This document shows positions 1-54,564 of a stretch of DNA of 54,564 bases, piece by piece. The number at the start of each line of letters is the position of its first letter. The stretch's first letter is position 1. The DNA comes from a virus, in the IMG/VR virus record IMGVR_UViG_3300045999_012682, positions 1 through 54,564 of that record, one strand, 5' to 3'. The translations under genes were made by a program, and so were the position numbers. Under the pieces are notes generated by a model. It did not search any database. It was given only the letters and a program-made list of their open reading frames with translations, and was not told where the DNA came from.

Positions 1-127
1 TCATTGCTTTGAACTTGTCGCGTGCAGCAGCTTGCTTGTCGGTGCCAGCAGCTTTGCCCTTGGGAGGTACGGCTTTACCTTTAGGAGGAACTGCTTTGCC
101 GCCTGCAGGTTTCTTAGCGTCAGCCAT
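1..127 (-). CDS. partial small Lys/Ala/Pro-rich protein (3' end outside window)
   Basis: An open frame runs from an ATG at 127 to the window edge with no stop. The visible 42 residues begin MADAKKPAGGKAVPPK and contain a tandem duplication of GKAVPPK, followed by a Lys/Ala-rich stretch. The composition is basic and probably disordered, like its neighbours at 158-358 and 591-875. It could be a small nucleic-acid-binding or virion protein, but the function is unknown. Confidence 0.55.
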   Translation of the reverse strand, partial: MADAKKPAGGKAVPPKGKAVPPKGKAAGTDKQAAARDKFKAM

Positions 128-157
128 AATTGTTAAGTAACTCTTTTGATTATAAAG

Positions 158-358
158 TTACTTACTCTGTTTGTAACGACGTGCAGCGCGTCCGGCTTTC
201 TTTGCACGTTCAGTGTTAGGCACAAATTGTTTACCTTCTCTGCTACCAGCTCTTTTCTTTTGGTCGGTCTCCGCACGTTCTTCTGGAGACAGTGAGGCCC
301 AGGCACTCTCTGGTAAGTAACGCTTGGTATATCCTTTTTGAATTGCTTTGTCTGCCAT
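158..358 (-). CDS. basic protein resembling the C-terminal half of DUF5872 proteins
   Basis: This 66-residue, Lys/Arg-rich protein carries RYLPESAWASLSPEE, then DQKKRAGSREGKQFVPNT and AKKAGRAARR. From memory, this pattern is the C-terminal part of DUF5872-type proteins found in phages and large viruses. The N-terminal part appears to be encoded separately at 591-875. It is very basic, so nucleic-acid binding is possible but unproven. It sits in a run of closely packed minus-strand genes. Confidence 0.7.
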   Translation of the reverse strand: MADKAIQKGYTKRYLPESAWASLSPEERAETDQKKRAGSREGKQFVPNTERAKKAGRAARRYKQSK

Positions 359-360
359 AA

Positions 361-591
361 TTAACCCAGTGTTCCGATAGTGGCTTGCATAATAGTAAAT
401 TTAATTTCGTCTGGATATTTACTATTTGTAAGATCAGTCATTTTAAAAGGATACTGAAATTCTAAAGCGGCCTGTTTTAATACAGGATTTGTTGTTTGGC
501 TTGCATACATTTGCATCAAGCGTTGATCAGGAAACACGTCTGGTTCGTATGGTTGCCTATTGTCTTTTGCGTATTTACCGGCAAGTTCCAT
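361..591 (-). CDS. small hypothetical protein
   Basis: This 76-residue protein has no recognised domain. The ATG at 591 overlaps the TGA of the upstream gene (591-875) in a TGATG junction, which argues for translational coupling and for this start rather than the in-frame GTG three bases earlier. The sequence is mixed polar, with MYASQTTNPVLKQAALEF near the middle. Function unknown. Confidence 0.6.
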   Translation of the reverse strand: MELAGKYAKDNRQPYEPDVFPDQRLMQMYASQTTNPVLKQAALEFQYPFKMTDLTNSKYPDEIKFTIMQATIGTLG

Positions 592-875
592 CACTTACTC
601 TCTTTGTATTTCTTGGCTGCAGACTTTGCTTTACTTCTCTTTTCATACTCATCTTTTGTCATCCAACGTTCTTTGCCCCACTTCTCTAATGACTTTTGTT
701 TCTCACCCTTACCCCCTTTATAACCACCGCCTTCTTCTTTGTACTCACGTGCCACAATCTGAGCCTTACGCGCAGACCACTGCCCAGGCTTACCACCTTC
801 AGAGCCAGCCATTACACGATCTTTAATGCGTTCGCGTAACTCTGGCTTTGTGTACTTATTGTCCTCCTGAGCCAT
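591..875 (-). CDS. DUF5872-like basic protein (N-terminal type)
   Basis: This 94-residue, very basic protein contains KPELRERIKDRVMAGSEGG followed by GQWSARKAQIVAREY, then EKQKSLEKWGKERWMTKDEY. From memory these three blocks match the N-terminal and middle part of the DUF5872 family, seen in phages, algal viruses and bacteria and of unknown function. The family's C-terminal block is missing here and is found two genes downstream at 158-358. It overlaps the next gene by a TGATG junction. Confidence 0.75.
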   Translation of the reverse strand: MAQEDNKYTKPELRERIKDRVMAGSEGGKPGQWSARKAQIVAREYKEEGGGYKGGKGEKQKSLEKWGKERWMTKDEYEKRSKAKSAAKKYKESK

Positions 876-1029
876 CAGGATTATTCTTACGTTCTTCTAA
901 TATTTTAGCCCACTTACACAGACGCGATAATACCTGCTCCATTTCTTTGGGAGTTGGCTCAGGTATTGGTAGTGTTGTTAAATATTTTTCGAGGCGTTCA
1001 GCCTCGGTAGGGATTCGTCTTGCCTTCAT
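856..1029 (-). CDS. small hypothetical charged protein
   Basis: This is a 57-residue protein from the ATG at 1029 (MKARRIPTEAERLEKY). An upstream in-frame TTG at 1041 is less likely. A helical acidic/basic segment is followed by a Pro-rich stretch (LPIPEPTPKE). Its last 20 bases overlap the next gene and its start overlaps the previous one, consistent with one packed operon. Function unknown. Confidence 0.5.
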   Translation of the reverse strand: MKARRIPTEAERLEKYLTTLPIPEPTPKEMEQVLSRLCKWAKILEERKNNPDGSGGQ

Positions 1030-1210
1030 CTTTCTTAGCAAATTGCTGCATTAAATCATCAACTTGCTCCAGGGACTCCAGGCGACACAAGATGTCGGAG
1101 ATAGTAGTAATCGTAATTGGATGCTCTGTACGTGCAGCAAATGCCAATGCATCACGCATGCAATTAGCTGCGCTTTCAATGGACTCTTTAACTTGAGTAG
1201 AAAGAGACAT
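998..1210 (-). CDS. small hypothetical helical protein
   Basis: This is a 70-residue protein from the ATG at 1210 (MSLSTQVKESIESAANCMRD). An earlier in-frame ATG at 1246 would add an unconvincing 12-residue leader. It is predicted mostly helical, ending in an acidic and polar tail. It overlaps the following gene. No family recognised. Confidence 0.5.
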   Translation of the reverse strand: MSLSTQVKESIESAANCMRDALAFAARTEHPITITTISDILCRLESLEQVDDLMQQFAKKDEGKTNPYRG

Positions 1211-1307
1211 TTCGGAACTACGTGGTCCTCTTACTATAGTAAACATAACGGTTTTTTGACCTATTTATATTGTCATGCATTATATAGGTTTTGAAAAGTA
1301 CGGATAT

Positions 1308-1889
1308 CTAGATCCAAATCCATCCAATCTGATAGGAATCAAACCATGGTTCAATACCAATAGATTCCATAAGTTCGTGAACCAAACGTCCTTTGCCGTG
1401 GCGACGGCCATCAGGGGCTTTAATATTGTCATCAATCACAATTAAAGTGCCGGGAGATAGCAAAGAGTGTGCCGCAAATATCTCCTTGAGGTGATGAGCA
1501 GCTGGTGCCCAATCATTATTCCAATCCGTGATGTTATATGAATCTAAATAAAGAAGATCACATGCACCTGTAAAAGTGTCAAGGGCTTCTACGGAATCCG
1601 ATTCGATAATTTCAGCATGCTTGGTTGCTTGTTTTGCTAGTGCACAGGCACCTGGATCAATGTCAATTGAAATAAGTTTTCCTTCACCACGAATATCAAT
1701 GTAGTTATCAAACAAAAGTGTCGAACAACCATCACCTGTATAATTGTCTCTTTCTCGATATGTCCCAGTCTCAATAATCACTGGCTTTTGGCACTCATCT
1801 AAATACTTAAAGATTTTTTGAAAGGTGTGTTGGCGAGCGCCTAACTTGTTTTTAATAGGTTGAAAATAATCTTGCCAAGTACGTGTCAT
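1308..1889 (-). CDS. class I SAM-dependent methyltransferase-like protein
   Basis: This 193-residue protein has a Rossmann-type pattern. PVIIETGTY with CSTLLFD at about residues 36-60 resembles the SAM-binding loop, KLISIDID at about 70-77 is the acidic end of the second strand, and CDLLYLDSYN and TLIVIDDNI follow as later strands. This fits the Methyltransf_24-like group, often found beside sugar-modifying genes. The substrate cannot be told from sequence. It could act on glycans together with the glycosyltransferase at 6724-7977, but that is inference. Confidence 0.7.
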   Translation of the reverse strand: MTRTWQDYFQPIKNKLGARQHTFQKIFKYLDECQKPVIIETGTYRERDNYTGDGCSTLLFDNYIDIRGEGKLISIDIDPGACALAKQATKHAEIIESDSVEALDTFTGACDLLYLDSYNITDWNNDWAPAAHHLKEIFAAHSLLSPGTLIVIDDNIKAPDGRRHGKGRLVHELMESIGIEPWFDSYQIGWIWI

Positions 1890-1891
1890 TG

Positions 1892-2053
1892 CTATAAGTC
1901 GATTCGAGTGTAAGAAATCTCTTTGGATTGTAGCTCTATTTCATAAAGATCTGCTTCAATAGTTTCAATGTCTTCAAAAGCTAAATAATTAAGGCAGCCA
2001 GTACGACAATCTTCGTCAAAGTCAAAATAGAATCTCGTTAAGTTTGATCCCAT
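1892..2053 (-). CDS. small acidic hypothetical protein
   Basis: This 53-residue frame from an ATG at 2053 begins MGSNLTRFYFDFDEDCRTGC and continues with an acidic helical stretch (EDIETIEADLYEIELQSKE). It fills the gap between hli and the methyltransferase, overlapping the 3' end of hli by 32 bases. The natural-looking composition and position support it. No family recognised. Confidence 0.5.
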   Translation of the reverse strand: MGSNLTRFYFDFDEDCRTGCLNYLAFEDIETIEADLYEIELQSKEISYTRIDL

Positions 2054-2264
2054 GAGCTGTGCACCAAAAAAAGAAAAGGGCTACTGCCAACATGGCAAGG
2101 CGACCGTTAACACGTTCCGCATAACACAAAAAATCATCTGGATGAGTTGGTGTATTCCATAACTTAAGATCAGGGCACCGTTCCAAAATTGCTTTGTAGG
2201 TTTCCGTAAAAACCCAACCAAAACAACTAATGTACCCTTGAATCGTTAGTACAAATTTATTCAC
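2022..2264 (-). CDS. hli: high-light-inducible (Hli) protein
   Basis: This 80-residue protein has a single membrane helix carrying the chlorophyll-binding motif of the Hli/CAB family: AERVNGRLAMLAVAL at residues 49-63, with E50, N53 and R55 in the usual positions, followed by a hydrophobic segment. Hli proteins sit in the thylakoid and bind chlorophyll and carotenoid. In cyanophages they are thought to protect photosystem II during infection. The GTG start at 2264 overlaps the TGA of the upstream tiny gene. The N-terminal 45 residues before the motif are longer than in the shortest Hli proteins. Confidence 0.88.
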   Translation of the reverse strand: MNKFVLTIQGYISCFGWVFTETYKAILERCPDLKLWNTPTHPDDFLCYAERVNGRLAMLAVALFFFWCTAHGIKLNEILF

Positions 2265-2374
2265 TTGGAAACGTAAAGAAATAAGTACAGGTCTAAAGAA
2301 ACCACTACTAGCATAGCCCCAAGGATTGAAAGGATCGCGTATTTAAAATCGTCCATCACACTTTGTTGACACAT
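2261..2374 (-). CDS. tiny single-pass membrane protein
   Basis: This 37-residue frame from an ATG at 2374 (an internal Met at residue 7 is also possible) consists of a short polar start and one long hydrophobic helix, KYAILSILGAMLVVVSLDLY. Its TGA overlaps the GTG start of hli (GTGA junction), which supports translation and coupling. The plus-strand exonuclease gene starts 34 bases away, so a divergent promoter should lie in that gap. Function unknown. Confidence 0.55.
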   Translation of the reverse strand: MCQQSVMDDFKYAILSILGAMLVVVSLDLYLFLYVSK

Positions 2375-2407
2375 GCGGTAAACTAGCACCAATACACAAA
2401 ACCTGCA

Positions 2408-3262
2408 ATGGTTGCTAAACTGAATACATCAGATCCTTGGATCAAGGCCAAGGATGAGCAACCAGAAGTTATGCGGTCAATTAATCGGACCGCAGCCAGA
2501 ATTACGCTTAACGGAAAACGTCACTATACAACTCCGTTACCCACTGGGCCTGCACCGTCCGTAACTACTATCATTAGCGAGACAGCTTCCGAAGCAAATA
2601 AACGGAAGCTTGAAATGTGGTCTAAAGCAAACCCCGGTGTTAAAGAAGCTGCTGCTGAAAGAGGTACCGCCATCCACTATGGCATGGAATGCTACCTCAA
2701 GGGTAACAAGAATCCAGACATACCAGAAGATTATGCAAATTTTTGGGCGGGCATGCCACCAATTTTGGATCAATTTCAAGAGGTGCTTTGGGCCGAATCT
2801 CCTGTGCTGGATAAATTTAATTTTACTATCGGCGCTGATGACGTTGCTCGCGTCTGGGGTTGCGATTCCGAAGGTCGTGCTTGGGCTGGCGCTCCTGATA
2901 TTATTGCTGTTGCCAACAACAAACTAACGCTTGCAGATTTAAAAACAAGCGTCAAACCATACAGTAGAAAATGGCCAAAAGATCTAGAAAAAGGCTCCCA
3001 GGAGTGGAGAGATCTTCTTGGCGGTCATCTAAAGTTTAAAAAAACGTGCAAGCAACTCGCTGCTTATGACATTGCTATTGAGCAGACCCTGGGCATGACC
3101 GTACAACAAGCGGCAATCCTGGTATCTACGCCAGTGCGTACTCAAATTTTTAAAATTTCTAGAAAATTTCTTGACTCTTTAAGGGAAGACTGGTACCAAC
3201 TGGTCGCTGAGTACTACACTCAAATCGAAAACTGTGGAGTCTATGATCCCGATCTGATTTAG
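2408..3262 (+). CDS. PD-(D/E)XK exonuclease
   Basis: This 284-residue protein has the nuclease core GAPDIIAVANNKLTLADLK, with D164 and the D177-x-K179 pair forming the PD-(D/E)XK signature. It is preceded by the helix GTAIHYGME (H90) and followed by QLAAYDIA at 216-223, the Q-x-x-x-Y motif of Cas4/RecB-like and phage exonucleases. It is expected to resect DNA ends during phage replication or recombination. It is the first gene of the plus-strand replication cluster and lies 446 bases upstream of the primase-helicase. Confidence 0.85.
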   Translation: MVAKLNTSDPWIKAKDEQPEVMRSINRTAARITLNGKRHYTTPLPTGPAPSVTTIISETASEANKRKLEMWSKANPGVKEAAAERGTAIHYGMECYLKGNKNPDIPEDYANFWAGMPPILDQFQEVLWAESPVLDKFNFTIGADDVARVWGCDSEGRAWAGAPDIIAVANNKLTLADLKTSVKPYSRKWPKDLEKGSQEWRDLLGGHLKFKKTCKQLAAYDIAIEQTLGMTVQQAAILVSTPVRTQIFKISRKFLDSLREDWYQLVAEYYTQIENCGVYDPDLI

Positions 3263-3278
3263 ATGCTTTGGTAAACTA

Positions 3279-3461
3279 GTGAGCTACGACCCCCAAAGCC
3301 CAATGGAATGTCGCAAGCGTCTTGCATGGACTATCGCATGTGAGCAAGCTGTTGTAACAAAAGAAGATGCTGTTGCAATTTATAACAGAGTTATGAATGA
3401 ATTTAATTCGATAGATAAGAGAAATAAATATAAACAAAATGAGTCTAATAAGTCTCAGTGA
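3279..3461 (+). CDS. small hypothetical protein
   Basis: This 60-residue protein starts at a GTG 16 bases after the exonuclease stop. The N-terminal 40 residues look folded and helical (ECRKRLAWTIACEQAVVTKE) and the C-terminus is Lys/Asn-rich. Function unknown. It lies within the exonuclease to primase operon. Confidence 0.5.
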   Translation: MSYDPQSPMECRKRLAWTIACEQAVVTKEDAVAIYNRVMNEFNSIDKRNKYKQNESNKSQ

Positions 3462-3530
3462 TTTAATAAAATCTTGTGAGTTCTCCTGGATTGGTCACCG
3501 TAGGATGAAGAGACACTCAAAGCACCCTCC

Positions 3531-3722
3531 ATGGACATCCACGTTTCTGTGGGTGAGTGGATGCAGACTCTCCAAAGCCTCATGTCAAGTGCGGCTGATG
3601 GGGATTGTTTTTGCCTGCCCACCAACATGCATCTTCACGCTTTTCTAATCTTAAAGGAGGACCTTTTCCCCCAACGAGACTTTAAAGTAGCTGTAAACCA
3701 GGTAGGGATTTATGACCAGTAA
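3531..3722 (+). CDS. small hypothetical protein before the primase
   Basis: This 63-residue protein begins MDIHVSVGEWMQTLQSLM and ends by overlapping the primase start by 11 bases (ATGACCAGTAA), the usual phage coupling arrangement. The codon pattern and composition look more natural than the frame overlapping it at 3439-3648. A purine-rich AAAGGAGGACC stretch at 3652-3662 lies inside the gene and could be the Shine-Dalgarno for a hidden start. No family recognised. Confidence 0.5.
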   Translation: MDIHVSVGEWMQTLQSLMSSAADGDCFCLPTNMHLHAFLILKEDLFPQRDFKVAVNQVGIYDQ

Positions 3723-6345
3723 AAACCAGCAAATTGTTAAGCCTGGCGAAATCAGACTCGATTACATCCCTATTGATTGGCCTCTGACTCCACTGGGTAG
3801 CAATAAAGATCCGTATACGGCTGGCTGGCAAAACAAACCTTTTACCGTCACCGACATTGAAGAAGAAATCATCACAGGTAAATGCAAAGCTGTTGGATTG
3901 TTGTCTGGGCCTGTCTTTAATCATCCCTTCGGTTTTGTTTGGGTTGACATTGATGGGCCAACCGTCTACAACTTGGTATCCGAACTCTCTGACACCGCCG
4001 AATTTAATGCTGCACTCCCTCCAACGCTAACGATCTGCAGCGGAAAACCTGGGCGTGAGCGCAAATTATACAAGATTGCACGAGAAAAACAAAAACATTT
4101 TGTTCGTAACAAGTACGTCTGGCAAGCGGAAGGCAACCTAGAAAAACTTGAAATCTTGTGGTGTAAGCACCAAGGCGTGTTGATGGGTCTCCATCCTGAA
4201 ACCGCTGGTTACTACACCGCAGAAGGCATGGGATTCGAGTGGATTCCTGACATCCCGGAATTCCCGGACTGGCTCCTCACACTCATCATCAATAAAAACG
4301 TCAAGCAAGGTTCGCCCGCCAAGGAAGTCAGCCGTCGTGTTGGCCCAGGTTTTGCCATCAATACCGTCATCGATCTTGAGCGGGACATGAAGCTTGCAGT
4401 CGATGGTATGTGGGGCATGGGTCCCAATGCCGCCGATGATTACGACACCTGGATCACTGTTGGTCAGGTGCTGCACCAACTGGATGACTCACTCCTCGAT
4501 CAATGGGATCAATGGTCCCGGCAATCGGATAAATACAAAGAAGGTGAGTGCCACAAGCGTTGGCTCTCCTTCAGTAAAGGTGGCGGTCGTGGTCTTGGTA
4601 CCCTTCTGCATATCGCCCAAGAGCATGGCTGGAAACCACCTCTTGAACAACAAGAATACAAAGCTCTGAATGTCCCCGACGAAACCCTTGATCACGTGTC
4701 CAAACTCTTAGAAGAATTAGAAAGTGAATTAGGAATTAAACCTGAAGAAACACCGGCACCTAAAAGGGTTGAGTGGCAGGCAACCGAAATCAAAGCTCAG
4801 CTTGGTAAGAAAAAGAAACAAGAGAAGCAAGGCAATCCGTCCTATGACGTAATCACTGATGTGATGCTGCAGCTTTATAAAGATAATCTGCACTTCAGCC
4901 AGGCACACAACACCTTCTTTATCTACGAATACCAAAGCAAAGGTCTGTGGTCTCAGCTTTCGGATAACGAGATTAAAGGCGACTTAAAAGACAAGCTGGA
5001 AAAAGTGAAAGAAAACTTGTTGCCCAATGGCTACAGCATGAAAATGATCAATGATGTGCTAGAGCAGCTCAAGATCAGCACCATCTTTGATGACTGGTAC
5101 GAAGGTAATGACCTCCTCTTGTTTACCAATGGTGTACTCCATGTCAGCACTCGGGAGTTGACTGGATTCAAGAAAGAACTTTATATCACGCAACAACTGC
5201 CGTACGACTACAACCCGGCGGCAGGATGTGAACCAATCATTAAGTGGTTGAAGTCCACGCAAGATCAACACTGGGGTCGAACCCAAGTACTACGGGCTTG
5301 GTTGCGTGCCGTACTCCTTGGGCACTCGGAAATCCAGAAGTTTGTTGAGATTGTCGGCCCAGGTAAATCCGGTAAGTCCACCTACTCCAATCTGGCTCAC
5401 GCATTGGTGGGTGATGACAACGCCATGATTTCCTCGCTAGAGCACCTAGAAAAAAATCGTTTTGAAACCGCGAACCTTTATAAGAAGAAACTCTTGCTCT
5501 TCAATGATGTAGAACGTTATGGCGGATCCGTATCGGTACTAAAAGCAATCACCGGTCGTGACCTAATTCGTAACGAACGTAAATTCCAGGCTGGTAGCCA
5601 GAAGCCATTCAAGTTCAATGGACTGGTCATGATCACCGCCAACGAACCAATCCAAACCACGGATCCAACCTCTGGTTTGGCACGTCGTCGCTTAACCATT
5701 CCTTTCGACCGCCCATTTACTGGTTCATCTGCTGAGCAAAAGACGCTCATTGATATGGATGACAAGGGCAAGCCCTTTGGTGAATTTGCTTTCATGCTCC
5801 CAGGTCTCGTGAACTGGGTGCTGGATATGTCGGAAGATGAGATGCGTGAATACCTGATGGAGACCAACAAGAAAGTTGAGTTCTTTGCACGTCACCACCA
5901 GGAGCAAATCCTTAAGTCCAATCAAATTATGGATTGGATGAGTCATTGTGTTGTCTTTGATCCAGGTGTATCTAGTGCTATTGGTTTGGCAAAGACCAGT
6001 GCAGGCACTACCTACATCTATTCCCATTGGGATGAATGGTTATACGCCAGCTACTGTGAGTTTTCTCGCGGTAGTAACAGCAATATTCTTGGTCGTAGTC
6101 GTTTTGAATCACTGGTTATGGACGTATGTGTACACCAGCTTGGACTTAATGTCTACAAAATGAAGCAGGCGCGTGGCATTCGTGTAAACAATATTGCTGT
6201 CCGTGATTCCAACAAAACTAAATACAGTGATTACCCATCGATTGTTGAAGTCGGTATGGATAAAGAAAAATGGAAAGAGTTCTATGGCGATACATTGTTT
6301 AAGAAAACTGATGCAAGAATAGAAGAACTTGAATTGATCAGTTGA
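3712..6345 (+). CDS. primase-helicase (prim-pol plus D5-like SF3 helicase)
   Basis: This 877-residue replication protein is built in three parts. The N-terminus is primase/polymerase-like, with the metal-binding FVWVDIDGP (D79, D81). A PriCT-2-like helical region follows at about 235-320 (DDYDTWITVGQVLHQL). The C-terminal half is a D5/SF3-type ATPase with Walker A GPGKSGKS at 549-556, Walker B-like LLLFNDVE near 595 and a sensor region GLVMITANEP. It should prime and unwind phage DNA in the cytoplasm. Its stop overlaps the speD start (TTGA). No separate polymerase is in the window. Confidence 0.9.
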   Translation: MTSKNQQIVKPGEIRLDYIPIDWPLTPLGSNKDPYTAGWQNKPFTVTDIEEEIITGKCKAVGLLSGPVFNHPFGFVWVDIDGPTVYNLVSELSDTAEFNAALPPTLTICSGKPGRERKLYKIAREKQKHFVRNKYVWQAEGNLEKLEILWCKHQGVLMGLHPETAGYYTAEGMGFEWIPDIPEFPDWLLTLIINKNVKQGSPAKEVSRRVGPGFAINTVIDLERDMKLAVDGMWGMGPNAADDYDTWITVGQVLHQLDDSLLDQWDQWSRQSDKYKEGECHKRWLSFSKGGGRGLGTLLHIAQEHGWKPPLEQQEYKALNVPDETLDHVSKLLEELESELGIKPEETPAPKRVEWQATEIKAQLGKKKKQEKQGNPSYDVITDVMLQLYKDNLHFSQAHNTFFIYEYQSKGLWSQLSDNEIKGDLKDKLEKVKENLLPNGYSMKMINDVLEQLKISTIFDDWYEGNDLLLFTNGVLHVSTRELTGFKKELYITQQLPYDYNPAAGCEPIIKWLKSTQDQHWGRTQVLRAWLRAVLLGHSEIQKFVEIVGPGKSGKSTYSNLAHALVGDDNAMISSLEHLEKNRFETANLYKKKLLLFNDVERYGGSVSVLKAITGRDLIRNERKFQAGSQKPFKFNGLVMITANEPIQTTDPTSGLARRRLTIPFDRPFTGSSAEQKTLIDMDDKGKPFGEFAFMLPGLVNWVLDMSEDEMREYLMETNKKVEFFARHHQEQILKSNQIMDWMSHCVVFDPGVSSAIGLAKTSAGTTYIYSHWDEWLYASYCEFSRGSNSNILGRSRFESLVMDVCVHQLGLNVYKMKQARGIRVNNIAVRDSNKTKYSDYPSIVEVGMDKEKWKEFYGDTLFKKTDARIEELELIS

Positions 6346-6701
6346 GTAACGGTCGCCACCTCATCCTTGATCTCTACGACTGCGACAAGCAGTTACTAGA
6401 TGACTACAACGCTCTCCAAGAGCTGATGCAGGTGGCACTGCAGATGTCTAATGCACGCATCCTGCGGATCATCGGTGAAAAGTTTGAACCGCAAGGTGTA
6501 ACACTGTTGGCATTGCTGGCAGAATCGCACTGCTCGATCCATACCTGGCCTGAGATTGGCTACGCAGCAGTTGATCTTTATACCTGTGGTGATACAACTA
6601 ATTCACATAAAGCAGCGGAATTTTTAAAATACAAACTCAAAGCACAAACAGCAGAAGAAAAAGAACTAATACGTTCAACAACTCCGACAGAATCTGTATA
6701 G
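6342..6701 (+). CDS. speD: S-adenosylmethionine decarboxylase
   Basis: This 119-residue protein matches bacterial class 1B AdoMet decarboxylases in length and motifs: LAESHCSIHTWPE at 59-71, with S62 as the expected self-cleavage serine that becomes the pyruvoyl cofactor, H67, and the catalytic Cys in DLYTCGD (C82). The reaction makes decarboxylated AdoMet for spermidine synthesis. speD is a known cyanophage auxiliary gene. The TTG start is inside the primase stop, so translation is probably coupled. All key residues are present, so it should be active. Confidence 0.93.
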   Translation: MSNGRHLILDLYDCDKQLLDDYNALQELMQVALQMSNARILRIIGEKFEPQGVTLLALLAESHCSIHTWPEIGYAAVDLYTCGDTTNSHKAAEFLKYKLKAQTAEEKELIRSTTPTESV

Positions 6702-6723
6702 TATTGTCAGTCAATTAATTGAG

Positions 6724-7977
6724 ATGACTGACAACAAACCTAAGCTTTTGTGGATTGGTGATATTGTAGCCACCACTGGTTTTGCTCGTGTAACTGAAAA
6801 TGTACTGAGCAGGTTAAAAGATAAATATGAAATCCATGTGCTGGGTTGTAATTGGCATGGTGATTACACCCCGCTCCAGGAGGAATACTTCATGTATCCA
6901 GCCTCCAATCGATTCCAGCAGGCACCCTTTGGAGAAGATCGCATTCGCGAAATCGTTGAACGTATCCATCCCGATGTGATCTTTACAATCAATGACAGTT
7001 GGATCATCAATGAGCAGTGGCGACGTATCGCTGATCTTCGTGATCAACTCAAGTTCAAATTCGTGGGCTATTACCCCATGGATTCTTATGAATGGTATGG
7101 AGCATTGCTTGACACACTCAACAATTGGGATGCAGCCATCTGTTATACAGAATTTGGTGCACATGAAACAATCAAAGCGGGTGCCAAGGTCCCTATCACC
7201 GTCATTCCTCATGGCATGACACCAAATCAGTTCTATCCCATTGATAAAAACGAAGCACGCAAACAACTTGGCCTAAGCCCAGATGACTTTATTGTCTTCA
7301 ATGGCAACCGCAATCAGTTCCGCAAACGAATTGATATCACTATCAGTGCGTTTGCAAAATTTGCTGTTGATCGTCCTGATGCCAAGCTTTATCTCCACAT
7401 GGGAATGAAAGACCAGGGCTGGGATGTGATGTCGTTATTTGGACGGGAAATGATGCGCCAGGGTCTTGATCCAAATAATCGCATCATTATGACCACTCCT
7501 CATGAACAGCCGCCCTCGGTGTCGGTAGAGATGCTTAACACCATCTACAACGTCGCTGACGTAGGCGTCAACACTTGTAAAGGAGAAGGCTGGGGTCTTG
7601 TCAACTTTGAGCATGCAGCCTGTCGTGTGGCCCAGGTGGTACCCGATCACACCTCTTGCAAAGAAATTTTTGAAGGTACTGGTGAGCTGATCCGCTCCCT
7701 CCACGCCGATGTTGACACCAACTTCGGTCGCATCATGCCTTGCCCTGACGACAACCACCTTGCTGCCATCCTTGGCGACCTCTACGACAACCGTGACAAG
7801 CTCGATCAGGTGGCCCAGGCCTGCTACGACCGTGTAACCGATACCTGTTTCGATTGGGAGACAGTAGCAGGTCAGTTTGATGACACTTTCCAGGAGGTGC
7901 TGTCCAGGGAGGAGGAAGAGGTGCCGCGTATCGTGAAACCTAAAGCAAAAGCAAAGAAAAAAAGGATTGATCGATAG
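6724..7977 (+). CDS. GT4-type glycosyltransferase
   Basis: This 417-residue, two-domain GT-B protein has an N-terminal DIVATTGFARVTENVLSRL glycine loop, FNGNRNQFRKRIDI at the start of the second Rossmann domain (sugar-nucleotide donor side), and KGEGWGLVNFEHAAC at about 286-300, the E-x-x-x-x-x-x-E-like donor motif of family 4. The tail is Lys-rich (VKPKAKAKKKR). It probably glycosylates phage DNA bases, virion proteins or the host surface. The sequence cannot say which. It is the last gene before a strong terminator. Confidence 0.87.
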   Translation: MTDNKPKLLWIGDIVATTGFARVTENVLSRLKDKYEIHVLGCNWHGDYTPLQEEYFMYPASNRFQQAPFGEDRIREIVERIHPDVIFTINDSWIINEQWRRIADLRDQLKFKFVGYYPMDSYEWYGALLDTLNNWDAAICYTEFGAHETIKAGAKVPITVIPHGMTPNQFYPIDKNEARKQLGLSPDDFIVFNGNRNQFRKRIDITISAFAKFAVDRPDAKLYLHMGMKDQGWDVMSLFGREMMRQGLDPNNRIIMTTPHEQPPSVSVEMLNTIYNVADVGVNTCKGEGWGLVNFEHAACRVAQVVPDHTSCKEIFEGTGELIRSLHADVDTNFGRIMPCPDDNHLAAILGDLYDNRDKLDQVAQACYDRVTDTCFDWETVAGQFDDTFQEVLSREEEEVPRIVKPKAKAKKKRIDR

Positions 7978-7993
7978 ACAATTAAAAAATTGG

Positions 7994-8017
7994 ACCCCTG
8001 CTTCGGCGGGGGTTTTT
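7994..8017 (+). terminator. rho-independent terminator after the glycosyltransferase
   Basis: The sequence ACCCCTGC-TTCG-GCGGGGGT forms an 8-bp stem (one G-T pair) with a UUCG tetraloop, followed directly by a T run. It lies 17 bases after the stop at 7977 and closes the 2408-7977 operon. Confidence 0.9.
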
Positions 8018-8301
8018 GTTTGTGGTGATACCAAGGGGCAGTGGTATTTGCAGAGATTGTGAGAATGAGATGCAGAAAAACAGAGAATAAGTGCCGTTCA
8101 TACCCTAGAGCTAGCAGATGACATTGTTGAAAAGGGTGTAATGTTGAAAAGTTGAGCAAGGAAAGTAAAGAGAAATAAAACACGTACACTGTGTGGCAAC
8201 GGCGTCATCCGCTAGAGATATAAGAAAAAACATACCTATTCTCTGTTTTTATGCCACATTCTCTGTTTCTCTGCTACTCTGGCCTTCATTCGCACTTCCC
8301 C
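8018..8301. repeat. noncoding gap with a 14-bp inverted repeat and short direct repeats
   Basis: About 280 bases contain no convincing gene. AAAAACAGAGAATA at 8076-8089 recurs as its exact reverse complement at 8237-8250, and the core TTCTCTGTTT is repeated again about 20 bases further on. These copies could be binding sites for a regulator of the downstream plus-strand genes or part of an origin. No clear promoter was picked out. Confidence 0.5.
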
Positions 8302-8625
8302 ATGGGCTCACGTCACACCCCTCTACCTCCCCTCTGGAGGCTCGAAGAACTACTTGCGTTATCGGACCAGTACCCAAGCGCCCTGGCGCACAGAACCGAC
8401 CGTGGTAGGCGCAAGCAGGGGGATCAGGCGGGCCGTTTAAACCGCAGCAACTCTTTCTATCTGGTGAGCGTGGACAACCAGCGATACCTGGCACATCGCA
8501 TTGTGTATCTCATGCGACACAAAAAACCAATTGAGGGGTACGACATCGTCCATGCAGACGACAACAAAACAAAAGACAATCGCCTGGAGCTAATTGCTGT
8601 CCCCGTTAGCAACCGTTTTTCCTGA
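8302..8625 (+). CDS. small HNH-type homing endonuclease
   Basis: From the ATG at 8302 the protein is 107 residues. The C-terminal half has the HNH_3-type pattern LAHRIVYLM followed by YDIVHADDNKTKDNRLEL, where His/Asp and Asn residues match the beta-beta-alpha metal fold. The N-terminus contains a WRLEELLALSDQYPS helix. An upstream in-frame ATG at 8251 would add a poorly composed leader. It is a probable free-standing homing endonuclease, directly followed by a second HNH-like gene. Confidence 0.65.
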   Translation: MGSRHTPLPPLWRLEELLALSDQYPSALAHRTDRGRRKQGDQAGRLNRSNSFYLVSVDNQRYLAHRIVYLMRHKKPIEGYDIVHADDNKTKDNRLELIAVPVSNRFS

Positions 8626-8626
8626 G

Positions 8627-9289
8627 ATGGCAAATTTCTACCGCAACATCAAACAATCCTTAGAGGACACTGGTTTCCGGTACGTTCCCAATATCGAGAC
8701 GCTTAGTGACGCAGTTCTTAAAACGCATGGCTATTACAAAGGTTTTGTTTGTCCACACAACCATTACATCCGTGACTCAAAGACGCACTGGTGTTACTTT
8801 TGCGTCAAAAAAATCCTTTCTAACGTCTGTGGATTCGATGTCAACTATCTGAATTTGGAATACAAAATTAAATATGAAAAGCTTTGGTCCAAAGTTGAGA
8901 TTAAAGATACGGATGATTGTTGGCCCTTGAGGAATGGGACTCGATACAGTCCCAAGCGGGTTTGCTTTCCTTCTTACCGCTCGTCTTATAGCCATCAAAA
9001 AGCTGAAAATGTGACTCCTCATAAGGCGATCTACCAATGCGCTTGGGGGGACATCGGTTCCATGGTTGTCACCAGACTTTGCGGCAACCCCTTGTGTTGC
9101 AATCCATTACATCTAATCTCAAGCTGGAATCGTCTCTTTCCACCCAATACTATTTCTCCTTTTGAAACACGGTTTGTAGCAGAAAAATTAATGGTGTATG
9201 GATCGAATAAAGACAACACAATCATTACTGAACGTAATTTCAAACAGACTATTAATCACCCTTTAGAGCATAAAGAAACGACGGAGTAA
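8627..9289 (+). CDS. HNH endonuclease-like protein with Cys-rich finger
   Basis: This is a 220-residue protein from the ATG at 8627, immediately after the previous stop. CPHNHYIR with HWCYFCVKK forms a possible zinc site near 47-70. The later block PHKAIYQCAWGD ... VTRLCGNPLCCNPLHLI resembles the phage HNH pattern in which the last His follows two Cys pairs. The first catalytic His of the HNH core is replaced around VTRLCGN, so activity is uncertain. Two HNH genes in tandem suggest invasion of the gap after the glycosyltransferase operon. Confidence 0.6.
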   Translation: MANFYRNIKQSLEDTGFRYVPNIETLSDAVLKTHGYYKGFVCPHNHYIRDSKTHWCYFCVKKILSNVCGFDVNYLNLEYKIKYEKLWSKVEIKDTDDCWPLRNGTRYSPKRVCFPSYRSSYSHQKAENVTPHKAIYQCAWGDIGSMVVTRLCGNPLCCNPLHLISSWNRLFPPNTISPFETRFVAEKLMVYGSNKDNTIITERNFKQTINHPLEHKETTE

Positions 9290-9309
9290 AATATTAAATA
9301 AAAATCAAA

Positions 9310-9936
9310 ATGCGCGTATCTCAATCTCAAAGACAAAGAACGCATAAAGATCCACTTGTAGTTGGTACATTCTCTGAGCTTTCGTTTCGAACTTTAAAAG
9401 GTACGTTAGGCCCCAAAAACCAAGTCATTGGTAGCGCTGATACTCGCTATACATCCAATGGCGGTTTTGGTGGCGGAACTTATAATCACTGGTTTCAATT
9501 TAATATCCTTTCTCCCGGTTGGATTATTATTACCAAAGGTGGTCCAAGGCCACAATACATTCAAGTCTCTGCTTATGATCTAAACCTAATACCAATTCAA
9601 GAAAGAGCTATTTTTGATGAGGATAATGTTGTTACTGATCTTAATGGCGTAAAGACTTATCCCTATACAGGCACTGTTATGGGTGCAAGTTCGGATCTTT
9701 ATAATAATTTTGAACCAAATCGTTTTGACAAAGGTAATAATGCTTATTTTCCTTTGGAGACCGGATCTTATCTTTTATGTATATCAACAACACGAAATGA
9801 GTTATTAGACTATGAAGTAGCTGTCACAATTGAATTCCCAACACAAATCTCTGATATTTTATTCGAAGATTATTCACTCATATTATATGAAGATCTGATA
9901 GAAAGCCATGTAATTGCGGATTTAAATGAAGAGTAA
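9310..9936 (+). CDS. conserved-looking beta-rich cyanophage protein, possibly structural
   Basis: This 208-residue protein has GGFGGGTYNHWFQFN, then PGWIIITKGGPRPQYIQVS, alternating polar/hydrophobic strands and an acidic C-terminus. From memory, similar proteins of unknown function occur in many marine cyanomyoviruses. The beta-sandwich look and position shortly before the lysis and fibre genes suggest a virion or fibre-associated protein. The upstream AT-rich leader (GTAAAATATTAAATAAAAA) resembles the candidate late motif seen elsewhere. Confidence 0.6.
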   Translation: MRVSQSQRQRTHKDPLVVGTFSELSFRTLKGTLGPKNQVIGSADTRYTSNGGFGGGTYNHWFQFNILSPGWIIITKGGPRPQYIQVSAYDLNLIPIQERAIFDEDNVVTDLNGVKTYPYTGTVMGASSDLYNNFEPNRFDKGNNAYFPLETGSYLLCISTTRNELLDYEVAVTIEFPTQISDILFEDYSLILYEDLIESHVIADLNEE

Positions 9937-9976
9937 ATACTAAAGACAAGCTTTACTGTTTAACATTTTTGCTTAA

Positions 9977-10111
9977 ATGCTCATGAAATTTTTAAACTTT
10001 TTTAAAGTGTTTGTTGCTACAAAAACAAAACAACAAAGCCCTGCTTCTGCTTTTGCGCTATATTGCAAAAACAATCCAAGTGCAGCTGCTTGTAAAATTT
10101 ATGACCTATAG
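9977..10111 (+). CDS. tiny protein with small-residue C-terminus
   Basis: This is a 44-residue frame from an ATG at 9977. A hydrophobic, Phe-rich start (MLMKFLNFFKVFVATKTK) is followed by FALYCKNNPSAAACKIYDL. The composition and two Cys look like those of small cyanophage proteins. Its stop overlaps the start of the next gene (ATGACCTATAG). Function unknown. Confidence 0.5.
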   Translation: MLMKFLNFFKVFVATKTKQQSPASAFALYCKNNPSAAACKIYDL

Positions 10112-10571
10112 ATCCAAACGCAAAATCAAACGCTTTATTTTAAAAACTGATCAAGACCAATGGGTAGCCATTACAGCAAAACCTTGGGTTTATGTTAATA
10201 AAACTTGTGTTTGGCTTGTGGTATTGGGCGTTAGTAAATCAAGACGTCAGCTCAGTGATTGGTTTCACAATCGCAAAACAAAACGTGCTCGAAAATTAAA
10301 ACACTCAATGTCTGGGCATTCAGGTACTAAGCCATTGACTTGGGGTTTTTCTAAATTAAAGGAACTTCAAGACCATATTTTTTGGTATGACGGGCTTTGG
10401 TTTTGGTTTGATGCTGTAAAAAAAGATAAACAACGTCGGGTTTATATGAAATGGTTTAAACGTAAAGGAGCTGAAAACTGGCAATACATAGAATCAGCTG
10501 ACTCTTTTTATTACTTTAAAGATCCAGCGGTAGAATACAAAAAATACATGGAGCATTATGTCTCATCTTAA
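10101..10571 (+). CDS. hypothetical basic, aromatic-rich protein
   Basis: This is a 156-residue protein from the ATG at 10101, which overlaps the preceding stop. An earlier frame opening at 10011 lies inside the previous gene and is not preferred. It is rich in Lys, Arg, Trp and Tyr (FWYDGLWFWFDAVKKDKQR). No motif recognised. It is the penultimate gene of this plus-strand run, next to the convergent endolysin. Confidence 0.55.
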   Translation: MTYRSKRKIKRFILKTDQDQWVAITAKPWVYVNKTCVWLVVLGVSKSRRQLSDWFHNRKTKRARKLKHSMSGHSGTKPLTWGFSKLKELQDHIFWYDGLWFWFDAVKKDKQRRVYMKWFKRKGAENWQYIESADSFYYFKDPAVEYKKYMEHYVSS

Positions 10572-10722
10572 CCAGTATCTTGAAGTTGCTCTTGCTATTC
10601 ACGCTGCAGCTTCTGCTATTTGTGCTTTAACTCCTACTCCAAAAGATGATGCTGCTGTGCGCAAGCTTTATCGTCTGATTGAAATTTGCGCATTGGTTGT
10701 TGGTCGCGCAAAACAGCGCTGA
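10558..10722 (+). CDS. small holin-like or lysis-associated protein
   Basis: This 54-residue frame from the ATG at 10558 overlaps the previous gene by 14 bases. A hydrophobic Ala-rich helix (YLEVALAIHAAASAICALT) is followed by the turn PTPKDD and a second amphipathic helix (YRLIEICALVVGRAKQ). From memory, this layout is common in short phage proteins of unknown role. It ends exactly where the convergent lysis genes begin, so a lysis role is possible. Experimental support would be needed to call it a holin. Confidence 0.55.
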   Translation: MSHLNQYLEVALAIHAAASAICALTPTPKDDAAVRKLYRLIEICALVVGRAKQR

Positions 10723-10932
10723 TTAATCAGGCAGTGCTTGAAACCAAAAACAGACACCACCTTCTTTTTCAACCCAATCTCTTGTTGCGTACGCTTCCGC
10801 TTTTGGAAGTGTTACGCATTTTTTTTCATTGTGAACTTCCCAGCAGATATTCACGCGTATCTGCGGTTCTTTGTATTTCTTCACCTTAGTAGTCCCAGCG
10901 TACTTTTGGTTTGCCTTCCCTGATGCCGACAT
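10723..10932 (-). CDS. small hypothetical protein downstream of the endolysin
   Basis: This is a 69-residue protein if started at the ATG at 10932 (MSASGKANQKYAGTTK). An ATG at 10953 is also in frame. It overlaps the 3' end of the endolysin gene in another frame. The C-terminal half (QIRVNICWEVHNEKKCVTL ... GVCFWFQALPD) looks well folded and is reminiscent of small cyanophage proteins. Function unknown. Its stop abuts the convergent gene ending at 10722. Confidence 0.5.
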   Translation of the reverse strand: MSASGKANQKYAGTTKVKKYKEPQIRVNICWEVHNEKKCVTLPKAEAYATRDWVEKEGGVCFWFQALPD

Positions 10933-11911
10933 GAACAAAACCTTTGGGCGCACCGTATCCTAGGCTGTACGGCCAGTTTTTGTCACACCATTCTTGCACC
11001 GTATAAATGCTGACGCCTTCAATATAAAAATCAATTGCCCCTTTGGATGGTGCACTGTATGTGTGCTCGCTATTTTTTGCGCCACCTACTTGAGTATTAA
11101 TAGGCTCTGGACGAGAAGCACTAGTAATAATGATTGGTTTATTCCCAAACTGCTTTCTAACACGTTCTAAAAATAAACAAATTTCTTTTGCTGTATCACA
11201 CTGATATTGTTTGGTAAAACGCCGTGCTTCTTTATTAAGTGTTAGTTCTCCATAGGTGATGTTAGGTGTTACCCGATAAGTAAACGGACTCCATGGCACA
11301 AAATTATTAACATGTGGATCTTTTGGATCTTCTTTTTCTCCAATATTTTGGAACTGTCGATCCATGATTTGAATTAATTTAGAGCTGTAATCTGGGTCTG
11401 TGGCGTATCCTTCAGCAATCAACAATCGTGCACATTCATTTCTGCTGGCAGCACGATTAACGCCTTTAAATTTTCCAAAGTCTTTATACCAACGCTCAAC
11501 TAAATAAGTAACGCAAGTGTAAAGGTCAGGAAAATCAATAAAACCAGCCTTAATTGTGACCCATTTACCATTAATAAACTCTTGGGTATTAATGTTAGAG
11601 CCAGATCCTTTAAGCCCAAAAAAATTATTTTTACCTGATGTGTGTTTTCCCCAGCCTGATTCAAGCGCCCACTGTGCAGCAACACATTCAGGAAATTTTG
11701 CACCTGCTTTTTTACTTGCAGCAAAAATACCTTCCCATGTATTAGAAAAAGATTCTTGCGCAGGTTCGTGTTTTTCTTCACTGTTACGATAAAGAACAGC
11801 AAACTCATCTAGTTGAGATGCGGTCAACTGTTTTTGCAGCCACTCCCATGCTTTTTTTTGATGTGCAAATTCTTTGTAAAATTTAGCCGCATCAACAAGT
11901 TCTATTGTCAT
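10886..11911 (-). CDS. bifunctional endolysin: glucosaminidase plus M15A peptidase
   Basis: This is a 341-residue, two-domain cell-wall enzyme. Residues about 55-190 are GH73 glucosaminidase-like, with AAQWALESGWGKH placing the catalytic Glu at E84, then NNFFGLKG. Residues about 210-341 are a peptidase M15A-like zinc domain, with SEHTYSAPSKGAIDFYI giving H283 and D294, and GFVHVGIR giving H327. It should cut both glycan and peptide bonds. No signal peptide is seen, so release would need a holin. It is transcribed with the tail-fibre genes upstream. Confidence 0.85.
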   Translation of the reverse strand: MTIELVDAAKFYKEFAHQKKAWEWLQKQLTASQLDEFAVLYRNSEEKHEPAQESFSNTWEGIFAASKKAGAKFPECVAAQWALESGWGKHTSGKNNFFGLKGSGSNINTQEFINGKWVTIKAGFIDFPDLYTCVTYLVERWYKDFGKFKGVNRAASRNECARLLIAEGYATDPDYSSKLIQIMDRQFQNIGEKEDPKDPHVNNFVPWSPFTYRVTPNITYGELTLNKEARRFTKQYQCDTAKEICLFLERVRKQFGNKPIIITSASRPEPINTQVGGAKNSEHTYSAPSKGAIDFYIEGVSIYTVQEWCDKNWPYSLGYGAPKGFVHVGIREGKPKVRWDY

Positions 11912-11962
11912 TTTTTTAAAACCTATTATTTTAACTTTAAAATGACTTGTGTTTTATGCGCT

Positions 11963-12475
11963 TTAATTTATATCCGGTTTAGTTGGCCATTGGATATTCC
12001 AAGGAAAACCTGCTTGGCTTGTAATGTTACGTAGATCTTCTCGATAGACGGCCCAGGCTGTTTTAGATTCTGTACTGAGTGGGCTATCTGGTAATTGAGT
12101 CCAGTCACAAGAAGCAAGGCATTGATTACGTTCTATACGTATATTTCTAGCTTGTTCGTTGTCTTTAGCAAAACAATAAGCTTCATATTGTTCAGCTGCT
12201 GTATGGGTAATCCCTTTTGCATCGACATAATCCTTAAAAACAGGACCAGCAATGTAACGGGTAAACCATTTTCCATCAATGTTAATAACACCGTCTCTTT
12301 GGCTGTATTGATACGGCGGGATCACGGTAGCTTGTGGACCTTCTAAAACAGGATCGTAACCAAAACTGTTGATAATACTAGACGTCAATACTTCTGGAAA
12401 CGAAGTATTAGGGTTATTTAATCGGAATTGTTGATCAGTAATTACTGCACCAGTACTGCGATTTCGAAGTTCCAT
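11963..12475 (-). CDS. tail-fibre assembly chaperone-like protein
   Basis: This is a 170-residue protein. The C-terminal region has the signature of phage tail assembly chaperones: RIERNQCLASCDWTQLPDS, then WAVYREDLRNIT and FPWNIQWPTKPD. The N-terminal half (RNRSTGAVITDQQFR) is also typical of fibre-tip or fibre-assembly proteins. It lies directly downstream of two tail-fibre genes, as expected for a chaperone that folds or trimerises the fibres. Confidence 0.82.
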   Translation of the reverse strand: MELRNRSTGAVITDQQFRLNNPNTSFPEVLTSSIINSFGYDPVLEGPQATVIPPYQYSQRDGVINIDGKWFTRYIAGPVFKDYVDAKGITHTAAEQYEAYCFAKDNEQARNIRIERNQCLASCDWTQLPDSPLSTESKTAWAVYREDLRNITSQAGFPWNIQWPTKPDIN

Positions 12476-12477
12476 AA

Positions 12478-14478
12478 TCAGGCAATTGCAAGATAAATAA
12501 AGTTGCCACCAAGTGCGTTAATGGCGGCAGGAGCAGTGGAGCTAATCTGGAAACCAGAGCTCAACGGATCTATATAATCAGTGCTGGTAACTTCTGTTGC
12601 TGTGGAATTAAGAAGTAAATAGGGGTCATTTCCACTGATGATTCCACGTGCTGTGTCCCAGATATACCAATCACCTGTTGAAGCAGGTTCTGTACGTTTA
12701 ATCATGACAAAACGAGCGCCATTACTAAAGCCGCAATCAATATCTAAAGTAGCACCGGTTCCTGTGTAAGAGCCTACTTTAGAAACTCCGGGGCAAGAGG
12801 CAAATAAGTAAGCAACAAAAGTGTCTGTGCTACCATTAACGTCATTGTTTGTCCCCAAAGTAAACACTAATTCTGTTGGCGATGTATCGTTCCACATGGT
12901 ATTGTCATCAACACTGCCTGCTGTTGTATTTAATACTAAGTAATCAGTATTGTCATTATTAGCGTAAACAACCCAACGATCTACTACGTTACGTTTTTTA
13001 ATAAGCATTAATTCTGGAGTTACGCCAAGTCCATGATCTACTGTGCGGTTAACACCTGTTCCGGTATAACAAACAATATCAAAAAAACCAGGGGCACGGC
13101 AAAAATTCCAAGCAATAAAAGTAAATCCTGAAGAGTTGTATACACCATTTGCCGTAAACTGTCCTGTTAAAACAGTTTGTGTATTGTTAAATGAGACAGA
13201 AGCAGGTGAATAAAGCGTATTAAAATTACTTTCTTCTGATGTCGAGCTTTGATATAAAACTACGTCTTTTCCGCGAAGCTTATCAAATGATTGTTTATTT
13301 TGTGCACCATAATTTCTATCTGTAATCCAAGCCATATCAGCTGCAATATTAGTTGTTAAATTCTGTACTGTGCTGTTACTTGTGCTATTTCCTGTATAAG
13401 CAACAGGGGTAAAAACTCTTGTTGCGTCCAGGGGTTTTTTCATTGGGCCACGGCGAATAGCAATATAAATGTGCTTAGCGCTAGCAGGCCAAAACCCTGA
13501 GAAACTACAGCCAGTTGGATTTAATTTAATTGCCCCCGCTGAATAAGTGAACTCCTGATTATTAGATTCTGCGCTTAAATAAGCAAAACTAGTCTGAGAA
13601 AGTCCACGCATTGAATCGCAAAGCCACCAACTATTTATTCCGTCTGTTCTTTTAATCAGCAGCCACTGAGGTTCCCAGCCTAACGTAATAGTTGCATTAC
13701 CGCTGCCGTCCGTTGTAAACGAGCCACAGCTCACCACATTGTCATTCCCGCTATCGCCAAACCCGCCAGCGTCGTGCGCAAAGAGGTAGGCAACGTAAGT
13801 GCCTCCATTGGCGTTAACATCAGCATCACTTCCCAATGAAAAAACAGAACTTGTTGGTGTAGTTGAGTTCCATGTTGCTGTCATAAATTGTTGAACTTGT
13901 CCGGTGCTATTTAGGTAAATAACTTCCGTATTGCTTAAAGATCTATGGTAAACAGCCCACCCAACATTTGATGCCGCATCTGTTCTCTTAACAATGATGC
14001 AACCTGGTACACTTTCAAGATTATGAGCAATAGTACGGTTATTTCCATCCCCTGTATAAGTCACCACATCAAAGAACTTCGGCTCTTTGCGGAAGGTCCA
14101 GGAGGCGACTGTGTTACCTGAACCGCTCAGGGAAGGGTTTCCAGTACCAAACGAAAAACCGTCAGAGTTCCAAGAAGTAATGTAATCATTATCACTAAAC
14201 TCACCATTTAAAAGGTCGGTAGATAGTCTGTGGCTTGTTGGCATCCCGCTTTGGGGAGACCTGACGGTATCGTGCAGGTAATGAGAAATTGCCCCAGTAG
14301 TGAGATTCCTGTTTTTTCTCCAAACTAACCCACCTTTACCCGCTAGATCAATCCCATTCGTGATTGCCTGCGTGCTGCCGGTGCCGGTGTAGAGCCAAGT
14401 GCTGAAGACATCCTCAACGTAAACCTTCTCCGCACCGCCAGCAGCGCTCATTAACAATATTCTTGTATTATGATCCAT
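12478..14478 (-). CDS. tail fibre / receptor-binding protein with tandem beta modules
   Basis: This 666-residue protein is built from at least three diverged copies of a module. Each has a YTGTG or YTGDG strand, a GxxP(E/G)...(L/I)IK(R/K) core strand, an NSTG or NTTAG turn, and FxLGxxxDVNxxxxxxVAYLFA near the end (for example about 140-245 and 450-560). This pattern is known from cyanophage fibre proteins (DUF7483-like). The C-terminal GGNFIYLAIA is hydrophobic. It probably forms the distal receptor-binding fibre. The spacing to the chaperone is 2 bases. Confidence 0.78.
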   Translation of the reverse strand: MDHNTRILLMSAAGGAEKVYVEDVFSTWLYTGTGSTQAITNGIDLAGKGGLVWRKNRNLTTGAISHYLHDTVRSPQSGMPTSHRLSTDLLNGEFSDNDYITSWNSDGFSFGTGNPSLSGSGNTVASWTFRKEPKFFDVVTYTGDGNNRTIAHNLESVPGCIIVKRTDAASNVGWAVYHRSLSNTEVIYLNSTGQVQQFMTATWNSTTPTSSVFSLGSDADVNANGGTYVAYLFAHDAGGFGDSGNDNVVSCGSFTTDGSGNATITLGWEPQWLLIKRTDGINSWWLCDSMRGLSQTSFAYLSAESNNQEFTYSAGAIKLNPTGCSFSGFWPASAKHIYIAIRRGPMKKPLDATRVFTPVAYTGNSTSNSTVQNLTTNIAADMAWITDRNYGAQNKQSFDKLRGKDVVLYQSSTSEESNFNTLYSPASVSFNNTQTVLTGQFTANGVYNSSGFTFIAWNFCRAPGFFDIVCYTGTGVNRTVDHGLGVTPELMLIKKRNVVDRWVVYANNDNTDYLVLNTTAGSVDDNTMWNDTSPTELVFTLGTNNDVNGSTDTFVAYLFASCPGVSKVGSYTGTGATLDIDCGFSNGARFVMIKRTEPASTGDWYIWDTARGIISGNDPYLLLNSTATEVTSTDYIDPLSSGFQISSTAPAAINALGGNFIYLAIA

Positions 14479-14484
14479 CTCTAC

Positions 14485-16833
14485 TTAGTTAGTGTAGTTA
14501 ATTAAACTTGATCCACGCCAGCGAGCACCTCCATCGTCAGTAACAAACATAAATAAATGAGTTTTGTTAGTAGTTAAAGTTGGTGCAGTACTGTTTGGCC
14601 ACTCTACCCCACTAAACCAAGTAACTGCACCTGATGTATGGGTCAATTCAAGAACCATTCCATAGCTTCTACCACTTGCTGGAACGCCGCTAACAGTGAA
14701 TGTACTTGAAGTTGATATTGTTTTTGTAAAATAATTACCACTACTGCAGTTAATATTTAAAGCGGAAACAGCATTTACATTATTAACATAAGTACCACTA
14801 ACGTCTAGACGTGTTCCTGTTGCTGGTGTTAATACACCAACTCCAATAACACCTGTTGTAAAAACACCGCTACTGAAAAGACCACTGGTACCTGTAACAG
14901 TACTTCCAGAAAGAGTAGCGCCTTCAATCCTGGTATTACCTGTGATGTAATTAAAGGTTCCATTTTCACCAAAGACGTTTTGGCCAGAAAGAGACGTAGT
15001 AAATAAACCACTAACGCCAGTAATGCGACTAAAAACGCCTGTTGCACCAGTAATAGTCGTGCCCGAAAGTTGTGTAGTAAAAACACCACTGACACTTGTA
15101 ATTTGAGTGAAAGAACCTGTTGCACCGGTGATAGTTGTACCTGAAAGCTGCGTGGTAAAAACACCGGAAACGCCTGTAATACTGGTAAAACTACCTGTAT
15201 TTCCTGTAATAAATACTCCGGAGATTCGATCTGTGAATCTTCCGCTTATTGCATTAATGTTGGCAAAAGAACCAGTATCACCAGTAACAAGAGCACCCGA
15301 AACGCGAGAAGTAAAAACACCGGAAACGCCAGTGATATCAGTAAAACGACTGGTATCTCCCGTAATAGTAGCGCCAGAGACTAAGTTAAAAATACCTGTA
15401 ACAAAATTACCAGTCGTTGCATTAACAGTAGTGCCCGTAATTACTGCGCCACTTAAACTGGTAGTAAAAACACCGTTGACACCGGTAATGTTAGTAAAAC
15501 TACCGGTATTTCCTGTAATAACCGCACCAGAAATACTGGTTAAACCATAAATATCGTTCCCGCTAAAGGTCGTAAAACTACCCGTTGCACCGGTAATTGT
15601 ATTGCCTGAAAGCGTACCGCTAACTGTCAAGCCAGACGAAATTATTCCGCTTCCGCTAATAACAAGGTTTCCAGAAGCAATAATATTGCCAGTCGTACTG
15701 ATTGTTGGAATTGCAAGGGTGTCAGTAAAAACACCCGTCAGTGCTTCAATCCGTTGGAATAAACCAGTTACACCTGTAATAGTTAAACCAGATAACGCAG
15801 AAGTAAAAACGCCTGTTACACCAGTGATTGACGTAAATCTTCCAGCATCTCCGCTAACAATTGCACCCGATATTGCATTTGTAAATACACCTGATACACC
15901 CGTAATTACTGTGGCGTTAACAGCTGTACCTGTAATTGCAGTGCCTGATAATTGTGTGGTAAAAGTACCAACAGAACCTGTAATGTTTGTAAAAGAACCG
16001 GTCGCGCCAGTAATTGTAGTACCTGATACTTGTGTTGTAAAAACTCCTGAGGCTCCGGTTAGTGTTGCAAATAAACCAGTAGAACCAGTAATTGTTAAAC
16101 CAGATAGCCTCGTAGTAAAAGTCCCGCTAACTCCAGTAATATTGGCGCCAAGAACGGTACTGCCTGTAATAGTCGCGCCTGATAAACGAGTTGTAAATAC
16201 GCCGCTAACGCCAGTAATATTACTAAATCTTCCAGTATCTCCCGTAATAACAACTCCTGAAAGCTGTGTAGTGAAGACACCGCTGACGCCAGTAATATTG
16301 GCACCGCTTAAGCTGGGAAAAATACCAGTCGCACTATTGACTGTTTGTCCGGTCAGTGTTCCAAACTGTCCCGTTGCTCCGGTAATTGTTGACCCGCTAA
16401 CACGAGTAAAATTACCTGTGGTGACAGTTGCTGTGCTTGTGATTAAATTGGTTACGTTACCAGTAACAGCATTGATATTAGTGCCTTGAAAAGTAGACCC
16501 TGTAAAAGTAACGCCACTTGTGGTTCCATTGAGTACAGATCCACTGTTGACTGTTAAATATGCAAATGTTCCTGTTCCAGGGATTGTAATTGTGTTTGCA
16601 GTAAAGCCGCTGTTTACAGTAAAGTTACCTTCAACAGTAAGATCACCAGACAAAGAGCCGCCTGTGACCTGTAAATAGTAATTATTTAAATATTGTTTAG
16701 TTCCAGAAAATGTAAATTTTTTATTCTTTAATCCGGGGTCAACTTCTCCAACATCAACAACCATCAAAAGATCTTCGTCGTTAATTTGCGACGAAGAAAT
16801 TGCGGGTAGTTCAGATATTCTCCTGTTAGCCAC
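14485..16833 (-). CDS. long repeat-built tail fibre
   Basis: This 782-residue fibre protein starts with a cyanophage-type N-terminal anchor (MANRRISELPAI ... DLLMVVDVGEVDPGLKNK). Most of the length is a run of imperfect 26-residue repeats, each with two half-units such as SGVFTTQLSGTTITG and ATGSFTQITSV. A Ser/Thr/Gly-rich beta-solenoid or triple beta-helix shaft is the likely fold. The last about 100 residues (YFTKTISTSSTFTVSG ... WFSGVEWPN ... THLFMFVTDDGGARW) are a C-terminal domain seen in many cyanophage fibres. A neighbour at 12478 is a second fibre. Confidence 0.85.
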   Translation of the reverse strand: MANRRISELPAISSSQINDEDLLMVVDVGEVDPGLKNKKFTFSGTKQYLNNYYLQVTGGSLSGDLTVEGNFTVNSGFTANTITIPGTGTFAYLTVNSGSVLNGTTSGVTFTGSTFQGTNINAVTGNVTNLITSTATVTTGNFTRVSGSTITGATGQFGTLTGQTVNSATGIFPSLSGANITGVSGVFTTQLSGVVITGDTGRFSNITGVSGVFTTRLSGATITGSTVLGANITGVSGTFTTRLSGLTITGSTGLFATLTGASGVFTTQVSGTTITGATGSFTNITGSVGTFTTQLSGTAITGTAVNATVITGVSGVFTNAISGAIVSGDAGRFTSITGVTGVFTSALSGLTITGVTGLFQRIEALTGVFTDTLAIPTISTTGNIIASGNLVISGSGIISSGLTVSGTLSGNTITGATGSFTTFSGNDIYGLTSISGAVITGNTGSFTNITGVNGVFTTSLSGAVITGTTVNATTGNFVTGIFNLVSGATITGDTSRFTDITGVSGVFTSRVSGALVTGDTGSFANINAISGRFTDRISGVFITGNTGSFTSITGVSGVFTTQLSGTTITGATGSFTQITSVSGVFTTQLSGTTITGATGVFSRITGVSGLFTTSLSGQNVFGENGTFNYITGNTRIEGATLSGSTVTGTSGLFSSGVFTTGVIGVGVLTPATGTRLDVSGTYVNNVNAVSALNINCSSGNYFTKTISTSSTFTVSGVPASGRSYGMVLELTHTSGAVTWFSGVEWPNSTAPTLTTNKTHLFMFVTDDGGARWRGSSLINYTN
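14900..16520 (-). repeat. 78-bp coding repeats of the fibre shaft
   Basis: About two dozen degenerate half-repeats correspond to the 26-residue protein repeat (78 bases). Copies differ mostly at third codon positions, for example GGTGAT versus GGAGAC versions of the same residues. The array is therefore kept by selection on the protein and is not a fresh tandem expansion. Limits are approximate. Confidence 0.8.
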
Positions 16834-16882
16834 CTATTAAAACACAATTCCTATAACTTAAATTATAGGAGATCTGTGTTTA

Positions 16883-17221
16883 TTACTTTACTTTGACTTC
16901 AATTTGTGGTAGCTTATCTGCCACAAATTTAATAGCGTTGGGAATGCCATAAACAATTCCACAAGAAATAGCAAATACAACAATAAGCTCTGCGACCGTT
17001 AAATTCCGGCGCAAATAAATAACACGTGGCTGCTCCACAGGAGGCGATGGTTGGGTGAATCCTGTTGGCGCTGCCTTGCTTGCCAGGAACTGTTGGATTG
17101 CAAGTTCACGAGCCTTGGCCTTCATTGCTTCCACGTCTGGATAAGCAGGCGACACGGCATTTGGCGTCTCCTGCTCTAGCTGAGGAATGGGCGGCTGGCT
17201 CATGGGCACTTCGTTTTCCAT
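16883..17221 (-). CDS. single-pass membrane protein
   Basis: This is a 112-residue protein. The N-terminal 80 residues are polar and Pro-rich (PPIPQLEQETPNAV ... FTQPSPPVEQP), followed by RRNLTVAELIVVFAISCGIVY as one membrane helix and a short Lys-containing tail. It is the first gene of the fibre operon and diverges from the HTH gene at 17276. It could be a spanin-like, holin-like or virion membrane protein, but there is no decisive motif. Confidence 0.6.
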   Translation of the reverse strand: MENEVPMSQPPIPQLEQETPNAVSPAYPDVEAMKAKARELAIQQFLASKAAPTGFTQPSPPVEQPRVIYLRRNLTVAELIVVFAISCGIVYGIPNAIKFVADKLPQIEVKVK

Positions 17222-17275
17222 TGTCTAGCAAAAACTTTGTTTATACATTAGCATTTCTGAAAAAGAAACGCATCA

Positions 17276-17686
17276 ATGGCAACGTTTGGAATTAGAAAAG
17301 GACTAGAAGATGTTGCGCATGAACTAAAAGGTATCCGCAATATCCTTGCTTCTATGTGGCATAGCCGTTACCAAAATGATGAAACGGATTTGTTAAATCC
17401 GGAAGCATTTGCAGATGAGTATATCTCAACAGAAGAGTGTGCCAGGCGTCTTGGGGTGTCTGATCAAACCTTGCGCAACTGGATCAGCCTTGGTAGGCAT
17501 AATGCTCAAAAAGGATGGGTTGAAGGCATTCATTATGTCAACATCAATCCTGATCCAGGGAAGAAAGGAGTCATTCGCATCCCGTGGAATCATTTGATCC
17601 AGTCATTTGCAAAAAATAAAAAGCCGGAAATTTCTGATTTTTACAAAGGTCCAATGTACAAAAGTGCAAACGGGAATAATCAATAA
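17276..17686 (+). CDS. helix-turn-helix (MerR/excisionase-like) DNA-binding protein
   Basis: This is a 136-residue protein. YISTEECARRLGVSDQTLR and the following NWISLGR form a winged HTH of the MerR/HTH_17 type at about residues 44-72, then a beta wing (HYVNINPDPGKKGVIRIPW). It leads a plus-strand cluster ending in dCTP deaminase and shares its stop with the next start (TAATGG). It may regulate this cluster or the divergent fibre operon. A 54-base intergenic region with TTGTTTATACATTAGC is a candidate divergent promoter. Confidence 0.7.
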   Translation: MATFGIRKGLEDVAHELKGIRNILASMWHSRYQNDETDLLNPEAFADEYISTEECARRLGVSDQTLRNWISLGRHNAQKGWVEGIHYVNINPDPGKKGVIRIPWNHLIQSFAKNKKPEISDFYKGPMYKSANGNNQ

Positions 17687-18144
17687 TGGGACACCGCTTT
17701 AAAGGCATTGACATCCATGCCGTCACTCTTGAAAATTACTCAGAGCTTTTGCCTCTTTCACTGTCTGAACAGGTAAAAGATTTCTTGCCGCCCGTTGGTT
17801 CGTTTGATAGCGGATGTCTGGTTCGTTATTTAGAAAACATAAAAAACTATGAAGAAGAGGACGAAAATTCCAGTATGACATTAGCCAATCGATTACGTTT
17901 AGCGTTTAAAGACCTAAGTCCTGATACAATTTGTGGGAAATTCCCTTTAGCAGAACTGCCCCTCAAAAGACGTTTGCGTTGCGTTGCAGAATACTTAATT
18001 CGCTCTGGAGAATTCGACAAGCTTAAAGACGAACGCGGTAAGCTCATTAAAAAACGCGGCAATCTTGGTAAGATGGTGGTTATCTACCAACCTCTGCCTA
18101 AACTGCTGGAATCGTTAACACGTCAAGGATTAATCGAAAAATGA
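17686..18144 (+). CDS. hypothetical protein of the DNA-metabolism cluster
   Basis: This is a 152-residue protein starting in a TAATG overlap with the HTH gene and ending in an ATGA-type overlap with the next. The C-terminal half is a predicted helical/wing arrangement (LPLKRRLRCVAEYLIRSGEF ... KMVVIYQPLPKLLESLTRQGL) that could be a winged-helix DNA-binding domain. No family recognised. Confidence 0.6.
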   Translation: MGHRFKGIDIHAVTLENYSELLPLSLSEQVKDFLPPVGSFDSGCLVRYLENIKNYEEEDENSSMTLANRLRLAFKDLSPDTICGKFPLAELPLKRRLRCVAEYLIRSGEFDKLKDERGKLIKKRGNLGKMVVIYQPLPKLLESLTRQGLIEK

Positions 18145-18530
18145 ATCGACGCGAAAAACTTATTGCTTCCGTGATTGGTCCAGAAATGGACAAGACAAGT
18201 GCCAGGATGCTCTCAGCCACGCTCAAACTCATTCTTGGTGATATGGGCCAGCACTACTGCAAGATGTGGGAAGCAGAAGGTCCTGGTGTCATGGTGTTTC
18301 AACCAGAAGATAAAGAGCGTTCAATGTTCTTCTGGACTTTGGAAGAGATTCACTCAGCACAAGAAAAATGTGAAGAGCAAAATAGTGGAGATTTAGCGGA
18401 AACTTTCAGACGCATTTTGGAGGCAGCACAGAAAATTGATCCTACAGAAAAAGCTGGATACGTCATTAATGACCAGAATGGAATCCGTTATTTAGAAATT
18501 GATTACAACAAGACAACAGAACAAAAATGA
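18141..18530 (+). CDS. hypothetical helical protein
   Basis: This 129-residue protein overlaps both neighbours by 4 bases, so it is translated within the same operon. It is predicted helical with a central aromatic strand region (GPGVMVFQPEDKERSMFFW). No family recognised. Its location between two DNA-related genes suggests an accessory role in DNA modification or replication, as inference only. Confidence 0.55.
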   Translation: MNRREKLIASVIGPEMDKTSARMLSATLKLILGDMGQHYCKMWEAEGPGVMVFQPEDKERSMFFWTLEEIHSAQEKCEEQNSGDLAETFRRILEAAQKIDPTEKAGYVINDQNGIRYLEIDYNKTTEQK

Positions 18531-19114
18531 GTATCACAGCCCCTGGGTACAAAAAAGAAGATCTTGAATTAATTACTAATTACGATCTGGTATCTGCAGC
18601 ACATGCTCTTCTTGATGGCATCCAACTTGATGTTGCAAGTTCGATTACGGCAAATTCATTTGTAGAAGCAGAACATTTTTATACTCCGCTTCAAGATGGG
18701 CTAAATTCTCAACAGTGGTTTGGTCGTGTCTATCTGTTTCCTCCCAGTGGGGCTTACTTTTGGGAGGCAAAGAACCAGCGGTGGAAGATGACCAGGGCAA
18801 CATCTAAGACCTTGCGTTCATCTCACGCTGTTTGGTTTGAAAAACTTTACAAATCCTGGCTCGCTGGAGAAATTGAGCAGGGTTTGTACTTTTCAAATTG
18901 CCCGGACATGTTCCGCTACGACCAGCGGATCTTTGATTTCCCGATCTGTATCCTAAAAACGGCACCTACTTTAAAGAAAAACACTAGCAATGGGGTGTCA
19001 AGTCATAAAACTTGTACATCATTTTTAGTTTATCTGCAGCCCCAGGATCGTGTCGCCTCTGCCACAGAACGGTTCATCGACATCTACTCGGAAAAGGGTC
19101 GCATTCTCACCTGA
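18527..19114 (+). CDS. phage Dam-like DNA N6-adenine methyltransferase, divergent
   Basis: This 195-residue protein has the layout of phage Dam proteins (PF05869-like): DLVSAAHALLDGIQLDVASS at 21-40 in the place of the SAM/DNA region, an aromatic FYTPLQDGL, and GRVYLFPPSGAYFWEAK at 67-83, where FPPS stands in for the catalytic (D/N)PP(Y/W/F) motif. The replacement of D/N by F is unusual and may mean altered or lost activity, though cyanobacterial relatives with this form seem to exist. It is co-transcribed with dCTP deaminase. Confidence 0.55.
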   Translation: MSITAPGYKKEDLELITNYDLVSAAHALLDGIQLDVASSITANSFVEAEHFYTPLQDGLNSQQWFGRVYLFPPSGAYFWEAKNQRWKMTRATSKTLRSSHAVWFEKLYKSWLAGEIEQGLYFSNCPDMFRYDQRIFDFPICILKTAPTLKKNTSNGVSSHKTCTSFLVYLQPQDRVASATERFIDIYSEKGRILT

Positions 19115-19146
19115 ATTCTGTATAGTGATATCGATTGAGTCATGTT

Positions 19147-19734
19147 ATGAGCGTATTAGCTGACTGGGAAATCCGAGAACTGGCCGAAAAAGAAGGGATG
19201 ATTGAACCCTTTGTGGATCATTTGATCAGCAAAGAAAACGGTCGGAAACTTCTCAGCTATGGTCTCAGCTCATACGGCTACGACATCAGGCTTTCTCCAG
19301 AGCAATGTCTGATTTTTGGCAAAGTCCAAGCGGGGGATTGCGATCCAAAAAACTTTGATCCTGACATTTTAAAACCTGCAGATCTCCTGGAAGACGAACG
19401 AGGACAATACTTCTTGCTACCTCCTTATGGATACTGCCTGGGCGTTGCACAAGAACGTCTTAAACTCCCTGGTGATGTAACTGTCGTTGCTGTTGGCAAA
19501 TCAACGTATGCACGTTCAGGAATCCTGGTCAATATCACGCCAGCCGAAAGTGGCTGGGAAGGTTACCTGACGCTTGAGATCAGTAACTGCACCGGGCTTT
19601 TTAATCGCATCTACGCCAATGAAGGCATTACCCAGCTGCTGTTCTATCGTGGCAACCCCTGCGAAGTGACGTACCAAGACCGCAAGGGCAAGTATCAAAA
19701 CCAAAAAAGAGAAGTTGTTTTTTCCCGTGCTTAA
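19147..19734 (+). CDS. dcd: dCTP deaminase
   Basis: This is a 195-residue protein from the ATG at 19147 (an in-frame TTG four codons earlier is less likely). It carries the family blocks LSSYGYDIRLSPEQ (40-53), GKSTYARSGI with S119 and R123, and PAESGWEGYLTLEISN with the catalytic E138. It deaminates dCTP to dUTP, feeding thymidylate synthesis for phage DNA. All key residues are present. It ends by overlapping the convergent gene at 19731 by four bases. Confidence 0.92.
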   Translation: MSVLADWEIRELAEKEGMIEPFVDHLISKENGRKLLSYGLSSYGYDIRLSPEQCLIFGKVQAGDCDPKNFDPDILKPADLLEDERGQYFLLPPYGYCLGVAQERLKLPGDVTVVAVGKSTYARSGILVNITPAESGWEGYLTLEISNCTGLFNRIYANEGITQLLFYRGNPCEVTYQDRKGKYQNQKREVVFSRA

Positions 19735-20108
19735 CCAAACGGCTTGCCAAATTGACCTTGTGGTTTATTGGCGTAATTAGTTCCGCCTCCCCGACCAAAG
19801 CGCTCGCCTAGGTTGGGGATAACAGTACCTCCCATATCAAGAGAACTACGTGGCGTTTTTCCTTTGATTTGTGGGTCTGCAATATCAGAACGTTGTTTAT
19901 ATGCTGCAGCACTTTTTGCTGCTTTCGTAAAACGAGCAACACGTTCTTGTTGATTATTTAAGGAAGAAGCAACTTCTCTTTCTTCTGGATCTAGACGACG
20001 CAAGTCTGTGTCGTACGCCTGTTCTGGACGTAAATCCGATACCTCAGCACCAGAGGTACCACCGGACCTTTGTCCTGTTTCGTATAAAGGACTGTATATA
20101 CTTGCCAT
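19731..20108 (-). CDS. hypothetical disordered/virion-like protein
   Basis: This is a 125-residue protein beginning MASIYSPLYETGQRSGG and ending in a Gly/Lys-rich tail (GERFGRGGGTNYANKPQG). It is polar with a central helix (ERVARFTKAAKSAAAYKQR). The style resembles the small structural-region proteins at 39641 and 45171. It overlaps the deaminase gene tail-to-tail. Function unknown. Confidence 0.5.
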   Translation of the reverse strand: MASIYSPLYETGQRSGGTSGAEVSDLRPEQAYDTDLRRLDPEEREVASSLNNQQERVARFTKAAKSAAAYKQRSDIADPQIKGKTPRSSLDMGGTVIPNLGERFGRGGGTNYANKPQGQFGKPFG

Positions 20109-20134
20109 GATAATATTGTAAATGAGATAACCTT

Positions 20135-20488
20135 ATGTCTATATCAATGCATACCGCAGCCGGTTTCTTAGATAGCTTTGTACAAGACGAATTGAAATGC
20201 CGTTGTTTAACGGAAGAAAGCTTTGGCGCGCCTCTCGATAATGAAGAAAATGATGTACCCTTATATGATATGTACAACCGAGGGTTGACTTTATGCGAGC
20301 AAGGGCTGGAGCGGAATCCATTGAATCTCGAGGGGCAACGTCCTGGAACGACTGGTTTGATCCCATCGATGGAGGAAGGCTTGGCAATGGGGGCATCACC
20401 AAGACCCCGGACCCTAGTCCTGGAACTGGAGGAACCGGAAGAGGAGGAGAAGATTCTGTCAGCCAAGCGCCGGGGCTTGATGCGTTAA
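20135..20488 (+). CDS. hypothetical protein coupled to the DUF3310 gene
   Basis: This is a 117-residue frame. The first 60 residues look folded (HTAAGFLDSFVQDELKCRC ... YDMYNRGLTLCEQGLER) and the rest is acidic and low in complexity (LELEEPEEEEK). Its TAA overlaps an ATG at 20488 (TAATG), the start assigned to the DUF3310 gene. An alternative reading in which the downstream frame begins at 20293 would overlap this gene by 196 bases. Confidence 0.5.
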   Translation: MSISMHTAAGFLDSFVQDELKCRCLTEESFGAPLDNEENDVPLYDMYNRGLTLCEQGLERNPLNLEGQRPGTTGLIPSMEEGLAMGASPRPRTLVLELEEPEEEEKILSAKRRGLMR

Positions 20489-20778
20489 TGGAATGCAAGG
20501 ATGGTGTGTGCCCTGTGCCTTGGGCAGTCAAAGAAGAAACTCCTGTCGTTGTTCCAGATGCCGTTAACCATCCACCTCATTACACTGACGGTGGTGGAAT
20601 TGAGTGCATTGAAGCCATTGAGGCAGCTTTAACCAACGAAGAATATCGTGGTTACCTGAAAGGCAACATTACTAAATATATTTGGCGTGAGAAGCATAAA
20701 GGCGGAACCGAATCATTGAAAAAAGCACAGTGGTACTTAGATCGCCTCATTCAACTTGACGAAGCTCAAAACGGCTGA
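20488..20778 (+). CDS. DUF3310 (SaV-like) protein
   Basis: This is a 96-residue protein from the ATG at 20488. It shows the DUF3310 pattern: VNHPPHYTDGGGIECIEAIEAAL near 28-48, then GYLKGNITKYIWREKHKGG and LKKAQWYLDRLIQL. The family is common in phage nucleotide-metabolism clusters and is sometimes annotated as a nucleotide kinase, but its biochemical role is not settled. The TAATG overlap with the preceding frame decided the start. It ends overlapping the convergent nblA-like gene by 13 bases. Confidence 0.82.
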   Translation: MECKDGVCPVPWAVKEETPVVVPDAVNHPPHYTDGGGIECIEAIEAALTNEEYRGYLKGNITKYIWREKHKGGTESLKKAQWYLDRLIQLDEAQNG

Positions 20779-21056
20779 AGCTCGTCATCATCGTCATCCT
20801 CGTCGTCGTATGCAAATGCGGCGGCGAGTTCTACTAATTCGAGGTCGGTTGGAATATCAAAATCAATTGAAATATTCTCATCCGCCAAAATGTCCTTGAT
20901 TGCAAACCATTCCATCAATCGCTGGTGGTAAAGGTTAAGAAGTGCGGCGTACAACTGATCCCAAGTCATCTCCTGAGCTTCCAGCTCAGCCCTCCGCATG
21001 GAGAACTGAAGCTCAAGAGGAAGCTCAAACTGCCGCGATTCCACTGATTTTTCCAT
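20766..21056 (-). CDS. nblA: NblA-like phycobilisome degradation protein
   Basis: This is a 96-residue protein (start at the ATG at 21056; a GTG at 21065 is in frame). Residues about 10-55 align well with NblA/Ycf18: FELPLELQFSMRRAE, EMTWDQLYAALLNLYHQR and KDILADENI match the ELSLEQQF ... SxDQAxxFLxxLYxQ pattern of cyanobacterial NblA. NblA is a Clp adaptor that brings phycobiliproteins to proteolysis. Phage copies would dismantle the antenna during infection. A long acidic tail (YDDEDDDDDEL) extends it beyond the usual 60 residues. Confidence 0.75.
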   Translation of the reverse strand: MEKSVESRQFELPLELQFSMRRAELEAQEMTWDQLYAALLNLYHQRLMEWFAIKDILADENISIDFDIPTDLELVELAAAFAYDDEDDDDDELQPF

Positions 21057-21083
21057 GGCACTCACGATTTTTATTAGTTTATT

Positions 21084-21746
21084 CTACGACCAAGCATTAA
21101 TCAATCCGTCCTGCTCCAGGAGGTCATCAATCCAGCCGGAACGCTTTTGGTTAAAAGAATTCGCAAAAGCTGTAAGAACATAAGGATTGATCAGCGTTTC
21201 CAGTTCTTTAATGGCATCAATTTCTTGCTGAGATCCAGTGTAATTTCTAAATGCTCTTAACAGGATGTTAGGAGAACACTCTTGAATTGGATTGATGTCA
21301 AAAAGAAAAAGATTAATTTCTTCTTTGCGCCGGTTCAAAAGGCTCCCTGTTGCTTTGCCATCATGATCAAAGATCCATTGCAGCATGCAATTAACAACTT
21401 CTGACCACTCTTCATTTTCAATGTCATCTAAAATTTCGCTGTAACGAAAAGGCTCCCATCCAATTGAATGAATAAAAGATAAAAGTGCTTGATTCATATA
21501 GTAGTCAAGTTTTATGTTTTCTTTTTCCAGGAGACCATCAATGATTTCCAATTCATGGATCAAATAATCTAGAGCCTTGTGTTCTGTGCAGCAATGTCCT
21601 TTTAAAACAGGGCTGCCATCTGGATAATACTGACTTCCAAAACCAAAAGTAAAAGGCGCACCTCCGGTCAAAGGATCGGGGTACGCCTTTTCATTAAAGC
21701 CTTCGTACTTACAAATAAGCTCGATTGCAAGACGATGATCATTCAT
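21084..21746 (-). CDS. GH24-type phage lysozyme (endolysin)
   Basis: This is a 220-residue protein with the T4/lambdoid lysozyme active-site pattern: KYEGF with the catalytic E15, AYPDPLTGG with D24, and FTFGFGSQ with T33. It would cleave the glycan strands of peptidoglycan. The ATG at 21746 is preferred. An in-frame TTG at 21770 would place the coding start inside a perfect hairpin that ends one base before the ATG. Downstream about 120 residues are helical, with no extra binding domain recognised. Confidence 0.83.
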   Translation of the reverse strand: MNDHRLAIELICKYEGFNEKAYPDPLTGGAPFTFGFGSQYYPDGSPVLKGHCCTEHKALDYLIHELEIIDGLLEKENIKLDYYMNQALLSFIHSIGWEPFRYSEILDDIENEEWSEVVNCMLQWIFDHDGKATGSLLNRRKEEINLFLFDINPIQECSPNILLRAFRNYTGSQQEIDAIKELETLINPYVLTAFANSFNQKRSGWIDDLLEQDGLINAWS

Positions 21747-21768
21747 GGAGATATTTAACAATATCTCC
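21747..21768 (-). promoter_or_regulatory. hairpin at the lysozyme ribosome-binding site
   Basis: GGAGATATT-loop-AATATCTCC is a perfect 9-bp stem with a 4-base loop. It lies immediately before the lysozyme ATG and contains the only nearby GGAG Shine-Dalgarno in its stem. Folded RNA would hide the ribosome site, as known for the T4 lysozyme gene. Confidence 0.6.
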
Positions 21769-21781
21769 AATCATACATAAA

Positions 21782-21907
21782 TTATTTGCCTTGACCACGA
21801 GACAATTTACGTCCGTGATTTGCTTTGGAGTGTTTTCCATCGCCTTGTCTTGTCATCTTAGGCTTGGACTCAATTTTGATGGATGCGCTGGATTTAGGTT
21901 TTGCCAT
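21782..21907 (-). CDS. tiny very basic protein
   Basis: This is a 41-residue frame from the ATG at 21907. It begins MAKPKSSASIKIES and ends TRQGDGKHSKANHGRKLSRG plus QGK, strongly basic and His/Lys/Gly-rich. The composition and the Shine-Dalgarno-like spacing resemble the small basic proteins at the left end of the window. It is likely nucleic-acid-binding. The exact role is unknown. Confidence 0.55.
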   Translation of the reverse strand: MAKPKSSASIKIESKPKMTRQGDGKHSKANHGRKLSRGQGK

Positions 21908-21909
21908 GG

Positions 21910-22197
21910 TTACCAGTTGTAGTTACACGCCCACCAGCCGGGAGTCAGTTTGTCCTTCTTCTCGGAGCAGTTGTGGCGTGCTTTAAAGTTAGCACGTCTT
22001 CCCTCGTCTTTGTGTTGTAGATAATCTTCGTAACCCCTGGCTCCAAAACGGACAATTTTTTCTTGGCCTCCTTGGCACGCTTTTACAACGTACTTGTGTT
22101 TGTCTCCTTTTGGAGCACGTTGAGGTTTATTGCATTTCATATTCTCTTTTTTGTAACGATTAGCAGCAGAGGCCGCTTTTTTTCTTTGATCAGACAT
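21910..22197 (-). CDS. basic DUF5754-like protein
   Basis: This is a 95-residue protein (ATG at 22197, overlapping the TGA of the 992-residue gene). The block KYVVKACQGGQEKIVRFGARGYEDY, split by a charged RRANFKARHNCSEKKDKLT and ending TPGWWACNYNW, matches from memory a small family found in phages and large algal viruses (FRARHxCDxKKDKxTxGYWSCxxW). The conserved Cys and His might bind metal. Function unknown. Confidence 0.7.
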   Translation of the reverse strand: MSDQRKKAASAANRYKKENMKCNKPQRAPKGDKHKYVVKACQGGQEKIVRFGARGYEDYLQHKDEGRRANFKARHNCSEKKDKLTPGWWACNYNW

Positions 22198-25175
22198 CAA
22201 CTAAATCCTTTAAACATAGAAGTAAAATCTTTCAGGAAAGAAGTAGCAGCCTCGCTTTTTTGTGGCACGTCCTCTTCTTCTTCTTCATCTCCAAATATTT
22301 TAAAGTAAGAAGATCTTTGTACTGTTTCTTCTTCTTCTTCGTCTGCGGATCCTGCAGAGCCTAATGTCTCATCTTCTCCAAACAAACTACTAACACTTGT
22401 AAATGCTTGAAATGGGTTTTCCATATCACCAAATGCAAATTCCAAGCCTTTAGTTGAGCTAGCCTTGCTGACTAATTCTTGCTCAGTTCTATCTACATCT
22501 GGTAAAAAGTCTGAATAAAATTCGTCTTCTGTGCCGTTGTATCCAGCATTTTTAAATACATTGTATAAGACAGTTGTTTCTCCTTGTTCTTCTTTTACAT
22601 CAGTAGGTCTTTCAATATAACTAGCGCCAAGTGTTTTTTGATTCAGTTCTTCGTCTTTTTCATTTAGATATTTGATGCTTTCTCTAATTTGCTTTGCTTC
22701 TTCTGTTCTTAATTGATCAACTAAATACCCTTTAACTTGTTCGACCGTTGCATCGCTTCCTTCTAAACCAATTGATTTTAATACCTGCTCCCATTCAGCT
22801 TTATTTTTTTCTGGGTCAACAGAACCTAAAACTGCATCAGCAAACTCTTCTGGTGTCACAAACTGCATAAAACCGGCGCCGCCATAAAATTGCTTTCTTG
22901 CAGCAAGATCAGCGCCAAAGTTTTTAATCTTTTGCTCCAGTTCTGCGTAAGGCAAAATATCTTCGGCCGGATCCAGAAGTACTGACTTTCCTGTACTGTC
23001 TTTTACCATGCCCGTGCTTCCTTTTACCTGGTAATGAAGCTTGGCAAAAACTACTGGATCTGTTTTGTATGTTTTTTCAAAACCATAACGATAAGCTTCA
23101 TTTGCCCAATTAATTCCATCACTACCTACTTGATCTGTTTTAGCTAATTGGAAGTCTTGAGCAAAAATATTTTTTTGTAGTTGATAATTTTCTAGCTGTT
23201 TTGCTCCTACTTCTTTTGTTTTGTTTGTTATTGGATCCATGTAAAATTGCGCATCAAAATTCTTTGTCACCTTTTCAGAAGCCTGGACTAAATCCAAGAA
23301 AGTTTTTGTGCGTAAGTCAGCAATTTGCTTAAGTTTATTAATAGTTGTTTGTGATTGAAATACGTTTTGTTCTTCTTCTTTTACATCCAAATAACTAATG
23401 AATTCATCCATAGACTTAGACTGATCAAAACGAGGCTTAATAAAATCTTTAATAAAACTGTTAACAAACTCTTTCTTAGAGTCTCTATCCATATTGAACA
23501 TAATTTTTCTAAAGTCATCAATATTATTTACGTCTAAAACGCGTCCATTTTCTTTGTATTTTTCAGCTACTTCCAAATAAACAGGTTTACCAATTGATGG
23601 ATCTTTTGTATATGCCTCTATTTCTTCTTTTGCTGATGCCTGTAAACGTTTTAATTCATCTTCACCATACGTGCGCGTTTCTAGTTCATAGTTTTCATAC
23701 CGCTTCATCAATGTTTCATCAAACCATTTTTGCCAATTATAAACAGTTGTATTTGAACTCATTCCTGTAATTTTTTCTAGTTCTTTTTCAATTCCTTGTT
23801 GATATTCTTTTCCTTTTCCTGCCAGGCTTAACATGCCGCCGATCCCCGTATCACCGATAATGGAATTGGCCAGGTTTGAATTTATTTCCATAAGTTCGCT
23901 ATAGCCTGGCAAACCAGACATTAACGTAAGATTAGCTTCTTTCTGTTTAACTTTTTTTAATTCATCTATGCTTGTTTTTAATAAATCTTGCGTTAAAGCA
24001 CCTAATTGTTTTTCTTTTTGTATATCAGTTGTACCAATGTTTTCTGCTAGTGTTTTTTCTAAAATTGTATTAATTTCCTCTTGGTTAATTAGATTTCCTT
24101 TCTCATCGTATTGAGGCGCGGCTAATACAATCTTTTGTTTTCCAGAGGTATCTGTTGTAATACCTAAAACTTCATCACGATACTTTTGTTTTTCAAAGTC
24201 AGTTAATGTTTCTCTGTATTTAGTTGCTGCCATCTCCGATTCTGAAATCGGATCACTAGCTCTGAGTTTTAAAAACCTACCTCTGGTGGTGTAGTCCTGG
24301 TGAAGATATGTATCTTGGTTGTAGCGCATTGTAATATCAATGTCATCATTGGCAACCGCAGTATTGTATTCGTTAATTGCTCTTTGTACTTCTGCAGGAT
24401 TGTATTTAATGTATGCATTTAAATCAAACTTTCCGGCAGGATCTTTTGCACCTAAGCTTGGATCCCATGCTTGTACTTTTGTGCTTCCATAAAAACTTTT
24501 AAAAGTATCCCTTGCCTGGTTCAATAAAGTCTGATCATACCCACCAGGTAAAAGACCTTGTCCAATAAGATTTTGTATCTCTGCCATTGGGATAGCATCT
24601 CTACTTCTTAAATACGTTCCTCCTTGAGCATTTTGTGAATATGCAACAAACTGTTGGCTCCAGCGTTCAAGTCCCTCAGATAATCTGTTGCGTTTTTCAA
24701 TTTCTTTATTCACATTATCTGCATTTGTTTGTCTATATTTTTCTTGTTCAGTATTGTATGCTGTTGCAGTTTGAGCACGTCGCGCAGCTTGTTGATTATT
24801 GTAATCAGCTGCCGCCTGTCTTCTTTGTTGTTGAACTGTCGATAAATCACCTTGTAATGGCAAGTTTCTATTTTCGTTTTTTCCGTACACAGCCCAATGC
24901 CATTCACCCCACTGCACACGACTAACACCTTGAGGTTTAATTGTTTTTTGCCAATAGTCTTCTAAGTCGGAATTATTTAATACATAAGATTTATAGTCAG
25001 GGGCCGGATCTGGATATTGGCTTAAAAAGTCATTTTCAGTTTTATCTGGATACGTATCTATATAATCTTTTTCTGTTCGGAAAGGAAAAGTTTTTTCAAA
25101 GCTTGTTGAAGTTGCATATGGTTCGCGATCAAAACGATATACTTTCCAACCAGAGGTAGGACTCCATGTGGCCAT
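22197..25175 (-). CDS. 992-residue coiled-coil protein, probable internal virion/ejection protein
   Basis: This is the largest protein in the window. The N-terminus has aromatic motifs with repeated DY/PD units (FRTEKDYIDTYPDKTENDF). The centre is almost continuous charged helix with coiled-coil character. The C-terminus is acidic (DEEEEETVQRS, DEEEEEDVPQKSE). There are no catalytic motifs and no clear membrane helix. Its length, its position in the virion block and its helical content suit a tape-measure, ejection or scaffold role. It is translated just upstream of the DUF5754-like gene (TGATG overlap). Confidence 0.6.
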   Translation of the reverse strand: MATWSPTSGWKVYRFDREPYATSTSFEKTFPFRTEKDYIDTYPDKTENDFLSQYPDPAPDYKSYVLNNSDLEDYWQKTIKPQGVSRVQWGEWHWAVYGKNENRNLPLQGDLSTVQQQRRQAAADYNNQQAARRAQTATAYNTEQEKYRQTNADNVNKEIEKRNRLSEGLERWSQQFVAYSQNAQGGTYLRSRDAIPMAEIQNLIGQGLLPGGYDQTLLNQARDTFKSFYGSTKVQAWDPSLGAKDPAGKFDLNAYIKYNPAEVQRAINEYNTAVANDDIDITMRYNQDTYLHQDYTTRGRFLKLRASDPISESEMAATKYRETLTDFEKQKYRDEVLGITTDTSGKQKIVLAAPQYDEKGNLINQEEINTILEKTLAENIGTTDIQKEKQLGALTQDLLKTSIDELKKVKQKEANLTLMSGLPGYSELMEINSNLANSIIGDTGIGGMLSLAGKGKEYQQGIEKELEKITGMSSNTTVYNWQKWFDETLMKRYENYELETRTYGEDELKRLQASAKEEIEAYTKDPSIGKPVYLEVAEKYKENGRVLDVNNIDDFRKIMFNMDRDSKKEFVNSFIKDFIKPRFDQSKSMDEFISYLDVKEEEQNVFQSQTTINKLKQIADLRTKTFLDLVQASEKVTKNFDAQFYMDPITNKTKEVGAKQLENYQLQKNIFAQDFQLAKTDQVGSDGINWANEAYRYGFEKTYKTDPVVFAKLHYQVKGSTGMVKDSTGKSVLLDPAEDILPYAELEQKIKNFGADLAARKQFYGGAGFMQFVTPEEFADAVLGSVDPEKNKAEWEQVLKSIGLEGSDATVEQVKGYLVDQLRTEEAKQIRESIKYLNEKDEELNQKTLGASYIERPTDVKEEQGETTVLYNVFKNAGYNGTEDEFYSDFLPDVDRTEQELVSKASSTKGLEFAFGDMENPFQAFTSVSSLFGEDETLGSAGSADEEEEETVQRSSYFKIFGDEEEEEDVPQKSEAATSFLKDFTSMFKGFS

Positions 25176-25178
25176 TTA

Positions 25179-25517
25179 TTAACACTCCTTAAAAATAAAA
25201 ACAGATTCCTGTTTAATCCAGTCTTCAATCCTATCAAGAGTTTCGATAGAAAAGAAGTTTTGTTTTTTGAACCAGGTTCGCATATCTTCAGAACCTTTAT
25301 GTGCATTGCAACGACGGCAACAAGGAATTAAATTGTGACGATTAGAAGATCCTGATTTAAATCTTGGGATAATATGATCAAGACTTGTAGCCGATTCACC
25401 GCAATATCCACACTTATAATCCCATGCTTGATATATACTTTCTCTGAATCTCTTCTTGGCAAGTTTTGGTGTTAATTCAACCAGCAGGGCGAGGGGCTCG
25501 TGCTCGTTGCAAAACAT
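25179..25517 (-). CDS. free-standing HNH endonuclease
   Basis: This is a 112-residue protein with the canonical cyanobacterial/phage HNH layout: CGYCGESATSLDHIIPRFKSG with the first Cys pair and the catalytic D-H, then NRHNLIPCCRRCNAHKGSED with the second Cys pair and the last His. All core residues are present. It sits between the large coiled-coil gene and a 135-base intergenic region and is probably a homing endonuclease lodged in the virion operon. Confidence 0.85.
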   Translation of the reverse strand: MFCNEHEPLALLVELTPKLAKKRFRESIYQAWDYKCGYCGESATSLDHIIPRFKSGSSNRHNLIPCCRRCNAHKGSEDMRTWFKKQNFFSIETLDRIEDWIKQESVFIFKEC

Positions 25518-25652
25518 GTATTTAATTGCCGTTAATTTATTTTAATTTCCCCACACACTTTCTCTGCATAAACACAAAGATAAAATTTTACTTAAGTCCG
25601 CCCACACCCTCTTGACTCAAGGTAATGTATATGAGTAACCACTGCCTCCCCA

Positions 25653-25871
25653 ATGGCTAAACACCCCGGTTGGGTCTCAGCTCAGCAAGTAGAAGAACTC
25701 CTGGGCATTGACAAAAAGACCCTCTTCAAGTACCGCGATGACGGCACCCTGAAGCTTGGGCCGCACTTTGCAGCGTTTGCTGAAACCCGCTCCAGGGACA
25801 GCTATCGCTGGAATGTAAAGGCAGTCAGGTCACACCTGCAAAAGCAGGGTATGCTGGCTTCAGCTGCTTAG
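25653..25871 (+). CDS. small excisionase-like HTH protein
   Basis: This is a 72-residue protein: WVSAQQVEELLGIDKKTLF with KYRDDGTLKLGPHF as a MerR/excisionase-type winged HTH, then SRDSYRWNVKAVRSHLQKQ. Cyanobacterial phages and islands use proteins of this kind as excisionases or regulators. It is plus-strand inside a minus-strand region, and its 3' end overlaps the 3' end of a degenerate integrase gene on the other strand, so the pair looks like a leftover lysogeny module. Confidence 0.72.
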   Translation: MAKHPGWVSAQQVEELLGIDKKTLFKYRDDGTLKLGPHFAAFAETRSRDSYRWNVKAVRSHLQKQGMLASAA

Positions 25872-26247
25872 ATTGCCTATAGTGATTTTTGCGGATTTTA
25901 TGAGCAAGGACTAAGTCAGTAATGTTGAGTTCAACATTCTGAAAAGTCATTGCTTCATAAAGGGATGAGAAAAGGGACGACGAGCAGCTCTGCAAATTGC
26001 GGGGCTGTTTTTCTTTTAAATCAAACAAATAAGCCCATTGTGGATGAAAGGGCCGTACAAGCCGTTTTTTATTGGATACAGAAATAGACATTTCTGGACC
26101 CCAAGTAAAATCAGACAGCTCTTCTGGTTTTAGACCGTAAGTAGCAACCATAGCATAAAGCCAGGCAATGTCTTTAGTTTTTCTGCTTGATGCAAGGCGG
26201 AAATACTCATCCACAATCCGCTGATCCAGGGGCGGTTGGTGAGTCAT
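25825..26247 (-). CDS. truncated, degenerate tyrosine recombinase (integrase) domain
   Basis: This is a 140-residue protein. IAWLYAMVATYGLKPEELSDF resembles box I of cyanobacterial integrases (ATYGLRPHEL), but the catalytic Arg is Lys (K40). VRPFHPQWAYLFDL matches the PLHPEWxELFNL stretch. DLVLAHKIRK stands where DLRHxxAIR is expected, so the second catalytic His/Arg is missing. The protein ends before the GH and Tyr boxes. It is probably non-catalytic: a relic or a repurposed DNA-binding fragment. This assignment is by memory of the family pattern. Confidence 0.5.
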   Translation of the reverse strand: MTHQPPLDQRIVDEYFRLASSRKTKDIAWLYAMVATYGLKPEELSDFTWGPEMSISVSNKKRLVRPFHPQWAYLFDLKEKQPRNLQSCSSSLFSSLYEAMTFQNVELNITDLVLAHKIRKNHYRQSKQLKPAYPAFAGVT

Positions 26248-26316
26248 AGTTGGTATGAGCTATGTATCCGCACCATACTGAACGGTGGGGTTAGATCGCA
26301 AGGGATAAAAAATCCT

Positions 26317-26340
26317 TAATAAGTCTCGCGAGACTTATTA
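26317..26340. promoter_or_regulatory. perfect 24-bp palindrome, possible operator or terminator
   Basis: TAATAAGTCTCG is followed directly by its reverse complement, giving a 24-bp perfect palindrome with no loop. Next to it, GGAT-AAAAA-ATCC forms a small hairpin. On the minus strand a T run follows seven bases later, so it may terminate the structural operon ending at 26358. Its perfect symmetry also suits a dimeric repressor site upstream of the integrase-like gene. Confidence 0.6.
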
Positions 26341-26357
26341 CAAGTATACAGTATTAA

Positions 26358-27908
26358 TTAAGGTTTGTAAGGATTTCCGTTTTTATCAAACATTGTAAAA
26401 TTCTGAATTTCAATGCGATCCGTTGCAAAGTTAAATAAACGTTGAAGCATTGGAAACATTACAGATGACTGACAATTGTATGGAGGGACATCCATTTTTG
26501 ATAGCGCATTTTTTGTGTGGTTAAAATCACTTCTGTTTTGTTTTTCTTTTTCTGATTTAGCAACAAGGTTTTGCTCCCATGCAGCCATGCTTCCAATACC
26601 TACTGGAAAATCAGAAGGTTCTGGAGGAAAAACTTGATCCTCAAATTTAAGAGCATAAATATGTTTACAGTATCGAAGCTCATCTAGCAAAGGTTGCCAT
26701 ATATCATCAACTGCTGTGATTGTAATCTGCTCAACGGCATCTTTATCTGTTATTTGCGTGACCGATGAGTAATCGTTATAACCAGGCATGCCTTCAGGCA
26801 CAGAGCCTTCAATTGAGATGTTAGATGTGCTTCTCTTATATGTTGCACCAAAGTCTCTGTAGACTCCTGGATTATCTCTCGTTGAACGTAATTCGATCAC
26901 AGCATTATCCGTGACCTGATAATCAAGTTCAAATCCTTCGGGTGAAATTACTTCTAAAGATCTATTTTGATCTGATTTTGTCATCACGCTATTGTCAAGA
27001 ATACCGTCTCTTTTTGTTAAATCAAAACGACCTGGCTTAATACTTGAGAGCCCTGAGCGTGGAAAGCGTTTTTTACTACTTTCACTAGCGGAAGATAAAA
27101 AAGCGTAATCACGTCGAGTAAAATCCTGACAAGTACAGCTATACCTTGAACCAGTAATTAAATAGCGACCGGGAGTAAAACCTACAGGCGAAGGGGTAAC
27201 AAAGACAGCATCCGGAGTTACATGTACAGATCCAGCTTTTTTAAAAGTTAAGATACCGGTTTCTTGATTAATTGCTACAACAACGGCTTGAACGTAACCG
27301 TAACGTTTTTGTGTTGCAGGATCAATCGTATCTTTATCAATAATCTCTCCATTTACAACAATAACGCGGTCTTCAAATATTTCTGTATTTGCTGGTTTTA
27401 ACCCATCAGGTTCCCCTGGAACAGAAATGTAGAAAGGAGCAGGAAGCGGATTGGCGTTACTCCAGGAGCCAGCTAGTTTTACATACCAATAATTCGTATC
27501 TTCTGATACTGATTCAATAAAAAGTTTTTGAGTACTAACTGGATCTGTTAATTTATCGCAACGCACAGAGCCAGCATATCTCCATATTGCCCAGTGCATC
27601 CCAAATTCTTTGCTTGTTGTTGGATAACCAACAAAAGCACCTTCCAGTACAGGAGGGGGGTTACCACTTGTTGTGGCATTAGGAATCTCGTAACGAAACC
27701 TATAATTGTAATTATTATCATATGTTGTTGCTGTAGCAAGCTCATAACCTCTTCTCCAGCGAGACCATGCAGATTCTCTGTTTACAGCATACAAAGAACC
27801 CTGGACTGAACCTTTGGAAAATTCAGTCCTTATTGGTTTGACTTGACGGGGGTCAAAACTAGCTCCGTGAACAAAATCACCAAAAGAGTTACCACTCTTT
27901 TTTGGCAT
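26358..27908 (-). CDS. 516-residue structural-region protein, unknown
   Basis: This protein begins with basic residues (MPKKSGNSFGDFVHG). The centre is beta-rich (RFRYEIPNATTSG, VYRDFGATYKRSTS), with a short Cys-rich motif YSCTCQDFTRRDY around 256-268. The C-terminal 100 residues are helical and acidic. The frame lies directly next to the 27911-28690 structural gene. It could be a tail or portal-vertex protein, but there is no family match I can name. Confidence 0.6.
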   Translation of the reverse strand: MPKKSGNSFGDFVHGASFDPRQVKPIRTEFSKGSVQGSLYAVNRESAWSRWRRGYELATATTYDNNYNYRFRYEIPNATTSGNPPPVLEGAFVGYPTTSKEFGMHWAIWRYAGSVRCDKLTDPVSTQKLFIESVSEDTNYWYVKLAGSWSNANPLPAPFYISVPGEPDGLKPANTEIFEDRVIVVNGEIIDKDTIDPATQKRYGYVQAVVVAINQETGILTFKKAGSVHVTPDAVFVTPSPVGFTPGRYLITGSRYSCTCQDFTRRDYAFLSSASESSKKRFPRSGLSSIKPGRFDLTKRDGILDNSVMTKSDQNRSLEVISPEGFELDYQVTDNAVIELRSTRDNPGVYRDFGATYKRSTSNISIEGSVPEGMPGYNDYSSVTQITDKDAVEQITITAVDDIWQPLLDELRYCKHIYALKFEDQVFPPEPSDFPVGIGSMAAWEQNLVAKSEKEKQNRSDFNHTKNALSKMDVPPYNCQSSVMFPMLQRLFNFATDRIEIQNFTMFDKNGNPYKP

Positions 27909-27910
27909 GA

Positions 27911-28690
27911 TTAGAAGAATCCACCCTGAGCAATAACGTGTGCACCTGGGATATAACCGGAAATATTTGCACCATCTGGAAACACGCCGACATAAATACG
28001 ATCGCCTCGTTCCAAATAAACCCCTTTGTTACGTAACGGTGCGGTCGATCCAAGACCATTAGTATTCCCTGCTTGAACAACAGGAGTTGCAAGTTGGGGC
28101 ATCACATCTGAACAGTCCACTACACCGCTATTGGCCGGAACTGTTTTCGCAAAAAGAATACGGTAATCACCAGAACCCGGAATAGGTGTGGTCGTGCCAC
28201 GCGTCTGATAAAACACAAAGGTAACAGCAGGTTGCGTACCGTAAGCTACACCGTTGTAAGTAAAGCCGCTAGATGTACCACCTGAATAAACTAAAGATGT
28301 ATTAACACCTGTAAGTGTTGTAGCACCGGTATAAGTGTAATAACCGTAGCCACTCATTGCTGGGGTTCCTAAGACCCCAGTGGCAGCAACAAACACAATC
28401 TGACCACTGACAAGAGATATAACAGTGCCAGAAGTCGACGCATTAACTGTGTAATCCGGGGCGCGGTAAAAGTCATTACGTGCAATTGTAATCGAGTCAA
28501 CAACGCCACCATTATTATTGTCGTCGCCTAACTCTGCATCCATATCAACCAGGATGGAAGGTGCTTGTCCACCCTGGACGAACAAGGTATTAGAGGTAGC
28601 GCTACCGACCGTCTGCGTTGTAACTCGAACAGAGTCAAATAACGGGCGATCAACCAATAGGGGTTGCTTGTTTGTAGATGTCGAGCTCAA
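27911..28690 (-). CDS. beta-rich structural protein, possibly capsid decoration or fibre
   Basis: This is a 259-residue protein rich in Thr, Ser, Gly and Val with regular beta patterns (NDFYRAPDYTVNASTSGT, VYSGGTSSGFTYNGVAYG) and DRIYVGVFPDGANISGY near the end. It resembles in composition the 265-residue protein beside the capsid gene (33227-34024). It is likely exposed on the virion. A stem made of ACTCCC (28703) and GGGAGT (28725) lies just before the start. Confidence 0.6.
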   Translation of the reverse strand: MSSTSTNKQPLLVDRPLFDSVRVTTQTVGSATSNTLFVQGGQAPSILVDMDAELGDDNNNGGVVDSITIARNDFYRAPDYTVNASTSGTVISLVSGQIVFVAATGVLGTPAMSGYGYYTYTGATTLTGVNTSLVYSGGTSSGFTYNGVAYGTQPAVTFVFYQTRGTTTPIPGSGDYRILFAKTVPANSGVVDCSDVMPQLATPVVQAGNTNGLGSTAPLRNKGVYLERGDRIYVGVFPDGANISGYIPGAHVIAQGGFF

Positions 28691-28754
28691 GATAGACTAA
28701 ACTCCCTGCCTCTGGTATATTGACGGGAGTCCCCAAAAAACTTCCTTTATTCTA

Positions 28755-29354
28755 ATGGCCCAAACTATTTTTGTTTGTCATAATTGCTTTAATACTTTTG
28801 AACGCACTGGAAATGCAGGTGCAATTTGTAGGTCAAAACTTAAAAAAAGAGGCTATGTATTTTGTTCAAAAAATTGTGGTTCATTTAAACATGGTGGCTA
28901 CAAAAACAAAACCCCTGAATATAGCTCTTGGTGCGCAATGAAAAGTAGGTGCAATAATCCCTCTCACGAATCGTATGCTCGTTACGGCGGCCGTGGAATA
29001 ACCTATGATTCTTCTTGGGAAGACTTTACGGTGTTTCTGGCAGATATGGGCAAAAAACCAGATTCCAAAATGGAATTAGAAAGAATCGATAATAATAAAA
29101 ATTATTGCAAAGAAAACTGTCGTTGGGCTACTCACAAAGAACAGACACGTAATCGCGGAGGAAAACGTGCTACAAGAATTTACACATTTGATGGGAAAAC
29201 AATGTGCATTGCAGACTGGGCAAAAGAAGTTGGTATTAGCCCTCAGTCAATGCAAAAAAGATTAAATAATAACTGGCCATTAGAAAAAGCCTTTTCCAAA
29301 GAAAAACACGATGGAAAAGGCGGTACACATATTAAACCAAAACAAAGTTTATAA
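28755..29354 (+). CDS. HNH-like homing endonuclease with Cys-rich N-terminus
   Basis: This is a 199-residue protein with N-terminal zinc-type pairs (VCHNCFNTFER ... CSKNCGSFKHGG). The block YSSWCAMKSRCNNPSHESY, GGRGITYDSSWEDF and LERIDNNKNYCKENCRWA is a known phage/bacterial HNH-like family. A C-terminal HTH (MCIADWAKEVGISPQSMQ) would bind the target. It is plus-strand within the minus-strand virion block and overlaps the tail of the next gene by 6 bases, typical of an inserted homing gene. Confidence 0.78.
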   Translation: MAQTIFVCHNCFNTFERTGNAGAICRSKLKKRGYVFCSKNCGSFKHGGYKNKTPEYSSWCAMKSRCNNPSHESYARYGGRGITYDSSWEDFTVFLADMGKKPDSKMELERIDNNKNYCKENCRWATHKEQTRNRGGKRATRIYTFDGKTMCIADWAKEVGISPQSMQKRLNNNWPLEKAFSKEKHDGKGGTHIKPKQSL

Positions 29355-30023
29355 TCCTGGCAATCGAGTAGCGCTAGTTAATGCTGATAGATAAGGAGAT
29401 ACAGGCGTTAACGTTTGTGCCGAAAAGACATCACGCTGTACAGGCGACATATCTTTCATTGCAAACTGCATGAGAGGACTTTGCAGAGAAGGTGAATTCA
29501 AAAGGAGTTCACCTGCAAAAGCTGCGAGTAAATCCTGTGGATCAATAAGGGATTTAGAGGCTGTTTGCTGAGGAGCTTGATCAAGCGTACCAAGCTTTTC
29601 ATAAATTTCTCTGGCCGCTTTTTGTCTGGCTTCCGTTTTAGGGATACCAGCACGCTCATAATCAACAACAAAACGACGTGCAGCTTCTTCTGGAGAAACG
29701 GCACCACGCAAAGACGCATCCGCTCTTTTCTCTGGGCCTTTTAATTCATGGATAAGAAAATCAGCCTGGGCGTCAATAGAACCTGGATCTAATCCTTTTT
29801 GCTTGGCAAAGTTAATTAAGTTTTTTTGTCTACCTGCAGTCCATTGACCTACACCATAACCACCAACACCCAAAGGTGCGCCAACTTTCCCGCCCTCATT
29901 AATGCGCGGATTAAAACCAGATTCAAGCTGGAAGTTACCAAGTATGCCTGCAGCCTGCTCACGGGTATAACCGTCAGCCAAAAGGCGTCTAGCAATAACA
30001 AGAGCGTTGGGATGTAATAACAT
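29349..30023 (-). CDS. virion-associated (tail) lysozyme
   Basis: This is a 224-residue protein. Residues about 1-145 match phage tail lysozyme domains (PF18013-like): EQAAGILGNFQLESGFNPR with the catalytic Glu at E34, then GGYGVGQWTAGRQ and ERAGIPKTEARQKAA. It should open peptidoglycan during DNA entry. The C-terminal 80 residues are Gln/Ser/Leu-rich and probably attach it to the virion. It lies in the head/tail structural block and not with the lysis endolysins, which supports an entry role. Confidence 0.8.
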   Translation of the reverse strand: MLLHPNALVIARRLLADGYTREQAAGILGNFQLESGFNPRINEGGKVGAPLGVGGYGVGQWTAGRQKNLINFAKQKGLDPGSIDAQADFLIHELKGPEKRADASLRGAVSPEEAARRFVVDYERAGIPKTEARQKAAREIYEKLGTLDQAPQQTASKSLIDPQDLLAAFAGELLLNSPSLQSPLMQFAMKDMSPVQRDVFSAQTLTPVSPYLSALTSATRLPGL

Positions 30024-30030
30024 GGCTGCA

Positions 30031-30153
30031 TTAGTTTTGTTCTCCTACCCAATTTGAACTTGCCCTGAGACCGGGAACGAATACTGTTTGGAGTGCCAGA
30101 GTCGTGGCCAGGTACGCAAGGGTGCGTTTAACAAGATTGGGACAGAGGATCAT
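30031..30153 (-). CDS. candidate 40-residue hydrophobic protein
   Basis: A short frame from an ATG at 30153 ends seven bases before the tail-lysozyme start. It has a Lys/Arg start and a hydrophobic helix (TLAYLATTLALQTVFVPGL) with a polar tail. The frame continues upstream for about 20 codons, so a longer form from TTG is possible. It would fit a small membrane protein coupled to the lysozyme, but length alone gives weak support. No Shine-Dalgarno is obvious. Confidence 0.35.
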   Translation of the reverse strand: MILCPNLVKRTLAYLATTLALQTVFVPGLRASSNWVGEQN

Positions 30154-30240
30154 CGGTTTAAAGCAACTACACTGGCCCCCGTGAATCAAAGATTCGTGTC
30201 CAGCTGGTTGGACTTACATGCTAAGCAATGCCAAGATAGT

Positions 30241-30969
30241 TTACTTTCCTGCTTGTTGTAACAAGCGCTTTTTCATTTCTTCTACTAAATTAGGAGAAAG
30301 ACCATATTGAGCAGGATCATATCCTGTCTCAAGGGTTGCTCGTGTTCCCAAATCACCTTGTTGATATGGAATTGCTCCAGGGGCAACTTGTACCGGCGCT
30401 GCAGTTGCTTGCATTGCCTGCATCTCTTGCGGCGACATGCCTGACTGATAGCCAAAAGTACGATCCATTAAAGGATTGAACCTACCAACTGCACCACCGG
30501 GTTGACCCATGGGTGTATTGCCATACTTCTGTTGCCAGATCTGCATGCCGATATCTTCTGCCGACTGCACTTGCTCAGGTGTAGCACCAGCTGCAACCGC
30601 CTTAAGACGAGCATCTTCGTAACGCTTAAGCTCAGGATCTTGTGCAGTTAACTGAGCGATGCGAGAGACATCCTGTTGATAGGCACGATCTGCTGCAGCT
30701 TGTTGACCAGGGAAGCCAGCACCTGGACGAAAGGCTTCTGCGGCAGCACCTGCAGCAAGCTCAGCTTTTTTATACCCTTTTCCATAATCACGCAGGCTAC
30801 CGGCAGGTGCAGGAACACTACGTCCAGCGTAAGTACCACGGCGACCGCCCATGCCACCGCCAGCAGGTACATAAGAAGCGTTACCACCGGGTCGCCCTAA
30901 AATAAGTTGCAGTATTCCGGAAAGATCCGCAACATTAGGATTGGAGCCCGTTCTTGTACCTTGTGCCAT
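30241..30969 (-). CDS. Ala/Gly/Gln-rich virion-region protein
   Basis: This is a 242-residue protein from the ATG at 30969, chosen because a strong GGAGG lies seven bases upstream (an in-frame ATG 12 bases earlier has none). It is low in complexity: Gly-rich N-terminus (YVPAGGGMGGRRGTYAG), Ala/Gln-rich helices (QQAAADRAYQQDVSRIAQL) and repeated MQAMQA in the second half. It is probably an internal virion or scaffold-like protein. No named family. Confidence 0.55.
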   Translation of the reverse strand: MAQGTRTGSNPNVADLSGILQLILGRPGGNASYVPAGGGMGGRRGTYAGRSVPAPAGSLRDYGKGYKKAELAAGAAAEAFRPGAGFPGQQAAADRAYQQDVSRIAQLTAQDPELKRYEDARLKAVAAGATPEQVQSAEDIGMQIWQQKYGNTPMGQPGGAVGRFNPLMDRTFGYQSGMSPQEMQAMQATAAPVQVAPGAIPYQQGDLGTRATLETGYDPAQYGLSPNLVEEMKKRLLQQAGK

Positions 30970-31021
30970 AATTACCTCCAAACCTCATGTAAATAAAGAC
31001 GAGAACCAACTGCTCACCTAA

Positions 31022-31537
31022 TTAAAAACATTCTAAATCAAGACACGCAAACTCCCTATAGAAAAGTTTTTGAGCGTCTTGTGCAGCTTTTTTTGCCTCT
31101 TCTTCCGTTTCAAAATTACCAACCGTAACGCGTTTGCCATCAAGAGTCACCCTGACTCTATATAAACCTGTATCTTTTCTTTGTGAATAACCTACAAAGA
31201 TCTTGTTATAGTTGTTTTCAGTTCCAGTGGCTAATCTAAGATTTACCCAGCGGTTGTCCTTTGGATTTCTATTTCTATGCTCAACCAGTGAAGAGCCTGG
31301 ATCTTTGCCGGTCATAAGAAGCCACGCAATCCGGCTGATGTAATAACTTTTTCCTTTATGTTTTACAACCCAAGTTTTTCTTCTTTCTGGACCACCCAAA
31401 GAACCTATTGTTTTGTTTAATTTTTGTTTATCAGCCTTGCATCGAGACTTAATTAAAAGCAACTCTCCCGTATCAGGCAAGTACTCATAGTATTCTTTTA
31501 ACTCTTCCAGGGGAGGCAAAGGCGCTGACGCAACCAT
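31022..31537 (-). CDS. HNH endonuclease with AP2 DNA-binding domain
   Basis: This is a 171-residue protein. The centre is an HNH_3 core (YYISRIAWLLMTGKD ... VEHRNRNPKDNRWVNLRLA). The C-terminus is an AP2/ERF-like domain (GLYRVRVTLDGKRVTVGNF, EEAKKAAQDAQKLFY), the usual architecture of phage homing endonucleases. Core residues H, N and H appear intact. It is minus-strand and co-directional with its neighbours. Confidence 0.85.
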   Translation of the reverse strand: MVASAPLPPLEELKEYYEYLPDTGELLLIKSRCKADKQKLNKTIGSLGGPERRKTWVVKHKGKSYYISRIAWLLMTGKDPGSSLVEHRNRNPKDNRWVNLRLATGTENNYNKIFVGYSQRKDTGLYRVRVTLDGKRVTVGNFETEEEAKKAAQDAQKLFYREFACLDLECF

Positions 31538-31579
31538 GCTTTTAATGCGTGTATCAATATTTTAACATACACTGATTAA

Positions 31580-32041
31580 TTAGCGCCATAATTCGTGCAG
31601 GTATATCCGTGTTCCCACAGAAACATCGGCGGGACCAGGTAATGCCTGGATAAATTCAGCACCAGAGCGTTCGTAACGATACCTGGCCTGGAATGGATCC
31701 TTGTAGTTCGGAACGTAAAGGATGCCAGCTAAACGGTTGGTTTCGTAGAGATAAATCTCATCCCAAACCTTGAGTGCCTCTTTGGCATTGCTAGAGCGAA
31801 TCGTACGATCCACGTCACCAGCAATACTTTCGAGGCGAGTAGAAGGTGAAGTGGCAACTTCGGTCTTCTTCTCTGCCGTATCACAACGACCAATCTGAAT
31901 AATGATCTTGTCGTAGAAATACGAGTCTGGGACCGTATTCATGGCTTCTTCCAAACGAGCATAATCGCCCGCTGGCACGGAAACCGTGAAGTAGCCCAGG
32001 TGATACCGGACCCTGCTTTTGTCAAAATCAGACAGCTGCAC
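31580..32041 (-). CDS. possible head-completion or adaptor protein
   Basis: This is a 153-residue, compact mixed alpha/beta protein (YHLGYFTVSVPAGDYARLE, WDEIYLYETNRLAGILYVP, FQARYRYERSGAEFIQALP). The size and location two genes downstream of the capsid module fit a neck or head-tail adaptor, but no motif proves it. Confidence 0.55.
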   Translation of the reverse strand: MQLSDFDKSRVRYHLGYFTVSVPAGDYARLEEAMNTVPDSYFYDKIIIQIGRCDTAEKKTEVATSPSTRLESIAGDVDRTIRSSNAKEALKVWDEIYLYETNRLAGILYVPNYKDPFQARYRYERSGAEFIQALPGPADVSVGTRIYLHELWR

Positions 32042-32078
32042 AGTCTATTTCCGTTATGTTATCAATTATAAACGCTAG

Positions 32079-32705
32079 TTATCCGTAGATAATTTCATCC
32101 ATTGGCCCAGAGTACATCATCTGTTGCAACATAGAAGGTGTGCGCTGTGGAGACAATGCACTGGCAAATAAAGATTCTGTTAATGTCTCTTGGATTGTTT
32201 TTTTCTTTGGTTGCAGTGCATTCAAAAGAGCACCAAATAACGATGCATTTGTAGCTGCTGTATTAACAGATCCAGGGTTTTCAGAAGATACAGGTTGTGT
32301 CGCGGTTGGCATTGCATCTGTTAACTTCCCTTCTGGTGTTTTATATCTACCAGTGGCAAGCCATTCAAGTTGCTGGTCTGTTAAATATTTCTTGCCTTCG
32401 AGCGCCAGGTGCACATGTGTATCATGCCCTGGATCTCCAGGCCCCAACGCCTCATTGAATGTTCCTAACTGTTTGGCACGCCAACTTAACTCACCTGTGC
32501 GTTGTTTCCAGGGGATCGGTTTTCCTCCTTCGTAAGCGGGAGCAACATCTGGACGCCAGTCGGTAACATCAATTGCTAACCCTTTGGGATGATAACCGGT
32601 GGGAGAATGACCTCCTCCAACACCGCCAAAGGCAGGATTTTCACCTACACGTAAACCAAAACGTTGAAGGTATTTACCTATATCAACAATCGATCTTTCG
32701 GCCAT
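32079..32705 (-). CDS. M15-like (D-Ala-D-Ala carboxypeptidase fold) protein
   Basis: This is a 208-residue protein from the ATG at 32705, which follows a terminator. An earlier in-frame start at 32816 would run through that terminator. The zinc-type residues are arranged as in M15-like peptidases: GYHPKGLAIDVTD (H39, D46) and HDTHVHLALEG (H97, H99). The C-terminal third is Ala/Thr-rich and Gln-rich. It is probably a virion-associated peptidoglycan peptidase acting at entry, since it lies in the structural block. Confidence 0.72.
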   Translation of the reverse strand: MAERSIVDIGKYLQRFGLRVGENPAFGGVGGGHSPTGYHPKGLAIDVTDWRPDVAPAYEGGKPIPWKQRTGELSWRAKQLGTFNEALGPGDPGHDTHVHLALEGKKYLTDQQLEWLATGRYKTPEGKLTDAMPTATQPVSSENPGSVNTAATNASLFGALLNALQPKKKTIQETLTESLFASALSPQRTPSMLQQMMYSGPMDEIIYG

Positions 32706-32732
32706 CGTATGTTTTATTTTTATTGTAAAACG

Positions 32733-32756
32733 AAAAAACCCCTGGTCTCCCAGGGG
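32733..32756 (-). terminator. rho-independent terminator upstream of the M15-like gene
   Basis: On the minus strand CCCCTGG-GAGA-CCAGGGG is followed by six T. It separates the capsid and HhH genes from the M15-like gene, implying that the latter has its own promoter in the A/T-rich 28 bases that follow. Confidence 0.9.
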
Positions 32757-32776
32757 CATTATTATAGAAGCCTTAA

Positions 32777-33187
32777 TTAAACACGGATCAAGTCTGCTGA
32801 AAAAACAGAATCCCAATCAACTCTTTTGATTTGTCGCAGCTGCTCAAGATTGTTAAATCTTTCACCCGATAGTGACATCTGAAGATCTTTAATCTCCCGC
32901 GCTGTCTTCAAACCGATACCCTTAATATGATCAGCGATCATCTGCGCAGTAGCGCCATTAACATTCAACCGGGTATCTGGTGGAAAGGTACGAGGTTCTT
33001 CCTGCGCAGCTTTATCTTTTACCTGAAGAGTTTTTACCTTTTTGGTAGCCTCTTCATCGGGCGTAAGTTCACTTTTATAAGCGGTATAAAGGCGACCGTC
33101 CTGATCTTCGACCATGAACCAATCGCCATTATCCCATTCGCTTACGATTTTGACTCGGGCTCCTGTTTTTTTGTGCTGGTAAAGCAT
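32777..33187 (-). CDS. helix-hairpin-helix protein
   Basis: This is a 136-residue protein. The N-terminal 45 residues form a small beta domain (KTGARVKIVSEWDNGDWFM). After a Lys-rich linker, ATAQMIADHIKGIGLKTARE with NNLEQLRQIKRVDWDS is a helix-hairpin-helix DNA-binding motif. It could contact DNA at the portal or act in packaging. Its expression sits behind a perfect hairpin at 33190-33213 and ahead of a terminator. Confidence 0.68.
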   Translation of the reverse strand: MLYQHKKTGARVKIVSEWDNGDWFMVEDQDGRLYTAYKSELTPDEEATKKVKTLQVKDKAAQEEPRTFPPDTRLNVNGATAQMIADHIKGIGLKTAREIKDLQMSLSGERFNNLEQLRQIKRVDWDSVFSADLIRV

Positions 33188-33189
33188 AC

Positions 33190-33213
33190 AGACCAGATGT
33201 AAATATCTGGTCT
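33190..33213 (-). promoter_or_regulatory. perfect hairpin three bases before the HhH gene start
   Basis: AGACCAGAT and ATCTGGTCT form a 9-bp perfect stem with a 6-base loop. No T run follows on the minus strand, so it may lower read-through or translation of the HhH gene and not terminate. On the plus strand it is followed by TTAGTTT. Confidence 0.55.
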
Positions 33214-33226
33214 TAGTTTACCTTAT

Positions 33227-34024
33227 TCAGCTAACAGTGCGAGCAGGAAGGTATTCATCCATGTCTTCGTAAGAAGGTGCTTCATCAGGTTGGATGTAGC
33301 AAACCTCAACAAAGAGATAACCGGTTCTACCAGCGGCAGCATCTGCATCAGAGATGTAAATACCACCAGAAGTGCTGGTATCATTTGCAGCACCTTTAGC
33401 AAACACCTTCAGGGTTGTACCACCAGTGCTGGTGTAGTACAGGGTGCCACCTGACACACCGGCAGCGCCAGTAGCGGTGATAAAGGGGTTGGTACCAAAG
33501 GCTTGGCTACCACCAGCAAAATAAATCTTGTTAGCGGCGTCACCGGAAGTGGTGGAAGTCAGGTTGGCCTGAATAGGACCTTCGCCAACACCGGAAGCAG
33601 CAGTAGGACCGCTGGAATCACGACCGAAGGAAATTACGTTGCCAGTAGCAGCATAAACACCGCTAGCGGCACGACCATCACCCCAGCCAGAACCAACAGA
33701 GATAGCAGTACGATAAACGTACACAGGACGAGAAGCCTCACCGGAAATCAACATACCGGTGATGTCAGGACGCGTATCGTCTTGGCGATACGGCGAAGGA
33801 ACGATCACATTGCCGGTCACCAGGGGTGCGCCAGAGGTCTGGGTCACCGCCACATAACCACGCTGCTGGAAGTAACGATAGCCAGGAACGGCCAGTACTG
33901 AAGTAGGGCCGCCCTTAGACGAATCGTTGGTACCGTTGTCGTTGGTATCAATATTCTTGTACCAACCGTTCAGTGCTTCTACCCAGTTACCTGGATAGAT
34001 TTTTTTCGAAGATAAATAGGACAT
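33227..34024 (-). CDS. capsid-adjacent structural protein (decoration-like)
   Basis: This is a 265-residue, beta-rich, Gly/Ser/Thr-rich protein. The N-terminus (KKIYPGNWVEALNGWYKN) is folded, and the later part contains TGTLYYTS-type strands. The C-terminal motif GYLFVEVCYIQPDE ends in acidic residues. The gene lies 33 bases downstream of the major capsid gene and is similar in style to 27911-28690. It is likely a minor capsid or decoration protein, not a protease or scaffold. Confidence 0.65.
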   Translation of the reverse strand: MSYLSSKKIYPGNWVEALNGWYKNIDTNDNGTNDSSKGGPTSVLAVPGYRYFQQRGYVAVTQTSGAPLVTGNVIVPSPYRQDDTRPDITGMLISGEASRPVYVYRTAISVGSGWGDGRAASGVYAATGNVISFGRDSSGPTAASGVGEGPIQANLTSTTSGDAANKIYFAGGSQAFGTNPFITATGAAGVSGGTLYYTSTGGTTLKVFAKGAANDTSTSGGIYISDADAAAGRTGYLFVEVCYIQPDEAPSYEDMDEYLPARTVS

Positions 34025-34057
34025 TTATTTTTCCCGTTGTTTTAAAACTAAGAATTA

Positions 34058-35212
34058 TCAGACAGCACCGTCATCGGCAAGGAAGCTGAATGCAGTGGTC
34101 ACGAAGTCCTTGTTAAGGATTTCAAAACCAGCATACAGTTGCCAAATCAGGATGATGAATCGGCTGAAGTCATCATTATTATTGATGAGAACTTGAGCGT
34201 TCGGACCACCGATACCCACGCCAATTGACTGAGGACCAAAGAAGTAACCTTGAGAAACTTCTTGGCTGCTGTAGGAAGGAGTGTCGGTGAAGCTTGCGCT
34301 CACGTTTTTGGTCGGGAAGTTGGTCGACTCATAGAACTTCACACCTTCAAACTGGACGCCAGTAGGCATTACAGGCTCACCAGCCAGGAAGTAACCCTGA
34401 CCAGCCTGGGGACCCATGTAGAAGCTGGCGTTGTTAGGCATCATGGGGTTGCCCATGTACATGCCTTGACCAGGATTACCAGCGTAGCGGGCAATCTCAC
34501 GGAAGTCCGGATCACGACGCAGGTGCATCATGAAAGTAGGATCGCAAATGCAGCGATACAGACCATCAGCAAAGGTCGGTACATTGCGCTTACGCAGATC
34601 CTTCACCACTTCCAGCAGGTCAGTACGCACCTGGAACTGCTGCACTTGAGCGGCATACTCAGCGGTGGTGTAGGCAATACGACCGGAAGAATCTTTGGTC
34701 TTGCCACCAGGGAAATAGTAGCCGCCCTGGGTGGTAGAAGCTGCACCATTAGCTTCGGCTTTGGCGAGTTCATCAATGAACACGCGGTCGCGCCAACGAC
34801 GGTAGTCATCGAGCAGCGTCAGGCTACCGATGGACTGGTGGAACATGTTGAGGTTGCCCGTGTCCAGCAGGAGACGCTGGGCCGTGATCAGGGTCTCACG
34901 AGCAATCTTGAAGGTCGAAGGTTGGGTCGGATCACCCGGATCTGCAGGACCAGTATATTCCTTAAGCACCACCAGGACTTTTTCTTTGGTGATGTTACGG
35001 CTGTTAGCGGTACCGATAGTTTGATCGGAAATACGCTCACGGCTGTCCTTAGTACCAGGGGTACTCCAGAACTTGTAGCGATCTAACTGAACAGTTTGAC
35101 CAGGCTGACGAGTGAAGTCGTGAACGACCACAGGCTCGACTGCCATTTCTGCGATATACGCAGGGTGGGGACGGTAAAGTTCCGCACCTAAGATTTTTGG
35201 AAAATCGTTCTC
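34058..35212 (-). CDS. major capsid protein, exon 2
   Basis: This is the conserved reading frame of the major capsid protein. The ATG at 35146 (MAVEPVVVHDFTRQPG) is not the natural start, because the frame continues upstream as ENDFPKILGAELYRPHPAYI to about 35212, where a group I intron begins. The deduced protein is about 387 residues with the usual mix of acidic helix and beta (DDYRRWRDRVFIDELAKAE; SFYMGPQAGQGYFLAGEP). The position after the portal and before decoration genes fits an HK97-type capsid. Exon 1 is proposed at 36038-36046. Confidence 0.85.
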   Translation of the reverse strand, partial: ENDFPKILGAELYRPHPAYIAEMAVEPVVVHDFTRQPGQTVQLDRYKFWSTPGTKDSRERISDQTIGTANSRNITKEKVLVVLKEYTGPADPGDPTQPSTFKIARETLITAQRLLLDTGNLNMFHQSIGSLTLLDDYRRWRDRVFIDELAKAEANGAASTTQGGYYFPGGKTKDSSGRIAYTTAEYAAQVQQFQVRTDLLEVVKDLRKRNVPTFADGLYRCICDPTFMMHLRRDPDFREIARYAGNPGQGMYMGNPMMPNNASFYMGPQAGQGYFLAGEPVMPTGVQFEGVKFYESTNFPTKNVSASFTDTPSYSSQEVSQGYFFGPQSIGVGIGGPNAQVLINNNDDFSRFIILIWQLYAGFEILNKDFVTTAFSFLADDGAV

Positions 35213-36037
35213 CTGGTCTCTAGTTTCTTAGAGGGGTGGACTATCTCTTCATCCCTGTGGGATGCCGGACGCTAAATCTGGTATTACGTAACAAGATCGT
35301 GTTACACCCAGTAGTCTCTGCACCTTCCAATCACGGCTTGATTGGCTTGGCTCAGGATTACCCTCGTCTTTACGTTAGGGCTTCCCTGAATTCATCCGGT
35401 TTGCACTCATCGATTGCTCGGTGAGGTGACAACGTTGAGCGTTCAGTTGAGGCATGCTATGCTTTGGAAACTTGTTTATGAACAAAATGAATCCAAAACT
35501 TGTTCCTGGATTTGGTAATCTTTACTTGACAGAAGAAGGAAAAGCTTTTGAAAAACAACTTGATCCCGACAATCAAGAATATTTTCGAGAGATTCCTATT
35601 AGTTCAACCAGTGTTTACGACCGTATTTCAGTTCTTGTAAATGGAAAAAGAAAACGCTTTCATCTTCATGTCTTGATGGCAGTTGTTTTTTTAGGATTAG
35701 ACCTGCGTTCACATGGAACCAGTAACTTTTCCTTACAAGTTGATCACAAAGATAATGACAAGAGAAATAATCAACTTGGCAATCTTGAGATCGTTACCAA
35801 ACAAGAAAATTTAACAAGAGCCTGGAAGAGCGGTTGTTATAAAAACAATGGCTTTGCCAGTAAAGGAAAACCGAAGAAGTCTTTGAGAAAGTTTTCTTCG
35901 GATGACGTGGCTCAGATCAAAGCTTTAAAAGAAGCCGGTCTTTCTTATCGAAAGATTGCTGAAAAGTTTGACTGTAATCACGGAGCTATTTACCAAATCT
36001 TGAAGGGCTATACCTACCAGGATCTGAACTAGCTATC
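35213..36037 (-). other. group I intron in the major capsid gene, with antisense HNH ORF
   Basis: The minus strand shows the catalytic core in order: P element near 35381-35392 (AATTCAGGGAAG), Q near 35349-35359 (AATCCTGAGCC, as in the tRNA-Leu introns of cyanobacteria), R near 35308-35324 (GTGCAGAGACTACTGGG), S near 35238-35249 (AAGAGATAGTCC), and a P9 hairpin CTCTA-AGAAAC-TAGAG at 35218-35233. The 3' splice is placed after CCAG (35213). The 5' splice is inferred at 36037/36038, where GTGTTTATT can pair with GGTAAATA or GGTAGGTA. Boundaries at the 5' side are uncertain. Confidence 0.8.
35454..36032 (+). CDS. HNH homing endonuclease inside the intron, antisense
   Basis: This is a 192-residue protein with an HNH_3-type core, LHVLMAVVFLGLDLR ... 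LQVDHKDNDKRNNQLGNLE, carrying His and Asn residues of the metal site, and a C-terminal HTH (VAQIKALKEAGLSYRKIAE ... HGAIYQIL). It runs on the opposite strand to the intron and capsid exons. It probably mobilises the intron. The start could be at the ATG at 35478. The ORF ends two bases before the proposed 5' exon. Confidence 0.85.
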   Translation: MLCFGNLFMNKMNPKLVPGFGNLYLTEEGKAFEKQLDPDNQEYFREIPISSTSVYDRISVLVNGKRKRFHLHVLMAVVFLGLDLRSHGTSNFSLQVDHKDNDKRNNQLGNLEIVTKQENLTRAWKSGCYKNNGFASKGKPKKSLRKFSSDDVAQIKALKEAGLSYRKIAEKFDCNHGAIYQILKGYTYQDLN

Positions 36038-36046
36038 AATAAACAC
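36038..36046 (-). other. proposed exon 1 of the major capsid gene
   Basis: A GTG at 36046 follows a strong GGAGG by ten bases. With the splice after ATT it would encode M-F-I and join in frame to E-N-D-F-P at 35212. No ATG exists in the preceding 100 bases. The 36085-36113 region contains an imperfect hairpin (GATAAAGACAC with GTGTCTTATC). This exon is inferred and was not seen directly. Confidence 0.4.
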
Positions 36047-36145
36047 CTTGGTGTATCCTCCAGTGTCAGTGTTTTTATCGGGTGAAAGATAAAGACACGT
36101 GTGTCTTATCTAACACAAATTTTAGCAGACAGTAAACTTAGATGC

Positions 36146-36895
36146 TTACACGTACTGCGTGGATGCATACGGAGTTACACCGTATTTAGCGCTTGCTGTG
36201 TTGCTGGATCCAGGGGATTCTGGATCAATGGCCATACCTTGCTGGAATCCTGGGATTCCAGTCATCTGGACTACGTTGGAAACGCCTCCCCCAAGAAGAC
36301 CACCTAATCCAGCAAGAGCTGGAAGAGCGCCCATATAAAGACCTTGTGCTAAACGGTTTGCATCTACCTTGGATTGCGCGTACTTCTGTGCTTTTAGAGT
36401 TTTGTCTCCATACTCGACAGCTTTGTCGAAAGCTGCTTTTGCGGTAGATGTTGCACCTGCTTTAGCCGCTTCGGTCCCACGTTTAATGTAGGGAAGAGCA
36501 GCCTCGCCATACTTATCTGTGATGTCCTGCACGTTTGCCCTGGTTAGCTGAGAAGATTTTGCTCGAGATTGAATCCCCGATCCAACCAATCCACCAAGCG
36601 TAGCGGCGCCTGCCGCTTCAAGAAGAATACGCCCTGGATCTTTATCCTCACCTCCCATTAGGTTCCCAGCAACAGAGCCGCCTGCACTAATAAGCCCATA
36701 TGCCAAGGGAGCATATTGGGCACTATTAGAGGGACTTAAAGAGTTAGGTAGCTTACCTAAATACTTGCCGGCAAGGAGGTCTGTTTTATTGAGACCTCCT
36801 TCAATAGCACCAAGTAAACGATCTCTTTTAGATCCTTGAGGAACGGCGCCGCGTGCTTCACTAACGTATGCTGCACCACGACTTAACATTCCCAT
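36146..36895 (-). CDS. glycine-zipper/Ala-rich virion-region protein
   Basis: This is a 249-residue protein with hydrophobic glycine-rich stretches: LAYGLISAGGSVAGNLMGG and LEAAGAATLGGLVGSGI, later ALPALAGLGGLLGGGV. Between them are amphipathic helices (EAAKAGATSTAKAAFDKA). It lies between the portal-associated gene and the capsid and is followed by the capsid leader. It is likely an internal or membrane-interacting virion protein. No named family. Confidence 0.6.
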   Translation of the reverse strand: MGMLSRGAAYVSEARGAVPQGSKRDRLLGAIEGGLNKTDLLAGKYLGKLPNSLSPSNSAQYAPLAYGLISAGGSVAGNLMGGEDKDPGRILLEAAGAATLGGLVGSGIQSRAKSSQLTRANVQDITDKYGEAALPYIKRGTEAAKAGATSTAKAAFDKAVEYGDKTLKAQKYAQSKVDANRLAQGLYMGALPALAGLGGLLGGGVSNVVQMTGIPGFQQGMAIDPESPGSSNTASAKYGVTPYASTQYV

Positions 36896-36899
36896 GGCA

Positions 36900-37856
36900 T
36901 CACTCCATTACAAACAGTTTGTTTGCAACAACTTGAGGCTGGGCTTGATTCAGAAGACGCCAGGCTTGTGCCGGATCTACATCCATTTGCTGCTTGAAGC
37001 TACCCCAGAAGTTTTCAGGCTGTTGGGGAGCTGCGGCTGCAGGGGGTGCAGGGAAGTTGCCGTATGCGGCTTGAGCAGGAGCAGTGGGATAACCACGGGT
37101 CTCCAGCTGAGCCTCATTTTCATATACAGGATATGGACCTTCTGGACCAAAGAACTTCAGAGTGTAATCACTCAGAACATCTGGATTGGTCAGAATCTCG
37201 TTGTAAGCAAGATTCTCGGTATGCTCGTTAGTAGCAAAAACTGCATAACCTTGAATTAAATTTTGTGCTCGATGCCCCCAGGCAACAGCACTATCCAGCA
37301 TTCCTTCCAGGTTTAGTGCGTACTGGTTTAGAAGGGCTGGAGCCTCCACCCCGAACGCGTCGATCACCTGACGGCTTTCCTGACTCAGACCCAGGTAATC
37401 CGCGATTTGCTCCAAGGAGGGACTCGAGGAAGTTTGGGAAGAGCTGGGCGATGAGACCTGGTTGGTTGACCAAGTCTGCGCTACCGAGTTCGGCGTAGGC
37501 TGGACGCTGGGAAGTCCGTAATTGGCCGGGGTATACGCTGTCGTCGGAGCTGATGGTTGCCCCTGGAACGGGGATTGAACTGGAGCGCTCAGTAAGTTCA
37601 CCACCTTGTTGAACGCCGACTCCCATGGATTCCCCGTCGGGGTTTCCGGTTGGGATTGGGGGACGTACTGAGTAGGGGCGGATTGGTAACTGATATTCGG
37701 CTGAGGTGTCGTTACCTGGTAACCCTGGGTTGCTGCTTGGTACGCCACCGGAGCCGCTTGGTAATTGCTTGGTGCTGGCGCCACGTAGCTGCTCGGAGCC
37801 ACCGCCGCTGGTACGGGGCTCGTCTGTGGGATCGATTGGACGGTAGCGTCCTGCAT
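36900..37856 (-). CDS. Pro/Gln-rich then helical protein overlapping the portal gene
   Basis: This is a 318-residue protein. The first about 140 residues are low-complexity Pro/Gln/Ala/Ser/Tyr. From about 145, a folded helical block follows (LEQIADYLGLSQESRQVID, LNLEGMLDSAVAWGHRAQ, NEHTENLAYNEILTNPDVL). The ATG at 37856 is preceded by AAGGAG at ideal distance, so this start is convincing. Its first 188 codons overlap the portal C-terminus in another frame of the same strand. The location between portal and capsid suits a scaffold-like protein. Confidence 0.75.
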   Translation of the reverse strand: MQDATVQSIPQTSPVPAAVAPSSYVAPAPSNYQAAPVAYQAATQGYQVTTPQPNISYQSAPTQYVPQSQPETPTGNPWESAFNKVVNLLSAPVQSPFQGQPSAPTTAYTPANYGLPSVQPTPNSVAQTWSTNQVSSPSSSQTSSSPSLEQIADYLGLSQESRQVIDAFGVEAPALLNQYALNLEGMLDSAVAWGHRAQNLIQGYAVFATNEHTENLAYNEILTNPDVLSDYTLKFFGPEGPYPVYENEAQLETRGYPTAPAQAAYGNFPAPPAAAAPQQPENFWGSFKQQMDVDPAQAWRLLNQAQPQVVANKLFVME

Positions 37857-39606
37857 AACTCATCTCCTTTTGTAAGGCTTCTAAAGTTCGATACAGATAT
37901 GGCGTTAAATCCAATCTTGGATCCGCAGCCATCGGAAGATCCGGTGCTTGCGGGTGAGGAGTCTGCATCATGCCCCCCACTAGTTTTGCAAATGCAGAGT
38001 ATGCACCCTGCAATTCGTTCACCATCCTGAATGGGAACCCAGATAACATCTCGGCTCGTTCCTCATCCGTCTTAGACGGAAAGAGGTATTTCAGTGCTTC
38101 AATGCTATCAACACCTAATTCCTGAAGGTTGCGTACCACAATGGAGTTGTTCAAGATATCCTGCGTGGAATCTTCATAGACAGGTCCAAGCCATCTCCAA
38201 AGCATGGTGACGTCACCATCAGGAATTAAACCCTGAACGCCTGGAGGAATCTGTTGTGCCTCCACACATGCAACCATAAGTTGTTTAATCTGTGCATTAT
38301 ATTGTTTTAAAGCTTCTTCATAAGCAGCAACTTCATCTTCTGGAGCCCCTTTTACTGGAGAAATAGGCTTTTCAATTTGTGCTGCTTGTGCCAAACTATC
38401 TTTAAATAGTTGTTCCTCTTGATAAACAATTAATTCAAGACAACGACAAATGCCATGGGTGTAAATAGCATTCGCTTTTTTCTTGGATGTTGCAGATACA
38501 CGGCCAAACAATGATTTATATTCAGTTGCTGTCACACCTGCTGAAATAGAAAGCTCATCAACGCCACCAAGTGCTGTGCGGATCTCTTCTCGATACTGAC
38601 GGGCAAATGCGTTTTGGTCACCAGTGATGGCATCAGGGACAATGTAACCAACTCGATCGTTCGGTTCCAGGTTTGCAATGATGCGTGGAACACGGAGTTG
38701 ACCATCCACACCGCGCATGATGGGATCTGCTTTAAACCGTGATTGGCTTAATGCACCCAGACCAGTAAAACCAGAGTTTGCTGCAATAGAGGGACGTTGG
38801 ACTGACATGTCTCCACCAGCTTCCATTAGGTCACTCTTTGGCCTTGAGGAAAGAAGAGTTGGATTACCAAAGAACTGAACATTCTTCCGCATGGTGCGAA
38901 CCATTTCGTCATGAATGACAATATGATTTGCCATCCCATCAAATTCACCAACCCCTTCATTGGAGAAACCTTTGGGATTATTAAAAATCTCTACGCAGGG
39001 AATAAAACCAAGAGTGTTTTTAAAAGTTTTAGTGCGTCCTAAAGCGGTGTAATTTGTTGTTTCAAATGAAAGTTCACCTTCTGAATGAGTTTCTTCAATA
39101 GTGTCTGATTTAATAGCTAGTCGGATGTAACGTTTAGCACCTTGTTCAAATGCTGCGCCACCTGCTCCAAGAGTGGCAAGATTAATACCGTCTGTAGCAC
39201 CAAAGCCTTTACGAACTTTGTAGCTATAGATAATTACCACTTCATCCAGCTCACCATCAACGTTATAAAACGAGCGGTACTCATGAGCACGGAAGTAGTA
39301 GAGACGATAGCTGAATTTGGTAGGACGAATGTAAAACAGGCCTTTACCGTCGCAAAGAAAATACTCCCAAATCGAATCGAGCCTGGTGTCAAGCTTGTTG
39401 TACTTCAGGACACGATCAATAAAATCTTTACGTTGATTACCAAAGTTATCTTGGGAGGGAAAAAACTCAACTCCTTGGCGAATGCCAAAAAGTTTCATCT
39501 GTGCAATATGAGATGCAATGATACCCGTATCGACGGTCATCGACCCATCTTTTTCAAGATAGGAATCAACCATCTCTTTAAGACGATACTTTGCATCCAT
39601 TGACAT
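37291..39606 (-). CDS. portal protein
   Basis: This is a 771-residue protein between the terminase and the capsid gene. The first about 580 residues are a typical mixed portal core (MDAKYRLKEMVDSYLEKDG, IWEYFLCDGKGLFYIRP, VVIIYSYKVRKG). The C-terminal about 190 residues are Pro/Ser/Gly-rich and low in complexity, and overlap the next gene in a different frame for 566 bases. The overlap has raised GC content. Assignment rests on order, length and core style; no catalytic motif exists for portals. Confidence 0.8.
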   Translation of the reverse strand: MSMDAKYRLKEMVDSYLEKDGSMTVDTGIIASHIAQMKLFGIRQGVEFFPSQDNFGNQRKDFIDRVLKYNKLDTRLDSIWEYFLCDGKGLFYIRPTKFSYRLYYFRAHEYRSFYNVDGELDEVVIIYSYKVRKGFGATDGINLATLGAGGAAFEQGAKRYIRLAIKSDTIEETHSEGELSFETTNYTALGRTKTFKNTLGFIPCVEIFNNPKGFSNEGVGEFDGMANHIVIHDEMVRTMRKNVQFFGNPTLLSSRPKSDLMEAGGDMSVQRPSIAANSGFTGLGALSQSRFKADPIMRGVDGQLRVPRIIANLEPNDRVGYIVPDAITGDQNAFARQYREEIRTALGGVDELSISAGVTATEYKSLFGRVSATSKKKANAIYTHGICRCLELIVYQEEQLFKDSLAQAAQIEKPISPVKGAPEDEVAAYEEALKQYNAQIKQLMVACVEAQQIPPGVQGLIPDGDVTMLWRWLGPVYEDSTQDILNNSIVVRNLQELGVDSIEALKYLFPSKTDEERAEMLSGFPFRMVNELQGAYSAFAKLVGGMMQTPHPQAPDLPMAADPRLDLTPYLYRTLEALQKEMSYAGRYRPIDPTDEPRTSGGGSEQLRGASTKQLPSGSGGVPSSNPGLPGNDTSAEYQLPIRPYSVRPPIPTGNPDGESMGVGVQQGGELTERSSSIPVPGATISSDDSVYPGQLRTSQRPAYAELGSADLVNQPGLIAQLFPNFLESLLGANRGLPGSESGKPSGDRRVRGGGSSPSKPVRTKPGRNAG

Positions 39607-39640
39607 GAGTTATCTCTCTTTTAGTTTTATGTTAACAGCT

Positions 39641-39967
39641 TTAGAAGCGACCCATTGCATTAGCCTGGACCCCATACCCCGGTAGCATAGCGCCAATATT
39701 TTGGACTTGGGCAAGCAATCCGCCCATGTTCCCAACGGCTCCTGGAAAACCAGCAAAAGGTAGCTGTGGACCTGGTCGATTTTGTTGCTCGTAATATTTT
39801 TGTAAATCGCCGGGACGACTGTCCCATTCTTTGAGTTTATTTAATTCTTCTTGCGACATCCCTTTAAAAGGGTTGCGCGGACCAATTTGAAAACTTGGGC
39901 TGCCAGCCAATACGCCAGCGTCATTACCTAATCCAGTCGGTAATCCACCAAAGTAACGTACGGACAT
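39641..39967 (-). CDS. small Gly/Pro-rich protein
   Basis: This is a 108-residue protein (MSVRYFGGLPTGLGNDAG, PGDLQKYYEQQNRPGP, then Gly/Ala/Met-rich FPGAVGNMGGLLAQVQN). It is probably disordered or fibrous. It lies just downstream of an AbrB-like gene in the packaging/portal operon. Function unknown. Confidence 0.5.
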   Translation of the reverse strand: MSVRYFGGLPTGLGNDAGVLAGSPSFQIGPRNPFKGMSQEELNKLKEWDSRPGDLQKYYEQQNRPGPQLPFAGFPGAVGNMGGLLAQVQNIGAMLPGYGVQANAMGRF

Positions 39968-39990
39968 CTTTGTCTTACTTTTTATTTATT

Positions 39991-40173
39991 CTACTCTTCT
40001 ATTACTTCATACCCAGATGCGTCATGTACTTTTGATAAAACAATGCCTTCACCCCTGACATCCCAATTTAAAACATCACCCTCTTGCCAGCCAAGCTCTT
40101 CAATCACTTCGTCTGGAAACGTAATATACAGTTCTCCGTTTTCATCTTCTTCGACTTCAAGAATGTAACTCAT
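39991..40173 (-). CDS. AbrB/MazE-type DNA-binding protein
   Basis: This is a 60-residue protein with the swapped-hairpin AbrB fold: LYITFPDEVIEELGWQEGD and VLNWDVRGEGIVLSKV. AbrB-like proteins dimerise to bind DNA and are common in cyanobacteria. In a phage it may regulate transcription or act as an antitoxin homologue without a visible toxin. Its TAG stop is part of a TAGAATAA motif upstream of the next gene. Confidence 0.72.
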   Translation of the reverse strand: MSYILEVEEDENGELYITFPDEVIEELGWQEGDVLNWDVRGEGIVLSKVHDASGYEVIEE

Positions 40174-40466
40174 TTTGATTCAAGCAATTTCTCCATTAGC
40201 TTATCAAGTTTATTGTTGATTTGATTAAAATTGTCATGCATTTGTTGGATTTCTCTCAAGAAGTCAACTTTAAGAACGTACTCTAAAGGCATCCGCTTTA
40301 AATCGTCTTCCAAAACATCAATCCTACGTTTTTGGGACCCAATGTAGTTAAAAGCTTGCTGGATCTGATCGTTCTGTCTACCTAAGATTTTACCGGCGAC
40401 CCAGCTGCCACCGGTAACAGCAGATACAACGGCTGTTAAGCCGATCGCAATATACTCTGGACCCAC
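40170..40466 (-). CDS. membrane-anchored coiled-coil protein
   Basis: This is a 98-residue protein. N-terminal EYIAIGLTAVVSAVTGGSW is one membrane helix, then a charged coiled coil (GRQNDQIQQAFNYIGSQKR ... NFNQINNKLDKLMEKLLE). The start is the GTG at 40466. The shape fits a phage holin-like or spanin-like protein, or a virion tail-length/neck protein. It overlaps the AbrB-like gene by 4 bases. Confidence 0.62.
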   Translation of the reverse strand: MGPEYIAIGLTAVVSAVTGGSWVAGKILGRQNDQIQQAFNYIGSQKRRIDVLEDDLKRMPLEYVLKVDFLREIQQMHDNFNQINNKLDKLMEKLLESK

Positions 40467-40496
40467 TGGATTAAAATATTTTTTACTATTCTAAAT

Positions 40497-42023
40497 TCAG
40501 TAATCAAGTTGTAAATTACCTTTTTTCATCAAACCATTCACAAGCCAAACCAACGCATCTACACAGTCATCATGACCACTCACGCCAAAATTAGTCAGTT
40601 CTTCAAACATGGCAGTAAAGTTGCGATAACGATTAAAGACAATCTTTCGGTCTTCAAACATTCCCATGATTCCACGGAATCGAGCCAATTTATCAGCACG
40701 GAAGCCTTTAACAGGATGCCAAAGAATGTTATAAAGACCTTCGTTATTTAAACAAATCCTTTTAAAATCAGCCTCTAGGGACGCTTGGTACTGTACAGCT
40801 TCTGACCAAACATCACATGTTGAAAAGGTTGGGAAGTAATTTCCGTTTTGATCTTTTCCAATAATTGACCAATCATTCATCAGCTCTTTAAGAGCATCAA
40901 GTTTTTCAAGATTACCCATGACACGCATGCGTCGGTAGTCAATAATATGAATCTTGTCTTCAATGCGGCCACCAAGAACAAACACGGTGTAATCATTTTT
41001 TTCTTTTGTTCCAGCAGATAAGTCAACTCCAATTCCAAGCGTGTCAAACTCTGTTGCAATTTCTGCTTTAACAATTAATTCAGGCGCAAGCGATAACTCG
41101 TTTTGCCTGACGATTTTATTCATGTACTGAAAAGAAAAAGCAATTGGAGCCTGTCGTTTCTTTTCTTTTAAATAGTCCAAAGACCACATCTCTGGCCAAT
41201 AAGACAGTTCTTCCCCTGTCTTTGGATCAGAATTAATTGCTGACAATACAATCTGTGACCAGTTATTTTGTGAATTGAAAGTTGTTGCATGAATATCATC
41301 ATGCCGGAAGCGAGTACCAAGACAGATGGCACGTGCTCCTTCAAACATAGTGGGGGCAATCACAGCATTCCAGTTTTCCTGCATCTGTTTACGGATGTCA
41401 GGGTTGGCAATATCCGCGGCTGATTTAATAGCGTCATCAATCATCACAAGATGAGAACGCTTGGAGGTCACAGAACCTTTGAGGCCAGCAGCACAAAGCG
41501 TGAATTGTTCTTCACCTGTAGTGTCGATGCCAGCAAATTTATGGTCAATAGACCAATACTCATTACTGGTGACGTTCTTCAAAAGACGTACGGTTGGAAA
41601 GACTTCTTGATATCTTTTGCTTTCGATAATTCGTTTGATGGTTGCCGATTTGGAACGAGCAATATCAACCGTATAAGAAAGATAAAGGATCTGGAGCGGA
41701 AGCTTGGCAGCAGTGTGAATACCAATTGCCCAGGCAGTCAGTAAACCAAGGACGGTACTTTTTGCTGAGCCACGTGGGGCAAGTAGATCGATGTTGGGCC
41801 CAGCAATCTTGATTAGACAGGAACTATCTTCGTTCGTTACAAAGTGCCGATGCCAGTCTTTGTGGTGCTCGGCAGGAGGTTTATCTGCAACGTACTCACA
41901 AAAGAACGCAAAATCCTCTCTTGCTTTCTGAAGGAGTTCTAAGTTGCGTGGCTTCTTGATCTGTTGATTTTGTGCCGCCGCTTTAGCGTTACGGCGATGC
42001 GCAAGATAAAGATAAGAAGGCAC
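40497..42023 (-). CDS. terminase large subunit
   Basis: This is a 508-residue packaging motor. ATPase: Walker A LLAPRGSAKST at 80-90, Walker B LVMIDD at 192-197, and coupling motif near LGTRFR at 235-240. Nuclease: GIGVDLSAGTKEK with the metal Asp at D334, later STCDVWSEAV. All catalytic features are present. It cuts and pumps phage DNA into procapsids at the portal. It starts just downstream of small genes at 42053-42365. Confidence 0.95.
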   Translation of the reverse strand: MPSYLYLAHRRNAKAAAQNQQIKKPRNLELLQKAREDFAFFCEYVADKPPAEHHKDWHRHFVTNEDSSCLIKIAGPNIDLLAPRGSAKSTVLGLLTAWAIGIHTAAKLPLQILYLSYTVDIARSKSATIKRIIESKRYQEVFPTVRLLKNVTSNEYWSIDHKFAGIDTTGEEQFTLCAAGLKGSVTSKRSHLVMIDDAIKSAADIANPDIRKQMQENWNAVIAPTMFEGARAICLGTRFRHDDIHATTFNSQNNWSQIVLSAINSDPKTGEELSYWPEMWSLDYLKEKKRQAPIAFSFQYMNKIVRQNELSLAPELIVKAEIATEFDTLGIGVDLSAGTKEKNDYTVFVLGGRIEDKIHIIDYRRMRVMGNLEKLDALKELMNDWSIIGKDQNGNYFPTFSTCDVWSEAVQYQASLEADFKRICLNNEGLYNILWHPVKGFRADKLARFRGIMGMFEDRKIVFNRYRNFTAMFEELTNFGVSGHDDCVDALVWLVNGLMKKGNLQLDY

Positions 42024-42052
42024 AATAAATAAGCAGTTAATTAAATACTAAC

Positions 42053-42193
42053 TTATTTTTGTTTTTTGTTTTTTTGATATTGACGTGCTTTCTCTAAAGC
42101 TTCTTTCCTTTTTTCTTTATCAGAAGTTTTATCTTCGCCTGCTTTTTTACCCTTAAAGTGTGCCAGGATTTCTGGCGGCATTTTATTGGACAT
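42053..42193 (-). CDS. small charged helical protein before the terminase
   Basis: This is a 46-residue frame (ATG 42193). Residues 5-17 read MPPEILAHFKGKK, followed by KRKEALEKARQYQKNKKQK, a basic helix. The pattern looks like small cyanophage proteins next to the terminase. It overlaps the preceding gene by 11 bases. It could assist terminase or bind nucleic acid. Function unknown. Confidence 0.6.
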   Translation of the reverse strand: MSNKMPPEILAHFKGKKAGEDKTSDKEKRKEALEKARQYQKNKKQK

Positions 42194-42365
42194 TTTGGTT
42201 TGGGTTTACAGTTTTCTTATTGAAACCTGCTAATTGAACTTCTTGTGAACCAGCAACGTTTTGAGTTGGTTGATTAATTGTACGACCCATACGATTCCGC
42301 TGGATCTCTCGAACAATTCCAGATAACTTACCAGCAAATTCGCCGGCATCTACGTTGGCGCCCAT
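42183..42365 (-). CDS. small hypothetical protein
   Basis: This is a 60-residue protein: GANVDAGEFAGKLSGIVRE, then a polar Asn/Gln-rich tail. The candidate late motif TAGAATAA lies about 20 bases upstream of its start. No family recognised. Confidence 0.45.
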   Translation of the reverse strand: MGANVDAGEFAGKLSGIVREIQRNRMGRTINQPTQNVAGSQEVQLAGFNKKTVNPNQNVQ

Positions 42366-42398
42366 TTGTACGTGGAATTTAGTTTTATTCTAAAGTGA

Positions 42399-42932
42399 TT
42401 ATTCTTCTAATTGCATACGAGCCCATACGCTCATCGAAGCTTCATGCAATGGCGCTTCAATAGGATCATCTTTGAAAATAAACATCAACTCGCGAATAGC
42501 ACGATCTGCACCAGCCATCAATAAACCTTTGCGATCTTTAGTAGAAGTGTATTGCTCAATTTGTTGAATTGTGCCACGGAGTTCTTTTTGCATAGAAGCA
42601 ATGCGAGCAACACCGGCGTCACGCTTGACAATACCTGCTTCTACATCATCGCGCAATTTTCTAATGTCCTCTTGCATCTCATCGATTTCATGCAATAAGA
42701 CCTTACGATGATCTGGCTTGGGATAATGCTTATTTACCCAAAGATCACACGCGGAAATACTGCCGCGATAATCAAGGAAACGGGCATACAGAAAACATTC
42801 AATAACAGAATAATTTTCTGAGCAGAAAGATACAAAAGCTTCTTGAGACGCAGAGTCTAAATTATCGACCCAGGTGTCAAAAAGCTCAATATCGATAAGC
42901 GCGTTGGGCCTGGCGGTAATCCCGTTCTTCAT
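42399..42932 (-). CDS. candidate terminase small subunit
   Basis: This is a 177-residue protein from the ATG at 42932, chosen over 43016 because the longer form would overlap the next gene by 131 bases in a poorly composed leader. The N-terminal half is helical (LDSASQEAFVSFCSENYSV ... ACDLWVNKHYPKPDHRK). The centre is a coiled coil (LHEIDEMQEDIRKLRDDVE). An N-terminal DNA-binding region plus oligomerising helix, three genes upstream of the large terminase, is the usual place for TerS. No conserved motif proves it. Confidence 0.5.
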   Translation of the reverse strand: MKNGITARPNALIDIELFDTWVDNLDSASQEAFVSFCSENYSVIECFLYARFLDYRGSISACDLWVNKHYPKPDHRKVLLHEIDEMQEDIRKLRDDVEAGIVKRDAGVARIASMQKELRGTIQQIEQYTSTKDRKGLLMAGADRAIRELMFIFKDDPIEAPLHEASMSVWARMQLEE

Positions 42933-43158
42933 CGCTTTGAGCGAACCGCTGGGCTTGTTCCGCCCCTGCACGCTGCTCTTGTGCGCCTCGGCTGATGGTT
43001 GCACGTTCTTGCTCACCAGATTCCCTCATTTTTTCTTTACTGGAGCCAACAGAAACATCCTGGAAGATCTTGACAGCAGAAGCTGCTTTACGTGCTTTGT
43101 CCTCGTCAAACAAAAACCCATATGGATCTGTTTCAGTACTGAGAAAATCGTCTTCCAT
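42886..43158 (-). CDS. hypothetical Gln/Glu/Arg-rich protein
   Basis: This is a 90-residue protein (ATG 43158, in a TGATAATG junction with the gene before it). An acidic N-terminus is followed by a Gln/Arg-rich helix (ISRGAQEQRAGAEQAQRFA, ERDYRQAQRAYRY). The helix is probably a coiled coil. Function unknown; expression is coupled to neighbours. Confidence 0.5.
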   Translation of the reverse strand: MEDDFLSTETDPYGFLFDEDKARKAASAVKIFQDVSVGSSKEKMRESGEQERATISRGAQEQRAGAEQAQRFAQSDEERDYRQAQRAYRY

Positions 43159-43160
43159 TA

Positions 43161-43349
43161 TCAAAATGTTTCTTTATTTTGTGTTGGCTCTTTTTTATTA
43201 TCTCCCCCAAAAGGAGACTCTTCTTTTGACTGCTGATCTTCTGCTTTTGTTTTAGCGTAACGATAGGCTAATTCTGCAGCTTGTTTGTAGCGATTCAGAT
43301 CTGACTGTAAGCCAGAATCGTCTTGTGCTGCTGCAGAATCAGCGTTCAT
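43161..43349 (-). CDS. small polar protein
   Basis: This is a 62-residue protein. A helical segment (GLQSDLNRYKQAAELAYRY) is followed by a Lys/Gln/Glu-rich disordered end. It lies in a string of small overlapping genes. No family recognised. Confidence 0.45.
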   Translation of the reverse strand: MNADSAAAQDDSGLQSDLNRYKQAAELAYRYAKTKAEDQQSKEESPFGGDNKKEPTQNKETF

Positions 43350-43359
43350 TTTATTGTGA

Positions 43360-43614
43360 TCAGAAATTGCTCATCATAGAAGCCAGGCCTTGACTCATGA
43401 TGTCACGACGACCTTCAACACTCTTCTGACGTTGTTGACGCGTCTTCGAACCTTCGAGCCGTCCCAGGAGATCTTCAAATTCTGTGATATCAAAAGACTT
43501 AGCACCATACTCACCTTCTGCTGCTTGTTTTTTTAGTGCAGAAGCAGTTGCCGCATCAATTTCACCACGAGCTAATGCAGAGTTGATACCTGCAATAGTG
43601 CTTTGATAGGTCAT
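43360..43614 (-). CDS. small helical protein
   Basis: This is an 84-residue protein. INSALARGEIDAATASALKKQ resembles a short repeated helix pair found in some phage head proteins, with a basic tail (SKTRQQRQKSVEGRRD). It has the motif TAAAATAA 35 bases upstream. Function unknown. Confidence 0.5.
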   Translation of the reverse strand: MTYQSTIAGINSALARGEIDAATASALKKQAAEGEYGAKSFDITEFEDLLGRLEGSKTRQQRQKSVEGRRDIMSQGLASMMSNF

Positions 43615-43660
43615 GTTTCGAAACGTAATAACGTTATGAAATTATTTTAGCGTAAAAGAT

Positions 43661-44431
43661 TTAAAAACTAAATGCGCCAATCAATGCGTTACGGAAGCCA
43701 GCTTCTGATCCAATACGTGCGATGTCTTTTTGTCCGCGCTGTCGTTCAGACTCTTGCTTAACACCAAATTCACCTCTTAGTGTTTCAACATCACGCTCAG
43801 TTTGACCACGAATACCTTCGATGTCTTTTAATCCGGCATTAATAATAGATTGAAGATCAATTCTTTTTTGGCCTTCAATCTCTGCAACACGCGTATTTTT
43901 TAATAGATCTTGATCGGCAATATATTTTTTGGCTTCCAGATCACGGTCATAGCCATATTTAGTTGCAGCAGATGAAATCTCTTGTTGACGAGTAGTATAT
44001 AAACCTCTGACTTGTTCTTTCTCAATTTCAATGTCACCGGCTAATTTAGCTAAAATACCTGCTGATAGAGTGCCATATTCTTGTTCGCTGTAGCGGCCAG
44101 CGGGGATCCCGCTGCCACCAACAACATCAATATATTGCGGACTTAAATTTGTACCAGGAACGCCTGAAATAGTCTCCGTAGGATACTTGATTTCAACTGG
44201 ATCGCCTGAAATAGTCTCCGTGGGAACTGATGTATTGGATGTGTTTTTACTATCTTGGTAAAATTTCTGCGCTCTCTTGTTAAATTTAACGTTTGGAGTT
44301 TCTTTAGCATACTCCCTAGCTTGTGTTACAGCTTTAGAGCCATACTTTTCTTCAATCTTTTTTAATTCTTTGGCACCAATAACAGGACCAGCCTGCTTAA
44401 TGGCTTTTGTTATCTGCTTGGATTTAGTCAT
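43661..44431 (-). CDS. hypothetical protein with internal repeat and coiled coil
   Basis: This is a 256-residue protein. The N-terminus is basic helical (KSKQITKAIKQAGPVIGAK). Near residue 70-90, PTETISG occurs twice (encoded by a 19-base exact repeat at 44161 and 44203). The second half is a charged coiled coil (NAGLKDIEGIRGQTERDVE). It is perhaps an internal virion or scaffold protein. Starts beside a TAAAATAA motif. Confidence 0.5.
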   Translation of the reverse strand: MTKSKQITKAIKQAGPVIGAKELKKIEEKYGSKAVTQAREYAKETPNVKFNKRAQKFYQDSKNTSNTSVPTETISGDPVEIKYPTETISGVPGTNLSPQYIDVVGGSGIPAGRYSEQEYGTLSAGILAKLAGDIEIEKEQVRGLYTTRQQEISSAATKYGYDRDLEAKKYIADQDLLKNTRVAEIEGQKRIDLQSIINAGLKDIEGIRGQTERDVETLRGEFGVKQESERQRGQKDIARIGSEAGFRNALIGAFSF

Positions 44432-44455
44432 CTCTATGAATATCTTTTTATTATT

Positions 44456-45124
44456 TTATGCCATGTTAAGCATAGAAGCGTATTCTTTGACGCCTGGAGC
44501 TTTGCGTGCTGTATCCAGTGCTTTAAGACCAACCGCTACTTTTCTAGGATCAAACACAACGGCTTGGCTCTTGTATTCAGGAGTAGAAAGTAAAGTCTCT
44601 CCTAAAAACGCTTGAAAATCTGGACCTTTAGTAATACCTAATCCTTGCGCTGCACTTGTGTACTTTTGAAACTCTTGGTCACTAAGCGGACGGCCCAGTA
44701 ACTGCTCATAGGCTAAAGAAGCTGCAGGCTTATAACGATCATAGGTTTGTGCTGATACAAGACCAAGCGGTTTTTGACGTAAGATATCTGCTTGCTTGTA
44801 TGCTTGTGGGATTTTACCGCCAACTGCACGTGAAAGATTAAAGAAAGATTCAGCAGCTTCTTCTGGAGAAAAACTTCCTGTTTTAATTCGATTTAGATAA
44901 GATTCAAAGATTGAAGGTAACGCTTTTTTTGTTTGTTCTGCTTGTTTGCGACTTAATGCAATTTCTTGCCGAGCAATATCAGAAGGGTCCTTGGGAACAG
45001 GTCCACCAATATCAGCGTCCATTCCTCGAACATACTTATCTAAATTACTTACTGTTTCGCTAAGTTGCGATAAATCATCTTCTTTATTTGAGTCATCCCA
45101 AAATCTATAAGAATTATCTGCCAT
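44456..45124 (-). CDS. hypothetical helical virion-region protein
   Basis: This is a 222-residue protein, acidic at the N-terminus (FWDDSNKEDDLSQLSETVS) and helical throughout (SRKQAEQTKKALPSIFESY, DRYKPAASLAYEQLLGRPL). The LLGRPLSDQEFQKY and ETLLSTPEYKSQA elements look like a repeated helix-turn unit. No named family. Located among unassigned head/tail genes. Confidence 0.5.
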   Translation of the reverse strand: MADNSYRFWDDSNKEDDLSQLSETVSNLDKYVRGMDADIGGPVPKDPSDIARQEIALSRKQAEQTKKALPSIFESYLNRIKTGSFSPEEAAESFFNLSRAVGGKIPQAYKQADILRQKPLGLVSAQTYDRYKPAASLAYEQLLGRPLSDQEFQKYTSAAQGLGITKGPDFQAFLGETLLSTPEYKSQAVVFDPRKVAVGLKALDTARKAPGVKEYASMLNMA

Positions 45125-45170
45125 GGATAAAATAGAGGTTATCTATTAGAAGCGTTAAACGTATTTTAGT

Positions 45171-45638
45171 TTAAACAAACCTCTGGAAAGGATCCATTTC
45201 TTTTCCGTAGTTTTGTTGTCGAATTCCGGCTAGCTCTTGTGACAAGCGAACACGTTCTTTTGCCAAGGTATTAGGACTAAACGCCAAAGCACCTGCCATC
45301 TTGGTATCTTCAAAAGCCTTGGCTCGATTCATAGGACCACCCTGGGTGAAACCATACTTGTCGCCAGCAGCTTCCATTCCAAAACCGATTAACGGAGCAT
45401 TTTCTGATGCTTTTCTAACCGCTTCAGCCTGTGCTTCAGCAGCCGCTTGCGCCTTATCTCCTGCTTTTTTAGAGCCACTGGCACCAATACCACCACTAAC
45501 TAAACTACTTCCTGCACCAATTAGTGCTGCACCTGTAATAGGATCCATGCCTGTACTGCCTATGGATGAAATGGGACTACTGACGTTTAAGTAACTCGTA
45601 TTAGGTATCGAGCTTAACGGTGTTCCATATGATGCCAT
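45171..45638 (-). CDS. glycine-rich hydrophobic protein
   Basis: This is a 155-residue protein with a Gly/Ser-rich hydrophobic segment (MDPITGAALIGAGSSLVSG, GIGASGSKKAGDKAQAA) followed by Ala-rich helix and a polar tail. A glycine-zipper pattern suggests membrane insertion. Likely internal virion protein. Motif TTAGAATAA at its start. Confidence 0.5.
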   Translation of the reverse strand: MASYGTPLSSIPNTSYLNVSSPISSIGSTGMDPITGAALIGAGSSLVSGGIGASGSKKAGDKAQAAAEAQAEAVRKASENAPLIGFGMEAAGDKYGFTQGGPMNRAKAFEDTKMAGALAFSPNTLAKERVRLSQELAGIRQQNYGKEMDPFQRFV

Positions 45639-45653
45639 TATTCTAACCCCAAA

Positions 45654-46097
45654 TTATGAGATATATCTTTTGCCGGATCGAGCATTTTCCAAATAAATTT
45701 GAGTCAAATGACCAGGAGTTCCTCTTGCGATTTCAATAGCAGCTGCCGGATAAGACAAACGTGCAATGGATTCAAAGCCTTGTAAAATTTGTCCTGGCAA
45801 TGCACTCAACATCTTGATCTTTGCGGCTTCTTTACCTTCTTCGCTACGCATTTGCCGAGCGCGCTCCCAGTCTTCTAATGACTCTTGACGTGAAAGAGCC
45901 CTAGTTCTATCAAGGAAGTTAAAGAGAGCAGCATCTTTTGCTTCAATACCAGAAATAGTTGTGTAATCAAAGCCACCTGTGTAACCAGGTGTCATTTGGC
46001 CTGGTACACCAGCAATTAAAGTTCCAAATGGATCAGGAGAAGCAGCGCCAACAGGACTACCTGCTAAACGAATGCCCGAAGAAGAAATACCAGCCAT
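45654..46097 (-). CDS. hypothetical virion-region protein
   Basis: This is a 147-residue protein from the ATG at 46097, coupled to the preceding stop (TGATCATG). It is Gly/Pro-rich at the start, then a charged helix (ALSRQESLEDWERARQMRS) and a short hydrophobic stretch (MLSALPGQILQGF). Function unknown. Confidence 0.5.
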   Translation of the reverse strand: MAGISSSGIRLAGSPVGAASPDPFGTLIAGVPGQMTPGYTGGFDYTTISGIEAKDAALFNFLDRTRALSRQESLEDWERARQMRSEEGKEAAKIKMLSALPGQILQGFESIARLSYPAAAIEIARGTPGHLTQIYLENARSGKRYIS

Positions 46098-46099
46098 GA

Positions 46100-46951
46100 T
46101 CAACCGATCCCCACTGTTGGTGCAGCAAGCGCTGTTACATATGGATTAGTAGCGATTGCTTGACGCATGAATGCACCGCGTTCGCGTTGTGCATCAAGAG
46201 TCAAGTTAACAGCACCTCCAAGAACCATCTGTTGCATATAGGCATTGTTCTGTGAGTTAATCAATGCTTGGGCACGGGTCAAGTCAGCATTCTGTTCAGC
46301 TTGCATGATTGGGAACTGTGCTTGACGTGCACGCAGGTCCTCGTCATTTAGTTTCTTAGTGAGATCAATTGTGGCACCAACACGTGTCTGAAGAGCATTC
46401 CGTTCTTGCGTTAAACCAATCTCACTGAGCTGCTGCATGTACTTCAGCTGTTGCGCAGAAGAATTAAGTGGCAGATCACCAAAAGGAGTTGGGATACTCA
46501 CTGCTTGAGGAGTTTTTTCCAGTGCAGCTTTGGTGCCTCCGACAAGAGCACCGCCAGCCATGGAACCAAGCGTTGTCCCGATTGCTGCCCCAACAGGACC
46601 AAAACCTGCGCCAACGACGCCACCCAAAAGACCGCCAACCGTAGTACCAGCAGCACCTGCAACGTCACCTTGCATCAAGGCTGGGACGCCAGCAAGAACA
46701 GCACCGCCACCAATAATGCCACGTTTAGGAATATTTTTTGCAACACCTAAAACTGTTTCGCCGGCAGAAGATGCAACTTCACCAAGCTTGGCAAGTTTTG
46801 CTTTTGCAAACTCATTACCTGCAGCTGCTTGTTTTTTAAGTTGCTCAATTAGAGTTTGCTCAGCAAGAGCATTTGCCCCTGCGGTTGGGTTGGTATATAA
46901 AGGACTAGATAATGGTTGGGTTGGCGTAGACCAAGGATCTGGATATGCCAT
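46100..46951 (-). CDS. glycine-zipper protein, candidate ejected virion protein
   Basis: This is a 283-residue protein. The middle has long Gly-zipper hydrophobic stretches (AGTTVGGLLGGVVGAGFGP, VGAAIGTTLGSMAGGALVG), flanked by helices with Gln and Arg. Such domains insert into membranes and can form pores. The position beside similar proteins suggests an internal protein injected with DNA. No known motif proves function. Confidence 0.6.
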   Translation of the reverse strand: MAYPDPWSTPTQPLSSPLYTNPTAGANALAEQTLIEQLKKQAAAGNEFAKAKLAKLGEVASSAGETVLGVAKNIPKRGIIGGGAVLAGVPALMQGDVAGAAGTTVGGLLGGVVGAGFGPVGAAIGTTLGSMAGGALVGGTKAALEKTPQAVSIPTPFGDLPLNSSAQQLKYMQQLSEIGLTQERNALQTRVGATIDLTKKLNDEDLRARQAQFPIMQAEQNADLTRAQALINSQNNAYMQQMVLGGAVNLTLDAQRERGAFMRQAIATNPYVTALAAPTVGIG

Positions 46952-46971
46952 TATTAAAACGCTTTTATATT

Positions 46972-47868
46972 TTAGATTCTATCAGTACCCAACACTCCGT
47001 ATTCGCTTGTTGTTGGTAACGAAGGACGATTACCAGCGGCAATTACTTCATTAATAACATTACCCGTCAAGATACCGCCGAGGGAACCAGCAAGACCAGC
47101 GAGACCAAGACGTGTTGCTTTGGGTTGCTTACTTGCACGGGAGGCAATTCCCAATGCAGCAGCACCACCTGCCACGCCAAGTGCAGATGGTATGGTCACC
47201 GGATAACCAAGCAAACGGGCTTCTGGTACACCTTGTAGGTTCTCTGGTGTTGCTTTTAATACACCAAGGAAGCCACGGTCTTGATAGTAACTGCGCAGGA
47301 AATTACCATAACGTTCTGGTGTTAAATCAGGAATGTCTTTTTTAGCTTCTTCATACGCAAGCGGTTTGCCTGTGCGTCCTAGGAAGAAACGCTCAAATGC
47401 TTCCTGTACAGGTTGCTCAGTTTCACGGCGGTCTTCTGAACCAACTGCTGCATACGTTTGAGCAAAACCCTCTGGTCTGCCCATTTCACTAATATTTAAC
47501 AAGTCATATGCACCAGACGTTGCGGCAGCAGGCGCTAATGCAGCTGTCATGACCAAGCCAGTTTTAAGCGGTCCTAATTTTGCTGCTGTTTCTTTTCCTA
47601 ATGCGGCACTTCCAACCATATCTGCAATGGCATTTGGATGATTTGCGCGCCACCAAAGAGTACGGGTGCCGTCGTTTGTTAAATCAGTGACAACACGTGC
47701 TGTATACGCCCCAAGAAATTGAACAGGCGTCTCACGCATCGTGATGCCCTCTTGGGCAATGCCTTTTTTAAAACCAGGATCACCAACAGAAAGACTTTTG
47801 GTATCGTATTTCTTCTGTCGTTGTTCTGTTGTTTTAAATCCTTTAATAAAATCAGAAGCAAAGCTCAT
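46972..47868 (-). CDS. hypothetical protein with C-terminal hydrophobic Gly/Ala region
   Basis: This is a 298-residue protein. The N-terminal and central parts are mixed alpha/beta (VQFLGAYTARVVTDLTNDG, FERFFLGRTGKPLAYEEAK). The last 80 residues contain VAGGAAALGIASRASKQP and LGLAGLAGSLGGILTGNVI. Its start overlaps the next gene's TAA (TAATG). A membrane-active virion protein is possible. Confidence 0.55.
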   Translation of the reverse strand: MSFASDFIKGFKTTEQRQKKYDTKSLSVGDPGFKKGIAQEGITMRETPVQFLGAYTARVVTDLTNDGTRTLWWRANHPNAIADMVGSAALGKETAAKLGPLKTGLVMTAALAPAAATSGAYDLLNISEMGRPEGFAQTYAAVGSEDRRETEQPVQEAFERFFLGRTGKPLAYEEAKKDIPDLTPERYGNFLRSYYQDRGFLGVLKATPENLQGVPEARLLGYPVTIPSALGVAGGAAALGIASRASKQPKATRLGLAGLAGSLGGILTGNVINEVIAAGNRPSLPTTSEYGVLGTDRI

Positions 47869-48437
47869 TACATCAACCTCATGCCAGTTTGATCGAGTGC
47901 TTGCTGAGCCCTGGCTGGAACAGGTAGTTGATATTGGGTTTGTGCTAACGGATTAATGTATTGATTTAAGAATTCAATACCCGCCATCTGGAATTGAGTA
48001 CCAGGAGCCACAGCTTGTGGTACTTGTAAGTTATTAATTTGTTTACGTTGCAGCATTTCGTGATACAACGTTTGATCTTGAGAGGCGACAGTTGGTTCAA
48101 CTGGCATACCAGGCATCAAACCTGCAGATAAGCCCGCCGATAAAACAGAACCACCTAAGTTTGCAACTGTTTCGGCTTTTGAATACTCAGGAGCTGGCGT
48201 GTATTTACCGTCTGGTGTACGAATAAAATTAGTAGTGGATTCTTTGGGTGGCCGCAACTTTCTAGCAAGTGCAGTCAATGGATAAGTAACACCAAAATCA
48301 ATCAGTGCAGAGCCAAGTCCAACACCGGGGCCTCCAGCAAGAGTACCAAAAGCACCAGCAAGTGCGCTACCAGTGCCGACATTGGCAGCAATATCTTTAT
48401 TTGCTGAGAAAAAGTTTCTTAGCCCAGCTAATTTCAC
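47868..48437 (-). CDS. hypothetical protein with N-terminal glycine-rich hydrophobic region
   Basis: This is a 189-residue protein starting at a GTG. AANVGTGSALAGAFGTLAG and GPGVGLGSALIDFGVTYPL give hydrophobic glycine-rich stretches. The rest is polar and Gln-rich (TLYHEMLQRKQINNLQVP). Same family style as 46100-47868. Unknown role. Confidence 0.55.
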   Translation of the reverse strand: MKLAGLRNFFSANKDIAANVGTGSALAGAFGTLAGGPGVGLGSALIDFGVTYPLTALARKLRPPKESTTNFIRTPDGKYTPAPEYSKAETVANLGGSVLSAGLSAGLMPGMPVEPTVASQDQTLYHEMLQRKQINNLQVPQAVAPGTQFQMAGIEFLNQYINPLAQTQYQLPVPARAQQALDQTGMRLM

Positions 48438-48476
48438 TGTATTGACTTCAACTTAACTCAATTGTACAAGAGGTTA

Positions 48477-49061
48477 TTATGCTTTATCTTCTTCTTCCCG
48501 TTTGGGAATAGAAGATCCAGCTGGTGCACCAAGGCTGCCCGTATCCTTTGATAGCAGTTGTGATACTGAAGTCTTGCCAGCCACCTCGGAATCTACTTGC
48601 CGTGTAGCTGCTGCCATTAAGAATCCTCGTGGGTCAGGATCCGATGCGCGTGGCATTGGATTTTTAATCTTTTTATCTGATGGAATAGTTGGACTGAGAC
48701 GATATGTTTCAGGCCACAATTCATTAAATCCAGGTTGAATTTCAGGGCGTTGTGAAGTTAAGGCCCTACCGTTTTTGAAGTCGTATTCAGAAACACGATC
48801 AAAATTTGGCATGCCAGCAAACACTTCGTATTGTTCTGCTGTTTCGCCAACAAAATTAAGACGTGGGTTTAATGACAACTTACGCGTCATCATCTTACGC
48901 AATAAGTCAGATTGCGTAAAACGTGAAGGATTCCAGGGGTATTGTCCTGCTGCCGCCGGCGATTGAAACAGCTCGTCAAAATTAAGCTGCTTCCTTTTTA
49001 CAAAAGGTTCTTTGGTGTAATCAATATAACGGCCTAGGTCCAAGCGTGAATCTTTAGCCAT
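48477..49061 (-). CDS. hypothetical virion-region protein
   Basis: This is a 194-residue protein, mostly loops and short helices with Pro and Arg (RYIDYTKEPFVKRKQLN, NPRLNFVGETAEQYEVFAG), ending in a Lys/Glu tail. It is coupled to the preceding gene by TAATG. No family recognised. Confidence 0.5.
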   Translation of the reverse strand: MAKDSRLDLGRYIDYTKEPFVKRKQLNFDELFQSPAAAGQYPWNPSRFTQSDLLRKMMTRKLSLNPRLNFVGETAEQYEVFAGMPNFDRVSEYDFKNGRALTSQRPEIQPGFNELWPETYRLSPTIPSDKKIKNPMPRASDPDPRGFLMAAATRQVDSEVAGKTSVSQLLSKDTGSLGAPAGSSIPKREEEDKA

Positions 49062-49282
49062 TAACCTTTAGACTTTTTCTTCTTATGTAATCCTACCAAC
49101 GTTTGACGAAGCCGTGCTTGTTTAACGGTTTTTTCGTCATATTTATCTGGATCAGATAAAACGTTTTCTTGGAGTTGAGCGGAAGTAATTCCTTTACGTT
49201 TTGCTTTAGCAGTGAAGGCACCCTCCTTCATCTCCATTCCTTGAATCCATTTTTTGTTTTTTTTCTTTTTTTCTTCAGCCAT
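49061..49282 (-). CDS. small basic protein
   Basis: This is a 73-residue, Lys-rich protein (AEEKKKKNKKWIQG, then ITSAQLQENVLSDPDKYDE) ending in LVGLHKKKKSKG. The TAA overlaps the downstream start. It is possibly nucleic-acid binding or a packaged internal protein. Confidence 0.5.
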   Translation of the reverse strand: MAEEKKKKNKKWIQGMEMKEGAFTAKAKRKGITSAQLQENVLSDPDKYDEKTVKQARLRQTLVGLHKKKKSKG

Positions 49283-49284
49283 GA

Positions 49285-51762
49285 TTATTTGATGCGAGAA
49301 AAGGTTCCGCTTGTACCGGAAATTCCACGTTGTTTCATTATTTTATCAAGAAATGCTTGAGCTTCCCCAGGGCGACCTGACTGCTGTAATTGACGTAATT
49401 TACGAGCAACGTCAAAAGACTCTACAGATTGTGCGGTCGGTTGTTGAGTATATTTATAAGCTTGAGGATCTTCGTACGAACTTGGATAAGAAAAATACTT
49501 TGGATTGCCTTCTTTATCGTAACCAAGTTGCCTATGAACTGCCACTGTTGATTCCGTTGCAGTGGGTGGACGCATGGCCTCTTGTGTGTAGGTACCTTCT
49601 TTAGTCATTGCTGACGTACCATATTCAGCAAGTTCGGGACCATAAATACCAATTGAAGCCATAGTATCTAAACCAGCAACACCGCCTCGACCACGCACGC
49701 TTACGTCTTCACCCATACGCTTACCTGCCATCTTTTGAACAAGCGTTTCTCCGGTATTAACGTCAACATTGGGAAGAAGAATACGCTCTCCTGTATCAGG
49801 GTCAATGCCAAGGTCACCACCAATATTTACAAGAGATTTTGCACGGCCTCCGGAAAGCAAACCGCCAGGAACTACTTCAAGCTGTTCTTGAGAAATAAAC
49901 TCGCCAACGGGACGGCCGCGCTCTAAATTGGAAAGTTCACCCTCTGCAAGAGCAATGTTATCAGGAGCAGTAAGAACAGGACGTACAACAATACCTTCTT
50001 CAACTCCACTCATTAGTTTTTGAGGAACAGCAGCTTTTTGGATGTTACGTAAAGTTGCGTTTTGCGCTCCAGCAAGCCGTCGTTCACTTAATTCAAATTC
50101 ACGCAATGCTTGATTTATTTGAATATCAAGTTCGTCTTGACGCTCCAGGGCACCTTCCATGTCGCGTTTTAACTGTAAATAACGATCCCGTTGTTGGGGG
50201 GTTTTAAAAGAAGCTGGACGCTCTTCAAGCGCTGCTTGAAGTTGATAAATATTGTTCATGAGACCAGCATCTTGTGCGTTTAAATTTTCTATTTCAGCAC
50301 CTAACCGAATTTGTTTATTGGTTTCTTCTAACCGAATATTACCCAGCCAATTTTTATAATTTGCAACACGATCCGCTAAACCTTGGGCAGTATCTTCCAT
50401 AAACACCCCTTCTTTCAAAAGAGATACAGGAAACTGTTCCCCACCGACCGTAAAAGTACCCTCATTAATATTTTCAAAAAATTGTTCGTTTCCTGCTGCA
50501 CCAAGTTTTAGAGCGTTTCTGCGCCTTGTGGCTTTAGGATCTTCTCGCCAAGCTTCTGGTCCAAACGCTTCGGCTAATTTAGTTTCTAATCGTGTTGGAG
50601 TACTGGCTTCTGCATCTTTTAACAGTTTTAAACGGCGTTGCTGAAGAAAACGCGCTGCAGAAGTCTGCGCCAGATTTGCGCCAGGACCTGTTTCTAGCTC
50701 GATAGTTCCGCCAGGGCCAAGACCAGTACGAGCTGGACGATTACCACCAAAAGTAAAACGTTCTCCTGTACGAAGGTCATAACCAACTCCTTCAGCTTGA
50801 TCGATAGGAAGGCCATCAGGTAATTGACTTGCGACTTGATTAATCGGTTCGTCTGCTACATAGCCAATCATCTGAGAAGGATCTGCTTGTTCACGCATTA
50901 ATGCATTATTTTCTTGCGCAATATTTTCAAGCATTTCAACCTGGTTCATATCCAGATCTTCATTGCGTTGTAGTTGAGTTTTCATTCGACCTGTCATTTG
51001 GTCTTCACCTGACTCAAACGCATTTACTTGTTGAGTGCGTGTTTGATTTAGAAGTTGATTTTGAATAGAAGTAAGATCAGTAGTGGCTTGAGGAATTGCT
51101 GCGTTAAGCAAAGATTGAGTAGCGGCAGCGCGACGTGCTTCTTGTACTGCAGGAGATGGAGGATATTTTTTATCAAGGGCAGCAAGAACATTTGAACGAT
51201 ATCCTGGTTCTCCTTGACGCTCGCGATACCCAACACCATAAACACGGTTGGTGGCAGCAGGGAAATTTAATTCTGCTGCAGTGGGTTCTGGTAATTCTTT
51301 ACCTAAACGTGTCATGTATTGCTGCAATGCTTCTTCTGTTGTCGGCATAATGCTGCGACCAACAGATGTTGCAGGTGGAGCAGGCAGATCTACGGTTGAT
51401 TGAGGAATTGCTGCGACTTTTGACGGGGCAACAGGGGCCAGCTTACCTTCTTGCCGGATTTTTTGTACAACAGCCTCTGGAATTTTGGTTAGTTGCGTAC
51501 CAGGAGCAGCCGGAGCCTGTTTTTGCCCCCCGCCACGCAACATACGGCGGCCAGCAAGGCCTGCACCCACCAAAGTACCCAGTCCCAAGGCCGCAATACC
51601 CAGTGTTTCTAATAAATTGGAGCTTTCTTGCGGTTGACGGAGCTGATTACGCCTAAATTCTGCAACTTCAGGCGCAAGTTCCGCTCTTTCTTCCGGATCT
51701 TCTGGGTATGGAGTCCCAGTGGCGCGGCTATATGCAGCAAAATCAACGGGAGAAAGAGCCAT
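49285..51762 (-). CDS. 825-residue large internal virion-like protein
   Basis: This is a long polar protein. The N-terminus carries one glycine-rich membrane helix (LLETLGIAALGLGTLVGAG, about 48-66). Then come long Ala/Gln/Glu-rich helices (ARRAAATQSLLNAAIPQ, QDELDIQINQALREFELSE). The C-terminal quarter is Gly-rich loops. No enzyme motif. The helical character and membrane segment suggest an ejection or tape-measure-like protein. Candidate late motif TAAAATAA lies 35 bases upstream. Confidence 0.6.
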   Translation of the reverse strand: MALSPVDFAAYSRATGTPYPEDPEERAELAPEVAEFRRNQLRQPQESSNLLETLGIAALGLGTLVGAGLAGRRMLRGGGQKQAPAAPGTQLTKIPEAVVQKIRQEGKLAPVAPSKVAAIPQSTVDLPAPPATSVGRSIMPTTEEALQQYMTRLGKELPEPTAAELNFPAATNRVYGVGYRERQGEPGYRSNVLAALDKKYPPSPAVQEARRAAATQSLLNAAIPQATTDLTSIQNQLLNQTRTQQVNAFESGEDQMTGRMKTQLQRNEDLDMNQVEMLENIAQENNALMREQADPSQMIGYVADEPINQVASQLPDGLPIDQAEGVGYDLRTGERFTFGGNRPARTGLGPGGTIELETGPGANLAQTSAARFLQQRRLKLLKDAEASTPTRLETKLAEAFGPEAWREDPKATRRRNALKLGAAGNEQFFENINEGTFTVGGEQFPVSLLKEGVFMEDTAQGLADRVANYKNWLGNIRLEETNKQIRLGAEIENLNAQDAGLMNNIYQLQAALEERPASFKTPQQRDRYLQLKRDMEGALERQDELDIQINQALREFELSERRLAGAQNATLRNIQKAAVPQKLMSGVEEGIVVRPVLTAPDNIALAEGELSNLERGRPVGEFISQEQLEVVPGGLLSGGRAKSLVNIGGDLGIDPDTGERILLPNVDVNTGETLVQKMAGKRMGEDVSVRGRGGVAGLDTMASIGIYGPELAEYGTSAMTKEGTYTQEAMRPPTATESTVAVHRQLGYDKEGNPKYFSYPSSYEDPQAYKYTQQPTAQSVESFDVARKLRQLQQSGRPGEAQAFLDKIMKQRGISGTSGTFSRIK

Positions 51763-51891
51763 GGGAAATAAATATGTTTGATATTGCTTGATATTTTTAT
51801 TTTAGAGGGAATAATTTAGAAAAATAAGTGTTATAGACTTAAAGCAAGACCAAGTTTTATCCCTGGTTGGGGTAAAAATAAAATTTAAGCC

Positions 51892-52098
51892 ATGGACGTA
51901 AAAGATAGGGCGCAAAGGGTCATTGGCCTAGAAGCCATTAAGGCAAAAGCAGAAAATTTAATGGCAGAAGGGAAGGAACCTTTTGAAGTAAAGGCCTTCA
52001 TTAAAGGCGCAAGAGGTGAATTGGCACGACAAAAACCCGATTGGCAGAAGTATGAGGCTGCTGTTAAAGCATCAAAAACTGCACGAAGCACATTTTAA
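51892..52098 (+). CDS. small charged helical protein
   Basis: This is a 68-residue protein. Helical, charged VKDRAQRVIGLEAIKAKAE, then KGARGELARQKPDWQKYEA. It stands alone on the plus strand, divergent from the large minus-strand operon, and is followed within 30 bases by a terminator. Function unknown. Confidence 0.6.
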   Translation: MDVKDRAQRVIGLEAIKAKAENLMAEGKEPFEVKAFIKGARGELARQKPDWQKYEAAVKASKTARSTF

Positions 52099-52124
52099 GT
52101 AAACAACAAAAATTTTATTAATTA

Positions 52125-52148
52125 CCGGGGATAAAACCCCGGTTTTTT
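52125..52148 (+). terminator. rho-independent terminator
   Basis: CCGGGG-ATAAAA-CCCCGG (6-bp perfect stem, 6-base loop) is followed by six T. It ends the 51892 gene and isolates the right-hand plus-strand array. Confidence 0.92.
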
Positions 52149-52633
52149 GTTGTAATTTTTGGGGTAATTAGAGAAAATACATACAAAAATGAAGTGCAAA
52201 TTACAAAAATAGGTATTTATTACTACAAAAAGAGCCCCTATATATGGCGAATAGGGTACAAAATTACCTGACTCTTCTCCAACACCCCAACCGAATTGAA
52301 TTGTGTATAGAAAAAAAGAAAGGTGTGAGGGGTCTTAATTATATGGGTAGGGAAAGAGCATTGAGAAGCACCGAGCGAAGCTCGGGAAAACATCAATGAT
52401 CAGATTCCCGACCAATTTACCGTACAATATTCGCTATTTTCCTTATCAATTCCGCGTTTGATACGAATTCGTATCGCGCGTGAGGTTGGGTAATCCCCCG
52501 CTACATCTAGTGTTTCAATTAGGACAGTAATGAATTCTAACTCTATTTAATTCCGACCTTTTAACTCGGGATTTATATACGTCAAGCTGGACGTTAAACG
52601 TAGCTTTTACGTCAACTTCACTTCACTTCAACC
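52149..52633. promoter_or_regulatory. about 485-bp noncoding region with hairpins and palindrome
   Basis: No gene is supported here. The region contains an A/T-rich stretch, a hairpin CCCTAT/ATAGGG at 52237-52257, a CCGAGC-GAA-GCTCGG hairpin near 52369-52383, a 16-bp palindrome at 52460-52475, and AAGCT/ACGT-based stems at 52586-52608 before the first gene of the array. It is a candidate early promoter or replication-origin region. Not verified. Confidence 0.6.
52460..52475. repeat. 16-bp palindrome, copy 1
   Basis: A perfect palindrome with half-site GATACGAA joined to its reverse complement. The same 16 bases recur at 54426-54441. Here the flanks read CGCG...CGCG, so symmetry is extended by short arms. 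It could be a protein-binding site. Confidence 0.8.
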
Positions 52634-52813
52634 ATGGACATTTACTTCACTGTAGCAACCAAGCAAGCGACGTATCACTTCGTGGTCAACAAGGAAGTGG
52701 GCTTAGCTCGTATCACCAAGCTGGTTCGAAAGCAACAGAAGGGTTACGACTGCAGCACCACGATGTCAGTTGATCAGGCACGTAAGTTTGTACGTCAGCT
52801 TCAAGCCAGGTGA
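52634..52813 (+). CDS. small protein, first of right-hand array
   Basis: This is a 59-residue protein (DIYFTVATKQATYHFVVNK, VGLARITKLVRKQQKG, SVDQARKFVRQLQAR), a mix of beta and helix with a Lys/Arg-rich second half. It follows a hairpin plus short T run. Function unknown. ATG at 52634 follows CTTCAACC. Confidence 0.6.
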   Translation: MDIYFTVATKQATYHFVVNKEVGLARITKLVRKQQKGYDCSTTMSVDQARKFVRQLQAR

Positions 52814-52895
52814 GTTATAGCTCCCAAGCCAGGTGCAATGCCTGGCTCTGGTTATTGCCACACTCACGTGGCATCTCTGTCTACACCACAGCATC
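52814..52895 (+). promoter_or_regulatory. structured leader A (T-arm-like hairpin plus TGCCAC/GTGGCA stem)
   Basis: After the stop, GCT..AGC makes a mini-stem. AGCCAGG-TGCAATG-CCTGGCT (52827-52847) is a 7-bp stem with a 7-base loop like a tRNA T-arm, and TGCCAC-ACTCAC-GTGGCA (52856-52873) is a second hairpin. ATAGCT can pair with GGTTAT to close an acceptor-like stem, giving the same order as leaders B and C. Confidence 0.6.
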
Positions 52896-53084
52896 ATGAT
52901 CAAAGCTGAACACACGTTTGCAGCAGTCATCATCACAGCATTTGGTCTTGGCATCCTTGCAGGCCCAGTCGCTGGTTACTTCATTGATAAGGCAACTACC
53001 AAGCAATGTCTTAACCATGACTGGCCCAAGGAGGCTGATCAAATCCACCGTGACTGGTGCATTACCAACGGCTACAAGATCTAG
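52896..53084 (+). CDS. small single-pass membrane protein
   Basis: This is a 62-residue protein from the ATG at 52896. IKAEHTFAAVIITAFGLGI and LAGPVAGYFIDKAT form a hydrophobic helix with a polar tail (WPKEADQIHRDW). A longer in-frame opening at 52833 would start inside leader A. It could act at the host membrane during early infection. Function unknown. Confidence 0.62.
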   Translation: MIKAEHTFAAVIITAFGLGILAGPVAGYFIDKATTKQCLNHDWPKEADQIHRDWCITNGYKI

Positions 53085-53164
53085 CTGATTCGTTAAAGCG
53101 AGCGACCAGGTGCAAACCCTGGTCCAGCACTTGCCACAATCCCGTGGCATCTACTCAACACACC
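53085..53164 (+). promoter_or_regulatory. structured leader B
   Basis: GCT...AGC mini-stem, then GACCAGG-TGCAAAC-CCTGGTC (53104-53124), and TGCCAC-AATCCC-GTGGCA (53132-53149). The tail CTACTCAACACACC leads to the ATG. The order and spacing are the same as in leaders A and C, but the acceptor-like pairing is weak here (GCTG/CAGC). Confidence 0.6.
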
Positions 53165-53347
53165 ATGTACTACTCCGTTCAAGTCAAGCGCAATCCCTTT
53201 GCTGTTTACACTGACTACACATTTGAAGACACTTACTTCCAGGGATGTGAGAAGGTATTTGACACCGAGCAAGAAGCTCTTGAATACTTCCAATCCTTTG
53301 AGGATTGGGAGCAAGATCTTCTGGTAGTTGACTACCATCCTTTCTGA
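53165..53347 (+). CDS. small acidic protein
   Basis: This is a 60-residue protein from the ATG at 53165. Beta-start (YYSVQVKRNPFAVYTDYTF) then acidic aromatic-rich region (TEQEALEYFQSFEDWEQDL). Start chosen by the leader pattern; the open frame extends 36 codons into leader B. Function unknown. Confidence 0.62.
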   Translation: MYYSVQVKRNPFAVYTDYTFEDTYFQGCEKVFDTEQEALEYFQSFEDWEQDLLVVDYHPF

Positions 53348-53423
53348 TAGCTGGTGCGTAGCCGGGTTCGATTCCCGGCATCAGACTTGCCACAATCCCG
53401 TGGCATCTACTCAACACAACACC
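53348..53423 (+). promoter_or_regulatory. structured leader C with tRNA-like minihelix
   Basis: TCTGAT at 53344-53349 (overlapping the stop) can pair with ATCAGA at 53380-53385. Inside lie a GCT...AGC mini-stem and GCCGGG-TTCGATT-CCCGGC (53361-53379), a near-perfect tRNA T-arm. Then CTTGCCA and the hairpin TGCCAC-AATCCC-GTGGCA (53388-53405) follow. It looks like a tRNA lacking the anticodon arm. Confidence 0.65.
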
Positions 53424-53696
53424 ATGCAAACACCTGCACTGGTTTACAAACCATCCGCTGAGATTCAGTATCGCGTCACATGGTATGGCGGCGAATCAAC
53501 AATGCTTCGATTTGAGAAGCTATGGAATACATTCGACCCAGATACCGATGCTACATACCAGGAATGGTTGGAGCGTGACGTACGTACTCTCATGGATGGT
53601 ATCCCTAGTTCCATGAAAGAGATGCTGATGGAAATGGAAGATTTCTATCATTACGGCATCGACATGGAACAAGAACGTAAGCGTCAGCTTATGTGA
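53424..53696 (+). CDS. small acidic Met-rich protein
   Basis: This is a 90-residue protein from the ATG at 53424. An N-terminal strand (IQYRVTWYGGESTMLRFEK) is followed by helices (SMKEMLMEMEDFYHYGI). Start chosen by the leader pattern, with the open frame reaching into leader C. Function unknown. Confidence 0.62.
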   Translation: MQTPALVYKPSAEIQYRVTWYGGESTMLRFEKLWNTFDPDTDATYQEWLERDVRTLMDGIPSSMKEMLMEMEDFYHYGIDMEQERKRQLM

Positions 53697-53765
53697 CTCT
53701 TGCACTAAGGGGCTACGGCCCTTTTCTGCAGGACTCTATATCCTGCCTCCATTCCATACGACATC
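53697..53765 (+). promoter_or_regulatory. structured leader D (two hairpins with 7-base loops)
   Basis: AAGGG-GCTACGG-CCCTT (53707-53723) and GCAGGA-CTCTATA-TCCTGC (53728-53746) lie between a stop and the next ATG. The block TTTTCTGCAGG...TCCTGC...CGACATC recurs, modified, upstream of the gene at 54502. No T run follows, so these are not classical terminators. Confidence 0.55.
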
Positions 53766-53954
53766 ATGACCTCACTTAACATTCGCAAGAACACTGCACA
53801 ATTCCTGCTGGCAACTGCAGCAGCAGTTGAGAATGCCAAGGTACCTACCAAGGCAGGCATGGTTGGAAAGCTGAACGAGTATCGGACTCGGGCAGCGGCA
53901 CTCATCATGCCGAACGATATGGCATTCGTCATCCAACCCAAGCAAGGTAACTGA
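53766..53954 (+). CDS. small basic helical protein
   Basis: This is a 62-residue protein (SLNIRKNTAQFLLATAAAV, KVPTKAGMVGKLNEYRTRA), helical with Lys/Arg. No family recognised. It follows leader D and is followed by the membrane protein after 3 bases, so the two are one transcript. Confidence 0.58.
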   Translation: MTSLNIRKNTAQFLLATAAAVENAKVPTKAGMVGKLNEYRTRAAALIMPNDMAFVIQPKQGN

Positions 53955-53957
53955 TTC

Positions 53958-54161
53958 ATGCAACGTAACTACTTCTCTGACTCTTGTGTTGCTATTGTTC
54001 TCGGCGTTGGTTGTGGCTTACTCCTATCTGTTGGAGCACAGAAAGTTCTCAACAGACACTACAAAGCAACGTGCCACAACCAACCAGGACATAACTTGAT
54101 CTACACCAAAGGATTCCTTGGTGATACGTACTACTGCATCAACAGTAAGTACATGAACTAA
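53958..54161 (+). CDS. small membrane protein
   Basis: This is a 67-residue protein. RNYFSDSCVAIVLGVGCGL plus LLSVGAQKVLN forms one hydrophobic helix, followed by a polar Cys/Tyr-rich tail. It overlaps the convergent gene at 54158 by 4 bases. Function unknown. Confidence 0.58.
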   Translation: MQRNYFSDSCVAIVLGVGCGLLLSVGAQKVLNRHYKATCHNQPGHNLIYTKGFLGDTYYCINSKYMN

Positions 54162-54367
54162 CCAAAGAGTCCACCAATTAATCCACCTGCAAGTCCACCT
54201 AGCAACTCTGGTCTATTAATACCAGGAGCAATATTGCCTCCTGGACCAATACCAGGTACACCTAGCAAGGATCCCGTAAGACCTAAAGGCATTCTGCCAA
54301 CAAGTCCCAACGGACCAATGTTTTGGTTTACATAATTTGCTAGAAACTCAGCACCAGGTGGAAACAT
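54158..54367 (-). CDS. Gly/Leu-rich small protein
   Basis: This is a 69-residue, Gly/Pro/Leu-rich protein (LGLVGRMPLGLTGSLLGVP, LLGGLAGGLIGGLFG). The composition matches the glycine-zipper proteins of the virion block. It is likely membrane-active or virion-associated. It runs opposite to the array. Confidence 0.5.
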   Translation of the reverse strand: MFPPGAEFLANYVNQNIGPLGLVGRMPLGLTGSLLGVPGIGPGGNIAPGINRPELLGGLAGGLIGGLFG

Positions 54368-54501
54368 TTGTATAACACATCAGTATATACATTCTACCGA
54401 TCTCTGCACTTAACCCTTCCGTCTTGATACGAATTCGTATCGGACGGTAGGTTTTCTGCAGGGCTTTCCTGCACTACACCACACGACACCAAGTTAGTTC
54501 T
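54368..54501. promoter_or_regulatory. leader E with extended palindrome and GCAGG hairpin
   Basis: The 16-bp palindrome copy 2 lies at 54426-54441, with flanking CCGTC (54419-54423) and GACGG (54443-54447) extending the symmetry. A GCAGG-GCTTT-CCTGC hairpin (54458-54472) is followed by a CCACACGACACC stretch before the last ATG. Confidence 0.6.
54426..54441. repeat. 16-bp palindrome, copy 2
   Basis: The same 16 bases as at 52460-52475. The extra CCGTC/GACGG arms make an almost 29-bp inverted structure. The two copies bracket the array of small genes. Confidence 0.85.
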
Positions 54502-54564
54502 ATGAACTACCAAGCTGTTGAACAACTCCTCACGCAGGATGCTCGCCTGCTTGCCAGGAGAGAT
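54502..54564 (+). CDS. partial small protein at right edge
   Basis: The ATG at 54502 opens a frame that runs off the window after 21 codons (MNYQAVEQLLTQDARLLAR...). It is helical and has leader E upstream. Likely another small array gene. Function unknown. Confidence 0.55.
   Translation, partial: MNYQAVEQLLTQDARLLARRD

Follow-up and report, generated by a model that had tools for sequence, protein, structure and literature searches.

A tRNA or tRNA-like fold lying between or behind genes marks the processing sites of a long transcript in mitochondrial tRNA punctuation and in the t-elements of plant mitochondria. Plant RNA viruses (TYMV and others) carry tRNA-like structures that occur singly, terminate the genome and can accept an amino acid. 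At the right end of the window analysed here, the whole stretch of a 54.6-kb cyanophage fragment, four small plus-strand genes are separated by three gaps of 76–82 nt that hold folds resembling tRNAs. The terminase of this phage is 82% identical and one large virion protein 74% identical to those of Synechococcus phage S-EIV1, and protein comparison found no other isolate similarly close. The four genes (52634..52813, 52896..53084, 53165..53347 and 53424..53696) encode proteins of 59, 62, 60 and 90 aa without family assignment; none has a PHROG match, and their Pfam matches are at chance level only. Relatives of gene 3 occur in virus loci L009, L022 and L050, and relatives of gene 4 lie behind other element types in L083 and L206.

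The surroundings of the array contain several further features. Immediately 3′ of gene 4, GGGC-TACG-GCCC followed by TTTT (53710-53725) forms a terminator-like end to the punctuated part of the array, and the genes from 53766 on carry no tRNA-like element. The palindrome TTGATACGAATTCGTATC flanks the gene array at 52457-52475 and 54423-54441, each copy inside a longer dyad, and is possibly an operator or promoter-associated site. Far from the array, a group I intron (Rfam RF00028, 94 bits) lies at 35217-35459 on the minus strand, near the major head protein gene.

A reading made from the sequence alone had located the gaps (52814-52895, 53085-53164 and 53348-53423) with their stops and starts, the stems with 7-nt loops and the TGCCAC-N6-GTGGCA hairpins, all of which our sequence check found at those positions. 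We found that each gap follows one layout, beginning within the upstream stop codon or slightly ahead of it with an acceptor-like stem (4–6 bp), a D-arm-like hairpin and a T-arm (6–7 bp, 7-nt loop), after which the acceptor 3′ strand abuts the T-stem and is followed by 1–2 unpaired bases, TTGCCAC-n6-GTGGCATCT and the next ATG. The exact string TTGCCACn6GTGGCA occurs three times in the window, each time within one of these gaps. Compared to dinucleotide shuffles, the tRNA-like parts fold better (z −2.4 to −3.5), as do the tRNA-like parts and leader hairpins taken together (z −2.0 to −3.5).

Element A (52804..52854, plus strand; called from sequence, fold z −2.8 and a model R1 score of 21.6 bits) pairs 52804-52809 with 52848-52853 as its acceptor-like stem, places a D-arm-like GAG/CTC hairpin within 52810-52826 and a 7-bp T-arm with loop TGCAATG at 52827-52847, and ends in an N73-like A at 52854. 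This element, whose type is also found in S-TIP37, contains the gene 1 stop (52811-52813), and the alpha-type 5′ leader hairpin of gene 2 follows at 52855..52876 (plus strand). Element B (53084..53130, plus strand; fold z −3.5) scores 72.8 bits with model R1 (E about 3 × 10−17 at 53081-53135) and consists of an acceptor-like stem (53084-53087 with 53125-53128), a TTCG..CGAG D-arm within 53088-53103 and a 7-bp T-arm with loop TGCAAAC at 53104-53124. The last base of the gene 2 stop codon TAG (53082-53084) is shared with this acceptor-like stem, and the alpha-type leader hairpin of gene 3 follows at 53131..53152 (plus strand). Element C (53343..53386, plus strand; fold z −2.4), of a type also present in L009, L050, L066 and L184, pairs TCTGAT (53343-53348) with ATCAGA (53380-53385), the gene 3 stop TGA (53345-53347) lying within the 5′ strand; its T-arm (53361-53379) has 6 bp and loop TTCGATT, its N73-like base is C 53386, and the alpha-type leader hairpin of gene 4 occupies 53387..53408 (plus strand). 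The D-arm is clear in A and B and weak in C, where it lies at 53350-53360. These assignments revise two details of the sequence-only reading. The acceptor-like stem that it had seen in C exists but is not special to C, since A (AGCCAG/CTGGTT) and B (GCTG/CAGC) have their own, and the TAGCT box that it had listed in all three gaps is present but is not a single feature, being the 3′ side of the D-arm in A, the stop TAG plus the acceptor-like 5′ strand in B, and the start of the weak D-arm in C.

Relatives of these elements are numerous. Exact scans of IMG/VR found element parts in at least 150 loci (more than 150 in all). With a structural descriptor we retrieved 359 copies, 247 of them distinct, from 162 loci, compared to 10 in Markov-resampled sequence, which excludes chance, and a covariance model built from 38 type-I sequences found 99 copies in 39 loci. 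Overall, about 250 distinct copies lie in 138–162 virus loci; the retrieval patterns were derived from the elements themselves, so these frequencies describe what those patterns reach. Searched with the covariance model, 18 of 20 whole records contained copies, mostly as one compact cluster per record. Two copies were found in each of two isolates: S-EIV1, where they occupy minus-strand gaps next to annotated small genes and have N73|UU at about 43,455 and 43,748, and the T7-like S-TIP37. When 84,980 bacterial and archaeal species were scanned with a pattern, no convincing copy appeared: of the 2 matches obtained, one, in a Methanoregula contig, is apparently due to chance, and the other sits at the end of a contig and has no pairing T-stem. 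We therefore rejected a host-derived repeat. The D-arms fall into types (TCCGTnnAAGCGGG, TTCG/CGAG, GAG/CTC, GGTC/GACC, CCAG/CTGG and CAGG/CCTG) that differ from each other by compensatory changes, and the T-arm follows the D-arm after a few nucleotides in most copies, so that the anticodon arm is absent. A few elements (L202:8159-8223, minus strand, and L127) insert an extra hairpin, such as CTCCTCATTGAGGAG, between D-arm and T-arm, where a tRNA would have its anticodon or variable arm.

We found that both stems covary across the related phage loci. Among 134 distinct type-I elements, selected on D-arm and T-loop only, acceptor pairs 1–4 are formed in 98–100%, pair 5 in 79% and the next position in 15%, and all seven T-stem pairs are formed in 99–100%, the variable positions showing all four Watson-Crick types. 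In alignment A1, 97.2% of cells are paired compared to 74.5% after shuffling and 32–54% after sliding, the covariation score is 0.634 (0.174 shuffled) and 137 cells carry double changes (43 shuffled); the sequences are related and recombine, and this lack of independence is ignored by the shuffles and accounted for by the slides. The acceptor 5′ strand doubles as the end of the upstream reading frame, and a substitution in the final codon before the stop therefore has its counterpart about 40 nt further on. For a covarying element with about 250 distinct copies an origin as remnants of tRNA genes is unlikely, and we discarded that proposal.

The elements also preserve a distance typical of tRNAs. 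When copies were selected only for a T-arm and TTRCC within 6–25 nt, the T-loop was 13 nt from TTRCC in 229 of 284 distinct copies and 14 nt away in a further 43, regardless of whether the T-stem had 5, 6 or 7 bp, whereas the control gave 6 scattered matches. The acceptor/T-stem helix is thus divided as 7+5, 6+6 or 5+7 while the distance between the T-loop and UU stays constant, and 13 nt is the value of a tRNA (T-stem 5, acceptor 7, discriminator 1). Further tRNA features are the 12-bp acceptor/T-stem helix, a 7-nt T-loop with C56 and A58, and one unpaired discriminator, which is A in 119 of the 134 type-I elements; positions 74-75 are UU in 129 of these and CC in none, and the first acceptor pair is often A-U or mismatched. 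The 7-nt loop prevails and C56 and A58 are nearly invariant even where no loop was demanded, some retrieval patterns having included the loop and the type-I pattern not. Together, covariation and the tRNA-length ruler give good support to the earlier proposal of a tRNA shape lacking its anticodon arm. The accompanying idea of an RNase P minihelix ending in CCA finds no support, and we rejected the CCA of TTGCCA as a tRNA 3′ end, because this CCA does not occupy positions 74-76 but pairs in the next hairpin, and because it varies, relatives having TTGCCC or TTGCCT. In about 87% of copies the stop codon lies within the acceptor 5′ strand or behind it, and the upstream ORF terminates at the element in 284 of 295 (control 62%), placing the elements between same-strand genes that presumably belong to one transcript.

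Complete tRNAs occur at the same position in other phages. In T4-like cyanophages, a tRNA-Arg(UCU) with its anticodon, differing from the window's elements in being a full tRNA, shares with them its position, discriminator, directly adjoining UUGCC...GGCAUCUA hairpin and following small gene. The flank reads TTGCCACACAATTGTGTGGCATCTA in S-RIM4, TTGCCACAATTGTGTGGCATCTA in S-H35 and TTGCCCTTCGGGGCATCTA in S-MS29, Syn9 and Syn10. As this flank is common to real and reduced tRNAs, we place the tRNA 3′-processing point at N73|UU. In Syn9 (L226, 250-417), the tRNA-Arg gene is overlapped by the annotated gp203, a probably spurious gene call. Several relatives (L009, L035, L069, L080, L087, L116 and others) carry a tRNA-Leu(UAA) gene, mostly with an encoded CCA and often only about 15–25 nt upstream of a start codon, which may double as punctuation or as an attachment site.

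The 5′ leaders that follow N73 all begin with TTRCC, and among 295 copies they comprise 119 pseudoknots, 91 alpha hairpins, 58 other hairpins and 25 others. Start codons come about 30–45 nt after TTGCC, and the gap has a median length of 81 nt. Both helices of the H-type pseudoknot covary (99.3% paired, 30 double changes compared to 6.4 shuffled). This pseudoknot, TTGCCNnnnGCGGAGATNGGCACCGC, is seen in leaders of L075 (5815-5860), L066, L067 and many more loci, often with a hairpin on its 3′ side that holds the Shine-Dalgarno sequence and start codon (CACGGAGAACACCCGTG), and it is a second undescribed RNA family that may regulate translation. The 340 upstream genes sort into 72 short-protein families, the largest of which has alpha (19), pseudoknot (14) and other hairpin (1) leaders and is followed by elements of types I (18), Ib (17) and III (6). 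Since one gene family thus occurs with differing leaders and differing downstream elements, the 5′ part, the gene and the 3′ part are exchanged between phages.

These data suggest that the gaps are two-part RNA punctuation, at which a cut by host RNase Z at N73|UU would yield separately stable single-gene messages; the structure of both parts is shown, and we give the reading as a whole, cleavage included, a probability of roughly 55%. The first part is a tRNA mimic without an anticodon arm, in which acceptor and T-stem stack as a coaxial helix of 12 bp, accompanied by a T-loop, a small D-arm and an unpaired discriminator-like base. The second part starts with UU-GCC and forms a hairpin or H-type pseudoknot that begins two bases past the discriminator and runs up to the next start codon. 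RNase Z contacts acceptor and T-arm, cuts after the discriminator and is blocked by CC; D-arm and anticodon loop are dispensable, cleavage of arm-removed substrates being known for archaeal RNase Z and not demonstrated for B. subtilis RNase Z (PMC7479834). At the level of sequence, the elements possess what such a substrate needs, namely acceptor and T-arm, an unpaired discriminator and no CC (PMC7479834). Host RNase Z would measure the acceptor/T-arm helix and cut after the discriminator, where no CC stands, leaving the element's 5′ side unprocessed. The upstream mRNA would keep its stop codon and gain a tRNA-like 3′ end that resists 3′ exonucleases and possibly receives CCA, and a hairpin or pseudoknot close to the very 5′ end of the downstream mRNA would protect it from 5′-end-dependent decay; with both ends protected, one array transcript would thus become separately stable single-gene messages. 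The 16 related phage records searched contained no phage-encoded RNase Z, so a host enzyme would be needed. Points against this model are that cyanobacterial RNase Z would have to tolerate a long mRNA 5′ leader and that ribosomes reaching the stop codon would briefly unfold the acceptor stem. The broader proposal that the gaps hold processing or stability signals of a polycistronic message is, like that of the tRNA shape, well supported by covariation, the tRNA-length ruler, the modular 3′/5′ layout and the complete tRNA that T4-like cyanophages have at this position.

We then weighed four other explanations. Were RNase P to cut as well as RNase Z, the tRNA-like piece would be freed and the genes split as in animal mitochondria, a full punctuation that we consider unlikely. 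RNase P recognizes a 12-bp acceptor/T-stem helix with a T-loop-like end, requiring this end and the helix length and dispensing with the D-loop (PMC4919913), and the ruler of the elements equals that of true tRNAs. However, the upstream stop codon and the acceptor strand usually overlap, and a cut at the acceptor base would therefore delete the stop in about 87% of copies, an objection that applies equally to the RNase P processing envisaged by the sequence-only reading; the UU that follows the stem in place of RCCA and the first pair, often A-U or mismatched, also count against it. We favour a single RNase Z-type cut because the features of an RNase Z substrate are present and because an RNase P cut would remove the stop.

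It is quite improbable that the structure stays uncut and acts as a nuclease shield, a site for a host tRNA-binding protein or a stability mark. The stable fold, its strong conservation and the covarying hairpin or pseudoknot directly after it speak for such a role, but the exact 13-nt ruler, the UU and missing CC at 74-75, and the presence at the same position in T4-like cyanophages of a true tRNA, which is necessarily trimmed there, are left unexplained. A role in translation, with stop, tRNA mimic and leader promoting re-initiation or recruiting ribosomes like viral intergenic IRESs, seems very improbable. The stop codon is built into the stem, the gap is compact and a Shine-Dalgarno sequence is almost absent from alpha (1 of 82) and gamma (2 of 55) leaders; however, without an anticodon-like arm nothing mimics codon-anticodon pairing, window genes that no element precedes likewise have A/C-rich leaders without Shine-Dalgarno, and about half of the pseudoknot leaders carry one, some in a hairpin together with the start codon. 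Finally, the view that element and gene form a mobile cassette whose structured DNA is a crossover or integrase target like integron attC has very little probability: although gene families keep company with varying leaders and downstream elements in different phages and tRNA genes are known integration targets, as with tRNA-Leu in S-TIP37 (PMC8776855), the covariation obeys RNA rules including G-U pairs and ends exactly at 12 bp, the elements keep a constant place with respect to stop and start codons, and ordinary homologous recombination between conserved stretches accounts for the exchange.

If the single cut by RNase Z takes place in this array, it could, we suggest tentatively, reflect a general form of phage mRNA punctuation, in which swappable anticodon-less tRNA mimics with a built-in stop set 3′ ends, hairpins or pseudoknots serve as 5′ caps, the host tRNA 3′ maturase makes individually protected messages and the parts are exchanged like connectors. 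Such small connectors would set the 3′ and 5′ ends of bacterial mRNAs. The elements would also mark a limit of tRNA reduction that tRNA enzymes can still measure, with the anticodon arm lost, the acceptor/T-stem junction mobile and the total of 12 bp kept.

The elements form a structured RNA family that is absent from Rfam 15 and present in the isolates S-EIV1 and S-TIP37 and in many virus contigs. No Rfam 15 family, including the cyanophage manA, wcaG and PhotoRC motifs, matches at its gathering score, and a relaxed threshold gave chance-level matches only. Nor is the layout described in the passages considered from the papers on manA/wcaG and on the S-CREM1 non-coding RNA, and nothing matching was found in the open literature on tRNA-like elements in phages. 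tRNA models (Rfam RF00005, ARAGORN) found no tRNA in the window, and ARAGORN called one relative element tRNA-???. Element C was considered as a degenerate tRNA or tmRNA and rejected, its matches being at chance level only. Like the tRNA-like domain of tmRNA (RF00023), the phage element has an acceptor and T-arm, a reduced D-arm and no ordinary anticodon arm, but it lacks a tag reading frame and a pseudoknot ring between the halves, and only 17 T-arm bases match. The best tRNA-like Rfam resemblance of element C is to mascRNA/menRNA (RF01684; 18.5 bits, below the cut-off of 42.5), likewise a tRNA-like fold and in that case one processed from a longer transcript; sequence and host differ, and the match is not statistically valid. 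A message ending in a tRNA-like fold, as in plant RNA viruses, is the product predicted for the phage element, whereas the phage elements are internal and repeated and have neither an anticodon nor an encoded CCA (74-75 being UU). A further parallel is with mitochondrial tRNA punctuation and plant t-elements, which also lie between same-strand genes of one transcript, as we infer for the phage array. The phage element differs in belonging to a DNA phage, in lacking the anticodon arm, in overlapping the stop codon and in having a dedicated 5′ hairpin or pseudoknot, and its cleavage is a prediction. Judged by its structure, it would work like these organellar systems, as a candidate member of either, and should the proposed reading hold, tRNA punctuation would extend from organelles to bacterial viruses.
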